NCBI RefSeq assembly: GCF_003289955.1
Contig: NZ_QLZR01000002.1
Span: 1 to 64,000 of the forward strand
From: Planococcus halotolerans
GTDB lineage: Bacteria > Bacillota > Bacilli > Bacillales_A > Planococcaceae
Direction: 5' to 3'
Length of the DNA: 64,000 nt
Shown: positions 1 through 64,000 of the stretch, piece by piece
Position numbering within the stretch: the stretch's first letter is position 1
Layout: each line of letters begins with the position of its first letter
Program-made: the position numbers and the translations under genes
Notes under the pieces: model-generated
What the model was told of the DNA's origin: nothing
The model's database searches: none
What the model saw: only the letters and a program-made list of their open reading frames with translations

Positions 1-2
1 CT

Positions 3-95
3 GCACTGATCTCGGCCTTGCTTTTAAGTAAGGAAGAGGTAAAAACAAAACAAGATCCTATGATTATTGTAGGCGACCGGGGTACAGACGCATAA
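3..95 (+). CDS. C-terminal end of an unidentified protein (5' end outside window)
   Basis: An open frame enters from the left edge and stops at TAA 93-95. The last 30 residues are visible and end in MIIVGDRGTDA. A good terminator follows directly, which supports a real gene end. The fragment is too short for me to recognise a family. It is the only plus-strand gene in the first 19 kb. Confidence 0.55.
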   Translation, partial: ALISALLLSKEEVKTKQDPMIIVGDRGTDA

Positions 96-96
96 G

Positions 97-136
97 AAAA
101 GCCGGGGCGATAATATCGCTTCGGCTCTTTTCTTTG
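97..136 (+). terminator. Rho-independent terminator of the partial gene
   Basis: The stem AGCCGGGGCGATA pairs with TATCGCTTCGGCT, with G-T pairs in the middle, and is followed by TCTTTTCTTT. It lies 1 bp after the stop codon of the left-edge gene. Confidence 0.8.
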
Positions 137-459
137 CTATCGGATCAGAACTCCAATTCTACCAAGCTGTTCTGCTTTTTCCATCCGTGTAAAAGCGTGT
201 TACTTTAAGAAAAACTTGCATCAATTTTGAGCTTTATTTTACGCATAACTTTTAAGAATCCAGCAACCTTTTAAACTAGGATTTCTGGGTTCTTAATATT
301 ATGTGCAAGATTTATGCCAGCTACCGATAACCTCGTGATATGTAAACCAAAGATCATTATTAACTGCAGAATATTAGATTGCTTGCGAGTTAGCTAGCTC
401 TTTATTACAGTCATTAGTTGAGGCAATAGAAATTATTGATTTTGAGCTATCTCAATAAT
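137..459. other. Gene-free AT-rich stretch with one intergenic tail motif
   Basis: No credible frame is seen. At 325-348 it carries the tail of the recurring intergenic element (GATAACCTCGTGATATGTAA), here without its hairpin. It is the downstream flank of the minus-strand P-loop gene. Confidence 0.5.
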
Positions 460-990
460 TTATGATACGACCGATTCAATATCATCAGCGTTTTTTATTA
501 CAAACAAATAGTCTGCTTCATTTTTTGAGGGAGCCACCAAAGCGTCTTTACGAGTTTCATTTTGCTGAGTAAGCACTTCCTGAAAAGAAGAAGCCGTTCT
601 TAGTATGGTTGTACTTCTTTGGCTTTTCCTGATTCTTTCCTCAAGAATATGATTCGGAATATCAAATTTCACAAGAATAGTAACGAATTCCTTTTCATGA
701 TAATAATCCAGTAGTTTCATTCGACCTTTGTGATTCCGATTTGAATTACATAGAATCACATGACAATTCGTTTCATTCACTGCATAATCGACAATGGTTT
801 GAGTAAGTGCATACTTAATCGTATTCGGTCCCTCCTGAGGGACTAATACCGGATAATAAGTCTGCAGGATTTCAGCGTGATTGTCCTGGTCGACTACTAT
901 AGAATTAGGCAGCCTTGTTTCTAAATCTTTAGCAAATGTACTTTTTCCGCTATGGGTTTTTCCGACAGTCATAATTAATAGTCTTTTCAT
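460..990 (-). CDS. P-loop kinase-like ATP-binding protein (AAA_33 type)
   Basis: A 176-residue small P-loop NTPase, probably a kinase-like enzyme of unknown substrate. The Walker A motif GKTHSGKST is at residues 10-18, and the middle holds a conserved VILCNSNRNHKGR segment where related nucleotide and sugar kinases carry a second strand and substrate loop. The ORF could open at a GTG at 999, but that codon lies inside the ribosome binding site (ACGGAG); the ATG at 990 is correctly spaced and is used here. It stands alone: downstream is a gene-free stretch and upstream is one of the recurring hairpin elements. Similar orphan ATP-binding proteins occur widely in Bacillus accessory regions. The fold is clear; the function is not known. 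Confidence 0.8.
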   Translation of the reverse strand: MKRLLIMTVGKTHSGKSTFAKDLETRLPNSIVVDQDNHAEILQTYYPVLVPQEGPNTIKYALTQTIVDYAVNETNCHVILCNSNRNHKGRMKLLDYYHEKEFVTILVKFDIPNHILEERIRKSQRSTTILRTASSFQEVLTQQNETRKDALVAPSKNEADYLFVIKNADDIESVVS

Positions 991-1161
991 AAATGCCACT
1001 CCGTTTTTAAAATTTCATTTTTAAAGTCACAGGCACAGTCAAAGAGGGTCTTAAATAAACTCTTATACCTTCTTTTGGAGAGCGTAACAGCCTTCATCAT
1101 ACTAATTTTACCATTATCTATAATAATACTTTTATAAAACTTAAAAATTTCCTGTAGATAA

Positions 1162-1260
1162 AGCGTTCGTAAAAGTACACTTATACAAATGGAGAAAAGA
1201 GACTTTCTAAACGGCCTCTTTTCTCCATTTGTATTCAATCAACTTCTGATAATCCCTCAT
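1162..1260 (-). repeat. Intergenic element copy A (palindrome half, hairpin, tail)
   Basis: On the plus strand it reads AAGCGTTCGTAAAAGTACACTT, then a perfect 17-bp stem (ACAAATGGAGAAAAGAG at 1185-1201 against 1216-1232), then a tail with CTGATAATCCCTCAT. Read on the minus strand the hairpin lies downstream of the 1342-1689 gene and can act as its terminator. Confidence 0.75.
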
Positions 1261-1341
1261 ATTATTAACTAGTTTAATTTTAAGACCAATCTATAAAGAC
1301 CACTTCCAAGATAGTCCTTCGAAGCTAACTTATTAAAATAA

Positions 1342-1689
1342 CTATGCTGGTTTTCTCTCCAGTTTTGTTTCAATGACAGTGACAATTGGATAAGTTACGA
1401 TCAAAATTAAAGAGACAATTAGAGATATTTCGAACATATTTTTAAACACTTCTTGAGACCATCCATCTTCACCAATTATCCAATAAGCGATTGTATTGGA
1501 AATCCCTAACCCATCGTTTGCCTCAGGGATTAAACTTTGTGTATAGTTTTGCCCCAGGCTAGCTGCACCCAAAATAGATAGTGCAATTGCAATCCCCACC
1601 CCTTTTGTAAAAGGGTTTATGATCTTAAGATTCCTGAACACTAAAATAGAGCTGACTATTAACACTAAACAACCAAACAAAAACCCCAT
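1342..1689 (-). CDS. Small membrane protein, unknown function
   Basis: 115 residues with three predicted membrane segments, roughly 1-19, 28-48 and 86-107. The loop between segments two and three holds NYTQSLIPEANDGLG. A GGGTGGGAG stretch precedes the ATG but ends only one base before it, so the start is slightly uncertain. It stands alone between two copies of the recurring intergenic element. I do not recognise a family; it resembles other small Bacillales membrane proteins only in composition. Confidence 0.65.
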   Translation of the reverse strand: MGFLFGCLVLIVSSILVFRNLKIINPFTKGVGIAIALSILGAASLGQNYTQSLIPEANDGLGISNTIAYWIIGEDGWSQEVFKNMFEISLIVSLILIVTYPIVTVIETKLERKPA

Positions 1690-1858
1690 ACTCCCACCCC
1701 GAATCTACTGATTTTTTCCTTCTTTTCAATTATACTTGATAAATTATCAGCTTAAAATACTGATATATATATTTCTATTACAGGAAAAATAAATTAATAA
1801 TTTTCATGTCGGAATCTTTGCGAATGCAACGATTCTTATAGGCTTGCCCTAAATTAAC

Positions 1859-1931
1859 CGTTCGCAAAAGTACACTTTTGCGAACAGAAGTAAAGAGAAA
1901 AACTCTATTTGAGCTTCTTCTCTTTACTTCT
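1859..1931 (-). repeat. Intergenic element copy B
   Basis: Near-perfect 26-bp palindrome at 1860-1885 (GTTCGCAAAAGTAC / ACTTTTGCGAAC), followed by a hairpin with arms AGAAGTAAAGAGA and TCTCTTTACTTCT around a smaller inner stem. On the minus strand the hairpin follows the 63-codon frame. Confidence 0.8.
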
Positions 1932-1963
1932 GGTTGTATTATTTGTCTCAGTACTTTTGACAA

Positions 1964-2155
1964 TTACTTATATGCTAACCAGTAATCATTAGTCCATTTC
2001 TTTAAATTTGAATCAAATAAAAGCTTTTCGGTATGCCAACTAATTTTAGGCTTTAAAAGAAGATATTTCCCATTCATGCATAAAATCATTATTTCTACAT
2101 TTTCATTGATAATAAGGTTGCACAGGTAAGAGGGTAATTCACAGAATAATATCAT
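1964..2155 (-). CDS. Hypothetical 63-aa protein inside direct repeat 1
   Basis: 63 residues, with no signal peptide or membrane segment and no recognised family. Its C-terminal part (WHTEKLLFDSNLKKWTNDYW) is also readable, though frameshifted, in the second repeat copy at 6407-6587, with mostly conservative changes. That suggests the frame was once a real protein. No convincing ribosome binding site lies at a normal distance from the ATG (a GGAGG is about 18 nt upstream), so it may have lost its own start or be no longer expressed. Confidence 0.4.
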   Translation of the reverse strand: MILFCELPSYLCNLIINENVEIMILCMNGKYLLLKPKISWHTEKLLFDSNLKKWTNDYWLAYK

Positions 2156-2432
2156 TTCAGAGGAATTTGAGAACCTCCAGTTCCCTTCGATGAGTACTGT
2201 CTACTATAATACAAATTGAATTTTCATCTTTTTCAAGTCGCTAAATTAGGTTGAAAAGTTATTTTTATTTCATACTATAATTTGTTTTTGATTTCCGTTC
2301 ATTACTTGAAATCATTTATAACAAATCCCATGATGTTCTAAAGCGGCTAAAGTCAATCTCTCTTGTTCTGATAGATGATTTCAGTATACCGGGGTTTGAA
2401 AACAGAAAAAAACCAAAATAGGGTCACTTTTT

Positions 2433-2463
2433 AAAGTGTTTACCATTTGGGGTTCAGTTCAAC
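2433..2463. mobile_element. Possible solitary end of an IS3-family (IS150-like) element
   Basis: The plus-strand string AAAGTGTTTACC...GGGGTTCAGTTCA resembles the right terminal inverted repeat of IS3-family elements (AAGTGTCTAAC...GGGGTCAGTTCA as I remember it). No transposase and no opposite end were seen, so at most this is a relic. It lies just downstream of the sortase gene. Confidence 0.3.
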
Positions 2464-2526
2464 TGTATGGTGGGTTTTTTAATAGCAGCAACAAGGCAAA
2501 AAACAATAGTTTAATCAGAATACCTA

Positions 2527-3234
2527 TCAGTTTTCCACTAAATCCGTATAGACGACGAGCCGTTCCTCGTAATCGTCGGTTTCATCGTTGAAAGTCCCTG
2601 TGCAGGTGATCAAGTTTAAATGAGAGCCGGAACTTGGCCCGAATATCTTTTCCAGCGGCGCTTCTTCCGGCACATAGGCTTTCTTTTCCGTGACGACGAA
2701 CGTCAGCTTCTCCCCTTCCGTTCCCGTGATATGGATTTTGTCCCCTGGCTCCAGCTTTTTCAAGTTATAAAAGGTTCCCGGGCTCGTCAGTCCATCGACA
2801 TGACCGGCCATCACCGCATTTCCGCGGCTTCCCGGCTTCGTTCCAAGGGCATACCAGCCAATCTCGTAAATGCTCGCTGGCGCTTCCATCGCTCCATCTT
2901 CGGTCAGTCCGACTTCAATCACTTCGGCCCGTTCGCCAATGGCGGGAATCTCAATTACAGCGGGTGTGATGCCACTCAAGTCTGGTTCAGACGGTGCCGA
3001 TGCAAGTGCTTCAGCAGTCGTTTTCGGAACGTCAACTTTTGTCTCATCCAATTTTTCAGCCACCGGAAGTGTCGGCTGTTGGACATCTTCTTGGGTAACT
3101 TCCGTTTGGGCAGGGACAAAATCTTGTTCAGCTTCTGTAGAGATAAGTTCTGTGGAATGCCTGGGGGTATCGCTGAGAGTCGTCAGGAGAAATAAAAAAT
3201 AAATGAGGAAAAACTTTTTGGCAAATCCATTCAT
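2527..3234 (-). CDS. Class F sortase
   Basis: A 235-residue membrane-anchored transpeptidase that should cleave a sorting signal and attach the protein to the cell wall. Residues 6-20 form an N-terminal membrane anchor, 22-90 are an acidic linker, and 91-235 are the sortase beta-barrel. Catalytic residues are visible: His145 in AGHVDG, Cys211 in LITCTG, and Arg225 in ERLVVYT. Length and the AGHVDG/LITCTG pattern fit class F. The longer frame to 3381 is rejected because it would overlap the upstream gene; the ATG at 3234 has AAGGAG eight bases upstream. It lies 68 bp after the MPETG-anchored protein, almost certainly its substrate, in one operon. This block is more GC-rich than its surroundings and is bracketed by direct repeats. 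Confidence 0.9.
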   Translation of the reverse strand: MNGFAKKFFLIYFLFLLTTLSDTPRHSTELISTEAEQDFVPAQTEVTQEDVQQPTLPVAEKLDETKVDVPKTTAEALASAPSEPDLSGITPAVIEIPAIGERAEVIEVGLTEDGAMEAPASIYEIGWYALGTKPGSRGNAVMAGHVDGLTSPGTFYNLKKLEPGDKIHITGTEGEKLTFVVTEKKAYVPEEAPLEKIFGPSSGSHLNLITCTGTFNDETDDYEERLVVYTDLVEN

Positions 3235-3302
3235 TTGATTCACTCCTTGTTTAGAAAGTAGAAAAAAGAGGGGGATGTTCCCCCTCTCCATCCTTACAGC
3301 TA

Positions 3303-4676
3303 TTACTCTGCTTGTTCTTTTCTTCTGGCTACGACAAATCCACCTGCAAGCGCCAAGAATGGAAGTGCCCACAGCATCCAAGCCATATTAGCTGAATCGG
3401 CTGTTCCGCCCATACCGGTTTCTGGCATGCCTGGCATATCAGCACTGAATTTCTCCGGCATCTGGTTCACGATACCACCGGATAAGCCCTCAGCTGCACC
3501 ATACATATGAGCATAAGCGGTGCGGATTTCTTCAAATGCCGCCTCGTAATCTTCTGCTGCATAGAGATCAAGCGCTGTCGTCAGCTGCTCAATATGCATT
3601 TGTAGCCCGTTCGCCATTTCTTCAGCTGGCACTTCTCCATCTGTCGCTGTCGCGATGAAAGCTGAGAAGTCTTCTTTGTACATTGAAAGCTCGTCCAAAG
3701 CTTCCTGTTTTGCTGCTTCATCACCTGCGGCCGTCGCTTCTGTATAATCGACAAAGTACCCGATATGTTCCGACCACATCTCTTCAAATGCCTGGCCTGC
3801 TTCCTCTCCGTAGACAGAAGCAATGGCCGCTGTTAGGTCTTCTGTATTGGTGCTCAATGCCGCGGCCGATGCTTCAAACTCTTCCGATCCGCTCAAGCCG
3901 TTCTGCATGACAATTGTCGCCAATCCGGCATGCTCAGATAACAGATGGCCCAAATGAGCACGCAATTCACCGGCAGGTGTGTCCGCTTTCGTATTGTTGA
4001 ACTCTTCCGGGAATTGGTCCACGATGGCTACGGATAGTCCTTTTGCAACCCCGTGAAGGTGCTCGATCGCTTCTCTTTCGTACATATACGCTTGTTCAAA
4101 ATCACCGGCTACATAGCTGTCAAAAGCGCCGATTAGTTGGTTTACGTGCATTTGGAGCCCTTCTGCCAATGCGTCTGCATCCAGCCGTTCATCTGTAGCG
4201 CCTTCCAGGAAGCTGGAGAAATCTGCTTTGTATTGTGCCAGTTCATCCAGCGCCTCCTGTTTGGCCGCTTCATCTTCTGCTCCAGTGGCTTTCACGTAAT
4301 CAACAAAGTAACCGATGTGCGCGCTCCACATGTCATGGAAAGCCTGACCTGCTTCTTCTCCGTAAACAGATGTGATGGCCGCCGTCAAATCTTCCGTGTT
4401 GGCGCTTAATGCCATGGCAGATGCTTCGAAGTCTGCAGATCCAGCAGCCCCGTTTCTCATGGTTTCAACTGCGAGGAATCCATGTTCACTCAGGTAATGG
4501 CTTAAATGGGTACGCAACTCGAGAGCCGCCGTGTCAATGGTCGGATGGGACATTTCCGGTGCTTCGCCCCCATGTCCTGACGCACTGATTGATCCGACAC
4601 CTACCCCTGTCAGTAATACTGCACTCAACGGGAGTGTAATCGCTGTTTTCTTTGCTGTTTTCCAATTCATTTTCAT
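3303..4676 (-). CDS. Sortase-anchored helical-repeat surface protein (MPETG signal)
   Basis: 457 residues: signal peptide 1-32, two tandem homologous ~180-residue helical domains (about 50-230 and 237-410), an MPETG sorting motif at 417-421, a membrane helix about 431-450 and a positive tail ARRKEQAE. Each domain repeats LRxHLxxLLSEH, TEDLTAAI, VYGEEAGQAF, HIGYFVDY and EGLQMHxxQL, and the histidine/acid pattern hints at metal or haem binding. Similar repeats occur in Firmicutes surface proteins often labelled copper amine oxidase, a label this sequence does not justify because no oxidase domain is present. GGAGG sits nine bases before the ATG. It is transcribed just ahead of the class F sortase, and a cre-like site lies upstream. 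The function is inferred only as far as cell-wall display. Confidence 0.85.
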   Translation of the reverse strand: MKMNWKTAKKTAITLPLSAVLLTGVGVGSISASGHGGEAPEMSHPTIDTAALELRTHLSHYLSEHGFLAVETMRNGAAGSADFEASAMALSANTEDLTAAITSVYGEEAGQAFHDMWSAHIGYFVDYVKATGAEDEAAKQEALDELAQYKADFSSFLEGATDERLDADALAEGLQMHVNQLIGAFDSYVAGDFEQAYMYEREAIEHLHGVAKGLSVAIVDQFPEEFNNTKADTPAGELRAHLGHLLSEHAGLATIVMQNGLSGSEEFEASAAALSTNTEDLTAAIASVYGEEAGQAFEEMWSEHIGYFVDYTEATAAGDEAAKQEALDELSMYKEDFSAFIATATDGEVPAEEMANGLQMHIEQLTTALDLYAAEDYEAAFEEIRTAYAHMYGAAEGLSGGIVNQMPEKFSADMPGMPETGMGGTADSANMAWMLWALPFLALAGGFVVARRKEQAE

Positions 4677-4796
4677 TAAATAATTCCTCCTTGTTTTGTA
4701 AAATTTTACGTGAACCTACTTGTCCTACATCCAGTGACCGAACGACAGACTGCAAGACCGACCTTGTTTTTTATGTAATAGTCTTGTTGAAAAGGA

Positions 4797-4811
4797 CGGA
4801 AGCGCTTACAT
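4797..4811 (-). promoter_or_regulatory. Candidate CcpA (cre) site
   Basis: The minus-strand sequence ATGTAAGCGCTTCCG fits the cre consensus WTGNAANCGNWNNCW at 14 of 15 positions; only the last base fails. It lies about 120 bp before the start of the sortase substrate, so carbon catabolite control of the sortase operon is plausible. Confidence 0.5.
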
Positions 4812-4924
4812 AATTCTGTTTACCCAGCAACTTTTTTGATAAACTTGTTATTTAATTGTTTTTAATTTTAACATTATTGTAAGATATAAGAATAAATCAG
4901 GACGGGCAGGAAAAGGGTTCGCCG

Positions 4925-4953
4925 AATAAAAAACCTTAATACTAAGGTTTCTT
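4925..4953 (-). terminator. Terminator of the cupredoxin gene
   Basis: Read on the minus strand, AAACCTTA-GTAT-TAAGGTTT is followed by TTTTATT. It lies about 110 bp beyond the cupredoxin stop codon. Confidence 0.6.
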
Positions 4954-5061
4954 ATGGAAATCAGCTAAGCCCCCCCATTCTGACCGGGCTCATCTTCTCC
5001 TGAATCCGGCTCATGCTACTTTGGACTTCCTCGTACAGTTGCCGGCAGTCCGATCGTCACA

Positions 5062-5694
5062 TTAATCGATGACTTCAAACATACCGTGCATCCCTGCTTC
5101 TTCATGTCCCGGAATACTGCAGTAAAATTTAAATCCCCCTGCTTCTTTCGGGATGAATTTAATTTCCACTGTTTGACCCGGTTTTGAGTTCATATGGAGG
5201 GCATTCATTTCTTCGTCATGTCCATCGCCTTGTTCTCCGTCGTGGTCTCCCTCAGCGTGAGCCTTGTTCATGCCCAATATATCATCAATGAACGAGACCT
5301 CCTCCGGATGGTCGGGCATTTCACTCATGTAGGTGATTTCAACGTCAATGTCCTGTGACGTTAAATCATGGAATAACTCCCCTTCATTTTTCATGACCAA
5401 TGTATATTCTTCCCCTTTGGTCAAGGTAATGGTAGGCGGTGTATAACCCATCTCAAACGCCCTGATATCAATTACATGATCATCTGTCACTTCTTCCGAG
5501 TCTGCCTTTTCGCTTTTTTCTGAAGCTGCTTGTTCACTTTCTTCCACAGCTACTTGTTCGCTTTCTGATCCAGCGTTTGCTTCTTCGGACTCGAATACGT
5601 CCCCACTTCCACATCCTGCTAATAAGCCGAATGTTACAAACGAACTGGCAATCAAGTACCGTCCTTTTCCTTTTACAGTCACCTTCATTTTCAT
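5062..5694 (-). CDS. Cupredoxin-domain lipoprotein
   Basis: 210 residues. The lipobox LLAGC places the lipidated Cys at 28, so the protein sits on the outer face of the membrane. Residues 29-72 are a low-complexity Glu/Ser linker and 73-210 a cupredoxin fold. Type 1 copper ligands can be seen: His109 (FHDL), Cys192 (FYCSIPGH), His197, and Met202 or Met205. An acidic, His-rich insertion (AHAEGDHDGEQGDGHDEEM, about 146-163) interrupts the fold and may add metal-binding capacity. It probably acts in electron transfer or copper handling at the cell surface. It precedes the sortase pair on the same strand but has its own terminator. GGGAG lies before the ATG. Confidence 0.85.
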   Translation of the reverse strand: MKMKVTVKGKGRYLIASSFVTFGLLAGCGSGDVFESEEANAGSESEQVAVEESEQAASEKSEKADSEEVTDDHVIDIRAFEMGYTPPTITLTKGEEYTLVMKNEGELFHDLTSQDIDVEITYMSEMPDHPEEVSFIDDILGMNKAHAEGDHDGEQGDGHDEEMNALHMNSKPGQTVEIKFIPKEAGGFKFYCSIPGHEEAGMHGMFEVID

Positions 5695-5973
5695 TCACTC
5701 TCCCGGCCCTTGCATTCCGTTCTCTAAGCTTATCCTTATCAAGGAATAGTAACCAGTACAGCTGAAAAACGGTTCACCCTACTTATCCATCCATGTCTTT
5801 AATATCTTACAAATCAACGTTTTGAACGTAACATATTTTGCGAAGAGCAAATGAAATCATTGAAATCCTCAAACCCTTTCCTATTAACATCCTCCTTATT
5901 CCTCCTTGTTGTTTTGTTTCTGCGATTTTTCTGCCTGATCCTTTTACAATTACTAAACGTTTGAAAAACTTTT

Positions 5974-6297
5974 TTAGATTACTTTTTTGTCGTATTTTTC
6001 CGGGAACTGCCGGAAAATTGCAAAACTAAACAGTTTAACCGCCGTGAACACATGACCGATCTGCGCTTGAAGACCTTCAATAAGTGATGAACCTTTCAGT
6101 CTGTTCTCCGTATAGCCACTCATAAATTGAGAGAAGTCTTCACGGTATTAATCCCCTTTCACTTAAAATTGCTTCTTATTCCACCGTATATTTATTGACT
6201 GTTCCTTCTGCATATTGCATGAAATATCTGCTGTATTCTTATACAACTCCTCATACAAATCAGAAATGAGCTTGTTCAAGTCGTTCTTTACTAACAT
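5974..6297 (-). pseudogene. Decayed fragment of a helical-repeat domain like that at 3303-4676
   Basis: Three reading-frame pieces, in order on the minus strand, match successive parts of the ~180-residue repeat domain: NDLNKLISDLYEELYK (like TEDLTAAI-VYGEEAG), then in another frame EYSRYFMQYAEG (like EHIGYFVDYTEA), then YREDFSQFMSGYTENRL, EGLQAQIGHVF and QFPEKYD (like YKEDFSAF, EGLQMHVNQL, QFPEEF). There are in-frame stops, at least two frameshifts and a deletion of roughly 30 codons before QFPEKYD. It abuts direct repeat 2, suggesting a former second copy of the sortase substrate. Confidence 0.75.
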
Positions 6298-6302
6298 TAG
6301 AT

Positions 6303-6793
6303 CGTTCGTAAAAGTACACTTTCGAATAGAAGGGAAGAGAAAAAACTCTATTTGAGCTTCTTCTCTTCCCTTCTGGTTGTATTGTTTATCTCAGTGCTTT
6401 TAACAATTACTCATCTGCAAACCAGTAATCATTAGACAATTTCTTTAATTTTGAATCAAATAAAAACTTTTCAGTATGCCATCTAATTTCAGGCTTAAAA
6501 AAGATATTTTCTATTTAATAAACATTTTTTCTGCGTCTTCATTGATAATAAGGTTGCACAGGTAAAAGGGTAATTCACAAAATAATATAGGTTAGGGGAA
6601 TTTCAGAACCTCCAGTTCCTCCAGTTCCCTTCAATGAGCACTATCTAATATCATATAGAAAGAATTTTTATCTTTCTCAAGTCGCTAAAACAGGTTAAAA
6701 GGTTATTGTTATTTCATACTATCGTTTGTTTTAAATTCCATTTCATTACTTGAAATCATTCAAAACAAACTCTTTAGTGTTTTAAAGCGACTA
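6303..6793. repeat. Direct repeat DR2 (copy 2, beside mntR)
   Basis: This segment is collinear with 1859-2349 and includes element copy C (palindrome half at 6303-6322 and hairpin AGAAGGGAAGAGA / TCTCTTCCCTTCT ending at 6374). It ends four bases from the mntR stop codon. It differs from DR1 by scattered substitutions, a small deletion inside the 63-codon frame, and a short CTCCAGTTC duplication. Confidence 0.85.
6407..6587 (-). pseudogene. Frameshifted copy of the 63-aa repeat-borne frame
   Basis: The N-terminal part reads CELPFYLCNLIINEDAEKM and then hits a stop. The rest (WHTEKFLFDSKLKKLSNDYW) continues in another frame after a small deletion. The intact counterpart is at 1964-2155. Confidence 0.6.
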
Positions 6794-6796
6794 TAT

Positions 6797-7216
6797 TTAT
6801 CGGACCAATTCTTCTCGATATTTTATATAAGAATTTTTGATGTTGGGATTTTCCTCCAGAAATTGAACCAAGCTACCTAAACAAAACGCGGTTTCTTTTC
6901 CGATATGATGTTCTATTCCCTCAATTTCCTGGTAAATATTTATAGAAGGAATTTCAAGAATGTGGAATAGCTTTTCTAACGTACGATGTTTATTCGCTAT
7001 ATCTTTCGCTATGCTTCTTCCTTTTGTCGTCAATGTGAAACCCCGATATCTTTCATAAGAAACCAACCCATTTTTATCAAGTTTTCTCATCATTTTGGAT
7101 ACAGAAGAAGGCAAGACATCCAAGGACGAAGCTACATCGGTTGCACGTGCATAACCCTTTTCTTCAATTAATAAATAAATCTTTTCCAAGTAATCTTCCA
7201 TATTGATGGTGGGCAA
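6797..7216 (-). CDS. mntR: MntR, manganese-responsive DtxR-family regulator
   Basis: 139 residues from a TTG start. An N-terminal winged helix (about 5-70, PTINMEDYLEKIYLLIEEKG...SVSKMMRKLDKNGLV) is followed by a metal-binding dimerisation domain with Glu/His ligands (EIEGIEHHIG about 97-106), as in B. subtilis MntR. A longer frame to 7321 exists, but its extra 35 residues match nothing in the family, while AAGGAGG sits eight bases before the TTG at 7216 and the resulting start (PTINMEDY) aligns with MntR's PTPSMEDY. It follows the Mn ABC transporter genes, 137 bp after mntA, and a matching operator lies before mntB. The expected role is repression of the transporter when Mn(II) is sufficient. 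Confidence 0.88.
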   Translation of the reverse strand: MPTINMEDYLEKIYLLIEEKGYARATDVASSLDVLPSSVSKMMRKLDKNGLVSYERYRGFTLTTKGRSIAKDIANKHRTLEKLFHILEIPSINIYQEIEGIEHHIGKETAFCLGSLVQFLEENPNIKNSYIKYREELVR

Positions 7217-7353
7217 TATGCTCCCCTCCTTCTGATGTTCATATTTGTTACGGATTGTGCTTCTGTTAAGACCAAAAGAGCCAATGCACTCTAAACTTGT
7301 TATCTTCAAATACAGCTTCAAAAAGACAAACTACTTAAAACTTCTCTCAACAA

Positions 7354-8298
7354 TTAGTTAGTTAATCCTTCTAAAATCGTTTCAATGTTCCACTCCATCA
7401 TTTTCAGATAAGTGTCTCCGTCTTCTCCCGGCTTTCCGATGGAATCGGTAAATACTTTTCCTTTAATCTCAATACCGGTTTCTCGGGATACCATTTCCAT
7501 ACTGCGAGGATCGATACTTGTTTCTAAAAATAACCCTTGAATATCCTGTTCTTCGATAATCTCTAGAATGCGGGTAATCTGTTTTGGCGTACCTTGGTTT
7601 TCCTGGTTAATTTCCCAAATATATTCCGCTGTAAAATCATACGCTTGGCTAAAATATTTGAATGCGCCCTCACTTGTTACAAAAATACGGTCCTCTTTCG
7701 GAATTTCACTATATCGCTCGATAGCTTTTTGGTGAAGTGCTTCTAATTCTTTGATATAGCTTTCTGCATTTTTTTCGTATTCTTCTGCATGATCTGGATC
7801 AATTTCAATCAGCGCATCTCTTGCGTTTTCTGCATACTTAATCCCATTACGAATATCTAACCATGCATGGGGATCTTCTTCCCCTTCTTTCCCTTCAGTT
7901 GTTAGAAACATCGGCTCGACACCTTTGCTTAACCGGAAGACGGGCGCTTCAGCCCCGGCTTTGCCAGTCGTGCCCATCAATTTTTCAAACCAGGAATTAC
8001 CTGCTTCAAGGTTTAAGCCATTATAGAAGACGGCATCGGCGTCTGTCGTTTTTTGTACGTCCACTGGAAGGGGTTCGTATTCATGGGGATTGGAACCTAC
8101 TGGAGCCAAACTGTGAATCTCTATTCGATCTCCGCCTACATTTTTCACGATGTCATAAATAATGGAGTAAGTGGTAACTACCAGCAGTTTATCTTCGTTT
8201 GCATCTGCCGTTTTATTTTGATTCTGACTACTCGCACATCCTGTTAAACCAATCAGTAAAAACAAGCTAATAAATAAGAAAATTCTTTTCTTTGTCAT
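7354..8298 (-). CDS. mntA: Manganese/metal ABC transporter substrate-binding lipoprotein
   Basis: 314-residue cluster A-I binding protein (PsaA/MntA type) that captures Mn(II), or possibly Zn/Fe, outside the membrane. The lipobox LTGC has Cys21. The four metal ligands are in family positions: His72 (NPHEYEP), His144 (DPHAWLD), Glu210 (TSEGAF) and Asp285 (FTDSIG). The absence of a His-rich loop between the domains favours Mn over Zn. It is the last gene of the transporter operon, 29 bp after the permease gene, with mntR next. Confidence 0.92.
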   Translation of the reverse strand: MTKKRIFLFISLFLLIGLTGCASSQNQNKTADANEDKLLVVTTYSIIYDIVKNVGGDRIEIHSLAPVGSNPHEYEPLPVDVQKTTDADAVFYNGLNLEAGNSWFEKLMGTTGKAGAEAPVFRLSKGVEPMFLTTEGKEGEEDPHAWLDIRNGIKYAENARDALIEIDPDHAEEYEKNAESYIKELEALHQKAIERYSEIPKEDRIFVTSEGAFKYFSQAYDFTAEYIWEINQENQGTPKQITRILEIIEEQDIQGLFLETSIDPRSMEMVSRETGIEIKGKVFTDSIGKPGEDGDTYLKMMEWNIETILEGLTN

Positions 8299-8327
8299 GC
8301 GTATTCTCCTCTTCTTCGGATATTTTA

Positions 8328-9185
8328 TTATTGTAAAGCAAGTCGATTTTTCTTATCATTTAATTTTTTCCATAAAATTCCTTGTTTTGGGGAAAAAAGA
8401 AAAGCCACAAAAAACAAAGCTGTCGCCGAAAGGACGATCGTGGCCCCTGAGGCCAAATTATAAGTAAAACTGAAATACAGACCGATCACCGAAGCGCTTG
8501 CTCCGATTGCGGCAGAAAGAAAAATCATCACCGACAAACGATCGGTCAGCAAATAGGCTGTTGCAGCCGGGGTAATCAGCATGGCGACTACCAGCACGAT
8601 ACCGACCGTCTGCAAGGAAGCTACTGTAACCATAGTCAAAAGTGTCATCAAAAAATAATGGATCAGCCTTACCGGTAGGCCGTATACCTCCGCCATGGTC
8701 GGATCGAAAGAAGTGACAAGAAGTTCTTTGTAAAATACATAAACAGAAATTAATACAATTAGTCCGATAATCAGTGTAATCCACACATCCGAAGGCCGGA
8801 CCGCCAAGACGTTACCAAACAAAATATGATACAAATCCGTGCTGCTTTCGAGCACGGTTATGAGAATAACGCCTAAAGCAAAGGCAGCGGTGAACATAAT
8901 GCCGATGGATGTATCCTGTTTAATACGGCTATTTTGGCTTACAAAGCCTATTCCTATTGCTGTTACTACACCTGTAAAAACGGCACCGAAGAAAAAATTG
9001 ATTCCCAGTGCATAGGATATGGCCACCCCTGGCAATACTGCGTGTGAGATAGCATCACCCATAAGAGCCATTCCTCTTAAAATAATGAAACAGCCGATAA
9101 CTCCGCAAACAATACCCACTATAATTGAAGTTAAAAGCGCCTTTTGCAGAAAATCATATTGAATAAGTCCTTCAATAAAGGCCAT
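8328..9185 (-). CDS. mntC: Manganese/metal ABC transporter permease
   Basis: 285-residue ABC-3 family membrane protein with eight to nine predicted hydrophobic segments, forming the channel of the Mn transporter. The family signature region (GDAISHAVLPGVAISY, about 43-58) is intact. Its start codon lies one base from the end of the ATPase gene, so translation is probably coupled. Length is normal for the family. Confidence 0.92.
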   Translation of the reverse strand: MAFIEGLIQYDFLQKALLTSIIVGIVCGVIGCFIILRGMALMGDAISHAVLPGVAISYALGINFFFGAVFTGVVTAIGIGFVSQNSRIKQDTSIGIMFTAAFALGVILITVLESSTDLYHILFGNVLAVRPSDVWITLIIGLIVLISVYVFYKELLVTSFDPTMAEVYGLPVRLIHYFLMTLLTMVTVASLQTVGIVLVVAMLITPAATAYLLTDRLSVMIFLSAAIGASASVIGLYFSFTYNLASGATIVLSATALFFVAFLFSPKQGILWKKLNDKKNRLALQ

Positions 9186-9186
9186 A

Positions 9187-9927
9187 TTAGTTCACCCCTG
9201 CTTCGCGTAAAAAAGATAATTCTCTTTCATAGGCTTTCAACATAATCTCCGGACGCATGACTTCACTAGGCTTCCCGGCATGAATCACGTGTTTGTTCAG
9301 TAAAAGCAGTTCATCGAAATACTCAGTTGCTTTGCTTAAATCATGATGAACAACCACCACTGTTTTCCCTTGATTACGCAAATCTTTCAAGAGGTCAACA
9401 ATCGTTTCTTCGCTGGCTATGTCAATACCAACAAATGGTTCATCCAAAAAGAAAAGAGCGGCATTTTGCGCAAGTGCCCTAGCGAGAAAGACACGCTGCT
9501 GTTGTCCTCCCGACAGTTCGCCTATCTGTCGATTATAAAAATGTTCCATTCCCACCTTTTCCAAACACTCGTAGGCTAAGTCCCTTTCTTTTTTCTTCGG
9601 GCGCTTAAAGATTCCTATCTTGGGATATGTGCCCATCAAGACGGTGTCTAGAACATGGATAGGGAAATCCCAATCAAACTCGCTTCGTTGTGGTACATAT
9701 GCGATTCTTTTACGGTTTTCTTCTAATGTTTTTCCAAATATCTCTATACTTCCTTTATCGATTGATACCAATTTCAACAATGCTTTTAATAAAGTCGATT
9801 TTCCAGCACCGTTTGGTCCGATAATCCCTAAGACGTTTCCTGATTCAACTGTTAAATTAATTCCACTGATGGCTGATTTACCGTGATAAGAAACATGAAC
9901 ATCATTTAATACAAGCGCAGAAACCAT
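9187..9927 (-). CDS. mntB: Manganese/metal ABC transporter ATP-binding protein
   Basis: 246-residue ABC ATPase that powers metal import. Walker A GPNGAGKST is at about 37-45, the signature LSGGQQQR at about 140-147, Walker B FFLDEP at about 160-165, and the switch His is in VVHHD. The frame opens at 9945, but AGGAGG seven bases before the ATG at 9927 sets the start. It is the first gene of the mntBCA operon; a MntR-like box lies about 45 bp upstream. Confidence 0.92.
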   Translation of the reverse strand: MVSALVLNDVHVSYHGKSAISGINLTVESGNVLGIIGPNGAGKSTLLKALLKLVSIDKGSIEIFGKTLEENRKRIAYVPQRSEFDWDFPIHVLDTVLMGTYPKIGIFKRPKKKERDLAYECLEKVGMEHFYNRQIGELSGGQQQRVFLARALAQNAALFFLDEPFVGIDIASEETIVDLLKDLRNQGKTVVVVHHDLSKATEYFDELLLLNKHVIHAGKPSEVMRPEIMLKAYERELSFLREAGVN

Positions 9928-9966
9928 ATGATTCCCTCCTAACATTATTTTTCGTAAGTAAAATTA

Positions 9967-9987
9967 TTTTTCCCTAAGGAAACTTTT
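9967..9987. promoter_or_regulatory. Candidate MntR operator
   Basis: TTTTTCCCTAAGGAAACTTTTT is an imperfect palindrome (TTTCC-CTAA-GGAAA) that resembles the B. subtilis mntH operator (TTTTGCCTTAAGGAAAAC as I recall). It lies directly before mntB, and mntR is in the same cluster. Confidence 0.65.
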
Positions 9988-10107
9988 TCTTAGTTTATAC
10001 TTTTTACTGAGTATTGTAAATAGTAATGAATTTAAAAATGATAAATTTTTAAAAACAAATTAACTCTCTCTTAAGTAAAAGCTTTAGGATTGATGATATA
10101 TCGAAAA

Positions 10108-10220
10108 AACGCTTGTACAAAAAGAAAGGAAGAAAAGAAGCTCTAATTGAGCATCTTCTCTTCCTTTCTTTTTGTAGGGGTAGGTTTTCTTCCTTCCGAT
10201 AACCTCATGATATGTAAATT
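10108..10220 (-). repeat. Intergenic element copy D (hairpin plus tail)
   Basis: A long hairpin at 10116-10174 (arms ACAAAAAGAAAGGAAG and CTTCCTTTCTTTTTGT with a GAAGCTC/GAGCATC inner stem) is followed by the tail GATAACCTCATGATATGTAA at 10198-10217. On the minus strand the order is tail, hairpin with T-rich end, so it terminates the ysnE-like gene. Confidence 0.75.
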
Positions 10221-10297
10221 AACGAAGCTTTGAAGTAAGTTTCTAGATAATTACCTTCAAAACCTTACTTTAAAATTTATAAACAGTACTCTAAAAC

Positions 10298-10753
10298 CTA
10301 TAATTTAAGAGTCATAAAGATGTTAAAGTCGCTTCTTTTATAACTAGCGAACGGCTCACAGTATTCAAATCCGAATTTTTTATATAAGTTAATTGCTGGT
10401 CCGAAAATTTCCGTCGGTCCAGTTTCTAAGCTTATTCTATTATACCCACGTGACGTTGCTTCCTTAATTATATGATCAACCATTTTGGCGGCTACGCCTT
10501 TTTTTAGATGAACTGGCGAAGTTTTTAAGGATTTTAGCTCACCATGTTGAGGATCGATTTCGTGAAGAGCCCCGAATCCTAAAAGTTCATGATTTTCCCA
10601 GGCACTCCAAAAAGTGATATCCGGTTTCTTTAACCCTTCAAGATCAAGTGCATATTTACTTTCAGGAGGACTCTGCTGACTCATACTATTTATATGTTCC
10701 CCAAGCAATTGTTTGACCGCAGAATTTGTCAGATTGTCTACTTTAATTTCCAT
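10298..10753 (-). CDS. ysnE: GNAT N-acetyltransferase, YsnE-like
   Basis: 151 residues spanning the whole GNAT fold. The acetyl-CoA loop LKKGVAAKMV is near residues 84-93, and characteristic segments of the YsnE group are present (SPPESKYAL, ITFWSAWE, GELKS, SLETGP, YKKFGFEYCEPFA). YsnE of B. subtilis has been linked to indole-acetate production, but the substrate is uncertain and I infer only the acetyltransferase class. It is a single gene flanked on both sides by copies of the recurring intergenic element. Confidence 0.82.
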   Translation of the reverse strand: MEIKVDNLTNSAVKQLLGEHINSMSQQSPPESKYALDLEGLKKPDITFWSAWENHELLGFGALHEIDPQHGELKSLKTSPVHLKKGVAAKMVDHIIKEATSRGYNRISLETGPTEIFGPAINLYKKFGFEYCEPFASYKRSDFNIFMTLKL

Positions 10754-10849
10754 TTATATCCCTTCTTTCATTTTCTATGGATTATATTATACTCTTCCAT
10801 GAACCTCGTTAAATAAAATTATTAAAAAGCTTGTCATTAAAAGTATATT

Positions 10850-10930
10850 CTTTCGTAGAAGTACACTTCTGCGAACAAAAAAGAAGAAACTCAGTGTTAA
10901 GTTCCTTTCTTATAATCCTTCATATATACT
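10850..10930 (-). repeat. Intergenic element copy E
   Basis: Palindrome TTCGTAGAAGTACACTTCTGCGAA-like (10851-10875), then a shorter hairpin AAGAAGAAACTCA / AAGTTCCTTTCTT (10881-10911) and TATAATCCTTCATATA tail. It lies between two GNAT genes. Confidence 0.65.
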
Positions 10931-10947
10931 CAATCAAAAAGCTTAAA

Positions 10948-11508
10948 TTAAATAGTGCTTAACTTCTCCCATTCTTCTCTCAACATGCCCATTTTGATGG
11001 CATCAAAATACTGTCCTTCTACCGTTCGGGCATTTCTAATACATGCCTCCACCGTCATCCCTATTCTTTCAGCCACTATCATCATTCGTTCGTTTCCAGA
11101 CCAGGTCGACATCCCAAGCCTATGCAAGTCGGTCGATTCAAAAAGGAAATCAATCCATAGCTTGTAGGCTTCAGTGCCATATCCGCCATTCCAATAATCT
11201 TTATCGTAAATCACAATTCCGGTCTCGAGCCAGTTCGTATTCTTATCTATCCAGTAAGCTCCCACATAGCCAACCACTTTTCCCTCAGCTCTTATCACGA
11301 GGGAAGCTGGAACTCCTGTTGCAATCTCCTCTTCATTCAACCAATGATTACGGTGTTCTTCCTTGGTCATTCGCTTTTCCGGTATGTAAGGTCCATTCCA
11401 TTTTTTCGCTTCTTGTTCCTTTTCTTCAAATCTCCAAAAATACAGTTCATCCGTGTTTTCTTCCGTATTTTCTATTAACTCAATTTTTGTTCCAACTATT
11501 TCTCTCAT
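10948..11508 (-). CDS. GNAT N-acetyltransferase (RimJ/RimL-like)
   Basis: 186 residues. The acetyl-CoA binding region is NGGYGTEAYKLW (about 107-118), followed by HRLGMSTWSGNERMM, typical of the RimJ/RimL group that acetylates protein N-termini or small amines. The substrate is unknown. The ribosome binding site is weak: AGAGAGG lies some 14 bases before the ATG, so the start may be off by a few codons. It is monocistronic. Confidence 0.8.
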   Translation of the reverse strand: MREIVGTKIELIENTEENTDELYFWRFEEKEQEAKKWNGPYIPEKRMTKEEHRNHWLNEEEIATGVPASLVIRAEGKVVGYVGAYWIDKNTNWLETGIVIYDKDYWNGGYGTEAYKLWIDFLFESTDLHRLGMSTWSGNERMMIVAERIGMTVEACIRNARTVEGQYFDAIKMGMLREEWEKLSTI

Positions 11509-11645
11509 GGTGATGGCTCAGCCTCTCTTCCTGTAATCATAAATCTTTTTCATTAACCCATTCGAATAAAATTGCACTGTTTGCTTTCTATTAGAAATTA
11601 TTATTTTCGTTTTGTTAAAGCTCTATCGCTTATTAAGGCAACTAC

Positions 11646-12539
11646 TTATTTTGCAAGTTGATAGAGTCGGTTAAACTTCTTTAACGCTGTATCCCAGTTA
11701 ATTTGATGATTATGATTTACCGCATACAGCAGCTCATGGAAAACGGGCTGTAATCCATAGAAGGTTTTAACTCGATTCAGTAAGGCTTCTTTGTTTTCGG
11801 TACTGCGGTACCACCTCAAGACATCTTTTGTAAACTCAAGCCCAAAATCCCAGTACAGTCCTGCAAAATCGAAGGCCGGATCCCCTAGTTGGGCATCTGT
11901 GAAATCAATTATTCCATTAATGCATTCTTTTTCATGATTATAAATGATATTTGCGGCGGTTAAGTCTCCGTGTATGATCGTCTTTTTATTTGTCAATGCA
12001 GGCAGTCTTTCAAGAAATTCTGAGAACAGTTCACTAATTTTATGTTGTTGGCCAGAAGCTAAAAATGGAAAAACATCCCTTTCGACCATTGCGTATAAGT
12101 TTTCCCAGTATTTCAAAGAGTGAGTCGTTCCTACATTCGAATGATGAAGCTTTGATAACTCTATACTATGTAACTTAGTTAAAAAATCACCAATTCCTTT
12201 GGCGTTAAACGGGTTATCACGAAGCTTACTAACTGGAAATTCACTCAAAGAGCTGCCTTTCATGAAATCATATTTAACCCCTTTCAAGGCATTATTTCTG
12301 TACAAATACTCATAAGAAGGAAGAAACAATAAAGGCTTTTGGGTTTTTAGTATTTCTAATATTTTTCCTTCATCTTCGATTTTAGACAAGAGTTCATCTG
12401 ATTTAGGGAACCTGAAGACGATTTCTTCATTTACAATTAAAATGTCATTATCCCAACCGATGCTGTTTGTTTGCACTTTATTTAGTGGTAAATCAGGGAA
12501 CTTATTTTCTACAAAAACTAACATTTCGTCTTTGGTCAT
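11646..12539 (-). CDS. Aminoglycoside phosphotransferase-family kinase
   Basis: 297 residues with the APH protein-kinase-like fold. The catalytic loop HGDLTAANI is at 190-198 with the Asp base at 192, and the metal-binding IDFTDAQLGDP is at 211-221. The N-terminal half shows a nucleotide-binding lobe with VFRFPKS. The family includes aminoglycoside kinases and many enzymes with other small substrates; nothing here shows which. It is a lone gene in the array. Confidence 0.82.
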   Translation of the reverse strand: MTKDEMLVFVENKFPDLPLNKVQTNSIGWDNDILIVNEEIVFRFPKSDELLSKIEDEGKILEILKTQKPLLFLPSYEYLYRNNALKGVKYDFMKGSSLSEFPVSKLRDNPFNAKGIGDFLTKLHSIELSKLHHSNVGTTHSLKYWENLYAMVERDVFPFLASGQQHKISELFSEFLERLPALTNKKTIIHGDLTAANIIYNHEKECINGIIDFTDAQLGDPAFDFAGLYWDFGLEFTKDVLRWYRSTENKEALLNRVKTFYGLQPVFHELLYAVNHNHQINWDTALKKFNRLYQLAK

Positions 12540-12569
12540 AAGCGTCTCCCTCCATATTTAAGCCCCCTT

Positions 12570-12594
12570 CTGATAATGCACGACATGTAAACTC
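12570..12594. repeat. Intergenic tail motif without hairpin
   Basis: CTGATAATGCACGACATGTA followed by AACT, a tail of the recurring intergenic element on its own, between the APH gene and the Nudix gene. Confidence 0.45.
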
Positions 12595-12604
12595 TAGCCA
12601 CTGT

Positions 12605-13057
12605 TTACTTAATTAGTTGGTCAATAAATGGAGTTATGTAACTTTGGTATTCTTCCGTCAATCCAGCAGGCAGTGAATCCAACTTAAAGAACTGCATTTC
12701 AACGGATTCAGTTTCATCTACTTGGATCTCGCCTGTTACATCATCAGATAGAAAAACAGCCGTTACAGAATACAATTCATCCCCGTTCGCAACTCTAAAG
12801 AAGTAGTCCGGCCCTGAAAACACGCCTAACTGTTTCAATTCGCCAATGTCTAGTCCGGTTTCTTCTTTTACTTCTCTTCTTGCCGTGTCTTCCAAGCTTT
12901 CTCCTAACTCCATTAACCCGCCTGGCAAACCCCACCCACCATCGTTTCGATGCTGCAGAAGCAGTTCATTCTTTTGATTGACGATTAAGACAACCGAACC
13001 CGCCAGTATCAGAGGTCTATGGCCCACCAAAGCCCTTAGTTCTTTTACATACTCCAT
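12605..13057 (-). CDS. Nudix hydrolase
   Basis: 150 residues. A complete Nudix box (GX5EX7REVKEETGL) spans about 46-68 and binds the catalytic divalent metal. The short N-terminal VGHRPLILAGSVVLIV strand resembles the mutT-like group of Bacillus. The substrate, a nucleoside diphosphate linked to another group, cannot be told from sequence. AGGAAAG precedes the ATG. Confidence 0.85.
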   Translation of the reverse strand: MEYVKELRALVGHRPLILAGSVVLIVNQKNELLLQHRNDGGWGLPGGLMELGESLEDTARREVKEETGLDIGELKQLGVFSGPDYFFRVANGDELYSVTAVFLSDDVTGEIQVDETESVEMQFFKLDSLPAGLTEEYQSYITPFIDQLIK

Positions 13058-13170
13058 GAAGCTTTCCTCCCTTTCGTTTTTTAATTTCTACCTCTAAAAC
13101 CTGTAGGGTTTGATGCCGACTTTACTGGCTGTCTTTTTAAATGCTATCAAATTACGCTGACAGCTTATCG

Positions 13171-13899
13171 TTATGAATACATTCGAAGGATGATTTCTTT
13201 CCTCGGTACTGAACTATTGGTTAAGTCATGAACATATTTCTCTAAATCATAAGGGACATTAATTTGAGAAATGTGATAGCCGTTTGTATCAACCTCAATG
13301 ATTCCATAACGAGCAAATGCTTTACTGGAATACCCGAGAGAGCCTGTATTATAGAAAGTTGTATTGTTACAGGTAAATAGATGATGGCTATGATCATGCC
13401 CAAAGCAAACCAACTCAGTGTTTTCCAACCCTTGAAGGTGAGTGAAATTTTCTACTGAAGGCACACCCAGTTGGTCAAATGGATCTTTGTTGATAGGGTC
13501 GTTAGATGAAGACGGATTCATCGGATAATGAATGAATTGTATACTATGTTCATCAAAGGTTTTATTTAGTTGACGAGGTAATTTTGATATTTTCTCTATA
13601 AATTCGTCCTTTAGTCTACTCGCAATCCACTCATGATGCGGTTTCACGTTGACTCTGCTTTTAGGGTAAGGTTCGTTAGTAAGAACAGCTAAAATGGATT
13701 CCTCGTGGTTTCCTGTAATCATTTGCATATTATCTGTTGCAAATAATGCTTCCAGAACTTCATTCGAAAAAGGGCCTATTCCAATCATGTCGCCAAGGCA
13801 GTATACAGAATCGATCGCTTTCTCTTTCATATCCTCTAAAACAGCTTCAAGTGCATAGATGTTCCCGTGTATATCCGAGACTATCGCAATTCTAGTCAT
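13171..13899 (-). CDS. Calcineurin-like metallophosphoesterase
   Basis: 242 residues of the YfcE/PrpE-like phosphoesterase type. Metal ligands are visible: Asp9 and His11 (SDIHGN), Asp37 (LGDMIG), Asn and His of GNHEE (about 63-67), the HYP histidine (about 123-124) and the final GHDHSHH (about 167-173). The substrate is unknown; related proteins hydrolyse nucleotides or phosphoproteins. Stands alone on the minus strand. Confidence 0.85.
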   Translation of the reverse strand: MTRIAIVSDIHGNIYALEAVLEDMKEKAIDSVYCLGDMIGIGPFSNEVLEALFATDNMQMITGNHEESILAVLTNEPYPKSRVNVKPHHEWIASRLKDEFIEKISKLPRQLNKTFDEHSIQFIHYPMNPSSSNDPINKDPFDQLGVPSVENFTHLQGLENTELVCFGHDHSHHLFTCNNTTFYNTGSLGYSSKAFARYGIIEVDTNGYHISQINVPYDLEKYVHDLTNSSVPRKEIILRMYS

Positions 13900-14040
13900 T
13901 TAAGCCTCCAAACTAATACTTTTTTTTTAAGGATTTTTTTTACTCATCATTTTAAAAGTTACAATAACTCTCTAATATGTATAGCCATCTTCCACACTTA
14001 GCGCTTCAAGAGAATGTAACTGAATTATGCTGAAAGGACA

Positions 14041-14472
14041 TCACACAAAATTCTTTTTGAAATAAGTCGCGGATTCGCTATACCCGATTGCTTTATAGAA
14101 TTGGTCGGCTCTTCTCGTGGCTAAAGCGATTAATTTTGCTCCTCGGGCTTTCGACTGTTTCTCTGCTTCTTCCATCAAGTGCTTTCCAATAGATTGTCCT
14201 CTATATTCTTCCAATACGAACAACTCTTCTACCCAACTGATGATGCCATTCGCATAAAATGCGGGGTGATGCAAGACAAAAACATATCCGATCAGTTGTT
14301 GATCCTTTTCCGCAACCAACATGTCTGCATTTGGATCCTCAACTATAGATTTGAAAACTGAGGAAAAGTCCGCTTCGTTCACTTCAAAGCTGGTGGCTAA
14401 GCTCTTTGCTAACGGGTATACCTCTTGTCTGTCGCTCTCAACGGCTTTTCGATAGATGATGTGAGTGGTCAT
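14041..14472 (-). CDS. GNAT N-acetyltransferase (intact paralogue)
   Basis: 143 residues. The acetyl-CoA loop is EEYRGQSIGKHLM (about 88-100), followed by RGAKLIALATRRADQFYKAIGY. It is closely similar to the broken copy at 21094-21537; the two share TSFEVNE, GYVFVLHHPAFYANG and ISWVEELFV. The substrate is unknown. One of at least five GNAT genes in the first 23 kb. Confidence 0.82.
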   Translation of the reverse strand: MTTHIIYRKAVESDRQEVYPLAKSLATSFEVNEADFSSVFKSIVEDPNADMLVAEKDQQLIGYVFVLHHPAFYANGIISWVEELFVLEEYRGQSIGKHLMEEAEKQSKARGAKLIALATRRADQFYKAIGYSESATYFKKNFV

Positions 14473-14541
14473 GTAAATCCCCTTTTCCTGCTTTCCAAAT
14501 TTTTGATACCAATTAATTTAAACCTTTTACGAATCTACCAC

Positions 14542-15462
14542 TCATTCATAACCGCTTAATTTGTTGTACCATTTGGGCTGCAACCGATTGAAGTAATCAT
14601 GATCATCCAAAAATACTTCGATTTTCTGCAGCATATCATCCATTTCTTCCGGAATGGTATTCAAGGTCCAAATGACGGATGAAAACACACACATGGCCAT
14701 ATAAAGCGAATACAGCTGCCAAAATTCTTCGCCGGGTTCTTCGCCTTGAAAATATCCCTTTATTTGCCCTCTTGAGAATGGAACGCTGATTCCTCTGCTA
14801 AAGCCGATCTTCAGGAACTCATGAATGGGATCTCCCCAATCGTATCTGTCAAAATCAATAACGCCCGCCAGCTTTTTATTCTTCACAATGAGGTTTCCAA
14901 GATGAAAGTCATCATGCTGAAACAGGTTCGGCCGCTGTTCCATCAGGTGAATGTTCTCATCGATAAAGTCCATGATTTGTTTATCGTTATTCACCTTTAT
15001 CCCACAGGATGAATAGGCATCCAAGTACTTCTGATATTTCTCTATTTTTCTAAAATGCCAAGGAGTGATCGTTTCAGGTGCCGCATATTGATGCATTTTC
15101 TTCAGTTCTTTCCCCGCTGCTATCCCCAGGTCATATTGTTCTTGTTCACTATAAGCGGAGATTTCCTCTCCTGCATCATTACCTTCTATATAAGACGTGA
15201 TCATATATCCCTTTTCTAGCGTCTTTCCAATCGCTAGTGGTTTTAAACTGGCAACACCATAGTCTTGCATCTTTTTCAGAAGCGCGTATTCAATTTTTTT
15301 GGCTTCCAGCTGTTCTGGCTTGAAAATTCGCAGAAACAACTTATCATGACCGTCCGGCATATGGACAAGGTATTTTTCATCGGAGGAAAACCCCTTGTGT
15401 ATCGGCACGACTTTATGGCATTCCCTTATATGAGGAATTTGTTCAGCTAGAGTTACAGGCAT
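14542..15462 (-). CDS. APH-family phosphotransferase (kinase-like)
   Basis: 306 residues. The catalytic loop HDDFHLGN is at 183-190 and the metal loop VIDFDRYDWGDP at 201-212, both complete. The N-terminal lobe contains KYLVHMPDGHDKLFLRIF. It belongs to the group of Bacillus APH-like enzymes whose substrates may be antibiotics or cell metabolites; distant from the other APH-type gene at 11646. Confidence 0.82.
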   Translation of the reverse strand: MPVTLAEQIPHIRECHKVVPIHKGFSSDEKYLVHMPDGHDKLFLRIFKPEQLEAKKIEYALLKKMQDYGVASLKPLAIGKTLEKGYMITSYIEGNDAGEEISAYSEQEQYDLGIAAGKELKKMHQYAAPETITPWHFRKIEKYQKYLDAYSSCGIKVNNDKQIMDFIDENIHLMEQRPNLFQHDDFHLGNLIVKNKKLAGVIDFDRYDWGDPIHEFLKIGFSRGISVPFSRGQIKGYFQGEEPGEEFWQLYSLYMAMCVFSSVIWTLNTIPEEMDDMLQKIEVFLDDHDYFNRLQPKWYNKLSGYE

Positions 15463-15547
15463 TTTCTCACCCCTATTTCTTTATCATCTTCCTGACTTAG
15501 TTAGCTTGTCTCAATTACCGTTTTAAAAGAATCGGACTTGGTTCAAC

Positions 15548-16060
15548 TTATTTTATAACGAAGTCTGCTAATTTCTCACAAAATAGTTGGTACCTCTCCC
15601 ATACCGGAGGAACGATTTGACCGGCATTGTTCATTTCTATTAACTCTGTCGACGTAACCAACCTAGCAGCGTTCACCTCTCCTGCCTGCAGTGTTAACTC
15701 GTGAATGTTGATATGTTCAGAGCTGACCCAAAGATAGCAGTCTAAAAAAGAATTCTCCCGCTTTATTTCGCCCAAATACTGAAGATCTTCAGACTTCACA
15801 AGCAAACCAGTTTCCTCCGCGAGTTCCCGAGTGGCCCCTTCCATACTCTTTTCTCCTCCATGAACCGCACCGCCTGTGCTTTCCCAAAGCAATGGATAGG
15901 ACTTGAACGGAGAACGTTGAGTCAAAAGGATCCTCCCGTCTTTATTAATCGTGAAAACTTCCACAGAGACATGATATTCACCAGGCATTAATTCTTTTCC
16001 TTTAACATGCAGTTTCCCTATCGGGTTTCTATATTCGTCGACTAAATCCCATATTTCCAT
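15548..16060 (-). CDS. Nudix hydrolase (IPP isomerase/YfcD-like)
   Basis: 170 residues from the ATG at 16060 (MEIWDLVDEYRNPIG), which has GGAG eight bases upstream and matches the usual family start; a longer form from 16087 is possible. The Nudix box is at about 63-85 (GGAVHGGEKSMEGATRELAE, then ETGL). The N-terminal strand RILLTQRSP and WESTGG pattern is that of the isopentenyl-diphosphate isomerase-like Nudix group. The substrate is unknown. Confidence 0.8.
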   Translation of the reverse strand: MEIWDLVDEYRNPIGKLHVKGKELMPGEYHVSVEVFTINKDGRILLTQRSPFKSYPLLWESTGGAVHGGEKSMEGATRELAEETGLLVKSEDLQYLGEIKRENSFLDCYLWVSSEHINIHELTLQAGEVNAARLVTSTELIEMNNAGQIVPPVWERYQLFCEKLADFVIK

Positions 16061-16218
16061 TCCAATTGCTCCATTCCACAGTCTCATTGGTTATCCCTAA
16101 CTATTATGATCCATTATTTTCAATACATCTGCTTGTCTTCTCCCCAATTGTATTAAAACAATTCCATGTAATCTGTCGATATGCAAACTGCATACCTTGC
16201 CTTTTCTAAAAGCAGAGA

Positions 16219-16980
16219 TTAGTGATTCATCTCAAAGTGAGATTCTTTCAATTCTCTTACAATAACCTCTGGATTTAGTTCCACTATTTTATTCGCCAAT
16301 GTTTTTACTCCGAAAATTTCAGTGAAAGTATGACTGCCAACCAGCAGGTTAATTCCTGCAAATTCTGCGTACTGGATGGTATATAAATTCGCTTCACCTG
16401 TTATGTATGTATCGCAGTCTTCATCGATTGCCTTTTGAATAATAGCCGAAGAATGACCAGCTCCTGTTAATACGCCAACCCTTCTCACTTCTTTTTGGTT
16501 GTTTTTCCATGAACGCACGGGTTCCTGTAACTTAGAGCGCATACTTTCGACTAATGTATCAAAGTTAAGTGGATTGCGATATTCTCCAACGCCCGGCATC
16601 TCGCCATCTTCTTCAGAGTAAGAAGAATATCTTAGAATCCTATCAATTTCTAAAGTCTCCATGAGCGATGTACAAGTTCCAAATTCAATAAAATCGAGTG
16701 GACCATGGATCCAAAAGTGACTGATATGATGTTCTTTCATCTTGCTTACACAGGTTTCTCTTAGGCCATAGAGGAAATCCCAAGCATCATGGTGGGTAAC
16801 TATCAAGTCCACACCATGCTGGATGGCTTTTTCTACTGTCTCTAGTGAAAGGTTCGTAGCATACCCTATTTTTTGAATGTCATCATTTGAAGTATTCGTA
16901 AATCCATATTCGTCATGTTCTTCTAATAACTTTGCACCAAAGAGTTTTTTAATTATTATTTCAAAGTCGCTTAAATTCAT
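16219..16980 (-). CDS. Nif3-like dinuclear metal-centre protein
   Basis: 253 residues with the NIF3/YbgI fold, which forms hexamers with two metals per subunit. Conserved metal-site segments are seen: VTHHDAWD (about 61-68), the central GVLTGAGHS (about 171-179), and NLLVGSHTFTE (about 216-226). Members have been proposed to act as GTP cyclohydrolase-like or phosphoesterase-like enzymes, but the role is unsettled. It is shorter than the YqfO type, lacking the inserted PII-like domain. Confidence 0.8.
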   Translation of the reverse strand: MNLSDFEIIIKKLFGAKLLEEHDEYGFTNTSNDDIQKIGYATNLSLETVEKAIQHGVDLIVTHHDAWDFLYGLRETCVSKMKEHHISHFWIHGPLDFIEFGTCTSLMETLEIDRILRYSSYSEEDGEMPGVGEYRNPLNFDTLVESMRSKLQEPVRSWKNNQKEVRRVGVLTGAGHSSAIIQKAIDEDCDTYITGEANLYTIQYAEFAGINLLVGSHTFTEIFGVKTLANKIVELNPEVIVRELKESHFEMNH

Positions 16981-17066
16981 TCGAATATCCCTACTATTCT
17001 TTTTTTTCTTAACTTTACCATATAGTTTTTATATGAGGGTATCTCGCAACAATGATCATTAATAGA

Positions 17067-17162
17067 AAAAAGAGGAAAAGCGGTGCTGATTTGCACTGCT
17101 CTTCCTCTTTGTATCTTGCCATTGAATTGTAACTACTTCTAATAAGCCGCTACATGTAAACT
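17067..17162 (-). repeat. Intergenic element copy F (hairpin plus tail)
   Basis: Hairpin AAAGAGGAA-GAGCAGTGC/GCGGTGCT-type at 17067-17110, then tail CTTCTAATAAGCCGCTACAT followed by GTAAACT ending at 17162. It lies between the Nif3-like gene and the next GNAT gene, and on the minus strand it follows the GNAT gene. Confidence 0.65.
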
Positions 17163-17172
17163 AAAAAGAAAA

Positions 17173-17721
17173 TTATACCTGCTCAGTTGGCCGTTCATGA
17201 GTCAGCACACTGTAAAGGAGAGAATCTCTCCACCCTTCTTTAAGTAACAAGGTTTCTCTCATTCTCCCTTCAAAAGACATGCCCGACTTCTCTAACACTT
17301 TTTGTGACCCAATGTTCTTAGGAGCACACGTAGCATAAATCCGGTGAAGATTCAGTTCGCTAAACCCAAATCCAATTACAACTTTAGCAACTTCTGTTGC
17401 AATTCCCATTCCCCAATAATCCGGGTTTAAAATATAACTAATTTCCCCTGTTTTATTACTGAAACTTCGAATATTAATCTCTCCAGAACCAATCATTACT
17501 TCATCTTCTTTATGAACAATAGCGAATGTAAATCTTGTTCTAGGCATTATTTGTGAATCATCAAGAACTTGTTTCACAAATTCTTTAGACTCCTCCTTAG
17601 AACTCGGCTCCCAGGTTTGGTGTTCAGAAACTTGTTCTTGAGATGCGTAATTATGTACTCCTACCCAATCACTTTCAATAAATTCTCTTAAATAGACCCT
17701 TTCCGTTTCGAGAGTTTTCAT
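17173..17721 (-). CDS. GNAT N-acetyltransferase (RimJ/YdaF-like)
   Basis: 182 residues from the ATG at 17721, with AGGAG about ten bases upstream; the longer TTG form to 17742 overlaps that site. The N-terminus METERVYLREF-type pattern (LETERVYLREF) and the loop WGMGIATEVAKVV (about 108-120) followed by LHRIYATCAPKNIGS are hallmarks of ribosomal-protein-type acetyltransferases. The actual substrate is not known. Confidence 0.82.
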   Translation of the reverse strand: MKTLETERVYLREFIESDWVGVHNYASQEQVSEHQTWEPSSKEESKEFVKQVLDDSQIMPRTRFTFAIVHKEDEVMIGSGEINIRSFSNKTGEISYILNPDYWGMGIATEVAKVVIGFGFSELNLHRIYATCAPKNIGSQKVLEKSGMSFEGRMRETLLLKEGWRDSLLYSVLTHERPTEQV

Positions 17722-17849
17722 TGCTTTTAAACTCCTATCCAATGAGATTTCTTTATTTTACCATTGAAAAATAAAATATTAATAAAACTACTAATATTTA
17801 AAATAACCATTCAAGTTCTGTATTTAAATTGTATGGCACTAGAATTGAT

Positions 17850-17872
17850 CCTTCGTAAAAGTACACTTTTAC
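17850..17872. repeat. Solo palindrome of the intergenic element (copy G)
   Basis: CTTCGTAAAAGTACACTTTT followed by AC, matching the palindromic end of the other copies. No hairpin or tail is recognisable next to it. It lies between the GNAT and MFS genes. Confidence 0.6.
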
Positions 17873-17922
17873 TGATAAAGTACGATTACTGATTGAAAGC
17901 ATTTTTTCTTTCTTTCGAATTA

Positions 17923-19173
17923 TTAAGTTGCACTGGTTACTACTAATTTTTTAGTTTCAGCTTTTTTACTGAATAAACCGGTATAAACAAGAAAAGTCCC
18001 CAACATCAGAATGCCTCCCATATAAACAGACATCATGCTGGGAATTAAATATGCGCCTAGAATAATCGTGGAACGCGCAATTAAGTCTGCACCGCTAAAA
18101 GAAATATTGGAAAATGCGGAGTAAGAACCTCTCTTGTCAATCGGCATCATATTAGCCTGCTCAGCGTTGCGAATCGGGGAATACATCAATTCACCCAAGG
18201 TCGCAACAATACTGAAGAGAAGAAGCAGGTACCAGGTGTCTGCAGAAGTCATTACAACATAACCGGCACTATAGATGACAAGCCCCCAAAAAAGGACTTT
18301 TTTATTGTTAAATCGGTCAGTGATCTTACTGATGAAGAATGTAAAGAATACTACCAAAAGCATATTCTGGATATTGAGTATACTCAGCATCCGGACCCCA
18401 CCGATTTCAAAACTTCCAATCGATACAGGATCAAAGCTTTCCGCTAGCCGGACTCCGATGTAGCTGTTCAGTGAGAATTCAGCAGCAAAGATAAACATTG
18501 ATCCTACTACGACTTTCACAAATGGCCGATCTTGAAACGCCACTTTATAGTTATGAAATAAATCAAGAAACACATTTTCATGCTGCTTTTTCAAATGGTA
18601 TTCCTGTTGATCATCCAGCCAGATGGCATAAGCAACCGGTAAGAAGGCTGATGTCAAAAATAATAGCAGAAATAACTCTACTTGATGATTGATATACAAT
18701 AACCCGCCTAATGCCGCACCAACAGCCAAGGAAAGATTGATTAACCAATAATCGATGGCATAGACCGCTTTCCGGTTTTCAGGTGTTGTGGAGTCGATTA
18801 TAATTGCCCGCATGGCCGGTCTTCCCAAACTGCTCGTGACGATGTACGCCACATAAGCTGCTGCAAACAACCAAATCCAATTAGCTGCCGGCATTAAACT
18901 GGCCGTCATAAAGAAGAAAAAGAGCGCACTCAGCGAAGAAGTCATAATCAAAACTTTTTTTCTGGGGAAACGATCCGAAATATACCCACCAATCAGATTA
19001 ACAAAAAATCCGACAAAGACAGTTCCTATTAAAAATAAACCTGCTGCCACTTTTCCTATTTCCTGTGCAAAAAACAAGGCCATGAATGGCATGACCGCCG
19101 ACGATACTCCTCTATTAAAAAACGAAGTAATCAAGCGGACTTTAATGTTGCGTGGATAGTCTTTCCATTTCAT
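17923..19173 (-). CDS. Major facilitator superfamily transporter
   Basis: 416 residues with about twelve membrane segments. The loop 2-3 motif GGYISDRFPRKK is intact. Likely a drug or metabolite exporter of the YttB/MdtH-like type. The start is set at 19173: the frame opens at 19191, but those first codons (GAG GGG GAA) are the ribosome binding site GGAGGGGG. It is divergent from an SgrR-like regulator across a 100-bp gap holding an inverted repeat, so that regulator probably controls it. Confidence 0.85.
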   Translation of the reverse strand: MKWKDYPRNIKVRLITSFFNRGVSSAVMPFMALFFAQEIGKVAAGLFLIGTVFVGFFVNLIGGYISDRFPRKKVLIMTSSLSALFFFFMTASLMPAANWIWLFAAAYVAYIVTSSLGRPAMRAIIIDSTTPENRKAVYAIDYWLINLSLAVGAALGGLLYINHQVELFLLLFLTSAFLPVAYAIWLDDQQEYHLKKQHENVFLDLFHNYKVAFQDRPFVKVVVGSMFIFAAEFSLNSYIGVRLAESFDPVSIGSFEIGGVRMLSILNIQNMLLVVFFTFFISKITDRFNNKKVLFWGLVIYSAGYVVMTSADTWYLLLLFSIVATLGELMYSPIRNAEQANMMPIDKRGSYSAFSNISFSGADLIARSTIILGAYLIPSMMSVYMGGILMLGTFLVYTGLFSKKAETKKLVVTSAT

Positions 19174-19222
19174 GTTGTATTCCCCCTCCATATTCTGTAT
19201 ATTAAACCAGACTCAAGAGAAG

Positions 19223-19257
19223 AAAAATGGACAATATTTGTAAAAACGTCCACTTTT
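19223..19257. promoter_or_regulatory. Operator-like inverted repeat between MFS and SgrR-like genes
   Basis: Arms AAAAATGGAC (19223-19232) and GTCCACTTTT (19248-19257), 9 of 10 bp complementary, are separated by 15 bases. The repeat sits in the divergent promoter gap, just before the ribosome binding site of the plus-strand gene. Confidence 0.5.
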
Positions 19258-19272
19258 AAAGGAGAAAAAATA

Positions 19273-20925
19273 ATGGAGAAACACTTATTAACGTTATGGA
19301 AAACCATCCCTTCCGGAAATGTGAAACACAAAGAAATAGCAAGCATCCTTGGTTTCAGCACCAAACAAACCTCTCGCTATATTAAAAAGTGGACAGCACA
19401 AGGCTGGTTAAGTTATACAGCTGGCCGCGGCAGAGGGAACTTTTCAAAATTGATCTGGCTGAAAAATGTGGAAGAGATTTATGAAGAGCAGCTAATGAAG
19501 ATAATCGAGCAAGAAGCTGTTGAAGAGAGTAGCAAGTATTTGCTGTACGATTGGTCGAGTGAAAGCAAGCTGCGGTTACTGAATCAATTCCGTTTAAAAT
19601 TCGGTTATTTTCAAAGTGCCGAAGAAGTTGATAAGTTGATCATCCCGAGGAAGTATCCATTGCTGACTTTGCACCCGATTGAAGCACTTGATATACAAAG
19701 TGCCAGTATGGTCGCCAATGTCTTTAATCGTCTGGTTTCAGTTGATGAGGCTGGTTCCATTACTCCGGAACTTGCCCATGCATGGGACGTGCAAGATACA
19801 CGGCTTCGATTCTATTTACATAAAGACGTAAAATTCCACGATGGCTCTCTGTTGACCGCTGAGGATGTAGTAACATGTATAGACCGGTTGCGTAATCATC
19901 CCTATTTCAAAACTCTGTGGGAGCCTGTCACGTCAGTGAAAGCTGTTGCTCCGCTGGTGGTTGACTTTCACTTTCCCGGCGGCTGCAGTTACTGTCTTCA
20001 AATGCTTGGGATGATGAATTCAAGTATTTACAAAGAAAGCAAAGGCAAAGTATTGGGCACCGGAGGTTTCTATGAAGCTGAGAACGTGGAAGGCAAAACG
20101 TCTTTAAAAGCCTTCAGCGATTACTTTCAAACAAGACCCTTGTTGGATGTAATTGATTTCGTCCAAGTGCCGAAAGACTTCGATATCATCTATCGTTCTG
20201 CCAGCCAAGCGAAAGAAGAAACCACATTTCAAGTGGAAAGTGATACGGGATTCGGCGTCGTTATTATGAATGCATTCCGCCCTTCACCTATCCAACACAA
20301 AGAAGTACGGGATTATGTGCATTATGTTATAGCGAAACACCGAAACGATATAGGTCATTACCACATACGAGCTTTGCCAAACTCGAAGAGCTGCTTAATT
20401 GGCCACAGCCAGGAGTATACCGCACAGGATGTTAAGCGTCCGCATTTTGATCAACCACTGGTCTTAAAAGCAATAAAAGACATCGAAAAACCAGCGGTCT
20501 GGTTAAAAGAGGCTCTGGAAAAAGAAGGCGTTCCCGTTAAAATGCAGTGGATGACTTATGCAGATAAACTTTTAGATCACGGAGAAGATCAACAAGCGGA
20601 TCTATTTATACACGGAGAAGTACTCGAAATGAATCAAAACTTCTCATTTTATTACTTTCTCAAGAACAGTAATTCACCTTTGACTGCCAACCTGGCCAAA
20701 AACAAGCAAATTCTTGCATGTCTTAATCAATACTCACAGACCCCTTTCGAAGATTGGACTTCTCTGAATTTACAAATTGAAAAGATGCTTTTGGAGTCAT
20801 CAATCATGATTCCCCTCTATTATGAAAAGCGTCAAATCCCTTTTTCGGCAGATTTGATGAATATTAAAATCAGCCACTTCGGCTATGTGGATTTCTCAAA
20901 TTTATGGGTAAAACCTAGCATTTAA
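19273..20925 (+). CDS. SgrR-like transcriptional regulator with solute-binding domain
   Basis: 550 residues. Residues 1-110 form an N-terminal winged helix (HKEIASILGFSTKQTSRYIKKW about 20-41). Residues 130-550 are a family 5 oligopeptide-binding-like domain (VFNRLVSVDEAGSITPELAHAW; VKFHDGSLLTAEDVVTCIDR). This is the SgrR architecture, where the binding domain senses a small ligand inside the cell; no signal peptide is present, consistent with that. It is the only confident complete plus-strand gene in the first 27 kb and is divergent from the MFS exporter, its likely target. AAAGGAG is well placed before the ATG. Confidence 0.88.
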   Translation: MEKHLLTLWKTIPSGNVKHKEIASILGFSTKQTSRYIKKWTAQGWLSYTAGRGRGNFSKLIWLKNVEEIYEEQLMKIIEQEAVEESSKYLLYDWSSESKLRLLNQFRLKFGYFQSAEEVDKLIIPRKYPLLTLHPIEALDIQSASMVANVFNRLVSVDEAGSITPELAHAWDVQDTRLRFYLHKDVKFHDGSLLTAEDVVTCIDRLRNHPYFKTLWEPVTSVKAVAPLVVDFHFPGGCSYCLQMLGMMNSSIYKESKGKVLGTGGFYEAENVEGKTSLKAFSDYFQTRPLLDVIDFVQVPKDFDIIYRSASQAKEETTFQVESDTGFGVVIMNAFRPSPIQHKEVRDYVHYVIAKHRNDIGHYHIRALPNSKSCLIGHSQEYTAQDVKRPHFDQPLVLKAIKDIEKPAVWLKEALEKEGVPVKMQWMTYADKLLDHGEDQQADLFIHGEVLEMNQNFSFYYFLKNSNSPLTANLAKNKQILACLNQYSQTPFEDWTSLNLQIEKMLLESSIMIPLYYEKRQIPFSADLMNIKISHFGYVDFSNLWVKPSI

Positions 20926-20965
20926 GGAGAAATGTTTTCTTTAAAAGTTAGTTTTACTGAATATG

Positions 20966-21050
20966 AAAAAAGAGAAAAGGTTTGGTCTAGCACCGCCTCT
21001 TCTCTCCATTTCTATTTGTTCAGCTTCCAATAAATTGGTGATATGTAATC
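20966..21050. repeat. Intergenic element copy H (hairpin plus tail)
   Basis: Hairpin AAAGAGAAAAGG / CCTCTTCTCT with a GGTCTAGCACC-type loop at 20969-21006, then tail AATTGGTGATATGTAATCC at 21031-21049. It lies between the convergent SgrR-like gene and the GNAT pseudogene and can terminate either. Confidence 0.65.
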
Positions 21051-21093
21051 CAATCATTCAACCTTAATGGTTCACCAAAACGGAGTTGAGTTA

Positions 21094-21537
21094 TTATAAA
21101 AATGCATCAAACAAAATCTTTTTAAAGTAAGTCGCCGATTCGCTATAGCCTATCGCTTTATAGAACTTGTCGGCTCTTCTCGTGGCTAACGCCATTAATT
21201 TTGAACCTCGGTTTTAAGATAGCTTTTCGGCTTCTTCCATCAAGTACTTTCCAATGTTTTGACCTCTATACTCTTCTGATACAAACAATTCCTCTACCCA
21301 ACTGATGGTACCATTCGCATAAAAAGCCGGATGGTGTAATACAAAAACATATCCGATCAATTCATGATCTTTTTCTGCAACAAGCAGATCTATATTGTTA
21401 TCTTCTACTAACGAATTGAAAACATTGGAAAAGTCTTCTTCGTTCACTTCAAAGCTTGTGGCCAAACTCTTTGCTAACGGATATAAATTGTTTCGATCTT
21501 CACCAACAGCTATTCTATAGATTACTTCAGTAGTCAT
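21094..21537 (-). pseudogene. GNAT acetyltransferase interrupted by one nonsense codon
   Basis: The frame begins at ATG 21537 (AAAGGAG upstream) and is collinear with the intact paralogue at 14041-14472. After MEEAEKLS a TAA at 21214-21216 replaces the Lys codon of the paralogue. The remaining 40 codons stay open in the same frame and still match (LMALATRRADKFYKAIGY, ESATYFKK) down to a stop at 21094-21096. Only one lesion is seen, so inactivation is recent, or the sequence carries an error. Confidence 0.85.
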
Positions 21538-21634
21538 AAAAAGCTCCTTTCTCCCATTCTGATAAAGCAATTTTGTATTCAAAATTTTTTCATTTAGCAG
21601 AAAACCAGTGATTGCATGGAGTGAGTCAATTTAT

Positions 21635-22294
21635 TTAAACATCACATGAATCTGACAGCAGGAACTTCAATTCAGACAAATCTTCGATCACAAAATCTGC
21701 TTGAGCCAATTCCTCTTCCTGGGCGAAATCGAACTTGCAGCCCACAGCGGTTAAGTGATTCGTTTTTGCTGCATTGATATCGGATAGCCGGTCGCCAATA
21801 ACTGCTCCATTCTTGATGCCATACTTTTGAATTATTGTGCCGACCAGTTGCCCTTTGTCCAGAGAAGCAATCTGTTGAATGCTGAAAGTTTCGGTAACCC
21901 AGCGGTCCAGCCGGTAGAATGCCACGATGGCAGACAAATAAGCTGTTAAGCCATTGCTAGCAATGTAGATGGCATGTCCTTCCTCTTTCAAGTGCGTAAA
22001 TAACTCCTCCACATTTGGATATAAGGCACCTTTCCCACTTTCGATGTTCTGAATCAACCTTTCATGAAAATAGTCATTTGCTTCTTCTCTTACTGGAAGT
22101 GAATGCTGAGGGAGCAACTCTTTCCAAACCTGGGGCAAGGGAACCCCCATGATTTTCCGGTATTTTTCAATTGGCGTACCGGAATCCCAGAGATTCAAAG
22201 TTCTTAAGCGGTCAAATGTATCGCCAAGAGCTAGTTCCAGAATCTTATTGGTTTGAAAAAGTGTGCCATCCATATCAAAAATGAATGAATTCAT
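21635..22294 (-). CDS. HAD-superfamily hydrolase (phosphoglycolate phosphatase-like)
   Basis: 219 residues. HAD motif I IFDMDGTLF has nucleophile Asp7 and acid Asp9; motif II is YIASNG (about 129-134); Lys of DKGQLVG and motif IV VIGDRLSDI follow. A four-helix cap lies between motifs I and II (subfamily IA). The start at 22294 has AAAGGAGG seven bases upstream; the longer frame to 22336 does not. The substrate is unknown. Confidence 0.85.
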   Translation of the reverse strand: MNSFIFDMDGTLFQTNKILELALGDTFDRLRTLNLWDSGTPIEKYRKIMGVPLPQVWKELLPQHSLPVREEANDYFHERLIQNIESGKGALYPNVEELFTHLKEEGHAIYIASNGLTAYLSAIVAFYRLDRWVTETFSIQQIASLDKGQLVGTIIQKYGIKNGAVIGDRLSDINAAKTNHLTAVGCKFDFAQEEELAQADFVIEDLSELKFLLSDSCDV

Positions 22295-22363
22295 AACTGC
22301 CTCCTTTATTGACATGAGACTCTCCAAATAAAGCATGTAACCACTGTGATGGTTTGCTATTAT

Positions 22364-22855
22364 TTAGCATCCCTTATGAAATATTAATAATTCTCCTTTT
22401 TTTCCCATCACTCTTATTCCCTTATCGATAAACCCGCTCTTCTTATAGACATGCTGAGCGAGTGTATTTTTGTGGTTCACGGCTAAGATAATTTCCTTTT
22501 TATCCGGGAAATTTCTCTTCACAAATGAATCCAATGCGAATAAGGACTCCTTGGCAATTCCTTTGCCCTGGAAATTAGCGTTGACGGAGTATCCTCTTAA
22601 TAAGATGGCATCGGGGTTATCACTATATGCTTTAACCCCTTCCCAACCCTGCAGCACAAAAAAACCCGCCGGCTCACCGTCATACAAGATGACGACCGGG
22701 TGTCTGGTACCATCAGTTTCGCATTCGGACACGGCTTTTAAAGGGACTGAAGCATAGCGGCTTTGTTCTTCTGATAAATGATAGTCACTTAGTTTCGATT
22801 TATAATATTCCTGATAGAAATCAAGAGCTACGATAGGTTCTCTTTGAATGGACAT
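22364..22855 (-). CDS. GNAT N-acetyltransferase
   Basis: 163 residues. The acetyl-CoA loop is NFQGKGIAKESL (about 97-108), followed by ILAVNHKNTLAQHVYKKSGF, a typical GNAT C-terminal half. AAAGGAG precedes the ATG at 22855; the upstream extension to 22891 is not supported. Unknown substrate. Confidence 0.82.
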   Translation of the reverse strand: MSIQREPIVALDFYQEYYKSKLSDYHLSEEQSRYASVPLKAVSECETDGTRHPVVILYDGEPAGFFVLQGWEGVKAYSDNPDAILLRGYSVNANFQGKGIAKESLFALDSFVKRNFPDKKEIILAVNHKNTLAQHVYKKSGFIDKGIRVMGKKGELLIFHKGC

Positions 22856-22982
22856 TGTTCTTCTCCTTTTGGCGTTAGGCGAATATTCCACCGCCTTTAC
22901 TAGATGTCTTAAACTTGATAAGTCTATTCAGTGGTTGGCTCATTCTTATAAAGTATTCATCTTTCTCGAGCTTCTTCCCTTT

Positions 22983-23006
22983 TGATAATGTTTCATATGT
23001 AAGCTA
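22983..23006. repeat. Intergenic tail motif (partial element)
   Basis: TGATAATGTTTCATATGTAA followed by GCT, preceded by a CTTCTTCCCTTT half-arm. This looks like a degraded copy of the recurring element downstream of the amidohydrolase/GNAT boundary. Confidence 0.4.
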
Positions 23007-23059
23007 ATATTTTTTCAACCGACAGTATACTTCATTAGATTTTTGAATTTCGAACTCTC

Positions 23060-23713
23060 TCAAGAAACAGAAACATATTCTACAGCCCTTAGTTCCGTGT
23101 CTAAAATGACGCTTCTCATATCATTTTTCAACATCAATACCTCTTTTCCGTTCTGATCGAAACCGTACGCAATCGGTATGGAAAACCCGCAATCTCGGTA
23201 GGAACCGTCCGAATGGCTAACGCCGATAACAAATGCTTTCTGTTCAATCGCTATTTTTCTGGCTTCGTCCGTCCATTCCGTAAATTGCTCTTCGCTAAAC
23301 ATCCCTACACCAATAGGATTAAAAATAATGTCTACTGGTTCTCGTCCCAGCCCCTTCAAGCCGAGGAAAATTTCTCTGCACAGAACGTATCCGAATTTCC
23401 TTCCCTCATCTTCAATCTTCGACGGAGCAAATAAACTGTCGGCCTCGGGTGTTTTTGCTCTTTCTAATAAGACTTTGCCATGTTGATTCACCATAAAAGC
23501 CCGGTCTTTATCATTCTCATCCTTGTATCCGCAAACGATATAAATGTTTGATTCTTTGGCTAGTTGGGACACAACCTCGAGTTTATCGGATTGAAAATAA
23601 CCCTCCGGGAATAGAATAACATCCACATTTGGGCGGTTTCCGGCTTCCCTTCTCATTGATTCCAAGGTATTTTCCCGATTGGGTTGTGCGATCAAAATCT
23701 TCACCTGCAACAC
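23060..23713 (-). CDS. Carbon-nitrogen hydrolase (nitrilase superfamily)
   Basis: About 215 residues, shorter than most nitrilase-superfamily enzymes (250-300). The Glu-Lys-Cys triad is visible: Glu37 (FPEG), Lys87 (RAKTPEA) and Cys112 (VLCREI). It probably hydrolyses a non-peptide C-N bond; the substrate is unknown. No ATG fits. The frame can start at GTG 23713, the following TTG, or GTG 23704, the last best spaced from AAGGA, so the first three residues are uncertain. It is followed 19 bp earlier on the same strand by a HAD gene, so the two may be co-transcribed. Confidence 0.78.
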   Translation of the reverse strand: MLQVKILIAQPNRENTLESMRREAGNRPNVDVILFPEGYFQSDKLEVVSQLAKESNIYIVCGYKDENDKDRAFMVNQHGKVLLERAKTPEADSLFAPSKIEDEGRKFGYVLCREIFLGLKGLGREPVDIIFNPIGVGMFSEEQFTEWTDEARKIAIEQKAFVIGVSHSDGSYRDCGFSIPIAYGFDQNGKEVLMLKNDMRSVILDTELRAVEYVSVS

Positions 23714-23732
23714 ATCCTTCGATTTTTTTGTT

Positions 23733-24311
23733 TCAACTAACAGAATGCTGATTTTGTATATCTAATGAAATCCATTCCACAGCTTCCAGTAAATCCTTAG
23801 CTACATAGTCTGGATCAATGCCCAACCAATGGCTGCGGTACTTCGTTAACGAGCCTTCGCCCCAGCCGGTTCTTACTAGCACCATTTTTGTTCCCGCTTT
23901 ACTTGCAGCCAGCATGTCCGAACCACCCGTATCCCCAACGATGTAACACGCTTCCAAATTCAGTCCATGCTCTTCTTTGGCTTGTAAAAGCAAACCAATA
24001 TTCGGTTTTTGACAAGTGCAACCTTCTTCCAGGTTATGGGGACAATAGTAGATACCATCCAGAAAAGCATCATGTCTTGCCAACTCTTCTTCCATAAGTT
24101 TAAATCCCTTTAATAATACCTTTTCGGTAAAAAAACCTCGCCCCACCCGGGTTTGGTTGGTAAATAAAAATACCTTGATCCCTAAATCGTTCAGCGTTTT
24201 GATAGCTACCGGCGCAAAATCATATAGTTGAAATTCGAAGGGGTGCATTCCTCCACCTGTTCCGCCAATGGTTCCATCCCTATCTAAAAATACAGCCCTC
24301 AAAACTGTCAT
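23733..24311 (-). CDS. HAD-IIIA phosphatase (HisB-N/GmhB-like)
   Basis: 192 residues. Motif I FLDRDGT has Asp10 and Asp12; motif II is FLFTNQ (about 48-53); a zinc loop has Cys90, His92, Cys98 and Cys100 (CPHN...GCTCQKP); motif IV is VGDTGGSD. This set is that of the histidinol-phosphatase/GmhB group acting on sugar or small phosphoesters. No histidine or heptose genes are nearby, so its substrate is open. It lies directly upstream of the carbon-nitrogen hydrolase gene. Confidence 0.85.
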   Translation of the reverse strand: MTVLRAVFLDRDGTIGGTGGGMHPFEFQLYDFAPVAIKTLNDLGIKVFLFTNQTRVGRGFFTEKVLLKGFKLMEEELARHDAFLDGIYYCPHNLEEGCTCQKPNIGLLLQAKEEHGLNLEACYIVGDTGGSDMLAASKAGTKMVLVRTGWGEGSLTKYRSHWLGIDPDYVAKDLLEAVEWISLDIQNQHSVS

Positions 24312-24499
24312 CCCCTTAGCTATTTTAATTTGTTTAAAGAGTTAGATGTTCTTCTAATAGGCAGTAAAAAATTTATTTAAAAAATAGTTCGAATCTTTCC
24401 ATACTTATTTTACCATTATTTACTTCTTGGATTTTAAAAACTATAAAAATTCAATTTCGATAAAAATATTTTATAGCAGTACTCTTTTCCAAAAAATAA

Positions 24500-24558
24500 A
24501 AAAAGGAAAGAAGCTCTGTTTACTTCTTCCCTTCCTATAATCTGATGATATGTAAACT
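24500..24558 (-). repeat. Intergenic element copy I (hairpin plus tail)
   Basis: Hairpin AGGAAAGAAG / CTTCTTCCCTTCCT (24503-24537), then tail ATAATCTGATGATATGTAAA at 24537-24556. On the minus strand the hairpin ends in TTTTTTTATTTTTT, an effective terminator for the TPR gene. Confidence 0.75.
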
Positions 24559-24578
24559 GGATGCCATGAATGCTTTAT

Positions 24579-25064
24579 TCACTTCCAAGTTTCATCCAGC
24601 TTATTTGAATAAAATTCAATAGCCTTTTTATACGATTGAATATCTTCATCAGTAGAAGTCTCCAGTAAGCATTGAAGAAGTATTTCCATCGCTTTTTGAT
24701 GCTCTTTCAGATTATAAAGTGTCATTGCAAAGAAATTTCTCATTGCATTATTTTTTGGAAAAAGCTCTATTCCTTTTAAAAAAGTCCTTTTTGATTCCTG
24801 GTATTTCCCCAGCGTTCTATATGTACTTCCTAATCCCAGTAGTGCACCTTCTAAGTCTTTTCCAGCTAATCCCAGAACAATCGCTTTCTCATAAAAAGGA
24901 ACTGCTTTTTCTTCTTCTCCTAATAAGTCAAAACTCCATGCACACTGGTAATTGATTTGTGGATCCTCGGGGTTTTTTTCTACTAGTTCTTTAATCAGAT
25001 TATTTGATTCTATTTGTTTCCCGGCTTCTCTTAATTTAATTGCTTCATCTAACATTTGTTCCAT
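24579..25064 (-). CDS. Tetratricopeptide-repeat protein
   Basis: 161 residues, nearly all TPR-type helices. Repeat-like units can be traced at about 1-32, 36-66 (QINYQCAWSFDLLGEEEKAVPFYEKAI), 72-104 (ALLGLGSTYRTLGKYQESKRTF) and 107-140. It probably mediates protein contacts. Similar single-gene TPR proteins are common in Bacillus. No signal peptide. Confidence 0.78.
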   Translation of the reverse strand: MEQMLDEAIKLREAGKQIESNNLIKELVEKNPEDPQINYQCAWSFDLLGEEEKAVPFYEKAIVLGLAGKDLEGALLGLGSTYRTLGKYQESKRTFLKGIELFPKNNAMRNFFAMTLYNLKEHQKAMEILLQCLLETSTDEDIQSYKKAIEFYSNKLDETWK

Positions 25065-25085
25065 TAGATCATCTCCTACCCTTCC

Positions 25086-25424
25086 TCAGGTAAAAATTCC
25101 TTTTGCATAATCTATAACAATATTTTGAAGAACTAAAAAAAGCAACCAACCACCTACGCCTAAGGCAATGGAAAGAAACAGATGAACGGAATTTTGCAGA
25201 GCGATATAGACGATGACCAACAAAACAGCCGTTGCTGGAAACCCCCACAGCACACCTAATGCAAACTTGCTTAAGGTAGCAGTCTGCTCACCCTGAACGT
25301 ACAACCAAATGATGCTCAGCAAACTCACAAGTGGAAGAGCTGCTACTATCCCGCCATATGAAGGAAATCTCCTGGAAATCTCTGTTACGATAGCGATTAC
25401 AATTGCAGAAGCGATAATCTTCAT
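25086..25424 (-). CDS. DUF3147-like membrane protein
   Basis: 112 residues from ATG 25424, or 116 from ATG 25436. Four predicted membrane segments cover almost the whole length. It resembles the DUF3147 family of small membrane proteins of unknown role. It begins within or next to the end of the MarR gene (stop at 25427), so the two are translationally coupled, and the MarR protein probably controls both. Confidence 0.7.
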   Translation of the reverse strand: MKIIASAIVIAIVTEISRRFPSYGGIVAALPLVSLLSIIWLYVQGEQTATLSKFALGVLWGFPATAVLLVIVYIALQNSVHLFLSIALGVGGWLLFLVLQNIVIDYAKGIFT

Positions 25425-25426
25425 AA

Positions 25427-25843
25427 TCACAAACATGTTTTGGCACGCTCACTTAAAATTTTAAAGGCCTGTTCTATGATTTCTTTTTCCTTATCCGCTA
25501 ACTGATTCATAACCTGCTCAAGTTTCTCTTCATCAAGACTCGTATTTCGATGCAAAACATCTTTCCCCACCTTTGTCAGGTGCAATAAAACTTTCCTTTC
25601 ATCAAGTAGACCTCTTTCTTTAATTAGAAGATTCTTCTCCACCATCCGTTTCACGTGTTCAGAAGCGGTATTATGAGAAATGTGAAGATAAGTGGCCACC
25701 TCATTTACGCCAATCTCTTCTTTTTTCTCAACAAGCTGCAGAATTCGAATTACTTGGTGGGAAATCTTTTCTGTATGCGGATAATGCAGATGAAAATAAA
25801 TATCAGTCCAATATTCATTTAATTCTTTTACGTTACTGGCCAT
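25427..25843 (-). CDS. MarR-family transcriptional regulator
   Basis: 138 residues with a winged helix at about 40-105 (VNEVATYLHISHNTASEHVKRMVEKNLL, then the wing DERKVLLHLT). First gene of a two-gene operon with a DUF3147-like membrane protein. A perfect palindrome in its promoter region (25882-25898) is its likely own operator. The ligand is unknown. Confidence 0.85.
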   Translation of the reverse strand: MASNVKELNEYWTDIYFHLHYPHTEKISHQVIRILQLVEKKEEIGVNEVATYLHISHNTASEHVKRMVEKNLLIKERGLLDERKVLLHLTKVGKDVLHRNTSLDEEKLEQVMNQLADKEKEIIEQAFKILSERAKTCL

Positions 25844-25881
25844 TATGAATACTCCTTCTGATACATCTTATAAAACGATTA

Positions 25882-25898
25882 TATCGTACTATACGATA
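25882..25898. promoter_or_regulatory. Candidate MarR operator
   Basis: TATCGTA-CTA-TACGATA, a perfect 7+7 palindrome with 3-bp spacer, about 39 bp upstream of the MarR start. Flanking AT continues the dyad imperfectly. Confidence 0.6.
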
Positions 25899-25939
25899 AT
25901 ATAGAAGTGTGAATTTGGCGTTAATATTATTTGCTGCTA

Positions 25940-26068
25940 AAGCGTTCGTAAAAGTACACCATTACGAACGCCCCAAATCCCCTCTAAACCCACAAAAAGA
26001 ACGTTCGTAAATGTACCAAAACACTTTACGAACGTCCGCTTTTTTCCAGATACCTTTACGAACGCTTT
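25940..26068. repeat. Compound palindromic element (copy J, cruciform-like)
   Basis: Outer inverted arms AAAGCGTTCGTAAA (25940-25953) and TTTACGAACGCTTT (26055-26068) enclose two inner palindromes: GCGTTCGTAA...TTACGAACGC (25942-25971) and ACGTTCGTAA...TTTACGAACGT (26001-26035). It uses the same GTTCGTAAA half-site as the other elements but repeats it four to five times. No gene lies within. Confidence 0.75.
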
Positions 26069-26112
26069 AACCGTTTTAAATTAAACGACTTTATTATTCA
26101 TCAATATGAACG

Positions 26113-26141
26113 CAAAAACGCCGCACAGAACCAGGCGGCTA
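26113..26141 (-). terminator. Terminator of the AAA ATPase gene
   Basis: On the minus strand, GCCGC-CTGGTTCTGT-GCGGC is followed by GTTTTTGCG, about 25 bp after the ATPase stop codon. Confidence 0.75.
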
Positions 26142-26165
26142 TTTCCTTATCCTCTATCTATAAAG

Positions 26166-26906
26166 TTATGACTCCGGTTCTTCTTTCAAAATTTCCTTCA
26201 GGAATTTTTCACGATGATCGAGAAAATATTTTGTGATTTGATAATGATCGGTTTGTTCATAGTCGATTTCTTCTATTTTTCCATCATCAAAACTTAATAT
26301 TGAGGCTTCAGGATAACCCAGCAAAATAGGAGAATGCGTAGCAATGATAAACTGGCATCCTTCTTTGACCGTCAAATCATGAAGAATCCGTAAAAATGCC
26401 AATTGCCGCTGCGGCGACAATGCAGCTTCCGGCTCATCCAGGAGATAAATTGCCCGTCCATTGAAACGATTCTGGAACAATGAAAAAAACGACTCCCCGT
26501 GAGATTGTTCATGCAAAGAACGTCCCCCGTAGCTTCGGTATGCATCGGCTCCATCTTTCTGCAATTCATCGATATGAGTGGCAAAATGATAAAAAGATTC
26601 GGCTCTCATGAAAAAACCATTGGTGATTTTGGGCATCCAGGACAAGCGGATATAATCTCCCAAAACTGAATTGGAGGCGTGGACATCGTATGTATTATTG
26701 CGCCCCCCGCCCGCCGTATTGAAATCGCATTTCTCGGCAATCGCCTCCAGCAACGTGGATTTCCCCGATCCATTCTCTCCAACAAAGAAAGTGATATTCC
26801 TTGTCAGCTCCAATTCATCAAAACTTTCAATGGCTGGAATCGTGAAAGGATATTGTGTAAAGTCGACATTGTCTTTATTGAGCAAGCTTATCCGTTTCAA
26901 AAACAC
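26166..26906 (-). CDS. AAA-family (ABC/SMC-like) ATPase, unknown role
   Basis: 246 residues. Walker A GENGSGKST is at about 43-51, an ABC-like signature HGESF at about 137-141, Walker B YLLDEPEAALS at about 154-164, and the switch ATHSP at about 190-194. It matches the group of stand-alone predicted ATP-binding proteins (AAA_15/AAA_21) found in many Firmicutes. No partner such as a nuclease or TOPRIM gene is next to it, so a defence role is not supported. Has its own terminator. Confidence 0.82.
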   Translation of the reverse strand: MFLKRISLLNKDNVDFTQYPFTIPAIESFDELELTRNITFFVGENGSGKSTLLEAIAEKCDFNTAGGGRNNTYDVHASNSVLGDYIRLSWMPKITNGFFMRAESFYHFATHIDELQKDGADAYRSYGGRSLHEQSHGESFFSLFQNRFNGRAIYLLDEPEAALSPQRQLAFLRILHDLTVKEGCQFIIATHSPILLGYPEASILSFDDGKIEEIDYEQTDHYQITKYFLDHREKFLKEILKEEPES

Positions 26907-26992
26907 ATTCTCACCTGCAATTCTTATGTATTATTTATTGCAAATAACATTTGTTTCCTTATTTTAGCATAATTGCAGATACTGTTAAGAGC

Positions 26993-27027
26993 AAAAAAAA
27001 AGAGCCCTCATGTTAATGAGAGCTCTT
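26993..27027 (-). terminator. Terminator of the fruRKA operon
   Basis: On the minus strand, AAGAGC-TCTCAT-TAAC-ATGAG-GGCTCTT runs into TTTTTTTTGC. It lies 9 bp after the fruA stop codon. Confidence 0.9.
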
Positions 27028-27035
27028 CATGATAA

Positions 27036-28949
27036 TTATGCTGTAACAGTATTCTTTTTCAAAAGCCCGACAGTCAATGCAGCAACGATTGCTCCAATGA
27101 GGATCGCCAGAGCGTAAAGCAGAATGTTCATTGCGCCGCCTTCCACAAAGCCCATTACGAAAACTCCGCCGTGTGGAGCACGCAAACCGATATCAAACAG
27201 CATGACAAGTGCTCCTGTCACGGCCGCTCCAGCAACAGATGCCGGGATGACACGAGCCGGATCGGCTGCTGCAAACGGAATGACGCCTTCTGTGATAAAA
27301 CAAGCCCCGAGAACATACGCCGTTTTGCCAGCTTCACGTTCCGGTTTGGTGAATTTCTTCTTGAACAGCGTTGTCGCAATCGCCATGCCAAGCGGTGGAA
27401 CCATCCCGGCAGCCATGACTGTCGCCATGAAAGTGAAATTGTCTGCATCCAGCATAGCAATACCGAATGTATATGCGGCTTTATTGACTGGGCCGCCCAT
27501 ATCGACTGCCATCATACCGCCAAGCAGCAACCCGACCAGCACCAGGTTCGTACCGCCAAGGCTTTCCAGGAAAGAAGAAATTCCTGTATAAACGCTTGTC
27601 AGCTGTGGATTGACGAGCATCATGATGATACCTGTGATAGCAATGCTGAACACCGGATAGAATAGAACCGGTTTCAAACCTTCAAGCGCATTCGGCAAAC
27701 CGGCGAAAGCCTTTTTCACCAATAGCGTTACGTAACCTGCCAGGAACCCGGCGATCAAACCGCCAAGGAAACCAGAACCGCCACTAACTTCATCAACACC
27801 GGAAACGGTAATGGCAATCAGACCGCCGATCATACCTGGTGCAAAACCTGGCCGGTCAGCAATACTCATTGCGATAAAACCGGCAAGAACCGGCACCATC
27901 AGGAAGAATGCATTTCCGCCGCCGATTGTATTCAGCATTGCAGCAAATTCATTGTAATTGGGGCTTGTCGGATCTGTAGCGTCTATTCCCCAGAAAAACG
28001 AAATAGCGATCAGGATTCCGCCTCCGACTACGAATGGCAGCATATTCGATACACCATTCATCAAATGTTTGTAGAAACCGCCTTTGGATTCAGAGTCAGT
28101 TGCATCATCTTTCGATTTATCATGTTTATAAATCGGTGCGTCGTTGGTGACTGCCCGGTTCAATAGATTATCGGTCTCGTAGATCGCTTTGCCGACAGCT
28201 GTCTGGATGACCGGTTTGCCGTCAAAACGGCCCATATCCACTTTTGTATCAGCAGCTACGATAATGGCATCCGCTGCTGCAATATCTTCAGCAGTCAACT
28301 TATTTTTTGCACCACTTGAACCATTTGTTTCGACTTTCAGTGAAATGCCCAGCTCTTTTGCGCGGTCATTCAATTTTTCAGCCGCCATATACGTATGGGC
28401 AATGCCTGTCGGACAGGCAGTAACCGCTAAAATCCTTTTTCCGGTTGTCTCCGGCACTGCTTCTGAGACTGTAGTGTCTTCAGGACCTTCAACTTCAGTT
28501 TCCTTGTCTGACACCGCACGCAAAACTTCGTCTTTTGAATCGGCAGCCAGAATCTTTTCCCGGAACTGTTCATCCATCAAAAATGTCGCTAATCTTGATA
28601 GGGCTTCCAAATGTGCATCATTAGCGCCTTCACTGGCAGCGATCATGAAAAATAAGTTTGCCGGCTGGCCGTCCATCGATTCAAAATCAATGCCGTTCAC
28701 CGCTCGTCCAAATGCAATTGCAGGAAGTTTGACTGCTGCTGACTTAGCGTGAGGAATGGCAATTCCTTCGCCGATACCCGTGGTGCTTTGTTGTTCTCTC
28801 GCTAAGATATTTTGCTTGAATGTTTCTTTATCCGTTAACTTTCCTGCTACATCCAGCTGATTCACCAATTCATCGATCACAGCTTCTTTTGAACCCGCTA
28901 TCAAATCCATGGCAATCGTTTCTTTTGTCAATAAATCTGTAATTCTCAT
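27036..28949 (-). CDS. fruA: PTS fructose transporter, EIIABC
   Basis: 637 residues that import fructose and phosphorylate it to fructose 1-phosphate. EIIA spans about 1-147 with active His67 (IPHAKS). EIIB spans about 171-268 with active Cys179 (VTACPTGIAHT). EIIC spans about 295-635 with multiple membrane segments and GGxxN/GFAPGM-type loops. Domain order A-B-C is that of B. subtilis FruA. The start overlaps the fruK stop by four bases (ATGA), so translation is coupled. It receives phosphate from HPr and enzyme I encoded by the divergent ptsHI genes. Confidence 0.96.
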   Translation of the reverse strand: MRITDLLTKETIAMDLIAGSKEAVIDELVNQLDVAGKLTDKETFKQNILAREQQSTTGIGEGIAIPHAKSAAVKLPAIAFGRAVNGIDFESMDGQPANLFFMIAASEGANDAHLEALSRLATFLMDEQFREKILAADSKDEVLRAVSDKETEVEGPEDTTVSEAVPETTGKRILAVTACPTGIAHTYMAAEKLNDRAKELGISLKVETNGSSGAKNKLTAEDIAAADAIIVAADTKVDMGRFDGKPVIQTAVGKAIYETDNLLNRAVTNDAPIYKHDKSKDDATDSESKGGFYKHLMNGVSNMLPFVVGGGILIAISFFWGIDATDPTSPNYNEFAAMLNTIGGGNAFFLMVPVLAGFIAMSIADRPGFAPGMIGGLIAITVSGVDEVSGGSGFLGGLIAGFLAGYVTLLVKKAFAGLPNALEGLKPVLFYPVFSIAITGIIMMLVNPQLTSVYTGISSFLESLGGTNLVLVGLLLGGMMAVDMGGPVNKAAYTFGIAMLDADNFTFMATVMAAGMVPPLGMAIATTLFKKKFTKPEREAGKTAYVLGACFITEGVIPFAAADPARVIPASVAGAAVTGALVMLFDIGLRAPHGGVFVMGFVEGGAMNILLYALAILIGAIVAALTVGLLKKNTVTA

Positions 28950-29878
28950 CTTTTCACATCCAGTCTCTTAAATGGTTGAACTTTAATCTGATCCAATAAT
29001 TTTTCTGTATCTTCTTTCCTGCACAAGTCATCACTGAAAGCAGTCGCACTGCCGCTTGCTATACCGTAGCGGAATGCTTCTTCCTTGGAACTGCCATATG
29101 ACAAAGCAGCGATGAAACCAGAGACAAGTGAATCACCCGCTCCTACTGTATTGACCATTTTTCCTGTTGGAGCTTCAGCGAAATAAGCCGCCTCCCGGTC
29201 AACCAGCATGGCCCCGTCTGCCCCCATCGATACAATGACATTGGCAACCCCTTTTGCAGTAAGCTGAAAAGCACATTCTGCAGCATGGTGCTTATCTTTG
29301 ATCGTTGTCTGGAACAATTCACCCAGTTCTTCCATATTCGGTTTAATCAGGAAGGGACGGCTGTCGATTAGTTCCTTCAGGGCCTTGCCGGAAGTATCCA
29401 GCACGAAACGAATTTCCTGTTTCTGCATGATATTTCCTAATGATTTAAAATAACTGATCGGCAAGGAATCCGGTATGCTTCCTGACAAGACGAACCAGTC
29501 ACCGGGTTTGATTCTTTCCACTTTCTCTTTTAATTCCTGTAAATGACTAGCGCTCAGCTCCGGACCGGGTCCGTTCAATTCGGTTTCCTCGGCAGCTTTG
29601 ATTTTAACATTGATCCGCGAAATCTGGCCGGTATCGATAAAGTCTGTCCGTACACCTTCAGCTGCCAAAAAATCCTGGATGAACTGGCCGGTAAAACCTC
29701 CGGCAAATCCGTAAGCAATACTGTCGACGCCTAGGCGTTTCAATACCCGGGAAACGTTAATGCCTTTGCCACCGGGATAATAATGGACCTTATTACTTCT
29801 GTTCAAGCCACCTGTCCTGAAATCCGGCAAATAATTCGTGTAATCGATCGACGGTGACACAGTGCATGTGTATATCAT
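28946..29878 (-). CDS. fruK: 1-phosphofructokinase
   Basis: 310-residue PfkB-family kinase that converts fructose 1-phosphate to fructose 1,6-bisphosphate. The N-terminal sugar-binding motif GGKGINVSRVL is at about 37-47 and the anion hole with catalytic Asp is in NTVGAGDSLVSGF (about 245-257). Middle gene of fruR-fruK-fruA, overlapping both neighbours by four bases. Confidence 0.95.
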   Translation of the reverse strand: MIYTCTVSPSIDYTNYLPDFRTGGLNRSNKVHYYPGGKGINVSRVLKRLGVDSIAYGFAGGFTGQFIQDFLAAEGVRTDFIDTGQISRINVKIKAAEETELNGPGPELSASHLQELKEKVERIKPGDWFVLSGSIPDSLPISYFKSLGNIMQKQEIRFVLDTSGKALKELIDSRPFLIKPNMEELGELFQTTIKDKHHAAECAFQLTAKGVANVIVSMGADGAMLVDREAAYFAEAPTGKMVNTVGAGDSLVSGFIAALSYGSSKEEAFRYGIASGSATAFSDDLCRKEDTEKLLDQIKVQPFKRLDVKR

Positions 29879-30627
29879 TCCTCAACCACCTTTACTGGCG
29901 TTATTTTCTCAAGTTCCTTTAAAGATTCAGCCGGCAGTCCATCGACAATCAATGCTGCTTCCTGCAGATCCATTATTGTGGCGAAACTTACTTTATTCAC
30001 TTTGCTGTGGTCTGCCAGGATATACGTCTTTCTCGCATGAGAAGCCGCTTTTTTCTTAATGGCTGCTTCCTCCGGATCAGGCGTCGTATAGCCATAATCG
30101 GCATGAACGCCGTTGACCCCGAGAAAACAGATGTCGAAATGATAAGTTCCAAGTGCAGCTAAAGCACCCGCTCCGACGAACGCGCCTGTTCGCGGCTTTA
30201 ACATTCCCCCGGTCAAGTAAGTGGTAATACCTGCTTCATTCAACGCAACAGCAAGTGGCAATCCGTTAGTCACAACCACCGGGTTCTTATCTTTTAGATG
30301 AGGAATCATTTGCAGAGTGGTAGTTCCTGCATCAAGGAATACACTGTCGCCTTCCTGAACAAATGTGGCTGCAAATTCAGCAATCGACTGTTTTTCTTTT
30401 AAATTCCGCGTCGACTTGTCATCCATGCTCGGTTCCTGCAAATTCCGTGTTGGAAGGATTGCCCCTCCAAAAACACGTTCAAGTTTACCCATATTCTCAA
30501 GTTCTGTAAGGTCGCGGCGCAAGGTCGATTCAGAGGCATCCGTCTTTTCAACCAGATCCTGCAATTTAACGGTCCGCTTTTCATCCAGCAATTGTAATAT
30601 GTAATCGTGCCGCTCATTGGTTAACAA
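29875..30627 (-). CDS. fruR: DeoR-family repressor of the fructose operon
   Basis: 250 residues from a TTG start at 30627 (LTNERHDYILQLL), with AGGTGA upstream; the extra 20 residues of the longer frame to 30687 do not belong to the family and would run over the operator region. The winged helix covers about 1-56 (VKLQDLVEKTDASESTLRRDL), followed by a sugar-phosphate sensor domain (SVFLDAGTTTLQM, VTNGLPLA, DICFLGVNG). It should respond to fructose 1-phosphate. First gene of the operon it controls, behind three phased decamers and a cre site. Confidence 0.9.
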   Translation of the reverse strand: MLTNERHDYILQLLDEKRTVKLQDLVEKTDASESTLRRDLTELENMGKLERVFGGAILPTRNLQEPSMDDKSTRNLKEKQSIAEFAATFVQEGDSVFLDAGTTTLQMIPHLKDKNPVVVTNGLPLAVALNEAGITTYLTGGMLKPRTGAFVGAGALAALGTYHFDICFLGVNGVHADYGYTTPDPEEAAIKKKAASHARKTYILADHSKVNKVSFATIMDLQEAALIVDGLPAESLKELEKITPVKVVEE

Positions 30628-30666
30628 ACTAATCACCTGCTTTAGTAATTTTAAGTAGATATTACT

Positions 30667-30681
30667 TGAAATCGCTTCCAA
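30667..30681 (-). promoter_or_regulatory. CcpA (cre) site before fruR
   Basis: The minus-strand sequence TTGGAAGCGATTTCA matches WTGNAANCGNWNNCW at all 15 positions. It lies about 40 bp upstream of the fruR start, so carbon catabolite repression of fruRKA is expected. Confidence 0.75.
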
Positions 30682-30710
30682 AATCAATCATAATCATTCA
30701 TAAGCAATCA
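30681..30710. promoter_or_regulatory. Three phased decamers, candidate FruR operator
   Basis: AAATCAATCA, TAATCATTCA and TAAGCAATCA follow one another without gaps, one helical turn apart. Such direct repeats are typical of DeoR-family operators. They lie between fruR and ptsH and could affect both directions. Confidence 0.6.
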
Positions 30711-30730
30711 AAAACGTTCATTTCTATCCG

Positions 30731-30760
30731 TTAACCCTTTAAATCATTAAGGTTTATACT
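30731..30760 (+). promoter_or_regulatory. Candidate promoter of ptsHI
   Basis: TTAACC (30731-30736) and TATACT (30755-30760) with an 18-bp spacer. The start of ptsH follows 38 bp after the -10 box, with GAGGAGG as ribosome binding site. Confidence 0.5.
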
Positions 30761-30798
30761 AAAGGAATGAGCTTATAACTATTGAGGAGGAAATTTAA

Positions 30799-31065
30799 AT
30801 GACTGAAAAACAATTTACAATAACTGATGAAGCGGGTATGCATGCGCGCCCTGCCTCTGCACTGGTTGGTACAGTGAGCAAATTTAAATCGGATATCCAA
30901 TTGGAGTATAAAGGCAAGAAAGTCAATCTGAAATCAATCCTGGGCGTCATGTCCCTCGGGATCTCATCAGGTTCGGTTGTCACGATTTCTGCTGACGGTG
31001 AAGATGAAGATGAAGCGATGGCTAAGATCGAAGAAGCAATGAAAGCGGAAGGGATTTCGAACTAA
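30799..31065 (+). CDS. ptsH: Phosphocarrier protein HPr
   Basis: 88 residues, the normal length. Active-site His15 is in GMHARPAS and regulatory Ser46 in [12 protein letters not shown], the target of HPr kinase that makes the CcpA co-repressor in Firmicutes. GAGGAGG precedes the ATG. The stop codon overlaps the ptsI start (TAATG). Confidence 0.97.
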
Positions 31066-32783
31066 TGACAGCTGAACTATATGGAATTGCGGCTTCTGAC
31101 GGAATTGCCATAGCAAAGACATACCGGCTGGAAAGTCCATCTCTTGAATTTGATAAGAAGTCAATTGACGACCCTGCACTTGAAATTGAACGGTTCCACA
31201 CAGCGATTGCTGTATCTTCAGAAGAACTCGAACTCATCAAAGATCAGGCCGAAATGCAAATCGGACCTAAAGAAGCAGCGATTTTTGGTGCTCATCTCAT
31301 GGTGCTGAGTGATCCTGAACTGATCGGACCAATTACAGAGAAAATTGAAAATGACCTGGTCAATGCTGAGTTTGCCTTGCATGAAGTGTCGGACATGTTT
31401 ATGAATATTTTCGCTTCGATGGACAATGACTATATGAAGGAACGCGCAGCGGATATAAAAGATGTCAGAAACCGTGTATTGGCCCATTTACTGGGAGTGA
31501 AGTTTCCGAACCCGGGGTTGATTTCAGAGAAAGTAATCCTACTGGCTGATGATCTTACCCCATCAGACACGGTCCAGTTCAATCCTGAATTCATCCAGGG
31601 TTTTGTAACTGAAATAGGCGGCAGGACATCACACTCGGCCATTTTGGCGAGAACGCTGGAAATTCCTGCAGTAGTCGGAGTCAAAAAACTGATGGCAAGC
31701 CTATCTGATGAAACTATGCTTATCATTGACGGCATTGAAGGGAAGATTATTGCAGATCCCACGGAAGAACAAATTGAATTGTATAAGAAACGAAAAATTG
31801 ATTTTGAAGACAGAAAAACAGCGCTGGCTGCATTGAAAGATGCACCTTCTGTTTCCGCAGACGGCTTTAAAGTGGAACTGGCTGCCAATATCGGTTCACC
31901 GAAAGACGTAAAATCCGCGCTTGAAAACGGCGCGGAAGCTATCGGCCTTTTCCGGACGGAATTTTTGTATATGGGCAGAGACAGTTTCCCGACTGAAGAA
32001 CAGCAATTTGAAATGTATTCTGAAGTGCTGAAGGCTATGGGAGATAAACCGACTGTTGCCCGTACATTGGACATCGGAGGAGACAAGGAACTGTCTTATT
32101 TGGATTTGCCGAAAGAACTGAATCCGTTTCTTGGGCTTCGGGCAATTCGCTTGTGCCTCGAGATGCCCGATTTGTTCAGAACACAGCTGCGGGCTTTGCT
32201 CCGTTCAAGCGTCCATGGCAATCTGAAAATCATGTTCCCGATGATTGCAACGCTTGATGAATTCAGGCAAGCCAAGCAATTGTTTTTAGAAGAACAGGAA
32301 AAGCTTGCAACAGAAAACATCCCTTTCAATAACAACATCGAAGTCGGCATAATGGTTGAAATCCCTTCTACAGCTGTGATGGCTGACCTTTTCGCTAAAG
32401 AAGTCGATTTCTTCTCCATTGGAACCAACGATTTGATCCAGTACACGATGGCTGCCGACCGAATGAATGAAAATGTCTCACATCTATACCAGCCGTTCAA
32501 CCCTGCAATACTGCGGATGGTGAAAATGGTTATAGACGCTGCCCATAAAGAAGGAAAATGGGCTGGTATGTGCGGAGAGATGGCTGGAGAAGAACTGGCT
32601 GTTCCGATCTTACTGGGGCTTGGTCTTGATGAGTTTTCAATGAGCGCTTCATCCATATTAAAAACCCGCTCCATGATCAGCAGCTTGTCGAAAGCGGAAA
32701 TGGAAAAACACACCGACTCGATATTGGCATTGGCTACTGCAGAAGATGTAAAAAATTATGTATCTCAATTAGTGGATAAATAA
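31065..32783 (+). CDS. ptsI: PTS enzyme I (phosphoenolpyruvate-protein phosphotransferase)
   Basis: 572 residues. The N-terminal HPr-binding and phosphohistidine domain has His190 in GGRTSHSAI; the C-terminal PEP-binding barrel has the Mg/PEP motifs RTEFLYM, LGLRAIR, MVEIPS and the Cys-containing GMCGEMA. It transfers phosphate from PEP to HPr. It is coupled to ptsH and followed by a strong terminator. Confidence 0.97.
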
Positions 32784-32828
32784 GATATGATAAACCCAAT
32801 CTGACTATAGGAAACACAGATAATAAAC

Positions 32829-32873
32829 ATAACCCCTTGGATGAGGCTATTTCTCACTCCAAGGGGTTATTTT
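32829..32873. terminator. Bidirectional terminator after ptsI
   Basis: ATAACCCCTTGGA pairs with TCCAAGGGGTTAT, followed by TTTTAAGTTTT on the plus strand. It also overlaps the last codons of the convergent Nudix gene. Confidence 0.85.
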
Positions 32874-33262
32874 AAGTTTTGGGAGAGTTTTGCTGCCAAC
32901 TCTTCTGGATACAGCTTAATCGTCGTGAGCTTGTCCCTGGCAATCCATACAGCTTCATAGCTTCCCCGTTCCGACTCAGGCTCTGTAAATTCCAATCCGG
33001 TGCCCGTGCCAAACTTTCCGCCTGTTGCTGCAGCCAGAAAATAAGATTCTTCCGCCGTGCCCGACAGCTTGAAAATGCATTCACCGATTTCCACTTCGAG
33101 TCCCAGTTCTTCCATTGCTTCCCGTTTTGCGGCTTCTGCAGGTGTTTCATCTGCTTCGATACCGCCGCCGGGAAAGACATAATAGGTCTGGCCTTTCCGC
33201 ATTCTTTTGATCAATGCCAATCGATTGTTTTCACTGATGATCACAGCAGCCCGATTTCTCAT
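32867..33262 (-). CDS. Nudix hydrolase
   Basis: 131 residues. The Nudix box is at about 32-54 (GGGIEADETPAEAAKREAME, then ELGL), preceded by VFPGG. A C-terminal RGSYEAVWIARDKL resembles Bacillus MutT/YjhB-like enzymes. The substrate cannot be told. Convergent with ptsI, sharing its terminator. Confidence 0.85.
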   Translation of the reverse strand: MRNRAAVIISENNRLALIKRMRKGQTYYVFPGGGIEADETPAEAAKREAMEELGLEVEIGECIFKLSGTAEESYFLAAATGGKFGTGTGLEFTEPESERGSYEAVWIARDKLTTIKLYPEELAAKLSQNLK

Positions 33263-33300
33263 ATCCTTATCCCGCCTTTCAGTATTTTTAACCGATTTGC

Positions 33301-33328
33301 TTGAAATTCAAGCTACTGGGTATATAAT
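33301..33328 (+). promoter_or_regulatory. Sigma-A promoter for the antisense RNA
   Basis: TTGAAA (33301-33306), 16-bp spacer, consensus TATAAT (33323-33328). No protein-coding frame with a ribosome binding site follows before the terminator at 33470, so this promoter probably makes a small RNA of about 135 nt. Confidence 0.7.
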
Positions 33329-33334
33329 AGTATG

Positions 33335-33470
33335 TATAAGAAAAAGCCGCCCGGTGCGTCAACACCGAACGGCAAGCATTCGCCAGGTCCCAACAAGGGA
33401 GATCAGCCATTAGGTTACTTAATAAGGATAACCCGCAGAGCTACCAACTCAAGGGCGGGTTATTTTTTTT
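33335..33470 (+). ncRNA. Candidate antisense RNA antitoxin (type I system)
   Basis: The plus-strand transcript expected from the TATAAT promoter runs convergently into the small toxin gene and ends in a strong terminator (AATAACCCGC at 33426-33435 paired with GCGGGTTATT at 33455-33464, then T8). Its last part is complementary to the toxin mRNA 3' end, the arrangement of RatA/TxpA and SR4/BsrG in B. subtilis. The upstream part contains GCCGC...GCGTCAACACCGAACGGC structure. The 5' end is an estimate. Confidence 0.65.
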
Positions 33471-33543
33471 GGTCTTTAGACGAAATCATAAGCATCAGGC
33501 TTGCGAAAGTTACTGCAAACATCAATGCTTCATAAACCGTCAT
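33460..33543 (-). CDS. Putative holin-like type I toxin, 27 aa
   Basis: A 27-residue peptide: MTVYEALMFAVTF and a hydrophobic stretch to MLMIS, then a charged tail SKDQKK. The MTxYEAL start, single membrane helix and lysine-rich tail are those of the putative holin-like toxin family (TxpA/BsrG relatives). A GGGGGG ribosome binding site lies seven bases before the ATG at 33543. Its 3' end is overlapped by a convergent RNA ending in a terminator, and its leader can pair with both its own ribosome binding site and its 3' end. It is too short for routine gene callers. Expected to depolarise or damage the membrane when overproduced. Confidence 0.72.
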   Translation of the reverse strand: MTVYEALMFAVTFASLMLMISSKDQKK

Positions 33544-33550
33544 ATGCACC

Positions 33551-33590
33551 ACCCCCCTTTCTTCCGGGGATGGCCAACCACCCTTGAGTT
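33551..33590 (-). promoter_or_regulatory. Leader structures masking the toxin start
   Basis: In the mRNA, CCATCCCC (33565-33572) can pair with the Shine-Dalgarno stretch GGGGGGTGG (33549-33557), one G-U pair included. Further upstream AACTCAAGGG (33581-33590) is fully complementary to CCCTTGAGTT in the 3' end (33446-33455). Such SD sequestration and 5'-3' pairing are typical of type I toxin mRNAs. Confidence 0.6.
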
Positions 33591-33690
33591 CCCTATTCGA
33601 TTGCATCTCCCAGTTTACCATAGACAAGTGAAGAGGCAGACAGGCTAATTTCTCATTTCCATTTCTTTTATCTGTACAAATAAAAACATT

Positions 33691-34080
33691 TCAATAACTA
33701 TTTGCTTGTTGCTGCTGGTTCAATTCAATCACAAATGTAATGATGCTTTTTACTTTTTCAGAATGTTCACCTTCCAATGTATACATATCACAATAGCAGA
33801 AATTGCGGACATTCCCTTCATCATCATTACGGCGGCTGATCCCTTTTACTGCAGCTTCGCCTTTGCTGCAAATAACCGATTCAATCTCATATTCCATATT
33901 GCTGAAGTCGGCAACACCAAATGCAGCGTCCAACAACCCCTGCTTCCCTTTAACAGGTTCTGCACCGACAATCGACCAGGTGACATCTTCCGTGACATGA
34001 TTGTTTATGAATTCCTGGTCTCCCTTAAAAAAAGCGGCATTGAACTTACTGAAAAACTCCACTTTCGCCTTCTCTTCCAT
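33691..34080 (-). CDS. NTF2-like (SnoaL-type) protein
   Basis: 129 residues from ATG 34080, with GGAGG eight bases upstream; the longer frame to 34155 has no support. The pattern MEEKAKVEFFSKFNAAFFKGD...DDVTW-like (TEDVTWSIVG), then MEYEIESVICSKGEAAVKG and MYTLEGEHSEKVKSII, is that of the cone-shaped nuclear transport factor 2 fold found in SnoaL-like and stress proteins. Ligand or reaction unknown. Confidence 0.78.
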   Translation of the reverse strand: MEEKAKVEFFSKFNAAFFKGDQEFINNHVTEDVTWSIVGAEPVKGKQGLLDAAFGVADFSNMEYEIESVICSKGEAAVKGISRRNDDEGNVRNFCYCDMYTLEGEHSEKVKSIITFVIELNQQQQANSY

Positions 34081-34286
34081 CTGGATCGCCTCCGAATATT
34101 TTCTGGTGTCGTGTAGGCACTTAGGCATCCGAAGAAAATAGAACTTTTTATCCACCCCCCCTATATTTCAGAAATTTCCGACATTTAAATACGCTTTAAT
34201 TTTACATTAAAAACAGCCAAAAATAAATACAGCAAGTTCCATATACGGCCAATCTGCAAAATAAATATCACCGACACTCTACACGC

Positions 34287-34320
34287 AAAAAAGCCGCTCC
34301 CTAATATAGGGAACGGCTCT
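34287..34320 (-). terminator. Terminator after the small acidic protein gene
   Basis: On the minus strand, AGCCGTTCCCTA-TATT-AGGGAGCGGCT is followed by TTTTTTGCG, immediately after the stop codon at 34320. Confidence 0.88.
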
Positions 34321-34487
34321 TAGTGTTTATCATCCTGGTTGTCTGATTCCTCTTCTTTTTCAGCCTTCTCTTTCTGCTGATTCTGTATATCTTCTGCTTC
34401 CAAATCAGGCAATTGCTCTTCAGGCGTACCAGTAAAGATTTCTTCCTTATCTTCCCCGTTGTTTCGCTGCTCTTTTTTATCTGTCAT
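34320..34487 (-). CDS. Small acidic hydrophilic protein, 55 aa
   Basis: 55 residues, very rich in Glu, Asp, Lys and Gln (starts MTDKKEQRNNGEDKEE, ends ESDNQDDKH), no membrane segment or Cys. GGGAG sits eight bases before the ATG and a perfect terminator follows the stop, so it is likely expressed as its own unit. Probably intrinsically disordered. I do not recognise the family. Confidence 0.65.
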   Translation of the reverse strand: MTDKKEQRNNGEDKEEIFTGTPEEQLPDLEAEDIQNQQKEKAEKEEESDNQDDKH

Positions 34488-34625
34488 CCAGATCACTCCC
34501 TTGTTATGGTTTACTGTCCTTTACCCGCTCATGCATTTTTCAAGCAGTTCTGTCCGTTTTCTTTAGTTTAATCCGCCTCTATTCAGGCTATTTCTTTTAT
34601 ATAGTGAAGAGGAAGGATGAGTTGA

Positions 34626-35468
34626 ATGGACGACATTCCTGTTTGGTCAAAAGATCATGTAAGAATGCATTTACCCCAACGGCAATCGGGCAGCCATAAA
34701 GGTACTTATGGAACGGCTTTACTGATTGCCGGCAGTACGGGTATGCCTGGCGCGGCTGTATTGGCTGCTAAAGCTGCGATGAGGAGCGGCCTCGGGAAAT
34801 TGGTGGTGGCGACTGCCAGGGAATCCATAACGCCCATCGCTTCCCATGTGCCGGAAGCGACTTTCGAGCCTGAATTGATGGAGCGGATTAACGACCCTGA
34901 ACTTGACCTGACCTCCTATAAAGCAATTGCAATAGGTCCGGGGATGCTGCCCGATCAAAAAACCGAAGCAGCAGTCGAACATCTGCTGCAGCTTGGAAAA
35001 CCGCTTGTGATGGATGCCGGTGCGCTGTCTGAGAGAACCTACGCCAAAACAGAAGCTCCAGTCATTTTGACGCCGCACCCGGGTGAATTTTCACGGATCA
35101 CAGGAGTGCCAGTGGAAAAACTTCAGCAGCAGCGCGCTCATCATGCCGCAAATTGTGCTGTAAAATTAGGTGTTACCATCGTGCTGAAAGGACAGAACAC
35201 AGTTATCGCATTTCCGGATGGCGAGACTTATTTGAACGCGACTGGGAACAGCGCACTGGCAAAGGGCGGTACCGGCGATACATTGACCGGGATGCTGCTC
35301 GGAATGCTCTGCTGCCATGATAATTGGCGCCATGCAGTACTGAACGCCGTCCATCTCCACGGGGCGTGCGCCGATGAATGGATCAAAACCCACTCCGCCC
35401 ATACGTTGCTTGCCCATGAACTGACGGAACTTCTGCCAACGGTCATGAAGCCATATGAACAACAATAA
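34626..35468 (+). CDS. nnrD: ADP/ATP-dependent NAD(P)H-hydrate dehydratase
   Basis: 280-residue ribokinase-like enzyme (YjeF C-terminal domain, B. subtilis YxkO) that repairs hydrated NAD(P)H at the expense of ADP or ATP. Key segments: KGTYGTALLIAGS (about 25-37), AIGPGM (about 103-108), DAGAL (about 130-134), LTPHPGEF (about 147-154), LKGQNT and the catalytic NSALAKGGTGDTLTG (about 207-221). It lacks the N-terminal epimerase domain, as in Bacillus. AAGGATGAG precedes the ATG. Confidence 0.92.
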   Translation: MDDIPVWSKDHVRMHLPQRQSGSHKGTYGTALLIAGSTGMPGAAVLAAKAAMRSGLGKLVVATARESITPIASHVPEATFEPELMERINDPELDLTSYKAIAIGPGMLPDQKTEAAVEHLLQLGKPLVMDAGALSERTYAKTEAPVILTPHPGEFSRITGVPVEKLQQQRAHHAANCAVKLGVTIVLKGQNTVIAFPDGETYLNATGNSALAKGGTGDTLTGMLLGMLCCHDNWRHAVLNAVHLHGACADEWIKTHSAHTLLAHELTELLPTVMKPYEQQ

Positions 35469-35515
35469 AAACAGCAGCTCATCAGAATAACTTTCCGATG
35501 AGCTGCTGTTTTGTT
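35467..35515. terminator. Bidirectional terminator between nnrD and asnB
   Basis: AACAGCAGCTCATC pairs with GATGAGCTGCTGTT; A-rich on the left and T-rich on the right, so it can stop transcription in both directions. Confidence 0.88.
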
Positions 35516-35517
35516 TT

Positions 35518-37392
35518 TTATACCAATGCCGTTTCCTCATCCATTTGGACTTGGACTGCATTCGGCTGCTCTACGATGAAGTAGCGTCTATGCCACACTA
35601 GGAACATGAAAATGGTCCAAATTTTACGGGCGTTATTTGCTTTATTCGTGTAATGCTCTTCCAATAGAGCCAGCAATTCGTTCTGATTGAAGAATTCAGC
35701 AGCTTCGTCTGAAGTGAAATATGATTTGATCTGCTGATAGAATTTATCTTCGCGCATCCAATTCCGGATTGGCACAGGGAATCCCATTTTTTTGCGGTTG
35801 GCGGAAACTTCCGGAAGTGCCCGGCGAGCTGCGAGGCGCATTGCGTATTTGGTGTCATTTGCCCCGATGCGGTAATGGGCCGGCAATTGTGCCGCTGTCG
35901 CCATCACTTTTTTATCCAGGAAAGGCACGCGCAATTCAAGGGAATGCGCCATGCTCATTTTATCGGCTTTCAACAGGATATCCCCGACAAGCCAGAGGTT
36001 CAAATCGAGATACTGCATTTTTGTCAAATCATCTTTGCCTTTGACACGGTCATAGACGGGCTGAACAATCTCCGCTACTGACGGACCTGTCTGGTATTCA
36101 GCTTTTAGCATACGCGCCGCTTCGTGTTCCGGAAATACATTGGCCTGGCCGATGAACCATTTTTCAACTGGCAGACCGCCTTGGATCAGAAATTGCTTGC
36201 CGCGCATCTCCGGCAGTTTCGCCGCAGCAGAACCGACTGCCGAACGCAGACCGGCAGGCAGTTTTCTGTATTTTTTCAAATTCGGACGGATATCGTAATC
36301 ATCGTAACCACCGAATAATTCATCTGCACCTTCACCCGACAAGACGACAGTTACATCTTTCTTCGCCAATTGTGCCAGGAAATACAACGGAACGATTGAT
36401 GGGTTCGAATGCGGTTCATCCATTAAATACTGGATTTGCTCCAGCTCGGTGAAACATTCATCCGAATTCAGGACTTCATTGATATTCTGGATACCCAGTT
36501 CATCAGACAAGATCTGTGCATTGTCGATTTCTGAGAAGTTCTTGTCGCTGAAGCCGACCGTAAAGGTTTTATCCGGTTTAAGCACAGACGCTACATAACT
36601 GGAATCCACTCCGCTTGAAAGGAAAGAACCGACTTTTACATCACTGATCCGGTGAGCCTGGATGGACTCGCGAATCACGCTGTCGATTTCCTCTACTGTT
36701 TCTTCAAGCGGTTTTTCATTCACATCAAAAGAAGGTTCCCAGTAGCGCTCAAGCGACACTTGGCCTTGTTCATAGACCATGAAGTGGGCTGCAGGCAACT
36801 TGAACACACCTTTGAAGAACGTTTCATCCATCACGGAATACTGGAAAGTCAAATAAGGTTTTAACGCATCCCGGTTAACTTCTTTCTTGAAAGCCGGATG
36901 CGGAAGGAAACTTTTGATTTCGGAGCCGAACAGCAAAACGCCGTTCATGTTCGCATAATATAACGGCTTGATGCCGAACATGTCTCTGGCAACAACCAAT
37001 TTCTTCTCTTTGCGGTCCCAGATAGCACACGCGAACATGCCGCGAAGCCGGCTGAAAATCGCCGTTCCGTATTCCTCGTAACCGTGGATGATGACTTCAC
37101 AATCCGAATGGGTAGTGAAGTCATGGCCTTTTTCGATCAACTCTTCACGAAGTTCCTGGAAATTATAGATTTCTCCGTTGACCATGGATACGAGGGAGTT
37201 GTCCTCGTTATGGAAAGGCTGGCTGCCGCTTTCCAGATCAATGATGCTCAATCTCCGGAAACCTAAAGCAGCTTCGCCTTCCAAAAATTCACCAGCCGAA
37301 TCCGGCCCTCTATGTATAATCCGGTCCATCATATTATTCAGTATGGATCCGGCATTTTCTGTTTCACCGATAAATCCTGTAAATCCGCACAT
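35518..37392 (-). CDS. asnB: Asparagine synthase (glutamine-hydrolysing)
   Basis: 624 residues. Class II glutaminase domain about 1-215 with nucleophile Cys2 (MCGFTGFIG), and HRGPDSAG and NGEIYN motifs. Synthetase domain about 230-560 with the ATP PP-loop FLSSGVDSSYVAS and LSGEGADELFGGYDDY. It makes asparagine from aspartate, glutamine and ATP. The length and the C-terminal extension (HRRYFIVEQ) best fit the AsnO/AsnB types of Bacillus. GAGG lies before the ATG. Confidence 0.93.
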   Translation of the reverse strand: MCGFTGFIGETENAGSILNNMMDRIIHRGPDSAGEFLEGEAALGFRRLSIIDLESGSQPFHNEDNSLVSMVNGEIYNFQELREELIEKGHDFTTHSDCEVIIHGYEEYGTAIFSRLRGMFACAIWDRKEKKLVVARDMFGIKPLYYANMNGVLLFGSEIKSFLPHPAFKKEVNRDALKPYLTFQYSVMDETFFKGVFKLPAAHFMVYEQGQVSLERYWEPSFDVNEKPLEETVEEIDSVIRESIQAHRISDVKVGSFLSSGVDSSYVASVLKPDKTFTVGFSDKNFSEIDNAQILSDELGIQNINEVLNSDECFTELEQIQYLMDEPHSNPSIVPLYFLAQLAKKDVTVVLSGEGADELFGGYDDYDIRPNLKKYRKLPAGLRSAVGSAAAKLPEMRGKQFLIQGGLPVEKWFIGQANVFPEHEAARMLKAEYQTGPSVAEIVQPVYDRVKGKDDLTKMQYLDLNLWLVGDILLKADKMSMAHSLELRVPFLDKKVMATAAQLPAHYRIGANDTKYAMRLAARRALPEVSANRKKMGFPVPIRNWMREDKFYQQIKSYFTSDEAAEFFNQNELLALLEEHYTNKANNARKIWTIFMFLVWHRRYFIVEQPNAVQVQMDEETALV

Positions 37393-37677
37393 ATACAGCC
37401 TCTTTTCCCATTAAAATTAATGCTTCGTTCTTGTTTCTTCATATATTAAATCACAGCAGGTAATAAAAAAGAACAACTAGTTGATACATTTTGTAAAAAA
37501 TTTATCCCAGCAGTAGTTTCTAACATTTTATTATTGAAAAATGTGATTACTTAACATAAGGATAATTTATTTTAATCCCTAAGGTGTGACGCGTCAATTG
37601 ATAGTAAGTTCCCTATTTATTTTATTTACTGGAACTTGAAGTTTAGTTCATCTTCCGCAGGGAAATGGATAATCAAA
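37393..37677. other. Divergent intergenic region, AT-rich
   Basis: No gene found. It should carry the asnB promoter (left) and the upstream part of the DUF2294 promoter (right). I saw no T-box or riboswitch structure in it. Confidence 0.4.
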
Positions 37678-37706
37678 TTGTATTAATCTTAATCCGGAAT
37701 TATATA
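37678..37706 (+). promoter_or_regulatory. Candidate promoter of the DUF2294 gene
   Basis: TTGTAT (37678-37683), 17-bp spacer, TATATA (37701-37706), 30 bp before the start codon with AAGGAG in between. Confidence 0.5.
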
Positions 37707-37735
37707 GATTGTTTTACTGAAAAGGAGTCGATTCC

Positions 37736-38428
37736 ATGAAAAACGAGAAAAGTCTGGAAAATGAAATCTCGGGCTATATCGCTACTTTGCTAAGGCAAAA
37801 TTTCGGAAAAGGCCCCACTTCTGTGTATGTCATATTAACACGTCCTTATTTAGCCATTCACTTCCGAGGGTTTATTGCCCCGATGGAAAGAATTCTTTTG
37901 AATAAACATGAAAAACAGCGGATACTGGAGACGCGGGACTTGTTGATGAATGACTTGGCTTCGGAAATTACATTGCAATTGTACAAACTGACAGGTCTGG
38001 ATATTGACTCTATTTATGCCGATTGGAACCTGGATAAAGAAACGGGCATGATATTTGCTGTGCTCAACGAGAAACACGATGAAGCTTTGGATTATTGGCC
38101 TCAAGATGTCAAAGAGAAGGAATTTTATAAAGCGATTGATATAGCCAGCCAAAAATCAGAAAAAATTCCTGAAAAAACAGGAATTTACTGGTTAAGTGAG
38201 CGCACCATACTCGTGGTCAGGGAACAGATTCTTGTCCCCATTGAAAAAGAGTTAATTGCCAATGGCTATACAGAAGAATTGAAACTTGCAAAGAGGCCCC
38301 TTGAAAAAAGGGTCATCGGCGAAGTTAACCTCCCATCATCCGGAGTTCGATTGATAGATGAAACTTTTGTGGATTGGAACTTCGATAAGGATATAGGTTT
38401 CTTCCTTTTTGTATTGAAACCGAAATAA
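37736..38428 (+). CDS. DUF2294 protein with duplicated domain
   Basis: 230 residues consisting of two similar halves (about 1-112 and 118-230). Each half ends in a matching strand pair, DWNLDKETGMIFAVL and DWNFDKDIGFFLFVL. The first half has the family pattern LENEISGYIATLLRQNFGKGP. DUF2294 proteins are widespread in Firmicutes, have no established function, and are soluble. Own promoter and terminator. Confidence 0.8.
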   Translation: MKNEKSLENEISGYIATLLRQNFGKGPTSVYVILTRPYLAIHFRGFIAPMERILLNKHEKQRILETRDLLMNDLASEITLQLYKLTGLDIDSIYADWNLDKETGMIFAVLNEKHDEALDYWPQDVKEKEFYKAIDIASQKSEKIPEKTGIYWLSERTILVVREQILVPIEKELIANGYTEELKLAKRPLEKRVIGEVNLPSSGVRLIDETFVDWNFDKDIGFFLFVLKPK

Positions 38429-38452
38429 ACACTGATCACATTTTAAAACACT

Positions 38453-38498
38453 AAAAACCTGGCGAGAAAGCGACAGACTCTTTCTCGCCAGGTTTTTT
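38453..38498. terminator. Bidirectional terminator between DUF2294 and MBL genes
   Basis: AAAACCTGGCGAGAAAG pairs with CTTTCTCGCCAGGTTTT around a short loop, with T-runs on both strands. Confidence 0.9.
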
Positions 38499-39454
38499 CA
38501 TTTATCCTTTTTCTTGTAAAGATAATCCAACAAGCCCATGGCTCCGACCATCAAATCGAGTTCAATCAGCATGTAAACTTCATGATCATCGTCTATTTCA
38601 ATGCTCCTTAAGTGCTGATTAATATGTTCTTTCAACCGGGCGGCCAACTCGATGTGAGTTTCTCCTGCCTGCAATGCCGCCTCCCCTTCATTCATGAAAA
38701 TTTCAAGCCAATCCAATGTCTGCCCGAAAGCAGCATCCGGTTTTTCCGACATTCCGTAATGGCCATAAAATGCACGGGAAAAACCTCTTTCTTTCATTCT
38801 AAGAATCGATTCACGCATAAGGTCCGGATCAAATTGGTTTGGAGATGTGGAAGGAAGATGGAAATCAATGCCTTCCTTGGCCAATTGCTCATAGTGGATG
38901 CCTGCAGTATCGCCCGTAAAAATACCATTGCTGACGGGTTCTACAATTGCGAAATGATGATTGGCATGTCCCGATGAATCCCAGAATTCGAGGATGCAAT
39001 CCGGACTGATTTCCAGCCTGTCCCCTTCCCCTTTAACCAGAATCCTGTCCTCGGAAACCGGCAAAACAGGAGCAAACAGATTGTCAAAACGATCACCGTA
39101 AACCATTTTTGCACCAGCCACCAACCGGGACGGATCTGCCAGATGCCTTGCACCTTTTGGATGGACCACGAGTTTGGCATTCGGACAATCCTGCAGCAGA
39201 AGACCCGCTCCGCCAGCGTGGTCAAGATGAATATGAGTGACAATAATATATTCTACATCAGATAATTTATGCCCCATTTTTTTCAGGCCATCTTTTATAT
39301 AGGCAACCGAGGGGCTGGGGCCGGTTTCTATAATCGTTAAATGTTTCTCATTAATAACATATGTACCGGTTCTTTCAGCTATGTCCATGTCAAAGCCATC
39401 AATAAGCGTAATACGGTCTGTCAAAGCGACTGGGTCTTTTTTGTCCATATCCAT
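38498..39454 (-). CDS. Metallo-beta-lactamase-fold hydrolase
   Basis: 318 residues. The metal-binding signature THIHLDHAGG is at about 73-82; further ligands are GHANHH (about 163-168), Asp in FTGDTAG (about 181-187) and His in FYGHYG (about 230-235). A C-terminal helical extension (about 255-318) is present. The class covers thioesterases, lactonases and similar enzymes; substrate unknown. The upstream palindrome contains a LacI-type operator, so the neighbouring LacI protein probably regulates it. The ribosome binding site GGAGG lies close to the ATG. Confidence 0.85.
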   Translation of the reverse strand: MDMDKKDPVALTDRITLIDGFDMDIAERTGTYVINEKHLTIIETGPSPSVAYIKDGLKKMGHKLSDVEYIIVTHIHLDHAGGAGLLLQDCPNAKLVVHPKGARHLADPSRLVAGAKMVYGDRFDNLFAPVLPVSEDRILVKGEGDRLEISPDCILEFWDSSGHANHHFAIVEPVSNGIFTGDTAGIHYEQLAKEGIDFHLPSTSPNQFDPDLMRESILRMKERGFSRAFYGHYGMSEKPDAAFGQTLDWLEIFMNEGEAALQAGETHIELAARLKEHINQHLRSIEIDDDHEVYMLIELDLMVGAMGLLDYLYKKKDK

Positions 39455-39509
39455 ACCTCCTTCAATAAAGAAAATTATAACAAATATTCTGGAAATATAC
39501 CTGGCGAAA

Positions 39510-39553
39510 AAATAGACCGCTTGATGTATACGTATACATCAAGCGGTCTATTT
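39510..39553. terminator. lacI terminator palindrome with an embedded LacI-type operator
   Basis: A perfect dyad: AATAGACCGCTTGATGTATA and its complement meet at 39531/39532, ending in TTTTTTCGCC on the minus strand. The central TGTATACGTATACA (39525-39538) is identical to the palindrome upstream of the lacI gene (40565-40578). It overlaps the lacI stop codon and lies about 70 bp before the MBL gene. Confidence 0.85.
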
Positions 39554-40528
39554 TCTTCTGGTCGTTCTTCTTTCATAAATAACCGGCTTAACATCGGCAG
39601 GACCGCGATTTCCCTTTTCACTGTTATCAATCATGGCGGCCAGCCGATTGATTGCTTCTTCATAAATATTTATATCGCCAGGCAGCCCGATGCTGCTCAA
39701 GCTCATATAATTCATAGCTGACTGTCTGGAATTGCCGATTCCCAGTACAGCGATGTCTTCCGGTACCGCATATCCATAATCGTATAGAAAATCCAGGGCA
39801 TAGCCTGCGTAATAATCTGTTGCTGAAACGATAACATCCGGACGCTGCTTTTGAGCCATCATAGCGGTAAAAGACAACTCGATATCTTCCATATCGCCCG
39901 TCACTTTGACAATATTGACCCCACTCTCTTTCATGCCTTCAACAAAGCCCTGGTAGCGTTCCTGCAGGCGAAGGTCTGATTGGTTGCCTCCTAGCCAGCC
40001 GACTGCTTCAGGCTTCATGGATCTGATATATTCTGCCGCAAGTTTGCCGGCAGAATGATTATCCATCCCTACAGTAATTCCTTCCCGGCCACCGCTTGAA
40101 CCACAAAAAATATAAGGGATTCCCGATGTTTTCAAATATTCAATAGCCATCCCCTTGATAATTAACGGACCAATTATTATTCCTTCCGCCTGCGTATTCA
40201 GGATTGCATTAAAGACCGACTCCGGTTTTTCCGGGTTCTGTATATGAATTTCAACGGTATAACCTTTTTGTTGCGCGTTTATCACTGCCTTATTGGCGAA
40301 CTCAGCATTATCCGGCTCATCCAGCTGTCCGCAAAACAAAGCAATTATCCCGCTCTTCCTGCTGATTAAGGACCGGGCAGCAGCATTGGGACGGTAATTC
40401 AATTGCCGGATGGCGGCATTTACTTTTTCAAGTGTCGGCGCATTCACTTTTTCAGGGTTATTCAAAACCCGTGAGACCGTGGCCTGCGACACCCCTGCAA
40501 GTTTTGCTACATCAACCGAAGAAACCAT
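39548..40528 (-). CDS. LacI-family transcriptional regulator
   Basis: 326 residues. The N-terminal helix-turn-helix and hinge cover about 1-58 (VDVAKLAGVSQATVSRVLNNP, NYRPNAAARSL), followed by a periplasmic-binding-like sensor domain (about 60-320). Two identical 14-bp palindromes TGTATACGTATACA, one 37 bp before its start and one before the MBL gene, are its probable operators; they imply autoregulation and control of the MBL gene. The ligand is unknown; no sugar transporter is adjacent. Confidence 0.9.
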   Translation of the reverse strand: MVSSVDVAKLAGVSQATVSRVLNNPEKVNAPTLEKVNAAIRQLNYRPNAAARSLISRKSGIIALFCGQLDEPDNAEFANKAVINAQQKGYTVEIHIQNPEKPESVFNAILNTQAEGIIIGPLIIKGMAIEYLKTSGIPYIFCGSSGGREGITVGMDNHSAGKLAAEYIRSMKPEAVGWLGGNQSDLRLQERYQGFVEGMKESGVNIVKVTGDMEDIELSFTAMMAQKQRPDVIVSATDYYAGYALDFLYDYGYAVPEDIAVLGIGNSRQSAMNYMSLSSIGLPGDINIYEEAINRLAAMIDNSEKGNRGPADVKPVIYERRTTRRK

Positions 40529-40564
40529 TCATTCCACCACTTTCCGGATTGCTTAGTACACATA

Positions 40565-40578
40565 TGTATACGTATACA
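40565..40578. promoter_or_regulatory. LacI-type operator upstream of lacI
   Basis: TGTATACGTATACA, a perfect 14-bp palindrome, identical to the centre of the terminator palindrome at 39525-39538. Confidence 0.75.
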
Positions 40579-40600
40579 TTAACAATAAAACTAAACAAAT

Positions 40601-40637
40601 AAAAGCCCCTTCCCGAAAAACTTCCTGGAAGGAGCAT
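40601..40637 (-). terminator. Terminator of the YuiD-like gene
   Basis: On the minus strand, GCTCCTTCC and GGAAGGGGC form the stem, followed by TTTTATTTG. It lies 10 bp after the stop codon. Confidence 0.8.
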
Positions 40638-40646
40638 TTATTTTAT

Positions 40647-41174
40647 TTACTGTCCATAACGATAACTGTTCACGCCTGCTGGAACCCGCAATCGTTTAGC
40701 TCTTTTCCGGTCAATTGCATCGTTTTCAAATTTAGCGGAAATCAGTCCAAGGACTACACCGAACATGGCGCCTGCAAAAACTTCAATCGGCTGATGTCCC
40801 AATAGCTCCTTCAGTTCTTCTTCCCTTTTGATCAATTCAAGGCTGGGAAAATCACCTTTCAGGGATATCAGGCTGTCTTCAAGATCGTTGACCAATTGTG
40901 CTATTTCGCCTGTATGCCTTCTGATTCCCTGTGCGTCGTACATAACAATGGTTCCGAAAACGACAGCCAGTGCCGTTTCCGTGTGGCGCGTCCCTTTATT
41001 GGCTGCCACATATGTAGCCAGAGCAGATACACCTGCTGAGTGGGAACTCGGCATGCCTCCTGTCGTGAACGCATGCTTCAAATGCCATTCACCCGTCAGT
41101 TTTTTATTTGTTACAATTTTTAATGCCTGTGCGATACCAATCGCTGATAAAGATGTGATTACTCCACGGTTCAT
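40647..41174 (-). CDS. Divergent PAP2-family membrane protein (YuiD-like)
   Basis: 175 residues from ATG 41174 with AGGAGG upstream; the longer frame to 41207 is not supported. It belongs to DUF212/YuiD: GGMPSSHSAGVSALAT (about 40-55) resembles the PAP2 phosphatase motif, followed by DAQGIRRHTGE (about 80-90) and LKELLGHQPIEVFAGAMFG (about 122-140). Three to four membrane segments. Thought to be a phosphatase-like integral membrane protein; the substrate is unknown. Confidence 0.87.
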   Translation of the reverse strand: MNRGVITSLSAIGIAQALKIVTNKKLTGEWHLKHAFTTGGMPSSHSAGVSALATYVAANKGTRHTETALAVVFGTIVMYDAQGIRRHTGEIAQLVNDLEDSLISLKGDFPSLELIKREEELKELLGHQPIEVFAGAMFGVVLGLISAKFENDAIDRKRAKRLRVPAGVNSYRYGQ

Positions 41175-41267
41175 GCAATCCGCCTCCTGCTTTGGATACT
41201 GCAGCAAAAATGCTGTATAAATTCCAATACCCTAAATTTATGGCTCATAACCGGAAATTTCGTACCA

Positions 41268-41294
41268 TAAAAAAAGAAGCGGCTATGCGCTTCA
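41268..41294 (-). terminator. Terminator of the SGNH hydrolase gene
   Basis: On the minus strand, GAAGCG-CATAGC-CGCTTC is followed by TTTTTTTATGG, 12 bp after the stop codon. Confidence 0.82.
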
Positions 41295-41306
41295 TATACT
41301 CACGGT

Positions 41307-42002
41307 TTATTTTTCGTTGGAATGCTGCTGCGGCACTATGCCGGTAGACTGCAGTGTATCAATCAATATTTCATGCATCAATTTATAGCCTTCATCATTG
41401 GGGTGAATTCCGTCCAGCCAGATACCGGGATTCTTGCCCATCTTATCGGTTTTTGAAATGATTACGCCCCGCTCTCCGATTGACCGGTTCCACCGCCGGT
41501 ATAGAAGTTTAGTCAAGCCCATATATTGATGTTCTTTTTTCATTGAATTATACAGGTCGTTCTGAACCAGCAGTACCTCCGGATTCAACTCGCGGAGCTT
41601 GCCGTAAATCTCAAGAAGGTTTTTCCGGTAATTGATGCGGATCGCTTTAAAATTGCGAACCAATCCAGCCGTCCCGAGCTTCCGGAAACCCTGCAGCAGA
41701 TCGTTGCCACCGATATTGATAAGAACCAGGTCTGCTTGTGACAGGTGTAGATCCCAGAATCCCGAGGTTAATCTGGCAACAAGCCCATCGCTCGTCAATC
41801 CATTGATGCCGAGGTTGATAACCCTGCTTCCCGGAAAACTTTCTTTCAGGTATTTTGCGATGCCTTCTTTAGTCCCGTAGCCATAAGCAACAGAATCACC
41901 GATTATCACAATCGTTTTTATCGCATATTCTTTTTTATGTTTTTTTATTTTGCTTAAGGGCGTCTTCTTTAAAAGGGCGCCCGACAGTATTTTATTTTCC
42001 AA
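41307..42002 (-). CDS. SGNH/GDSL-type hydrolase
   Basis: About 231 residues. Catalytic blocks are clear: block I IGDSVAYGYG with the Ser nucleophile, block II LGINGLTSDG, block III IGGNDLLQG, and block V DGIHPNDEGY with Asp and His. Such enzymes are esterases or lipases; substrate unknown. No signal peptide is evident, but a basic N-terminus (KKTPLSKIKKHKKE) is present. No ATG is available: the frame opens with TTG at 42026, but AAAGGG lies inside its first codons, so TTG 42002 or GTG 42011 is more likely. Confidence 0.8.
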   Translation of the reverse strand: MENKILSGALLKKTPLSKIKKHKKEYAIKTIVIIGDSVAYGYGTKEGIAKYLKESFPGSRVINLGINGLTSDGLVARLTSGFWDLHLSQADLVLINIGGNDLLQGFRKLGTAGLVRNFKAIRINYRKNLLEIYGKLRELNPEVLLVQNDLYNSMKKEHQYMGLTKLLYRRWNRSIGERGVIISKTDKMGKNPGIWLDGIHPNDEGYKLMHEILIDTLQSTGIVPQQHSNEK

Positions 42003-42166
42003 TCCAAGCACTTCCCTTTCAATCAATAATTATCACAATTATATCATTATAATAATAATTCATCAATTAAAAAGACTCATATGAACCAAATGAATATACA
42101 TGCCAGCCAAATTCGCTTATTCTTTTATTATGAAGTAAATGGATTATTCACTTAAGGAGGTTAATG

Positions 42167-43156
42167 ATGAATGAAATTTACGCTATATTAGGCATCCTTC
42201 TGTTGATCGCTGGCATAATCGATTTCGCTTGGACTACTTTATGGCCGGATGGAGGCGCAGGACCGATTACCAAAAGAGTGTCGCTGGCATTTTGGCTTTT
42301 GCTCCGTTGGCTCAGCGGCGGCAAATCCTCCCTCATTAGCCTGGCTGGCCCCATTATACTTATTGCGACGCTTTTGACCTGGATCCTGCTGTTTTGGACA
42401 GGCTGGACGTTGCTGTTTGCTGCGGATCCGGGCTCATTTATTGACACAAACGACAATAATCCGATCAGCTGGGCTGAACGCTGGTATGTGACCGGTTACC
42501 TGCTCTTTACACTCGGAGTCGGCGATTACATCATGAAAGAAGGCTTATGGCAGATTCTCGCCGTTCTAACAGCAGCCAGCGGTCTGGTATTCATTACGCT
42601 CGGCGTCACCTATATCCTTTCTGTACTTGGCGCCGTAACCCAAAAACGCGCTTTTGCAGAAAGTGTCCGCGGCATCGGTGATAATGTAACAGATGTTGTC
42701 TCGAATTCCTGGAACGGGAAAAATTTCGATGATATCAATCTTTTGCTCAATTCTTTTTCGGCACAGTTGAGCCTGCTGACCTCACAGCATAATGCTTATC
42801 CTATTCTGCATTATTACCACTCAAGTAAAAGGGATCAGGAAATTGCCGTATCAGTTGCTACGCTGGATGAAGCATTAACAGTATTCAAATTCGGAATAAA
42901 AGAAGGCTATGGGCCGAACAAGCTGCTTGTACTTGAAGCACGGTCCACGATTGACAGTTTTATCACAACTCTGCGCAGCGGCTATATAAGCCCGGCAGAA
43001 ATGGCCCCTCCGTCCCCGGACCTCGATACGATGAGGGAAAAAGGGTTGCCTGTTGTTTCGACCGATGTCTTCCTGTACTCTCTGGAAGATTTATCAGACC
43101 GCCGAAAAGCGCTGCTTGGAAGCCTGCGTGACAACAACCGTGAATGGCCGGAATAA
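42167..43156 (+). CDS. Two-pore-type potassium channel-like membrane protein
   Basis: 329 residues. Four hydrophobic segments occupy about 5-155. The pore signature TLGVGDY at about 115-121 fits the K+ channel filter TxGxGD. The C-terminal half (about 160-329) is cytoplasmic and helical with no RCK domain that I can recognise. Probably a K+ or cation channel (Ion_trans_2 group). Two ATGs are adjacent; the second at 42167 has better spacing from AAGGAGG. Confidence 0.8.
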   Translation: MNEIYAILGILLLIAGIIDFAWTTLWPDGGAGPITKRVSLAFWLLLRWLSGGKSSLISLAGPIILIATLLTWILLFWTGWTLLFAADPGSFIDTNDNNPISWAERWYVTGYLLFTLGVGDYIMKEGLWQILAVLTAASGLVFITLGVTYILSVLGAVTQKRAFAESVRGIGDNVTDVVSNSWNGKNFDDINLLLNSFSAQLSLLTSQHNAYPILHYYHSSKRDQEIAVSVATLDEALTVFKFGIKEGYGPNKLLVLEARSTIDSFITTLRSGYISPAEMAPPSPDLDTMREKGLPVVSTDVFLYSLEDLSDRRKALLGSLRDNNREWPE

Positions 43157-43167
43157 ACAACTGCAAA

Positions 43168-43203
43168 ACAATCCCCGTCTTTTCCAGGACGGGGATTGGT
43201 TTG
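43168..43203. terminator. Bidirectional terminator between channel and ALDH genes
   Basis: CAATCCCCGTC pairs with GACGGGGATTG, followed by GTTTGC on the plus strand and GTTTTGC on the minus strand. Confidence 0.8.
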
Positions 43204-44664
43204 CTATTTTTCAAAAGGATATCTTCTTCTTTCTTCCTGTACAGAAATCCATTGGAAAGTTGTAAATTCATCAAGTGACCAATGGCCTCCGAAACGGCCC
43301 AGCCCTGAATTCTTTTCACCGCCAAACGCCACCAGCGGTTCATCGTTGACACTTTGGTCATTGATATGGACCATTCCCGTTTCCATTCGCTGGGCGAAAC
43401 TGAAAGCTTTCTCATAATTGGAGGAATGAACCGATCCACTGAGTCCATATTGCGTGTCATTGGCTATACGCAAGGCATCCGCTTCGTCTTTCGCCGGAAT
43501 AATGGTCACAACCGGACCGAACATTTCATGTTTTGCTGTAGCCATGTCATTTGTCCCTTTCAATACGAACGGAGTCATTACGTTGCCGTCCACTGAGCCC
43601 TCCAGCAGAACTTCCGCCCCTTCTGATTTTGCCTGTTCCACTTCACCCAGAATCCGTTGAACGGCTTTTTGATTGATAAGCGGCCCAATTAATGTCGTCG
43701 GATCTTTCGGGTCTCCGGCTTTGATTTTTTTGCTCAGCTCAAGAAATTGGTTTGTAAACTCCTCATAGATATCCTGGTGGACAATAATGCGGTTGACTGC
43801 CATGCAAATCTGGCCGCTGTGCATATATTTGCCGAACGCAGCCCCTTCTACAGCTTTTTCAATATCGGCATCCTCCAATACCACGAATGGGTTGTTGCCG
43901 CCAAGTTCCAGAACCGCTTTTTTCACCGTGCGCCCCGCAATTTCGCCAATATGTTTGCCGACGCCGGTAGAACCGGTAAATGAAATCATACGCGGTATCG
44001 GGTGTTCGACAAACGCGTCCCCAATTTCAGTGATATCCGGCACCACAACGTTCAATATGCCTTTGGGTGCACCTGCTTCTTCAAAAATTTTCCCAAGCAA
44101 TGTGCCGCCTGTAATCGCCGTTTGAGAATCCGGTTTCAGCACAACGCCGTTTCCTGTCGCGAGTGCAGGAGAAACAGAACGCATCGCAAGATACATCGGG
44201 AAGTTAAAGGGTCCAATGACGCCTACGACGCCAAGGGGTTTACGCAGTACTTCATTGCGTTTTCCCGGTACAATCGAAGGCGGCACCTGCGACTCGTTTT
44301 CGAATGGGAACGAAGCGGAATGTTTTGTGATAGCGATGCAGAAATCCACTTCCACGTTCGCCTTAATGAAGGTCGAACCAGCTTCTTCAATCAGAAGCTG
44401 GACCAGTTCGTCTCTGCGCCGCTCCATGATGAGTGAAGCTTCTTCAATGATTCGCGCCCGTTCAAAAGCGTTTACAGCAGCCCATTCTTTCTGGGCTTCG
44501 TAAGCGGCGCGATAAGCTTCATCGATATCTTCCGTGCCTGCGGATTTAAAAGTGGTCACCTGTTCCTGTGTATAGGGGTTAACCACTTCGATTTGTTTTT
44601 TACCTGTTCCTTCTTTCCAACGGCCGTTGATGAATTGATGATCAAGATCCTTGTATTTATCCAA
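43204..44664 (-). CDS. Aldehyde dehydrogenase (YfmT/benzaldehyde dehydrogenase-like)
   Basis: 486 residues, the normal length for NAD(P)-dependent ALDH. Rossmann region GPFNFPMYLAMRS (about 151-163), glycine motif FTGSTGVGKHIG (about 228-239), catalytic Glu in LELGGNNP (about 252-259) and catalytic Cys in SGQICMAVNR (about 287-296). Closest in pattern to the B. subtilis YfmT (vanillin/aromatic aldehyde) type, but substrate preference cannot be read safely. Monocistronic. Confidence 0.9.
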   Translation of the reverse strand: MDKYKDLDHQFINGRWKEGTGKKQIEVVNPYTQEQVTTFKSAGTEDIDEAYRAAYEAQKEWAAVNAFERARIIEEASLIMERRRDELVQLLIEEAGSTFIKANVEVDFCIAITKHSASFPFENESQVPPSIVPGKRNEVLRKPLGVVGVIGPFNFPMYLAMRSVSPALATGNGVVLKPDSQTAITGGTLLGKIFEEAGAPKGILNVVVPDITEIGDAFVEHPIPRMISFTGSTGVGKHIGEIAGRTVKKAVLELGGNNPFVVLEDADIEKAVEGAAFGKYMHSGQICMAVNRIIVHQDIYEEFTNQFLELSKKIKAGDPKDPTTLIGPLINQKAVQRILGEVEQAKSEGAEVLLEGSVDGNVMTPFVLKGTNDMATAKHEMFGPVVTIIPAKDEADALRIANDTQYGLSGSVHSSNYEKAFSFAQRMETGMVHINDQSVNDEPLVAFGGEKNSGLGRFGGHWSLDEFTTFQWISVQEERRRYPFEK

Positions 44665-44772
44665 TTGCCATCTCTCCTTTTAAAATCTCATTTACCTTCA
44701 CTTTCCCTTTTGGACAGTAAAAAAACATGAGGTTCCTGATTGTATGTACACTGTTTGTTCAAGTGTATACAC

Positions 44773-44820
44773 AAAAAAAAGAGGCTCCACTGACAGATTT
44801 CCTGTTTGTGGAGCCTCTTC
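44773..44820 (-). terminator. Terminator of the secreted nuclease gene
   Basis: On the minus strand, AAGAGGCTCCAC and GTGGAGCCTCTT form the stem, followed by TTTTTTTGTG, 14 bp after the stop codon. Confidence 0.9.
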
Positions 44821-44833
44821 CGAGATATTGTTT

Positions 44834-47800
44834 TTAGCGTTTTTTCGCCTGTCCTTTATTCGTTACAACCGTATAGTTGCCGAATTCGTTGACGCTTAGG
44901 ATAAAGGTATCGCCATCCAGTTCGCCCTGGATGATTTTCCATTTGCCTTTAGCGTCTTCGCGGGCGCCGAATTGTATTTTCACTCCGCTGTCAGTGTCAA
45001 AAGCCAAAGTGAAATCAGAATTAAAATCAACATCGACTTCATTGCCTTCCGGATCTGTTACTGCGATGTCGAGCTGCTGCGTCAACGCTGGACGTTTGTC
45101 CACCGTTTCCGCGTCATCGACAGCCAGTTCCAGATTGAAGCCTTGTCCGGCAGCATCCGCCAATTGCTGAAGGTTTTCAGCCGTGAAAGTGATATCCGCT
45201 GCCGGAAGATCGATCAACAGATCTTTACCGCTTGCCAGCAATTCTTCCACTGTTCCTTCAGAAAATTCGATTGTCAGTTCGCCGTTTTCGTCAAATTCAC
45301 CTGCAGTGATAACAGCAACATCACCTGAATAATCAGGATCCGCTTCCTGTTCTCCCGGCACTGCCGGTTTTGAAAAGTCGATCTGCGCAAGCAATGGATC
45401 GTGGTCAGAGGCGCGTCCATGTTCTTCCATGAACATTGCGTTGATATGAACCATATCCAGCTCTGTGCGATCCGCCAGGTTATTCGTCACCAGCAGGTGA
45501 TCAAGAACCTGTGAATTGCCTTGGTAATAATAAGAGAAACGGTCTTCAAGCGGCACATCTTCAACTTTGTTAGTTAAAATATCACCTTTTAACGCTTCCA
45601 TTGCTGGTGTGAATTCAAAATCATTCATATCGCCGGCAACAATGACATTCAGGTTGGGATCTTGTTCAAGCCCTTCCTGGATGAAACCGTTGATGGCTTC
45701 CGCCAGTTCAATGCGCTCTTCTTCAGAACCAAGGAATGGCGGCTGGTTTTGGCCGAATAATGGCTCGTCTCCGCCTTTTGAATTCAAGTGTGCGCCAATC
45801 ACAACTACCTGCTCACCCTGGAATTCGAATTGTGCAGCAATCGGTTTGCGCGTATTCGGCATCGGGATCGGTTGGATGCGGCCTGGATTCAATGACAACT
45901 CGCCGTCCACCCATTCCGTATCCTGCGTCGCTGTTCCTTTTGTCCCTTCAGAAAGTGTTACGCGTTCCGGGTTATAAAGATAACCGACGCGGATATTTCC
46001 GCCAGGCTGTCCGCCGTCCTGGTTGTATTCAGGTGCGATATCCGTCCATGCATAAGTCGGGCCGCCCGCCGCTGCGATATCAGCGATCAAGCGTTCATAA
46101 CTTGCCGTTGCATCGCTGTTGCCGGATGCAGTCGGGCCGTCGCTGTCCTGTACTTCCACCATGACGATAATATCTGGTGAATTTAAATCGTTTACGAATG
46201 ACTCAGCAATGCGCTGAGCTTTTGCGTCAGAAGTGTGGCTCGGGTCTGCAGAGAAATTCTCCACATTATAGGCTGCCACTGTTAACTCGTCTTCTGCATT
46301 TTCAATCCATGTTTCTTCCGGCGTTGTTCCGCCGTCCACAATTGCCGGAACTTCATTTTCATTTGTCCAAATCTGGTAGTTGCCGAAGCCGTAGCCCAGA
46401 ACACCCACCGGCATTTCAGCAAATGTGTCGCCAGCTTTGGCGATGACGTTTTCACCCGTCGTTACAGTAATGCGTTCCGGATTGTAATCATCTTCCGCAA
46501 GCAACACGCCGCCTTGTTTATGGAAATCATTGTTTGTTGCGTTCTTCGATACAACGAAAACTTCGCCGTATTTTTGTGGTCCAACGATTTGTGCGTCCGC
46601 TACGCCTACGCGCATCAATTCAAGTGATTCCCAGAAATCAATGCCGTCTTCTTCCGGATCGAATGAAGTCAAACCGTCATTTTCAATATTTTGAGTCGGA
46701 GGGAAAATATCTTCTCCGATGACAAGTGGTTCAGGCAGTTCTGCCGTGCCGTCTTTCACTACTTCCGTTGAGCGGATGCGTGTAAGCGGCAGATCGTTAG
46801 CGCGCATATCCGAATAGCCTTTATAGAACCATTCTTCCACTGTTCCCGCTACAGTAACCACATCGCCCACAGCAAATGCGCTGCTCGCACTAGATCTGTT
46901 AACGATGATCGCTTCTGAAGTCGTCCAGTCGCCATCATCCTCTACGTCCTGGATGACAAAGTTCGCACCGTTGAAGAAATGCGTGATGACACCAGTGATT
47001 TCAATGACCGCTACATCTTCGTAGTCTGAATAATGTCCTTGTCCTTGAATATCACGGATGCGAAGATCTTCTGTTTTCAAAACCGTGTATTCGAATGTAA
47101 AGACTTCCGATGTTTCGTCAGCCACAGCAATCGCTTTGATGACTGTATCCTCCGTCAATACGATCGGAGCTGTGTATTGTGTGCTGGCGGCTGTTGGAGT
47201 CGAGCCGTCAAGCGTGTAATAGATCGTTGCGTTTTCCCAGCCTGACTGAAGCGTGATCTCTGTTCCTTCAGACACGATGCCCGGGAAAACATCGGTATAC
47301 ACAGCCGGTTTATTGACTAAGTCAAAGCTCTCGAAACCTAATGTCTTCACCTGATAAGTATCATTGAATTTAGAAGCGATTCCTGTCACGTGGACAAGGT
47401 CGCCTTCCTGGTAGCGCTGCGTGAATTGCTCAAACGTCACGCCGTTGCGGTTGTCGTTGCGGACAACTACGGATTCCCCGTTTTCCGCCACAGCAGAAAA
47501 TTCGAATGTACCGTAATCATTGACCGCTTGCAGACCTGTAATCGTTACATTCTGCAACTCAACGCGCTCACCTTGCGTATCTTCATTCACTCCTGCAGGT
47601 GTAATAGTTTGCAAAGCAGGAAGTTCGTTGTTCGATGACAGGACCTCTACCGTGTTCGGCTGCAATTGCAGTTCCCCGCTGTATTCGGACACTGAGCCTG
47701 TCAACCGGACGATGTCGCCAGGCGATACAGTCGCACTGGATGTGTAAACATAAAGTCCAGCTGTTTCGTCCTGAACATAAAACGCGTTGCCGCCCCAGAA

Positions 47801-48328
47801 ACCAGTTCCTGTCGTCACAGTCGCTTCGACCTGGATCAATTCACCAGGCAGCGTGCGGGCTTCAGCCAATGAATCGACAACCGTCGGTTCTGGTGGAGCT
47901 TCGCCTTCTGACAGGATTTCAAAAGATGATGGCGACTTCAAACCGGGAACGGTGAAATACGCTTCCAGTGAACCTGTAATGTTTATTTCCGCTTTAAAAT
48001 TGGTCGGGTTATCAACCAAATTCAATGCGGAACGTATTGAACCAGATGGTAATTGCACCGGCAAAATTTTTGCCGGATCTGTTTCATCCGGTGAATCTGC
48101 CAGTCCTAAATTGGTTGCACTTGAAAAAGGTGCTTCCTGGTCATAACTGCTCCCACTGTTGGCTGTGCCCACAATATAGCCATTAACCGTGGCAGTTCCA
48201 GAGTTATTCGCGATCGCGTCCGCCACCGAGATGGGATCTGCTGCATTCGCAGTCGCCATATACGGCAAAGCTGCTGACAGCACCAATAAAAGACTTAGAA
48301 AAATCTTTCCTATTGCGCTTTTCGTCAA
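44834..48328 (-). CDS. Large secreted multidomain nuclease (endonuclease/exonuclease/phosphatase core)
   Basis: 1164 residues from TTG 48328, which has GAGGGAG eight bases upstream and gives a clean signal peptide (TKSAIGKIFLSLLLVLSAAL, cleavage near ANA); the ATG at 48364 would add a hydrophilic leader. Domains in order: DUF6359-like (about 30-125), YhcR-type OB-fold domains (about 140-330), a chitobiase/hexosaminidase C-terminal-like repeat (about 340-415, IYYTLDGSTPT), another OB fold (about 418-640), and an EEP nuclease domain (about 690-1010: AAYNVENF, VMVEVQ, GAHLNSKGG, VAGDMNDFEF, ASDHDPL). The rest is a beta-rich C-terminus. It resembles B. subtilis YhcR, but I see no LPXTG anchor or 5'-nucleotidase domain, so it is probably released. 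It should degrade extracellular DNA/RNA for nutrients. Confidence 0.88.
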   Translation of the reverse strand: MTKSAIGKIFLSLLLVLSAALPYMATANAADPISVADAIANNSGTATVNGYIVGTANSGSSYDQEAPFSSATNLGLADSPDETDPAKILPVQLPSGSIRSALNLVDNPTNFKAEINITGSLEAYFTVPGLKSPSSFEILSEGEAPPEPTVVDSLAEARTLPGELIQVEATVTTGTGFWGGNAFYVQDETAGLYVYTSSATVSPGDIVRLTGSVSEYSGELQLQPNTVEVLSSNNELPALQTITPAGVNEDTQGERVELQNVTITGLQAVNDYGTFEFSAVAENGESVVVRNDNRNGVTFEQFTQRYQEGDLVHVTGIASKFNDTYQVKTLGFESFDLVNKPAVYTDVFPGIVSEGTEITLQSGWENATIYYTLDGSTPTAASTQYTAPIVLTEDTVIKAIAVADETSEVFTFEYTVLKTEDLRIRDIQGQGHYSDYEDVAVIEITGVITHFFNGANFVIQDVEDDGDWTTSEAIIVNRSSASSAFAVGDVVTVAGTVEEWFYKGYSDMRANDLPLTRIRSTEVVKDGTAELPEPLVIGEDIFPPTQNIENDGLTSFDPEEDGIDFWESLELMRVGVADAQIVGPQKYGEVFVVSKNATNNDFHKQGGVLLAEDDYNPERITVTTGENVIAKAGDTFAEMPVGVLGYGFGNYQIWTNENEVPAIVDGGTTPEETWIENAEDELTVAAYNVENFSADPSHTSDAKAQRIAESFVNDLNSPDIIVMVEVQDSDGPTASGNSDATASYERLIADIAAAGGPTYAWTDIAPEYNQDGGQPGGNIRVGYLYNPERVTLSEGTKGTATQDTEWVDGELSLNPGRIQPIPMPNTRKPIAAQFEFQGEQVVVIGAHLNSKGGDEPLFGQNQPPFLGSEEERIELAEAINGFIQEGLEQDPNLNVIVAGDMNDFEFTPAMEALKGDILTNKVEDVPLEDRFSYYYQGNSQVLDHLLVTNNLADRTELDMVHINAMFMEEHGRASDHDPLLAQIDFSKPAVPGEQEADPDYSGDVAVITAGEFDENGELTIEFSEGTVEELLASGKDLLIDLPAADITFTAENLQQLADAAGQGFNLELAVDDAETVDKRPALTQQLDIAVTDPEGNEVDVDFNSDFTLAFDTDSGVKIQFGAREDAKGKWKIIQGELDGDTFILSVNEFGNYTVVTNKGQAKKR

Positions 48329-48613
48329 ACTATTCACTCCCTCTTTTGAATTTGCGTACGGCATAATTATACAAGAAGAAAATATACACTTTGTTAAAAT
48401 TATGTAAAATTATAATAAATTTACCCGATAGTCCTATGATTCAAAAGATGTATAGAGAGGTATTGATTTTATTTTCCTATTTATCTGTTAATTATATCTG
48501 ATCGCTTCTATTGGACTATTCTTCTTCGATTGTAAAATCACAAGGAAAATAAAGGGATTTACAATTGTATGGTGGAATACAATTTATATAGAAGAAACGA
48601 TGGGAGCCTTATT
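48329..48613. other. Divergent promoter region
   Basis: AT-rich spacer between the minus-strand nuclease gene and the plus-strand lysoplasmalogenase gene. It should hold both promoters. No further gene, repeat or clear operator was seen. Confidence 0.4.
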
Positions 48614-49264
48614 ATGAAAAAATCATTTTTACCTGTGTTAATTTTAGCGGCAAGCATTCTTTACATTTTCTTTATTCCGGATGAACCCTTATGGTTTAAG
48701 CTCATTTTCAAGCTGATTCCGATGGTGCTGATCATCATGTATGCATTCCTTCAAATGCCTGGCGATAAATTAAAGATCCACTGGCTGATCCTCACCGGGC
48801 TGGTCTTTTGTTCAATCGGCGACGCGACTCTCCATTGGTTCATCATCGGCCTATCCGCCTTTTTAATCGGTCATCTCTTTTACATAGCTGCATTTTTAAC
48901 CCAATGGAAATACAGTCTCTACCGTTTACTATCCATCCTGCCGCTCGGCATTTTTGGCCTGGTGATGGGTGTACGGATGCTGGGAGCACTGCAGGCCAGC
49001 GGTGATGACGCATTAATCGTGCCGGTCCTGTTTTATATTTTCGCCATTATCCTGATGGCCTGGTCCGCATTTATGACCGGAAACCGCTGGCTGATCATCG
49101 GCAGTCTGCTATTTGTCGCATCGGATTCTGTACTGGCCTGGAATATGTTTGTTGCTCCTGTGGCGTATTCGCACCTGCTCATCATGTCCACCTATTACAG
49201 CGCACAATTTTCCATTGCGCACAGCGTGGCAAGTTTCCGGAAGCCAATTATCGGGAATAAATAA
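48614..49264 (+). CDS. Lysoplasmalogenase (YhhN/TMEM86 family)
   Basis: 216 residues from ATG 48614 with GGGAG upstream; the 15 extra codons of the frame to 48569 are not needed. Eight predicted membrane segments. Conserved acidic residues of the family lie in FCSIGDATLHW (about 70-80) and VASDSVLAWN (about 177-186). Family members hydrolyse the vinyl ether bond of lysoplasmalogen; in bacteria without plasmalogens the true substrate is unclear. It lies 37 bp ahead of the arylamine N-acetyltransferase gene, probably one transcript. Confidence 0.85.
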   Translation: MKKSFLPVLILAASILYIFFIPDEPLWFKLIFKLIPMVLIIMYAFLQMPGDKLKIHWLILTGLVFCSIGDATLHWFIIGLSAFLIGHLFYIAAFLTQWKYSLYRLLSILPLGIFGLVMGVRMLGALQASGDDALIVPVLFYIFAIILMAWSAFMTGNRWLIIGSLLFVASDSVLAWNMFVAPVAYSHLLIMSTYYSAQFSIAHSVASFRKPIIGNK

Positions 49265-49301
49265 GCCAGTACGCTACCGCATGAAAGGAAGGAAAATATA
49301 T

Positions 49302-50069
49302 ATGGATCCGATAAAATATTTGAAACGCTTTGATGCCTACCCCGTTGAAGAAAATTACCTGCAGGACCTGGCGAAGCTCCAATCACTTCACATGCAGCAT
49401 ATCCCTTTCGAAAACCTGGATGTGATCCGCAAAGTTCCAATCTACCTGAACCTTGAGAACATATACGATAAAGTGGTCAATCAGCACAGAGGCGGCTATT
49501 GCTACGAACTGAACGGCTTGTTCTGCTGGCTTTTGCAGCAAATCGGTTTTGACGCTAAAATGATTTCGGCGACCGTGATGAAACCTGACGGCAGCTATGC
49601 AAAACCCGATACTCATGCAGCCATCATCGTGGAACTGGACGCCCCTTACCTGGTGGATGCTGGATTCGGTGATTCGACCATCAGTCCCATTCCACTCGGC
49701 GGTGAACGCCATACGGATAACAGCGGCACATACCGGATTGATGAAATTGAAACAGATGTTTATGAATTGACACGTGAAAATGACGGAGATGAAAAAGTGC
49801 TGTACCGCTTTACGCTGGACGAGAAAAAGCTGGAGGATTTCCATGAAGGGTGTATCTTTAACCAGGTGTCAGAAGAGTCTACTTTTACACATGATGACAT
49901 TGTGACAAAAGCGACTCCAGAAGGCCGTGTAACGCTTACCGGAACCACTCTTACCCGCACCATAGATGGCAGGAAAGAAAAGCAGGAATTGACGGAAGCT
50001 GAAAAAATGAAAATGCTCGAAGAAGAATTCGGGATTGTGCTGGACACAGAAAAGCCTCTTCGCATTTGA
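49302..50069 (+). CDS. Arylamine N-acetyltransferase
   Basis: 255 residues. Catalytic triad Cys67 (RGGYCYELN), His105 (DTHAAII) and Asp119 (LVDAGFG), all in the normal order. The N-terminal helical domain (FENLDV) and the central barrel are complete. It transfers acetyl from acetyl-CoA to arylamines and hydrazines; the natural substrate is unknown. The ATG at 49302 is used, with AAGGAAGG upstream; the frame open to 49113 overlaps the upstream gene and is not real there. Confidence 0.93.
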   Translation: MDPIKYLKRFDAYPVEENYLQDLAKLQSLHMQHIPFENLDVIRKVPIYLNLENIYDKVVNQHRGGYCYELNGLFCWLLQQIGFDAKMISATVMKPDGSYAKPDTHAAIIVELDAPYLVDAGFGDSTISPIPLGGERHTDNSGTYRIDEIETDVYELTRENDGDEKVLYRFTLDEKKLEDFHEGCIFNQVSEESTFTHDDIVTKATPEGRVTLTGTTLTRTIDGRKEKQELTEAEKMKMLEEEFGIVLDTEKPLRI

Positions 50070-50080
50070 AGAGGCTTTTC
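50049..50080. terminator. Bidirectional terminator between NAT and DedA genes
   Basis: AAAAGCCTCTT and AAGAGGCTTTT form the stem with a 9-bp loop; it overlaps the ends of both convergent genes. Confidence 0.85.
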
Positions 50081-50675
50081 ATGTCCGGTCTTTTTTTCTG
50101 CGCTTCCAGATAGAATATGCTGTGAAGAGAATGGCCAGCAATAGACCGATTCCGTAGAACTCGAATTTATATTCATTGAACAAGGCTGAGAAACGGTCGT
50201 AATTGCCGTTCAGGTAATCACCCAGGTATAGAATGATAAAACACCAGGGAAAGATTCCGGTAAACGTGAGCAGCAGATATTTTACCAAGCCGACATTGCT
50301 TATGCCTGCAAGATAAGAAATATAGTTCCCTACTCCGAATGGCCGTGATAAGGCGATGCTCCAGATGCCGTATCGATTGAAAAAGCGGCTTGCCTTGCTG
50401 AGCCCTTTACGGATTTTATTCCACAGACGATGCTCCAATTTATTGCCTATAAAATATGGGATCAGACTGGCCAGACTGTAAACGACAGCCATCGCAGCAG
50501 CGGTTCCGGCCATCTTTTGCACTGAAAAATCGAGCAGGCCGCCATATGCCAGAACGGCGATAATGCCAGGGAAAGGAACAGAAGCCCCTTCCAAAAATAT
50601 CGAAACAAACAAACCGATAAGACCCAGATCTTTTAAAAACATCAATATCTGATCGACGATAGACTGAATATCCAC
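50079..50675 (-). CDS. DedA/SNARE-associated family membrane protein
   Basis: 198 residues with five to six hydrophobic segments. DedA landmarks: FLEGASVPFPGIIAVLAYGG (about 28-47), the conserved SRPFGVGNYISYLAGIS (about 109-125). DedA proteins take part in lipid carrier flipping and membrane homeostasis. Last gene of a three-gene operon; its start is 5 bp from the glycosyltransferase stop, so the two gene products probably act on lipids together. Confidence 0.88.
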   Translation of the reverse strand: MDIQSIVDQILMFLKDLGLIGLFVSIFLEGASVPFPGIIAVLAYGGLLDFSVQKMAGTAAAMAVVYSLASLIPYFIGNKLEHRLWNKIRKGLSKASRFFNRYGIWSIALSRPFGVGNYISYLAGISNVGLVKYLLLTFTGIFPWCFIILYLGDYLNGNYDRFSALFNEYKFEFYGIGLLLAILFTAYSIWKRRKKDRT

Positions 50676-50680
50676 TGTGC

Positions 50681-51802
50681 TCAGCTCCGCTCAAGCATAT
50701 GTTCTATCACTTTGAACATGCTGCGTGAATCTGCCAATTCAAAAGAACCTCTGTACCGGGCAGCCGCTTCTCTAAAGTTACGCATTTTATCTCTGTCCTT
50801 TAGTTGCCGGCAGGCAAAATCCAGTGCATCTTCTCCGTCGGGAATGATGAATACCAGACCCATTTCATTTAAAAGCTGAAGATTTATCTGCTCCTGTCCC
50901 GGCAAAGCGGAAGAAATGAATATAGGGAGATCTTTTCGGATTGCTTCCGAAACCGTCACTCCACCAGGCTTGCTGATAATGGCATCCGAATTTTCATAAA
51001 TCGTGTTCATTTCTTCTTTGGAAGCAATATAAGGGTAGGCTTCAGCAAAATCACCTGGAATCCGTTTAATTTCTTCGTATAATTTTTTATTTGCTCCGCA
51101 TAATACCTTTACGCGGCAATCCAAGTCCTTGGCGCTTCTTTTCAGCATTTCGGCAAGATTGCCCAGACCGACACTGCCCCCGGATAACAGAATATGAAAT
51201 GGTTCAGCAGGCTCTCCCTCTTTCCTTTCATCCCGTTCCAGGAATTTTCCGCTGATGGGTATACCGGTCACGAAAATCCGGCTGCTGTCTATATTGTATT
51301 TTGAAGAAAGCTCACTTTTAATCTTAACACTGGGAACAAAATGATAATCGATATGGCTGCGGCCCCATACGTCGTTTATAAAAAAATCAGTATAGATGTT
51401 AACCGCGGGAACAGTGCATTCACCCGACTCTTTCAGGCGATTGATAAAAAGAGATGAGAAACCATGTGTGCAGATGATCAGGTCGGGCTGTTCCCTGTGC
51501 AGGATATCTTTGACCTTTTTCATGAATAGGATCTCGTAGACTCTGTGGGGGCGCTCGCTTTTGCTGCGATATGCAAATTGCCGGTAGATCCATGCATAGG
51601 ACTCGGGGAAGCGGCGAATCCATCCAAGATAGCCTTTGACAATTTCTTGTTCAACCCGAATGTTCCATTCACTAAGAATATCCAATTTTTCGCATTCAAT
51701 CTTTTCAGTGTTTGCACGGATGCTCTCACAGATAGCTTCCGCTACCTGGTGATGGCCGGATGGCATGCTGTTCAACAAAGGCAGGAGCAGGACCTTCTTC
51801 AT
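50681..51802 (-). CDS. MGDG synthase-like glycosyltransferase (GT28)
   Basis: 373 residues with two Rossmann-like domains. N-terminal LPLLNSMPSGHHQVAEAI (about 7-24) is the lipid-acceptor motif of the MGDG synthase/UgtP group. C-terminal HILLSGGSVGLGNLAEML (about 203-220) and SKPGGVTVSEAI (about 275-286) form the UDP-sugar site. It probably adds a sugar to diacylglycerol or a related lipid. It overlaps the upstream gene by four bases and sits just before dedA. Confidence 0.87.
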   Translation of the reverse strand: MKKVLLLPLLNSMPSGHHQVAEAICESIRANTEKIECEKLDILSEWNIRVEQEIVKGYLGWIRRFPESYAWIYRQFAYRSKSERPHRVYEILFMKKVKDILHREQPDLIICTHGFSSLFINRLKESGECTVPAVNIYTDFFINDVWGRSHIDYHFVPSVKIKSELSSKYNIDSSRIFVTGIPISGKFLERDERKEGEPAEPFHILLSGGSVGLGNLAEMLKRSAKDLDCRVKVLCGANKKLYEEIKRIPGDFAEAYPYIASKEEMNTIYENSDAIISKPGGVTVSEAIRKDLPIFISSALPGQEQINLQLLNEMGLVFIIPDGEDALDFACRQLKDRDKMRNFREAAARYRGSFELADSRSMFKVIEHMLERS

Positions 51803-52368
51803 TGGACTGCCTCCAGTAGACGGGGCGTGAGGACATAATCTGAAATGGGTTCAAGATGCGGATAGTTTCTCATATCACCGCGGTAAATCATTTCCATGCT
51901 GTCCGAGGAGAAGATATCCCGCGGCGTCATGAGGGCAGGCGGTTTTTCGGCCAGCCAGATATCTCCCGCAGCCAACGCTTCAGTAACGAATTGCGAACAG
52001 AAATAAGCGTTTTTACGGTTGAAATTATAGTTTAAGGCTACAGCGAATAGACCAGTGAAGTTGTATTTGAAAGAGTCCTTCTCCCGCTCCATTTTTTGGA
52101 CATAAGACCATATTCTGTCGTATTCCTGTTGCGTCATATCCAGTTTGCAGACAGCACAGTCCGCCCGCTGAAAAAGGTGGTCCCGCACATCTTCCTTCAC
52201 AAACCCGGCAATAAATGCGTTGTCCGTATCTTTTCGGCCAAAACTGTACATCTGGCTCAAGTCCTTTGTAAATGACAGCGATACATGGCTGAATGGATAC
52301 CGGGTGCAGTTTTTGATCATCTTGGCCAAATTGGTTTTGGTATCAGTGAACACAATATATATTTCCAT
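51799..52368 (-). CDS. Permuted papain-like cysteine hydrolase (YiiX/NlpC-like), putative
   Basis: 189 residues from ATG 52368, with AGGGGGA upstream; the longer frame to 52449 has no support. SHVSLSF (about 26-32) and YFCSQFVTEAL (about 124-134) give the His and Cys of a permuted NlpC/P60-like fold. No signal peptide, so it may act inside the cell, possibly on lipids or peptides. First gene of the operon with the MGDG synthase-like and DedA genes, which suggests a lipid link. Class assignment is moderate. Confidence 0.65.
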   Translation of the reverse strand: MEIYIVFTDTKTNLAKMIKNCTRYPFSHVSLSFTKDLSQMYSFGRKDTDNAFIAGFVKEDVRDHLFQRADCAVCKLDMTQQEYDRIWSYVQKMEREKDSFKYNFTGLFAVALNYNFNRKNAYFCSQFVTEALAAGDIWLAEKPPALMTPRDIFSSDSMEMIYRGDMRNYPHLEPISDYVLTPRLLEAVQ

Positions 52369-52645
52369 CTTTTCATCCCCCTTGCATACAGTCCGTTTTA
52401 TACAATGATTCCATAACCTCAGTTTATCTTTGTCTCTGTTAAACCACATCAGGCGCCGGGCCGCTTCCGAATGCGACCATAGGCTTAGAATCTATCGGGA
52501 CTTATTTCTCTTTATCTATTAAACGATTGAATCCATGTAAGGTTTCATACTTATATGTAATTTTCTGTTAGAATCTCTCCCTATTATAGACCTGATTGCT
52601 TAAAAAAGAATCAGAATATTTATTAAGATATTATTAATTTTCATA
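52369..52645. other. Gene-free stretch between two operons
   Basis: It should contain the promoter of the three-gene operon. No frame with a ribosome binding site, repeat or RNA structure was recognised. Confidence 0.35.
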
Positions 52646-52677
52646 GAAAAACCCGCTCTGTGGTGAGCGGGTTAAAA
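52646..52677 (-). terminator. Terminator of the glycerate kinase gene
   Basis: On the minus strand, AACCCGCTC-ACCACA-GAGCGGGTT is followed by TTTCTATG. Confidence 0.85.
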
Positions 52678-52723
52678 ATATCTGCAGGATAATGGAGAAA
52701 ATTCATGCTGTAAGCAGGTAATA

Positions 52724-53881
52724 TCAACCTTTGTTTCCTGCTTCTATTGTATTAGCTATCAGAAGGATCCTCATCAACCGTTTCGCTGACTCATAGAGGA
52801 GAGCTTCTCCGTTCTGCAGCGCTTCCTCTAGTGACATGGGGCCATCCACTATAGGCATGACAGCCTGTATGCCCTCCTGCTCAAGGGTTTCTACGCCCGG
52901 ACCGATGGAACCGGCAAATGCAATCACAGGTATCACTCTTTTCCCCGCAAGGCGCCCAATTCCTACAGGTACTTTGCCGAATAGGGATTGGCCGTCAATC
53001 CGCCCTTCACCGGTTAATATGAGATCCGCCCCTGCCAGCTGCTTTTCCAGCTGGAGCATTTCGACAATCAAATCCAGTCCATTGCGAAATTCAACCTCCA
53101 GAAATGTCTTCAACAAAAATCCAATCCCACCAGCAGCACCGCTGCCGGCTTCTGCGCTCATATCCCTGCCTGCAGTCTGTGCAGCTATTACAGAAAACTG
53201 CCGCATCCCTTCTTCAAAACTTTCCAGCTGATGTCTTTTCACCCCTTTTTGTGGACCGAAGACAGCAATCGCCCCCTCTTTTCCGAGAAGCGGGTTCGTG
53301 ACATCACTGGCAACGATAAATTTAATGGACGATAAGGCGGGGATTAATCCTGAGGTGTCAATGGATAAAATACGGTCCAGCCGTCCACCGATATGTGCAA
53401 TTTCTTTTTTATCGTGATCAAAGAATTTCAACCCAAGTGCCTGGAATAAACCGGTGCCCGCATCAACAGTCGCGCTTCCGCCAAGACCGAGCAGAATCGT
53501 TTTTGCCCCCCGCCCGATTGCGTCTTTTATCAGCTGTCCAGTGCCATAACTCGAAGCCGTTTCCGGATCCAGTTCCCCTGGTTTCAGCAGGGGCAATCCG
53601 GAAGCAGCCGCTGTTTCGATGATGGCGGTTTTTTCCCTGTCAATCCATCCGTAGACGGCATCGATATCCCGTCCAAGCGGATCCTGGACACGGCAGCTGA
53701 TTTTGTCTCCGTCTCTCCCGCGTAAAACCGCCTCCACTGTCCCTTCCCCGCCATCCGCCATGGGATATAGTGCTGTTTCGGCTTCGGGAATGATTTCATG
53801 TACTGCGCGATTTATGGCTGACGAAGCCTGCATACTGGTCATTGAACCTTTGAATGAATCAGGCGAAATAACTATTTTCAT
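52724..53881 (-). CDS. Glycerate kinase
   Basis: 385 residues of the GarK/GlxK family that phosphorylates glycerate. N-terminal MKIVISPDSFKGSMTS, then YPMADGGEGTVEA (about 47-59), GLGGSATVDAGTG (about 121-133), SDVTNPLLG and LTGEGRIDGQSLFGKVP (about 285-301) are family landmarks. ATG 53881 or the preceding ATG 53884 can serve, behind AGGAGG; the upstream frame to 53917 contains the ribosome binding site. Confidence 0.9.
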   Translation of the reverse strand: MKIVISPDSFKGSMTSMQASSAINRAVHEIIPEAETALYPMADGGEGTVEAVLRGRDGDKISCRVQDPLGRDIDAVYGWIDREKTAIIETAAASGLPLLKPGELDPETASSYGTGQLIKDAIGRGAKTILLGLGGSATVDAGTGLFQALGLKFFDHDKKEIAHIGGRLDRILSIDTSGLIPALSSIKFIVASDVTNPLLGKEGAIAVFGPQKGVKRHQLESFEEGMRQFSVIAAQTAGRDMSAEAGSGAAGGIGFLLKTFLEVEFRNGLDLIVEMLQLEKQLAGADLILTGEGRIDGQSLFGKVPVGIGRLAGKRVIPVIAFAGSIGPGVETLEQEGIQAVMPIVDGPMSLEEALQNGEALLYESAKRLMRILLIANTIEAGNKG

Positions 53882-53917
53882 CATTGGCCTCCTGCCTGCA
53901 ATAAGCGGATAAAACAA

Positions 53918-53953
53918 TAAAAGAGAAGACTTGCCTTATGGTAAGACAAGCCT
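53918..53953 (-). terminator. Terminator of the OsmC-family gene
   Basis: On the minus strand, CTTGTCTTA and TAAGGCAAG (one G-U pair) form the stem, followed by TCTTCTCTTTTATTG. It lies 24 bp beyond the TGA at 53977, i.e. at the end of the full-length frame, which supports the whole frame being one gene. Confidence 0.7.
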
Positions 53954-53976
53954 TCCCAAAATCTTTTTTCACCACA

Positions 53977-54447
53977 TCAATAACTTTCAATTTCCCATGA
54001 ATGCACAATTTCCACTGCCCCTTTTAAAGTTTGGGCAACCGGGCAGCCTCTGTCAAAAACTTTTAAAGCCCGTTCTGCAGCTTCTTCTTTGCCTGCAGGC
54101 ACCTTCACATGGTAATGGCAATCGATTTTGGTGATTTTCAAAACACCTTCCGGCGCTTCGATGGTACCTTGGACGTCTGCTTTGACTTTGTCTGGTGAAG
54201 TCGGTATTTGACGCGCTTCCAGCGCGCCTGATAATGTACCGACCAGTCAGCCGCCGGCAGCCGCTACAATATGGTCCAAAGTGGAAGGATATTCAGGATC
54301 TGTTTCAACTCCGTAAAAGTCACGGACTCCGCCGTGTACCCCGAACATGAGCGGCTCTTTAAAATCGCCGATATAGGCTTCCCGGATTTTATTGGCCGTA
54401 TCTTTCTGGATTATCGTTATTTTAGTCAGTTCAATAATTTCACTCAC
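53977..54447 (-). CDS. OsmC-family peroxiredoxin-like protein with in-frame TGA (candidate selenocysteine 67)
   Basis: The minus-strand frame from GTG 54447 runs 66 codons (ending STLDHIVAAAGG), meets TGA at 54247-54249, then stays open for 89 more codons (LVGTLSGALEARQIPTSPDK ... VFDRGCPVAQTLKGAVEI) to a TGA at 53977. The total of 156 residues is the normal OsmC length. The internal TGA stands exactly where OsmC/Ohr proteins carry the reactive peroxidatic Cys (compare AACF of Ohr), and the second conserved Cys (RGCPV) is intact. A GC-rich hairpin follows the TGA with an apical loop of GGA 26 nt away. Either the protein contains selenocysteine, or a Cys codon (TGC/TGT) has mutated to a stop. 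The terminator lies after the second stop. The cysteine desulfurase gene is just upstream. Expected role: reduction of organic hydroperoxides. Confidence 0.7.
54192..54246 (-). promoter_or_regulatory. Hairpin after the in-frame TGA, candidate bacterial SECIS
   Basis: In the mRNA directly after UGA, CUGGUCGGUA can pair with UACCG and ACCAG (5-nt bulge). The apical stem GGCGCGCU-GGA-AGCGCGUC has 8 bp including one G-U. The loop begins with G and starts 26 nt from the UGA. As I recall the published bacterial SECIS models (small loop with an early G, 16-37 nt from UGA), this fits. Confidence 0.5.
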
Positions 54448-54500
54448 GTATATCCACCGTCCTTTTTCTTAGAATACCAATTAACGGACTATTCCGCAAA

Positions 54501-55634
54501 TTAAAAGTGCATTTCTGAAATGTGCATCGAATTCTTAACAACCTCCAAAAAATTCAACAAATCTTTTACTTCTACTGAATTGTGGAAAGAGATCCGGATA
54601 AATTTCCGCGCCTCATCACTTTCAAATCCCATTGCGAGCATCGCAGACATCGCTTCACCTGCACCGATTTTGCAGGCAGTGCCAGTTGAAATCGCTATTT
54701 GATGCCGGTTGCATTCGAGCATCATCCACTGGCCCTCCACGTGAGGCAAAAGCAACCCCTGTATGAAAGGCGACTTATTATCGGAATTTCCGGCAAGTAA
54801 AACATCTGCGGGCAGATGTTCGGCCAAAAATGATTGAAGCATCTGCGCTTTCCTGTAACTTTCCGGCTGTTCGGCTGCCGCCAGTTTTGCGGCGATTGTG
54901 GCAGAGACAATTCCCGGGACATCGATTGTTCCTGCACGGAATCCGCCCTGATGCACGGTCCCTTCATAAACTGGCTGCCAGTGGATACTCGGATCTATGT
55001 AAACGATGCCGACACTTTTTGGTCCACCGATCTTATGTGCAGAGAAAACGGCAGAAGCAACTCCGCTGGCACTTAAATTGATCGGAATTTTTCCGAGTCC
55101 CTGAACCATATCCGAGTGGACCGGGACATTCCAGCGTTTGGCATACGCCGCACAATGTGCAACATCCTGGATGGCTCCCATCTCGGAATTGACCAGCTGC
55201 ATAATGACAAGTGCCGTATCTTCATTCACCGCAAGTTCAAATGCCCCCATGTCCAGATTTCCATTCTCATCCACCGGAAGAAATTCGACATGATAGCCTT
55301 CACTTTGCAGTTCATGCAGAACAGCCAGTACCGAGGCATGTTCCAGCGGTGTTGCGATAATTTTTTTGCAATGGTCCGAACGCCCTTTTAACAAGGAACG
55401 GATTGCCAATTGATTCCCCTCAGAAGCACTTCCGGTAAAATAAAATCCTTCCGGCCGTATATCCAATAATGTACCCCAGATCCGGCGGCAGGAATCCACA
55501 TATTCCGCTGCTTCCGTCCCTGCGTCATGGAGGCTTTGCGTATTGCCGAAAGCGCGTTCTGCTGTTTCCATATATGCCTGCAAGGCTTCTTTTCTCATCG
55601 GAACCGTTGCAGCAGCATCCAAATAACTTTTCAT
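54501..55634 (-). CDS. nifS: Cysteine desulfurase (NifS/NadS type)
   Basis: 377-residue PLP enzyme. The PLP lysine is in FSAHKIGGPKSVG (about 196-208), the substrate-binding region is HGTV-like GTVHQGGFRAGT (about 225-236), and the catalytic Cys lies in STGTACKIG (about 319-327). Divergent from nadBCA as in B. subtilis, where NifS supplies sulfur for the NadA iron-sulfur cluster. It is 54 bp upstream of the OsmC-family gene on the same strand. NifS-like enzymes can also release selenium from selenocysteine, which is relevant if that gene encodes a selenoprotein. Confidence 0.92.
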   Translation of the reverse strand: MKSYLDAAATVPMRKEALQAYMETAERAFGNTQSLHDAGTEAAEYVDSCRRIWGTLLDIRPEGFYFTGSASEGNQLAIRSLLKGRSDHCKKIIATPLEHASVLAVLHELQSEGYHVEFLPVDENGNLDMGAFELAVNEDTALVIMQLVNSEMGAIQDVAHCAAYAKRWNVPVHSDMVQGLGKIPINLSASGVASAVFSAHKIGGPKSVGIVYIDPSIHWQPVYEGTVHQGGFRAGTIDVPGIVSATIAAKLAAAEQPESYRKAQMLQSFLAEHLPADVLLAGNSDNKSPFIQGLLLPHVEGQWMMLECNRHQIAISTGTACKIGAGEAMSAMLAMGFESDEARKFIRISFHNSVEVKDLLNFLEVVKNSMHISEMHF

Positions 55635-55700
55635 ATTATCATCAAAATCCCTTCGAAAATCATTTTAGCCTTGTAATCACTGTATCTTTATGTCATTAAT

Positions 55701-55714
55701 AGTGTCAAGACACT
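55701..55714. promoter_or_regulatory. Candidate NiaR/YrxA (NAD repressor) operator
   Basis: AGTGTCAAGACACT, a 6+6 palindrome with 2-bp spacer, in the 100-bp gap between nifS and nadB. It resembles the TGTC/GACA motif that I recall for the NiaR niacin-responsive repressor, which controls these genes in Bacillus. Confidence 0.55.
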
Positions 55715-55734
55715 TGTAAAGAAGGTGTAAAGTT

Positions 55735-57300
55735 TTGTTTGATGTATGTATAATCGGCGGCGGAGCGGCGGGTTTGATGCTCGCTCACTCTTTGCCTTCC
55801 TCCTATAAAATTGCGGTATTAACAAAAGCTTCTCCGGAAAACGCAAATTCCAGCCTTGCTCAGGGCGGAATTGCAGCGAGCCTCCATCCTTCTGATTCTC
55901 CGGCAGCACATGCTTCAGATACGTTGACGGCGACAGCCGGACATTCCAATCCACAGCGGGTGGACATCCTGACCACCGAAGGAGCGTCCGTTCTCCGTCA
56001 GCTGATGGAAGAAGGCCTCCCCTATGACAAGGACGAAACCGGCCAACCTGCACTTGGCATCGAAGGAGCACACAGCACCCGGAGAATACTCCACTCCGGC
56101 GGCGATCAGACCGGTAAAATGCTTATGGCCTATTTAATGAAGAAAACCGAAGACAAGATCCGGTTATTTCATCATCACCAGGCGCTTGATCTTGTTATTG
56201 ACCAAGGGCAATGCCGCGGAGTAGTTGCCTGTGACGAAAGCGGCAGCAGAAAAGTGATATATGCCCGGCATACTGTCCTTGCAACTGGCGGCATAGGCGC
56301 TTTATACAGCCATACATCCAATTCCCCCGTTGCGGAAGGTGACGGGCTTTCGCTTGCCTACCGGGCTGGTGCCGTATTGGAAGATCTTGAATTTGTCCAA
56401 TTCCACCCCACTATTTTGACCATCGACGGCAAAGCCAAAGGACTCATTTCCGAAGCCGTCCGGGGTGAAGGTGCACTTTTGGTCAATATAGACGGAAAAG
56501 CCATCATGGAGAATATCCATCCGCTGAAAGAGCTTGCGCCTCGGGACATTGTCGCCCGTACCATCGAATGGCATTGGCAGGAAAAAGGAGCTGTATTTCT
56601 GGACGCACGCCATATCGATGGCTTCGGCCGTAAATTTCCGGCAATCCTGAAAAATTGCCTGGCTCATGGAATAGATCCTGCACTGGAAGGGATACCGGTT
56701 CGGCCGGGTGCTCATTTTCATATGGGCGGTGTTAAAACGGATGAGAATGGGGCAACTACTGTCAGGCAGCTCTATGCAATCGGTGAAATCGCATCGACGG
56801 GCGTCCACGGCGCAAACCGGCTGGCGAGCAACTCCCTGCTGGAAGCGATCGTATTCGCGAAACGGCTGGCTGACTTTTTAGTCGAACAAAGCGATGTGGG
56901 CACTGACATATCCCAAAATCAGGACCGGCGCTTGGAAACAGAAACGCTTCCTGCACCTTTCCGGATTCCCGACAGTGACTTGCTGCGGCTGAAAATGACC
57001 CATGCTGTCGGCATATTAAGAGACAAAGCGCAATTGAAAAAATTTATTGCCGACTTTCCCTTATTGCCCGTCGGCGATCTGCTCGAACTAAGCAACAGCG
57101 ATATCGGCGATTACCATAGAACGACTGCCAGTTTATTGATCGCGACTGCCGCTTTTATACGGGATGAAAGCCGCGGCGCCCATTTCAGGATGGATTTACC
57201 GCACCCATCGGCAGAATGGCAAGGAAAAGTGATTGGAATTTCATTGGATGGAATAGCGATCACCGACAGAAAAATTCACAGCAAGGAGACTGTACAATGA
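55735..57300 (+). CDS. nadB: L-aspartate oxidase
   Basis: 521 residues. FAD-binding dinucleotide fold at the N-terminus (FDVCIIGGGAAGLMLA), then ANSSLAQGGIAAS (about 41-53), HSTRRILHSGGDQTG (about 112-126) and GVHGANRLASNSLLEA (about 358-373), all NadB landmarks. It oxidises aspartate to iminosuccinate, the first step of de novo NAD synthesis. The start is TTG at 55735 with AAGGTG upstream. It overlaps nadC by four bases. Confidence 0.95.
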   Translation: MFDVCIIGGGAAGLMLAHSLPSSYKIAVLTKASPENANSSLAQGGIAASLHPSDSPAAHASDTLTATAGHSNPQRVDILTTEGASVLRQLMEEGLPYDKDETGQPALGIEGAHSTRRILHSGGDQTGKMLMAYLMKKTEDKIRLFHHHQALDLVIDQGQCRGVVACDESGSRKVIYARHTVLATGGIGALYSHTSNSPVAEGDGLSLAYRAGAVLEDLEFVQFHPTILTIDGKAKGLISEAVRGEGALLVNIDGKAIMENIHPLKELAPRDIVARTIEWHWQEKGAVFLDARHIDGFGRKFPAILKNCLAHGIDPALEGIPVRPGAHFHMGGVKTDENGATTVRQLYAIGEIASTGVHGANRLASNSLLEAIVFAKRLADFLVEQSDVGTDISQNQDRRLETETLPAPFRIPDSDLLRLKMTHAVGILRDKAQLKKFIADFPLLPVGDLLELSNSDIGDYHRTTASLLIATAAFIRDESRGAHFRMDLPHPSAEWQGKVIGISLDGIAITDRKIHSKETVQ

Positions 57301-58151
57301 ACAGATTAGTGGCAGAAAAAGCATTGAGAGACTTTTTAATCGAAGATATCGGGGAACGGGATGCTTCTTCGGTCATTTTTAATGACAGTGATACCGGCGA
57401 AGCAATCGTCCGGGCAAAAGCTGAAGGTGTTGTTGCAGGGCTGCAGCTTTTCGAATGGGGCTACCATCTTCTGGACACTTCCATAACGGTTGAACCGCTC
57501 AAACAGGACGGCGACCGGGTGATTGCCGGTGAAGCGATTGTCCGGATTACAGGCAAAGTGGCACCTATCCTGTCGGGCGAACGTGTTTTTCTTAATCTCG
57601 TGCAGCGCATGAGCGCCATCGCAACATTGACGAGAAATTGCGTGGATGCGCTTGGTGCATCCACTACCCGCATCGTCGATACGAGAAAAACGACACCCGG
57701 CCTCCGCATGTTCGAAAAATATGCGGTAAGAGCTGGCGGCGGATTTAACCACCGCAACGGGTTATACGATGCGGTCATGCTGAAAGACAATCACATCGCG
57801 GCAGCCGGTTCCATTACGGATGCAGTAAGAAAAGTGCGTTCGGCGCATGGCCATATGATGATGGTCGAAGTTGAAGTGGAAACAGAAGAACAATTAGTGG
57901 AAGCGATTGCTGCTTTGCCTGATGTCATCATGTTCGATAACCAAACGCCTGACACGATGAAGCGTTGGACGCAGCTAGTGCCGCCTGCCATCCGTACCGA
58001 AGCATCAGGAGGAATCGATTTGAAGAAACTTGCTGATTACAAAAACACTGGTGTTGATGTCATATCCATCGGCGCATTGACACATAGCGTCAGCAATCTC
58101 GATATGAGTATGAATTTAAGCGTTTCACAAAAGGAGGCTATTATACAATGA
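57297..58151 (+). CDS. nadC: Quinolinate phosphoribosyltransferase
   Basis: 284 residues. [11 protein letters not shown] (about 15-25), [20 protein letters not shown] (about 92-111), [10 protein letters not shown] (about 127-136), and the C-terminal EASGGIDL and [11 protein letters not shown] are family motifs. It converts quinolinate and PRPP to nicotinate mononucleotide. AAGGAG precedes the ATG at 57297; the frame open from 57216 lies inside nadB. ATGA overlaps at both ends couple it to nadB and nadA. Confidence 0.95.
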
Positions 58152-59242
58152 CTTCATTATTGGATGAACTTCAATTGGCCGATGCCATGCCGCCAGAATA
58201 TCTGGCAGCGCCGACCAGCGAACTGCATGAACGGGCAGCCCGCGCAAGGAACATTCTTGGCGACCGATTATTTATTTTGGGCCACCATTACCAAAAAGAT
58301 GAAGTGATCCGCTATGCGGACGTAACAGGAGATTCTCTCCAGCTTTCACAAATCGCCGGCAGCCAGACCGCCGACTATATATTATTCTGCGGTGTCCATT
58401 TCATGGCGGAAACTGCGGATATTCTGACCACACCTGAACAGGCAGTCATCCTACCCGACATGCGGGCAGGCTGCTCAATGGCGGATATGGCCAATATTGA
58501 TCAGACCGAGCGGGCATGGCAGAAACTGCAGGAATATTTCGGTGATACGATTGTACCCCTGACTTATGTAAATTCAACCGCCGCCATCAAAGCTTTTGTC
58601 GGCAGAAATGGCGGTGCAACGGTCACTTCTTCCAATGCTGCGGAAATGGTGGAATGGGCTCTCGGACAAAAGCAGCGCATGCTGTTCCTTCCCGATCAGC
58701 ACCTTGGCAGGAACACAGCCGTAAAACTTGGAATTCCATTGGAGCAAATGGCAATATGGGATCCAGTCAAACAAAAACTTGAACTGCAATGCGAACTTGA
58801 AGACGTGCAGGTAATTCTTTGGAAAGGCCATTGTTCGGTACATATGAACTTTCTGCCGAAGCATGTGGAAATCCTGCGAGACAAAGAACCAGACCGCAAT
58901 ATCCTCGTCCACCCTGAATGCACCTATGAAGTCGTCAGCATCTCCGATTACGCCGGTTCGACGAAATACATCATTGATATGATCGAAGCTTCTGAACCCG
59001 GTTCCAAATGGGCGATCGGCACAGAAATGAACCTGGTGAACCGTCTCATCAAGGACTATCCGGACCGTGATATCGTTTCGCTTAACCCGTATATGTGCCC
59101 TTGCCTGACGATGAACCGCATCGATTTGCCTCATCTGACATGGGCGCTCGAAGAGTTGGTGGAAGGCAGAGTAATCAACAGGATCACAGTCGATCCAAAA
59201 ACCGCTGAAGAAGCGGTCATGGCTTTGGAGAAAATGCTGTAA
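58148..59242 (+). CDS. nadA: Quinolinate synthase A
   Basis: 364 residues. Joins iminosuccinate and dihydroxyacetone phosphate to quinolinate with a [4Fe-4S] cluster. Cluster Cys candidates are in AGCSMAD (about 108), KGHCSVH (about 230) and MCPCLTMN (about 317-319). [12 protein letters not shown] (about 42-53) and NSTAAIKA are also conserved. Last gene of nadBCA, behind AAAGGAGG, ended by a strong terminator. Confidence 0.95.
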
Positions 59243-59264
59243 GAAAGAAAAAACGTATGCAACG

Positions 59265-59309
59265 AAAAAGCCCGGCCATCATGTTTCTGATGGCCGGGCT
59301 TTTCTTTTA
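59265..59309. terminator. Bidirectional terminator after nadA
   Basis: AAAAGCCCGGCCATC pairs with GATGGCCGGGCTTTT, with T-rich ends on both strands; it also serves the convergent small gene. Confidence 0.92.
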
Positions 59310-59311
59310 TT

Positions 59312-59509
59312 TTAATAGCTCAACGCTTTTTGATAAAGCCAGGTCTTCAAGTTTCCGATCGACGGGAAATGGACGGATTCACCGGTTGCCTTGTTTTCAG
59401 CTTTGATGATCACATCAAATTCATTGGGAGTAAATGACCAGCCTTCATTCATCAGAGTACGTGTCATTTTCACAATCATGCTTGAACCTTTGATCGATTC
59501 TGAACTCAT
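59312..59509 (-). CDS. Small conserved-looking hypothetical protein, 65 aa
   Basis: 65 residues from ATG 59509 with GAGGAG about ten bases upstream. Mixed charged and hydrophobic pattern (KMTRTLMNEGWSFTPNEFDV, then FPSIGNLKTWLYQKA) suggests a small folded soluble protein. No Cys. It ends at the nadA terminator. I do not recognise the family. Confidence 0.65.
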   Translation of the reverse strand: MSSESIKGSSMIVKMTRTLMNEGWSFTPNEFDVIIKAENKATGESVHFPSIGNLKTWLYQKALSY

Positions 59510-59792
59510 CGGTCTCAACTCCTCTTTAGGGATAAATTACACCCCTTTATTTTATTTTAAATTGAAAATAAATAAAAGTTTAATGATTTATACCTTTTTT
59601 CATCATTTTATAAACCTATATATGTTGAAGAAAGCATTTATGTTCAGCTAAGATATTCTTCTCGTTTGATGAAATTAGATTTAATTGAATGATATTTATA
59701 TTATGTAAACAACTATATAAACTTAAATCTTATATAAATATGTATAACTATTTAACTTTTAAGTAAAACTGCAGCTAGATAAAAAGCAGAGG

Positions 59793-60401
59793 TCAAAATT
59801 GATCCCTGCTTTGCTGCTCTTTACATATTGAATCGAGGTGGGTTTCGAGTATCTTTCTCAGCTTATCTGTCTTCGCTTCTGTTCCCTGCAGCATCAAATC
59901 CATAGCTAGTCCGTCCATCATCAAATACAGACGGTCAGTTTCCAGACTCAAATCTGTTTCTTTCTTCAATAGATTAAGCATGACAAGGTTCGACATAACG
60001 GATTTTACAGCCTGATAGACGCTGTCGCGGCTTCTGTCATAGCTTTTCTGCGAATAACTCGCATTCAGCTTGAAGATCAGCCGGGCTTCCGGCGCTGAAT
60101 CCCCTTCTCTTCCTTCCGGCAATAAGCCGATCAGCAGCCGCAGGATCTTTTCCCGGGGCAGCAAATCCGCCATGAACAGTTCTGAAGTTTTTTCCGCAAG
60201 GTTTGCATGCACCAGATCTTCTGTGTAAGCTAACAGCTCTTCCTGTGATGTGAAATAATAACGCAGCGCTCCCAGTGTGATTCCGGCCTCCTTCGCTATA
60301 TTCCTTACTGACGCGCCTCCCATACCCTCCTTCAATAGAATTTTCCATGCGGCATGTGCGATATCCAGCTTCTTGCTTTCATGATCTATAAGTTTTGGCA
60401 T
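59793..60401 (-). CDS. TetR-family transcriptional regulator
   Basis: 202 residues. TetR N-terminal helix-turn-helix at about 10-56 (AAWKILLKEGMGGASVRNIA, then GITLGALRYYFTSQEELL). The C-terminal helical ligand domain is unspecific. Two copies of a 16-bp operator-like dyad lie 41-98 bp upstream. No complete divergent gene is present, so it may control only itself or a distant gene. Confidence 0.88.
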   Translation of the reverse strand: MPKLIDHESKKLDIAHAAWKILLKEGMGGASVRNIAKEAGITLGALRYYFTSQEELLAYTEDLVHANLAEKTSELFMADLLPREKILRLLIGLLPEGREGDSAPEARLIFKLNASYSQKSYDRSRDSVYQAVKSVMSNLVMLNLLKKETDLSLETDRLYLMMDGLAMDLMLQGTEAKTDKLRKILETHLDSICKEQQSRDQF

Positions 60402-60440
60402 ACATCCATTTTATCAGAATACTTTTATTATTCAATAAAT

Positions 60441-60500
60441 ATGATACGGGTGTATTAAATAAATTCAATGCATAAAATCTAATTAATACACTTGTATCAT
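60441..60500. promoter_or_regulatory. Two inverted operator-like sites before the TetR gene
   Basis: TGATACGGGTGTATTA (60442-60457) and TAATACACTTGTATCA (60484-60499). Each is a partial dyad (TGATAC/GTATTA), and the two are inverted copies of one another with 2 mismatches in 16. Confidence 0.6.
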
Positions 60501-60688
60501 CAAATAGTTAATAACTTCGAAGCTTTGTGGATAACCCCATTTCCCTGTGGGTTACTGGATAACTGCTTTCCACTGGGATTACGGAAATTTAAAGCCGGAG
60601 CATCCTTATCATAAATATGATCATGCTGCTGAATATAACAACCAGGAAGATTGGCATGAATAAAACACCCAAACCTTCTGCAGCTCAT
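60500..60688 (-). CDS. Short hypothetical ORF, possibly a gene remnant
   Basis: 62 residues (starts MSCRRFGCFIHANLPGCYIQ). It begins by an ATGA overlap with the short frame before it and ends at the TetR operators. No family recognised. It may be the second half of a frameshifted gene formed with the 60685-60810 frame. Confidence 0.3.
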   Translation of the reverse strand: MSCRRFGCFIHANLPGCYIQQHDHIYDKDAPALNFRNPSGKQLSSNPQGNGVIHKASKLLTI

Positions 60689-60810
60689 TTGCCATTTGGA
60701 AGCCCTGGTAAAGCAGATATCTGATTAAAAGAACCGACTCGTTTTTCAGCATATTCAGCACATTCATCATCATTTGGCCATTTCGGTATTTTCATTGCAG
60801 GCTGCTTCAT
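60685..60810 (-). CDS. Short hypothetical ORF, 41 aa
   Basis: 41 residues (MKQPAMKIPKWPNDDECAEY ... LPGLPNGK) behind a GAGGGG ribosome binding site. Its composition looks coding rather than random. It shares an ATGA with the next frame. Either a small coupled pair or one frameshifted gene; I cannot tell. Confidence 0.35.
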   Translation of the reverse strand: MKQPAMKIPKWPNDDECAEYAEKRVGSFNQISALPGLPNGK

Positions 60811-60863
60811 CCCCCTCCCCTCTTCATTTATTTTACGGAAAAAACATCTAAAGTTTCACCAAT

Positions 60864-60898
60864 AGAAAAACCATTCCAAAAAGATTATTGGAATGGTC
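60864..60898 (-). terminator. Terminator of the serpin gene
   Basis: On the minus strand, ACCATTCCA and TGGAATGGT form the stem, followed by TTTTCTATTGG, 23 bp after the stop codon. Confidence 0.85.
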
Positions 60899-60920
60899 GC
60901 AACACTTTTTAAAGAAGCTT

Positions 60921-62168
60921 TTACTGCAGATCTTTGATTTCACCCATAAATAGTATGGCCCCTGACTCAACATCTGTTATGGCCAGGAAAAAAGGTCTTT
61001 CAATTTTCATCGTGAACGGTGGCTCTGCATCTCCGGAATCCACTACAGAAATCGAAGTCGCCGCAGCTGCTTCGGTCCCTTCCTCGTTTATATCGAGGTA
61101 GGTTTTTTGGGCTATTGAAGTAACTGCTAGTTCACTGTCTCCTTCGACAATATGCGGAAAATCAGCATTTTCATTAAAAGAGCTTGGCATACCCAGCTCT
61201 TTCATTGCATCATTCAATATAATTTCATATTCCATTTCAAATTTGGGCATCAGGACTTTTCCTTGTCGACTGCTGAACTCTCCATTCCACCGTTTCCAGT
61301 TTTCTGTATTCAGCGCGTCTCTGAATTCTTTCAGACTTGAACTGCTTCTTGGCAAAAATAACTTCATATCCATTTCGCCATCCCCGTAAGGCAATGAAAC
61401 CGCCTGAAAGCTGTCCGTTTCAAGGTAAGGGATTCTTTCTTCCAGTCTCATCATTTGGACAGTGCTTTTCTTATCCCCTTCTCCCATAAATGTGCTTTCC
61501 TTCGTTGTGCCTGCTTCGAATTTATATTGCCAATCACCTTTAAAATAAACTGCGTTTAAGAGAATAGCAACAATATTCGAGTCTAAAGGCTCTTCTGCCA
61601 TTTTCTTTATTTTATTGTTGGTAGCATCCTGTACCCATTCATTGATTTCAACCGCCGAAGCTTTATCCGAAATGTCGATCTCCTCAATTTCCGCATTAAA
61701 GTAATCACGATTGCTGGCAGTGAATTGCTCCTGGAATTGATAAGAGTCATTCAGCCAAATGGAGTTTCCGATCCTCAGCTCTATCTTCTCTGTGTCAGAA
61801 GCAAGGATCGACATCAGCGATGCGTTCGCCTGATTCAGATTGCCCGCCTCAATTCCCTTCACTCCCAACACTTCAGCAATCTCATCTTTCGTATCACCTT
61901 CAGCACCGTTATAGAGCATGGAAAGTGCCATATAAAGGCTGACAGGAGATATAAATGGGTTGTCCCCTTCGCCTTTCCCACTGATTTCGGACAATAAATT
62001 CATGCCCATAAGGTTACTGGCATCCACTATCTCCAAATAATCATCTTCCTCGAATTCGGCATTTTTCGAAGGCTGTAAGCTGCCTGGATCAGTTGATCCT
62101 TGGGTTTGCCCACAACCCGCAAGTATTATTACAGCTAGCGAAACTGCAAACACCGTGCTCCTCTTCAT
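60921..62168 (-). CDS. Serpin (serine protease inhibitor) lipoprotein
   Basis: 415 residues from ATG 62168, behind a GGGGTGG site; the longer frame to 62261 is unsupported. The lipobox ILAGC gives lipidated Cys18, so it is displayed outside the membrane. The serpin fold covers about 50-415: NPFISPVSLYMALSMLYNGA, LLNAVYFKGDW, FLPRSS and C-terminal ERPFFLAITDVESGAILFMG. The reactive-loop hinge EEGTEAAAAT is short-chain and Ala-rich, as in inhibitory serpins. The scissile bond cannot be fixed; the segment SVVDSGDAEPPF follows. The target protease is unknown. Confidence 0.92.
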   Translation of the reverse strand: MKRSTVFAVSLAVIILAGCGQTQGSTDPGSLQPSKNAEFEEDDYLEIVDASNLMGMNLLSEISGKGEGDNPFISPVSLYMALSMLYNGAEGDTKDEIAEVLGVKGIEAGNLNQANASLMSILASDTEKIELRIGNSIWLNDSYQFQEQFTASNRDYFNAEIEEIDISDKASAVEINEWVQDATNNKIKKMAEEPLDSNIVAILLNAVYFKGDWQYKFEAGTTKESTFMGEGDKKSTVQMMRLEERIPYLETDSFQAVSLPYGDGEMDMKLFLPRSSSSLKEFRDALNTENWKRWNGEFSSRQGKVLMPKFEMEYEIILNDAMKELGMPSSFNENADFPHIVEGDSELAVTSIAQKTYLDINEEGTEAAAATSISVVDSGDAEPPFTMKIERPFFLAITDVESGAILFMGEIKDLQ

Positions 62169-62263
62169 ATAACCATCCACCCCTTTAAGGATTAGACTGT
62201 CAATTTTGGCAAAAGTTACAGCGGCAAGCAGATTCTTTAGGAAATGAAATATCTTTGCCAACT

Positions 62264-62293
62264 AAAAAACCGCACCGGACACATCCGATGCGG
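62264..62293 (-). terminator. Terminator of the DUF2382 gene
   Basis: On the minus strand, CCGCATCGG-ATGTGT-CCGGTGCGG is followed by TTTTTTAG. Confidence 0.88.
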
Positions 62294-62328
62294 CACCTTG
62301 CAGTATTCTATTGTTTTATTCTGATGGC

Positions 62329-63189
62329 TTATAAGCCTCTTTTATTGTCCTTGTCGTTAAACAAGCCTTTATTGGCATTATTGTCTTCATCGATATCCGC
62401 TTCTTCACGGCGGACAGTCTCGCTGACATGTTCTGTATCTTTGACTTTGCGTTTACCGACAACCAATTCCTCGCTGACGACATCGTCTTTGGATACATTT
62501 ACGCGTTCTTCATTGACATCGACATGGATGGAGTCGTTGCCATCCAGTCCGTCTCGGCCAGTGAGGCCGGATCCGGACTCTTCGTTTACCGGACGGCGTT
62601 CCACGTAAACCTCTTCATGCTCAACAGGCACATCAATCGATTGTTCTTCTTCCACAACATGTTTCCCGACATTTACTTCACCAGTCTGCACACGTTCTTT
62701 ATCAACATTCAAGCGTTCTTCATGAAGTTTGAGACTTTCTTCATCAGTGCCAGTGCCAGAGTAATTGTCGCGGCTTAGATCACTGCCTGTATCTGTACCA
62801 GTTCTGCTTCCTGTGCCATACGTCCCTGACGAGCCAGCGAAATCCTGGTCAACGTATAAAAGGATACGGCCATTTTCAACCTGGCTGCTGTAATCCGTAT
62901 CGCGCGTGTTATCATCGCTGACATTGCGATATGAGCTTCTTTCCGTATCGTCGCTGGAGAATAGATTGGTGAATTTATCTTTCCAATTACTGTCTTTATC
63001 ACCGGAAGTGATATTTGTTCTTGTTTTGTCCTGAAGAGTATCGATATTCGCGCCGTCTTTGGCGACAACATACATATCCTCTTCACGGTAACCTTGTTCT
63101 TTCAGTTGTTCAATTTTCTTGAAGACTTGCGCCTGCAGTTCAAATGTTCCTACCAATTTGTCGTTGTTGTTATTATTATTGTTCACCAT
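62329..63189 (-). CDS. DUF2382 (YsnF/AvaK-type) stress protein
   Basis: 286 residues. Residues about 1-95 resemble the general stress protein 17M-like domain (KLVGTFELQAQVFKKIEQLK). A low-complexity Gly/Ser/Thr/Asp linker follows (about 95-145). Two DUF2382 halves then carry LKLHEERLNVDKERVQTGEV, IDVPVEHEEVYVERRPV and ETVRREEADID. Very acidic and hydrophilic. GGAGG lies before ATGs at 63192 and 63189, the second better spaced. Homologues are linked to general stress in Firmicutes, but the biochemical role is unknown. A paralogue lies next to it. Confidence 0.88.
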   Translation of the reverse strand: MVNNNNNNNDKLVGTFELQAQVFKKIEQLKEQGYREEDMYVVAKDGANIDTLQDKTRTNITSGDKDSNWKDKFTNLFSSDDTERSSYRNVSDDNTRDTDYSSQVENGRILLYVDQDFAGSSGTYGTGSRTGTDTGSDLSRDNYSGTGTDEESLKLHEERLNVDKERVQTGEVNVGKHVVEEEQSIDVPVEHEEVYVERRPVNEESGSGLTGRDGLDGNDSIHVDVNEERVNVSKDDVVSEELVVGKRKVKDTEHVSETVRREEADIDEDNNANKGLFNDKDNKRGL

Positions 63190-63314
63190 CATAAAACCTC
63201 CAATTAAATTGATGTGTCTTCTTTCTGATGAATCTAGTATTTGTGTACCCTTTGGCATTCCTGATAAACATCCAGGCCGCACGAGGCCCTCTCTTATAAG
63301 GTTTCTGCAGAATC

Positions 63315-64000
63315 TTACTTTCTAGTACTGCCGTTCGGCGGCAGGTCACTGTCATCAATATCAACTTCTTCACGGCGGACAGTTTCGGAGATGTGCTCGG
63401 TTTCGTTTATTTTCCGTTTAGTTACCACAATCTCTTCTGTTACCACTTCTTTTTTCGTTACAACCAGCCGTTCCTCAACAACCGGTATATGAAGTTCATC
63501 CCCTACCTGATAGGGCTCTCTTCTAATTTCCTCATCCGGGTTTCCGTTATCCGCAACCGGCCGTCTTTCCACCACGACGTCATCCCGTTCAACCGGAACA
63601 TCCATATGCTGCTGTTCTTCCACTATCCGTTTATTGACATTAATTTCTCCGGTCTGCACACGCTCTTTATGAACTTGCAGTTGTTCTTCATGCAATAATA
63701 AGCTTTCTTCATCTGTACCCGACAGCTTTCTGCGCCGTTCTGTCCGGCTCATTTTTGGAGTTTCTGCGTATTCTCCGGCAGAGTTGTTTGAAACTCCCGC
63801 TGCAGAAATTCCTGCATCCCTATCTGATTCGTCATAAACTTCGTCGTCCGCAAACAGAAAGATTTCACCGTTTTCAATGCGGCGGTTAAAATCTTCAGCC
63901 TCTTCGCTGCTGAAGCCCATTTCTTCAAAGACATTCCTTAACGAATGGTTGCCTGAAAACATTTCTTTGAACTTATCGATCCATTCTCCGTCCTGTTCCG
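63315..64000 (-). CDS. DUF2382 (YsnF/AvaK-type) stress protein, 5' end outside window
   Basis: The frame is open through the right edge: upstream of the internal ATG 63962 it continues as EQDGEWIDKFKE, which matches the paralogue's DSNWKDKFTN, so the true start lies beyond 64000. About 228 residues are visible. The C-terminal half has LLLHEEQLQVHKERVQTGEI, MDVPVERDDVVVERRPV and ISETVRREEVDID, closely similar to the neighbour at 62329. A shorter linker than the neighbour. The two are tandem paralogues 125 bp apart. Confidence 0.88.
   Translation of the reverse strand, partial: EQDGEWIDKFKEMFSGNHSLRNVFEEMGFSSEEAEDFNRRIENGEIFLFADDEVYDESDRDAGISAAGVSNNSAGEYAETPKMSRTERRRKLSGTDEESLLLHEEQLQVHKERVQTGEINVNKRIVEEQQHMDVPVERDDVVVERRPVADNGNPDEEIRREPYQVGDELHIPVVEERLVVTKKEVVTEEIVVTKRKINETEHISETVRREEVDIDDSDLPPNGSTRK

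Follow-up and report, generated by a model that had tools for sequence, protein, structure and literature searches.

An OsmC-family gene of Planococcus halotolerans that is interrupted by an in-frame TGA is, we conclude, probably a real selenoprotein gene and not a pseudogene, with selenocysteine (Sec) predicted to be inserted at codon 67 (probability roughly 0.93). The gene lies on the minus strand of the window, by which we mean the whole 64,000-nucleotide stretch of DNA that was analysed, and the case for it is one of sequence: a conserved TGA followed by a SECIS-like core, a genome equipped with Sec machinery, co-occurrence with selA, and a predicted OsmC fold. The original prediction had put forward a candidate OsmC-family selenoprotein at this locus, a proposal that is supported both by the presence of the machinery and by relatives that carry TGA, not TGC/TGT. 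The features concerned are these:

53977..54447, minus strand: putative OsmC-family selenoprotein gene of 156 codons, with a GTG start at 54447 and a stop TGA at 53979-53977.
54247..54249, minus strand: in-frame TGA at codon 67, read as selenocysteine; TGA in 60/60 related loci, aligned with the Cys of 1ml8 and 1ukk.
54200..54243, minus strand: SECIS-like hairpin, comprising the lower stem GUCGGUA/UACCGAC (54243-54237 with 54206-54200) and the upper stem-loop, as judged from the fold and pair counts.
54211..54227, minus strand: SECIS core, a GCGCGC/GCGCGU stem with the apical loop UGGAA (54221-54217), as judged from codon identity and low synonymous difference.
54043..54045, minus strand: second conserved Cys, codon 135, in a CPV motif and probably the resolving residue; Cys in 60/60, aligned with the Cys of 1ml8 and 1ukk.
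53923..53957, minus strand: terminator-like stem-loop 3' of the second stop; the scan finds a mean of 0.9 such sites in shuffles of the region.

The TGA at codon 67 is the sole internal stop of the OsmC-family frame and is followed by 89 codons. As first described from the letters of the DNA, then, the frame is broken by this TGA alone; the TGA does fall on the reactive Cys position, being aligned with the reactive Cys of E. coli YhfA (1ml8) and with that of T. thermophilus OsmC (1ukk); the second Cys (RGCPV) and the remaining 89 codons are intact; and the terminator placed beyond the second stop corresponds to the terminator-like stem at 53957-53923. With the TGA read as Cys, the protein scores 57.1 bits against the Pfam OsmC profile (PF02566), above the gathering cut-off of 27.5. 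The genome holds five OsmC-family matches, and a stop lies inside the window gene only. The GTG start codon was picked by position: the start nearest to 66 codons before the TGA was taken, and starts lie 64-67 codons before it across the 60 sequences. Many other TGA-split frames were listed in the window and the sel locus, and among them the folding energy after the TGA is lowest for the OsmC gene (-21.4), with selD next (-18.0). A tblastn search for plasmid carriage of the gene gave 0 matches at 1e-20 in 72,556 plasmid records.

The genome (3.62 Mb, 99.99% complete) encodes the selenocysteine machinery whose presence had been named as a check on the candidate: selA (568.5 bits), selB (368.1 bits, cut-off 242.25), a tRNA-Sec with anticodon TCA (62.7 bits, gathering cut-off 47), and selD (414.3 bits) all lie within ~6 kb on one contig. 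The selD gene is likewise interrupted by an in-frame TGA, at the catalytic loop (L023:1531-1533, contig C1), with two hairpins 3' of it, and is probably a second selenoprotein gene of this genome. SelD thus resembles the OsmC protein in having an in-frame TGA followed by hairpins, although the two proteins are unrelated and the selD fold after the TGA is the less striking (z -1.52, with 15 of 200 shuffles as low, versus z -3.53). Despite the full Sec pathway, the formate dehydrogenase alpha subunit (FdhA, TIGR01591) has no match in the P. halotolerans genome, and formate dehydrogenase was therefore rejected as the reason for the pathway.

The strong evidence for the putative SECIS element and for the TGA reading is comparative, and does not come from the folding energy of a single sequence. 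A family-level search found the gene in 13 of 261 genomes (E 1e-15 or better, own genome included), with a single TGA at this codon in all 13; an order-level search covered the same 261 genomes and returned the same 13 matches. A scan of named genomes for related loci yielded 60, spread over 59 genomes (two of them in Marinithermofilum abyssi), from Planococcus, Planomicrobium, Mesobacillus, Rossellomorea, Fictibacillus, Alkalicoccus, Pseudalkalibacillus, and others, with best-segment identities of 97 to 62% and Planomicrobium sp. Y74 as the nearest; these genome sets overlap, 11 of the 12 other family genomes recurring among the 60 loci. TGA occupies the reactive codon in every one of the 60, and the frame is open beyond it in 59, the remaining locus (L099) being broken by a frameshift 14 codons past the TGA. 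Of 398 genomes sampled across the phylum, six match at 1e-20 (own included), and all six copies in the other five have the TGA; in a class-level sample, 14 of 348 genomes match at 1e-12, of which 13 have TGA copies and one (G782) has a 3' remnant without the site. At these cut-offs no Cys version of the gene was found in the family (261 genomes, 1e-15), class (348, 1e-12), or phylum (398, 1e-20) sets, and the four other OsmC paralogues of P. halotolerans itself, which we take for other OsmC groups, fall below them. Whether close homologues have Cys or TGA had been raised as a further check, and the answer is TGA in every match that spans the site. Because 60 independent loci carry it, a sequencing error at the TGA is very unlikely. 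C135 is Cys in 60/60 sequences, and the region after the SECIS is under strong purifying selection (pN 0.05-0.24, pS 0.54-0.85, 10 pairs).

Decay or assembly error is seen beside intact relatives in the 3' remnant of G782 (L143), in the frameshifted copy of G654 (L133/L136), and in L099. Some genomes have two UGA-osmC copies (L080/L084; G299, L130/L135; G1004, L139/L145; G762, L140/L144), and G762 looks like the same organism as the one with L080/L084. Bacillus-like copies also occur under the titles Chryseobacterium sp. ISL-80 (L061) and Pseudomonas sp. ISL-84 (L075), names that look wrong.

The gene co-occurs with selA. Within the family, 27 of the 261 genomes have selA. They include every one of the 13 that carry the gene, which is found in none of the 234 selA-negative genomes (Fisher p 6.5e-15, kinship ignored). 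The original expectation that selenocysteine is rare in Bacillales holds insofar as it is a minority trait, but with these numbers it is not exceptional. The 14 selA-positive family genomes that lack the gene, all of one and the same genus, indicate that the gene is dispensable and that their Sec pathway must owe its retention to other selenoproteins or to SelD alone. In a wider check, which covered 50 of the 60 related loci and five further genomes and overlaps the family set, 54 of 55 gene-bearing genomes have selA; the sole miss (L089) is a metagenome-assembled genome, in which an assembly gap is a possible explanation. Two of the 54 selA matches have internal stops (two TGA in G674, one TGA and one TAA in G683), which may be assembly errors or decay; the UGA-osmC frame is open in both genomes.

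Immediately 3' of the UGA, the transcript can form a GC-rich hairpin whose GGA loop begins 26 nt past the UGA. The 63-nt fold has an energy of -22.1 kcal/mol (z -3.53), and 0 of 200 shuffles fold as low. In a synonymous-recoding control (5000 recodings, protein kept), a fold as good as that of the actual sequence was reached by 348 recodings when the whole stretch was scored, and by 46 when the 19-nt core was. Since 348 of 5000 fold as well, the folding energy of the single sequence is modest evidence, and we rejected it as proof of a SECIS. The alignment of the 72 nt after the UGA is gapless in 60 sequences (the window and 59 others, with L099 left out); the upper stem (columns 23-28 with 34-39) is paired in 100% of cells and the lower stem in 75.1%. 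Among the related loci the hairpin core is kept in 59 of 60, the exception again being L099, frameshifted just after the TGA. Codon usage across this core is nearly frozen: codons +8 (GCG), +9 (CTG), and +11 (GCG) are identical in 60/60, and codon entropy is low at +7 (0.69 bits) and +12 (0.84 bits), compared with a mean of 1.83 bits in 25 other invariant-residue columns with four or more codons; the lowest values outside the core are at -1 (0.75 bits) and +1 (1.10 bits). Between pairs of sequences, the synonymous difference averages 0.186 over codons +7 to +12, as against 0.57-0.81 in five other stretches. The apical loop is UGGAA in 24 sequences, UGGAG in 22, UGGAU in 10, and UGGCA in 4. A distant homologue (L134) has the same core, in what is apparently a GC-rich genome, where such codons should be commoner.

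Base-pair compensation was also considered as proof of the hairpin and rejected: among the 60 sequences no two-sided compensatory change occurs in the upper stem, where four of the six pairs are invariant and two vary on one side only. For the structure as a whole, covariation scores higher than in all 500 shuffles, but we do not rely on this because such shuffles take no account of kinship and only 75.1% of cells are paired in the lower stem. Published limits for bacterial SECIS elements, as given in PMC13188914, are an apical loop of 3-9 nt, an upper stem of 4-16 bp, and a distance of 16-37 nt from the UGA, together with a G in the first two loop positions. The hairpin lies within these limits, with its GGA loop 26 nt from the UGA and an 8-bp upper stem of which six pairs form in every sequence, and the initial impression of a GC-rich hairpin at a SECIS-like distance was thus correct. 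The nearly frozen GCGC-UGG-GCGC core also provides a simple search key.

The surroundings of the gene vary. A class-V aminotransferase gene, which we take to be cysteine-desulfurase-like, precedes it in the window by 53 bases; other neighbours are nadB-, nadC-, and nadA-like genes and a glycerate kinase gene. Across 60 loci (the window and L040-L098), no flanking cluster is found in more than nine, and some of the clusters consist of frames antisense to the OsmC gene; gene neighbourhood was rejected as a clue to function on the ground that the flanks are not conserved.

An AlphaFold2 model built on 41 sequences (pLDDT 91.8) has the OsmC fold, and its best PDB matches are OsmC/Ohr proteins, the top one being 1nye (Foldseek E 8.0e-10, TM 0.72). 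In this model residue 67 lies inside a long helix (56-77) and C135 just past helix 121-134. The Sec motif is ULxGT, the G at +3 and the T at +4 being invariant (60/60), and Leu57 and Asp58, at -10 and -9 from Sec, are both invariant among the 41 sequences. Hairpin-directed insertion through SelB is the established mode of Sec decoding in bacteria; here SelB with Sec-tRNA and GTP would bind the hairpin just 3' of the UGA, and selenocysteine would be inserted at codon 67. The residue would sit in the long central helix, which in OsmC/Ohr proteins carries the reactive Cys. The U67 selenol would most likely reduce a peroxide or another electrophile, and C135 may then resolve U67 through a selenenylsulfide, a U67-C135 bond that we infer by analogy with Ohr as described in PMC5962072.

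A peroxidase role for the protein is somewhat favoured. It is less sure than Sec insertion because the catalytic Glu that Ohr has at -10 from the peroxidatic Cys (Glu51 and Cys61 in XfOhr, according to PMC5962072) is replaced by Leu57, with Asp58 at -9; given these two residues, the protein may act on something other than an organic hydroperoxide. One may postulate an alternative scenario, doubtful but to be taken seriously, in which the product is a selenoprotein that acts not as a peroxidase but as a YhfA-type redox protein or as a selenium/sulfur carrier on another electrophile. The AAAGGU flank of the Sec and the acidic residue at -9 match YhfA (1ml8) and not Ohr (as described in PMC5962072), and the position 53 bases past the aminotransferase gene is in keeping with such a role; however, the superfamily as a whole shares the OsmC fold and the pair of conserved redox residues, and the neighbourhood is not conserved.

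A different question is whether the UGA is read as Sec at all. It could instead be read through by a near-cognate or suppressor tRNA that delivers Trp, Arg, or a similar residue, with the hairpin merely aiding. UGAC is a leaky stop context, and the base after the UGA is C in 60/60; this C, however, also follows from the Leu codons (CTN) that stand there in 60/60. The gene is moreover tied to selA, the position is that of the reactive Cys of the superfamily, and the hairpin fits the bacterial SECIS limits, all of which make such read-through highly improbable. That the TGA is a Cys-to-stop mutation in a pseudogene, the simple alternative offered by the original prediction, is scarcely credible: the TGA is one base from a Cys codon and decayed copies exist (the frameshifted L099 and G654, and the 3' remnant in G782), but the stop is kept across dozens of species (60/60 loci, with the frame open beyond it in 59) and followed by sequence with low pN and high pS, C135 is retained in 60/60, and within the family the gene occurs only in selA-positive genomes.

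OsmC-like selenoproteins were correctly given in the original prediction as a known class: one was reported in 2005 (PMC1088965), and it recurs in PMC2398784, PMC9312934, and PMC13188914. The catalogued protein belongs, however, to another subfamily. As described in these sources and in NCBIfam NF041052 (OsmC_like_Se), it likewise has an OsmC domain (PF02566), one redox-site Sec, and a bacterial SECIS after the UGA, but its motif is UxxT, with T at +3, whereas the window group has ULxGT, with T at +4, and lacks UxxT. The window protein scores 26 bits against NF041052, below the cut-off of 95, and all 41 aligned members are weak matches to it (best E 1.1e-06); NF041052 and the family of PMC1088965 may not be the same set. 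The 2005 family came from marine metagenomes (Zhang and Gladyshev 2005), and a table in PMC1088965 lists 10 and 17 Cys homologues, in contrast to the window group, for which none were found. A 2026 catalogue of 119 families and subfamilies, in which subfamilies are split by Sec position or motif, has a single OsmC-like entry in its table (PMC13188914), and a 2006 paper counts three selenoproteins in Bacillales (PMC1794560). In the literature searched, whose coverage leaves many journals outside, there was no report of an OsmC selenoprotein of Bacillales. Given the ULxGT motif, the score below the NF041052 cut-off, and the lack of a Bacillales report in that search, we call the window group a putative new subfamily of OsmC-like selenoproteins.

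E. coli YhfA (COG1765; 1ml8) shares with the window protein an AAGGC reactive-site flank, an acidic residue (Glu) at -9, and an aligned second Cys, but has Cys in place of Sec and is 22% identical in the structure match. The Ohr/OsmC peroxidases (TIGR03562; 1nye, 1ukk, XfOhr) share the fold, the reactive residue in the central helix, and the second Cys; the window protein differs from them in having Sec for Cys and no Glu at -10, and it falls below the TIGR03562 cut-off (33.1 versus 85.8 bits).

The lineage of P. halotolerans is aerobic, and as its genome has a full Sec pathway and no FdhA match, the OsmC gene would help to explain why the lineage keeps the pathway. A gene easily mistaken for a pseudogene would be a conserved selenoprotein gene in many Bacillus-like genera. 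At roughly even odds, we further suggest that these proteins form a subfamily of OsmC in Bacilli and related Bacillota whose members are all selenoproteins, no Cys form occurring in nature, and which is defined by ULxGT and the nearly frozen SECIS core; in P. halotolerans, which has no FdhA match, this protein would be one of few selenoproteins, together with SelD, that keep the Sec pathway in an aerobe. Nearly all selenoproteins have Cys homologues, according to PMC13188914, and a group for which no Cys form was found is for this reason unusual. Such a group may point to functions of selenium that sulfur is unable to fulfil.
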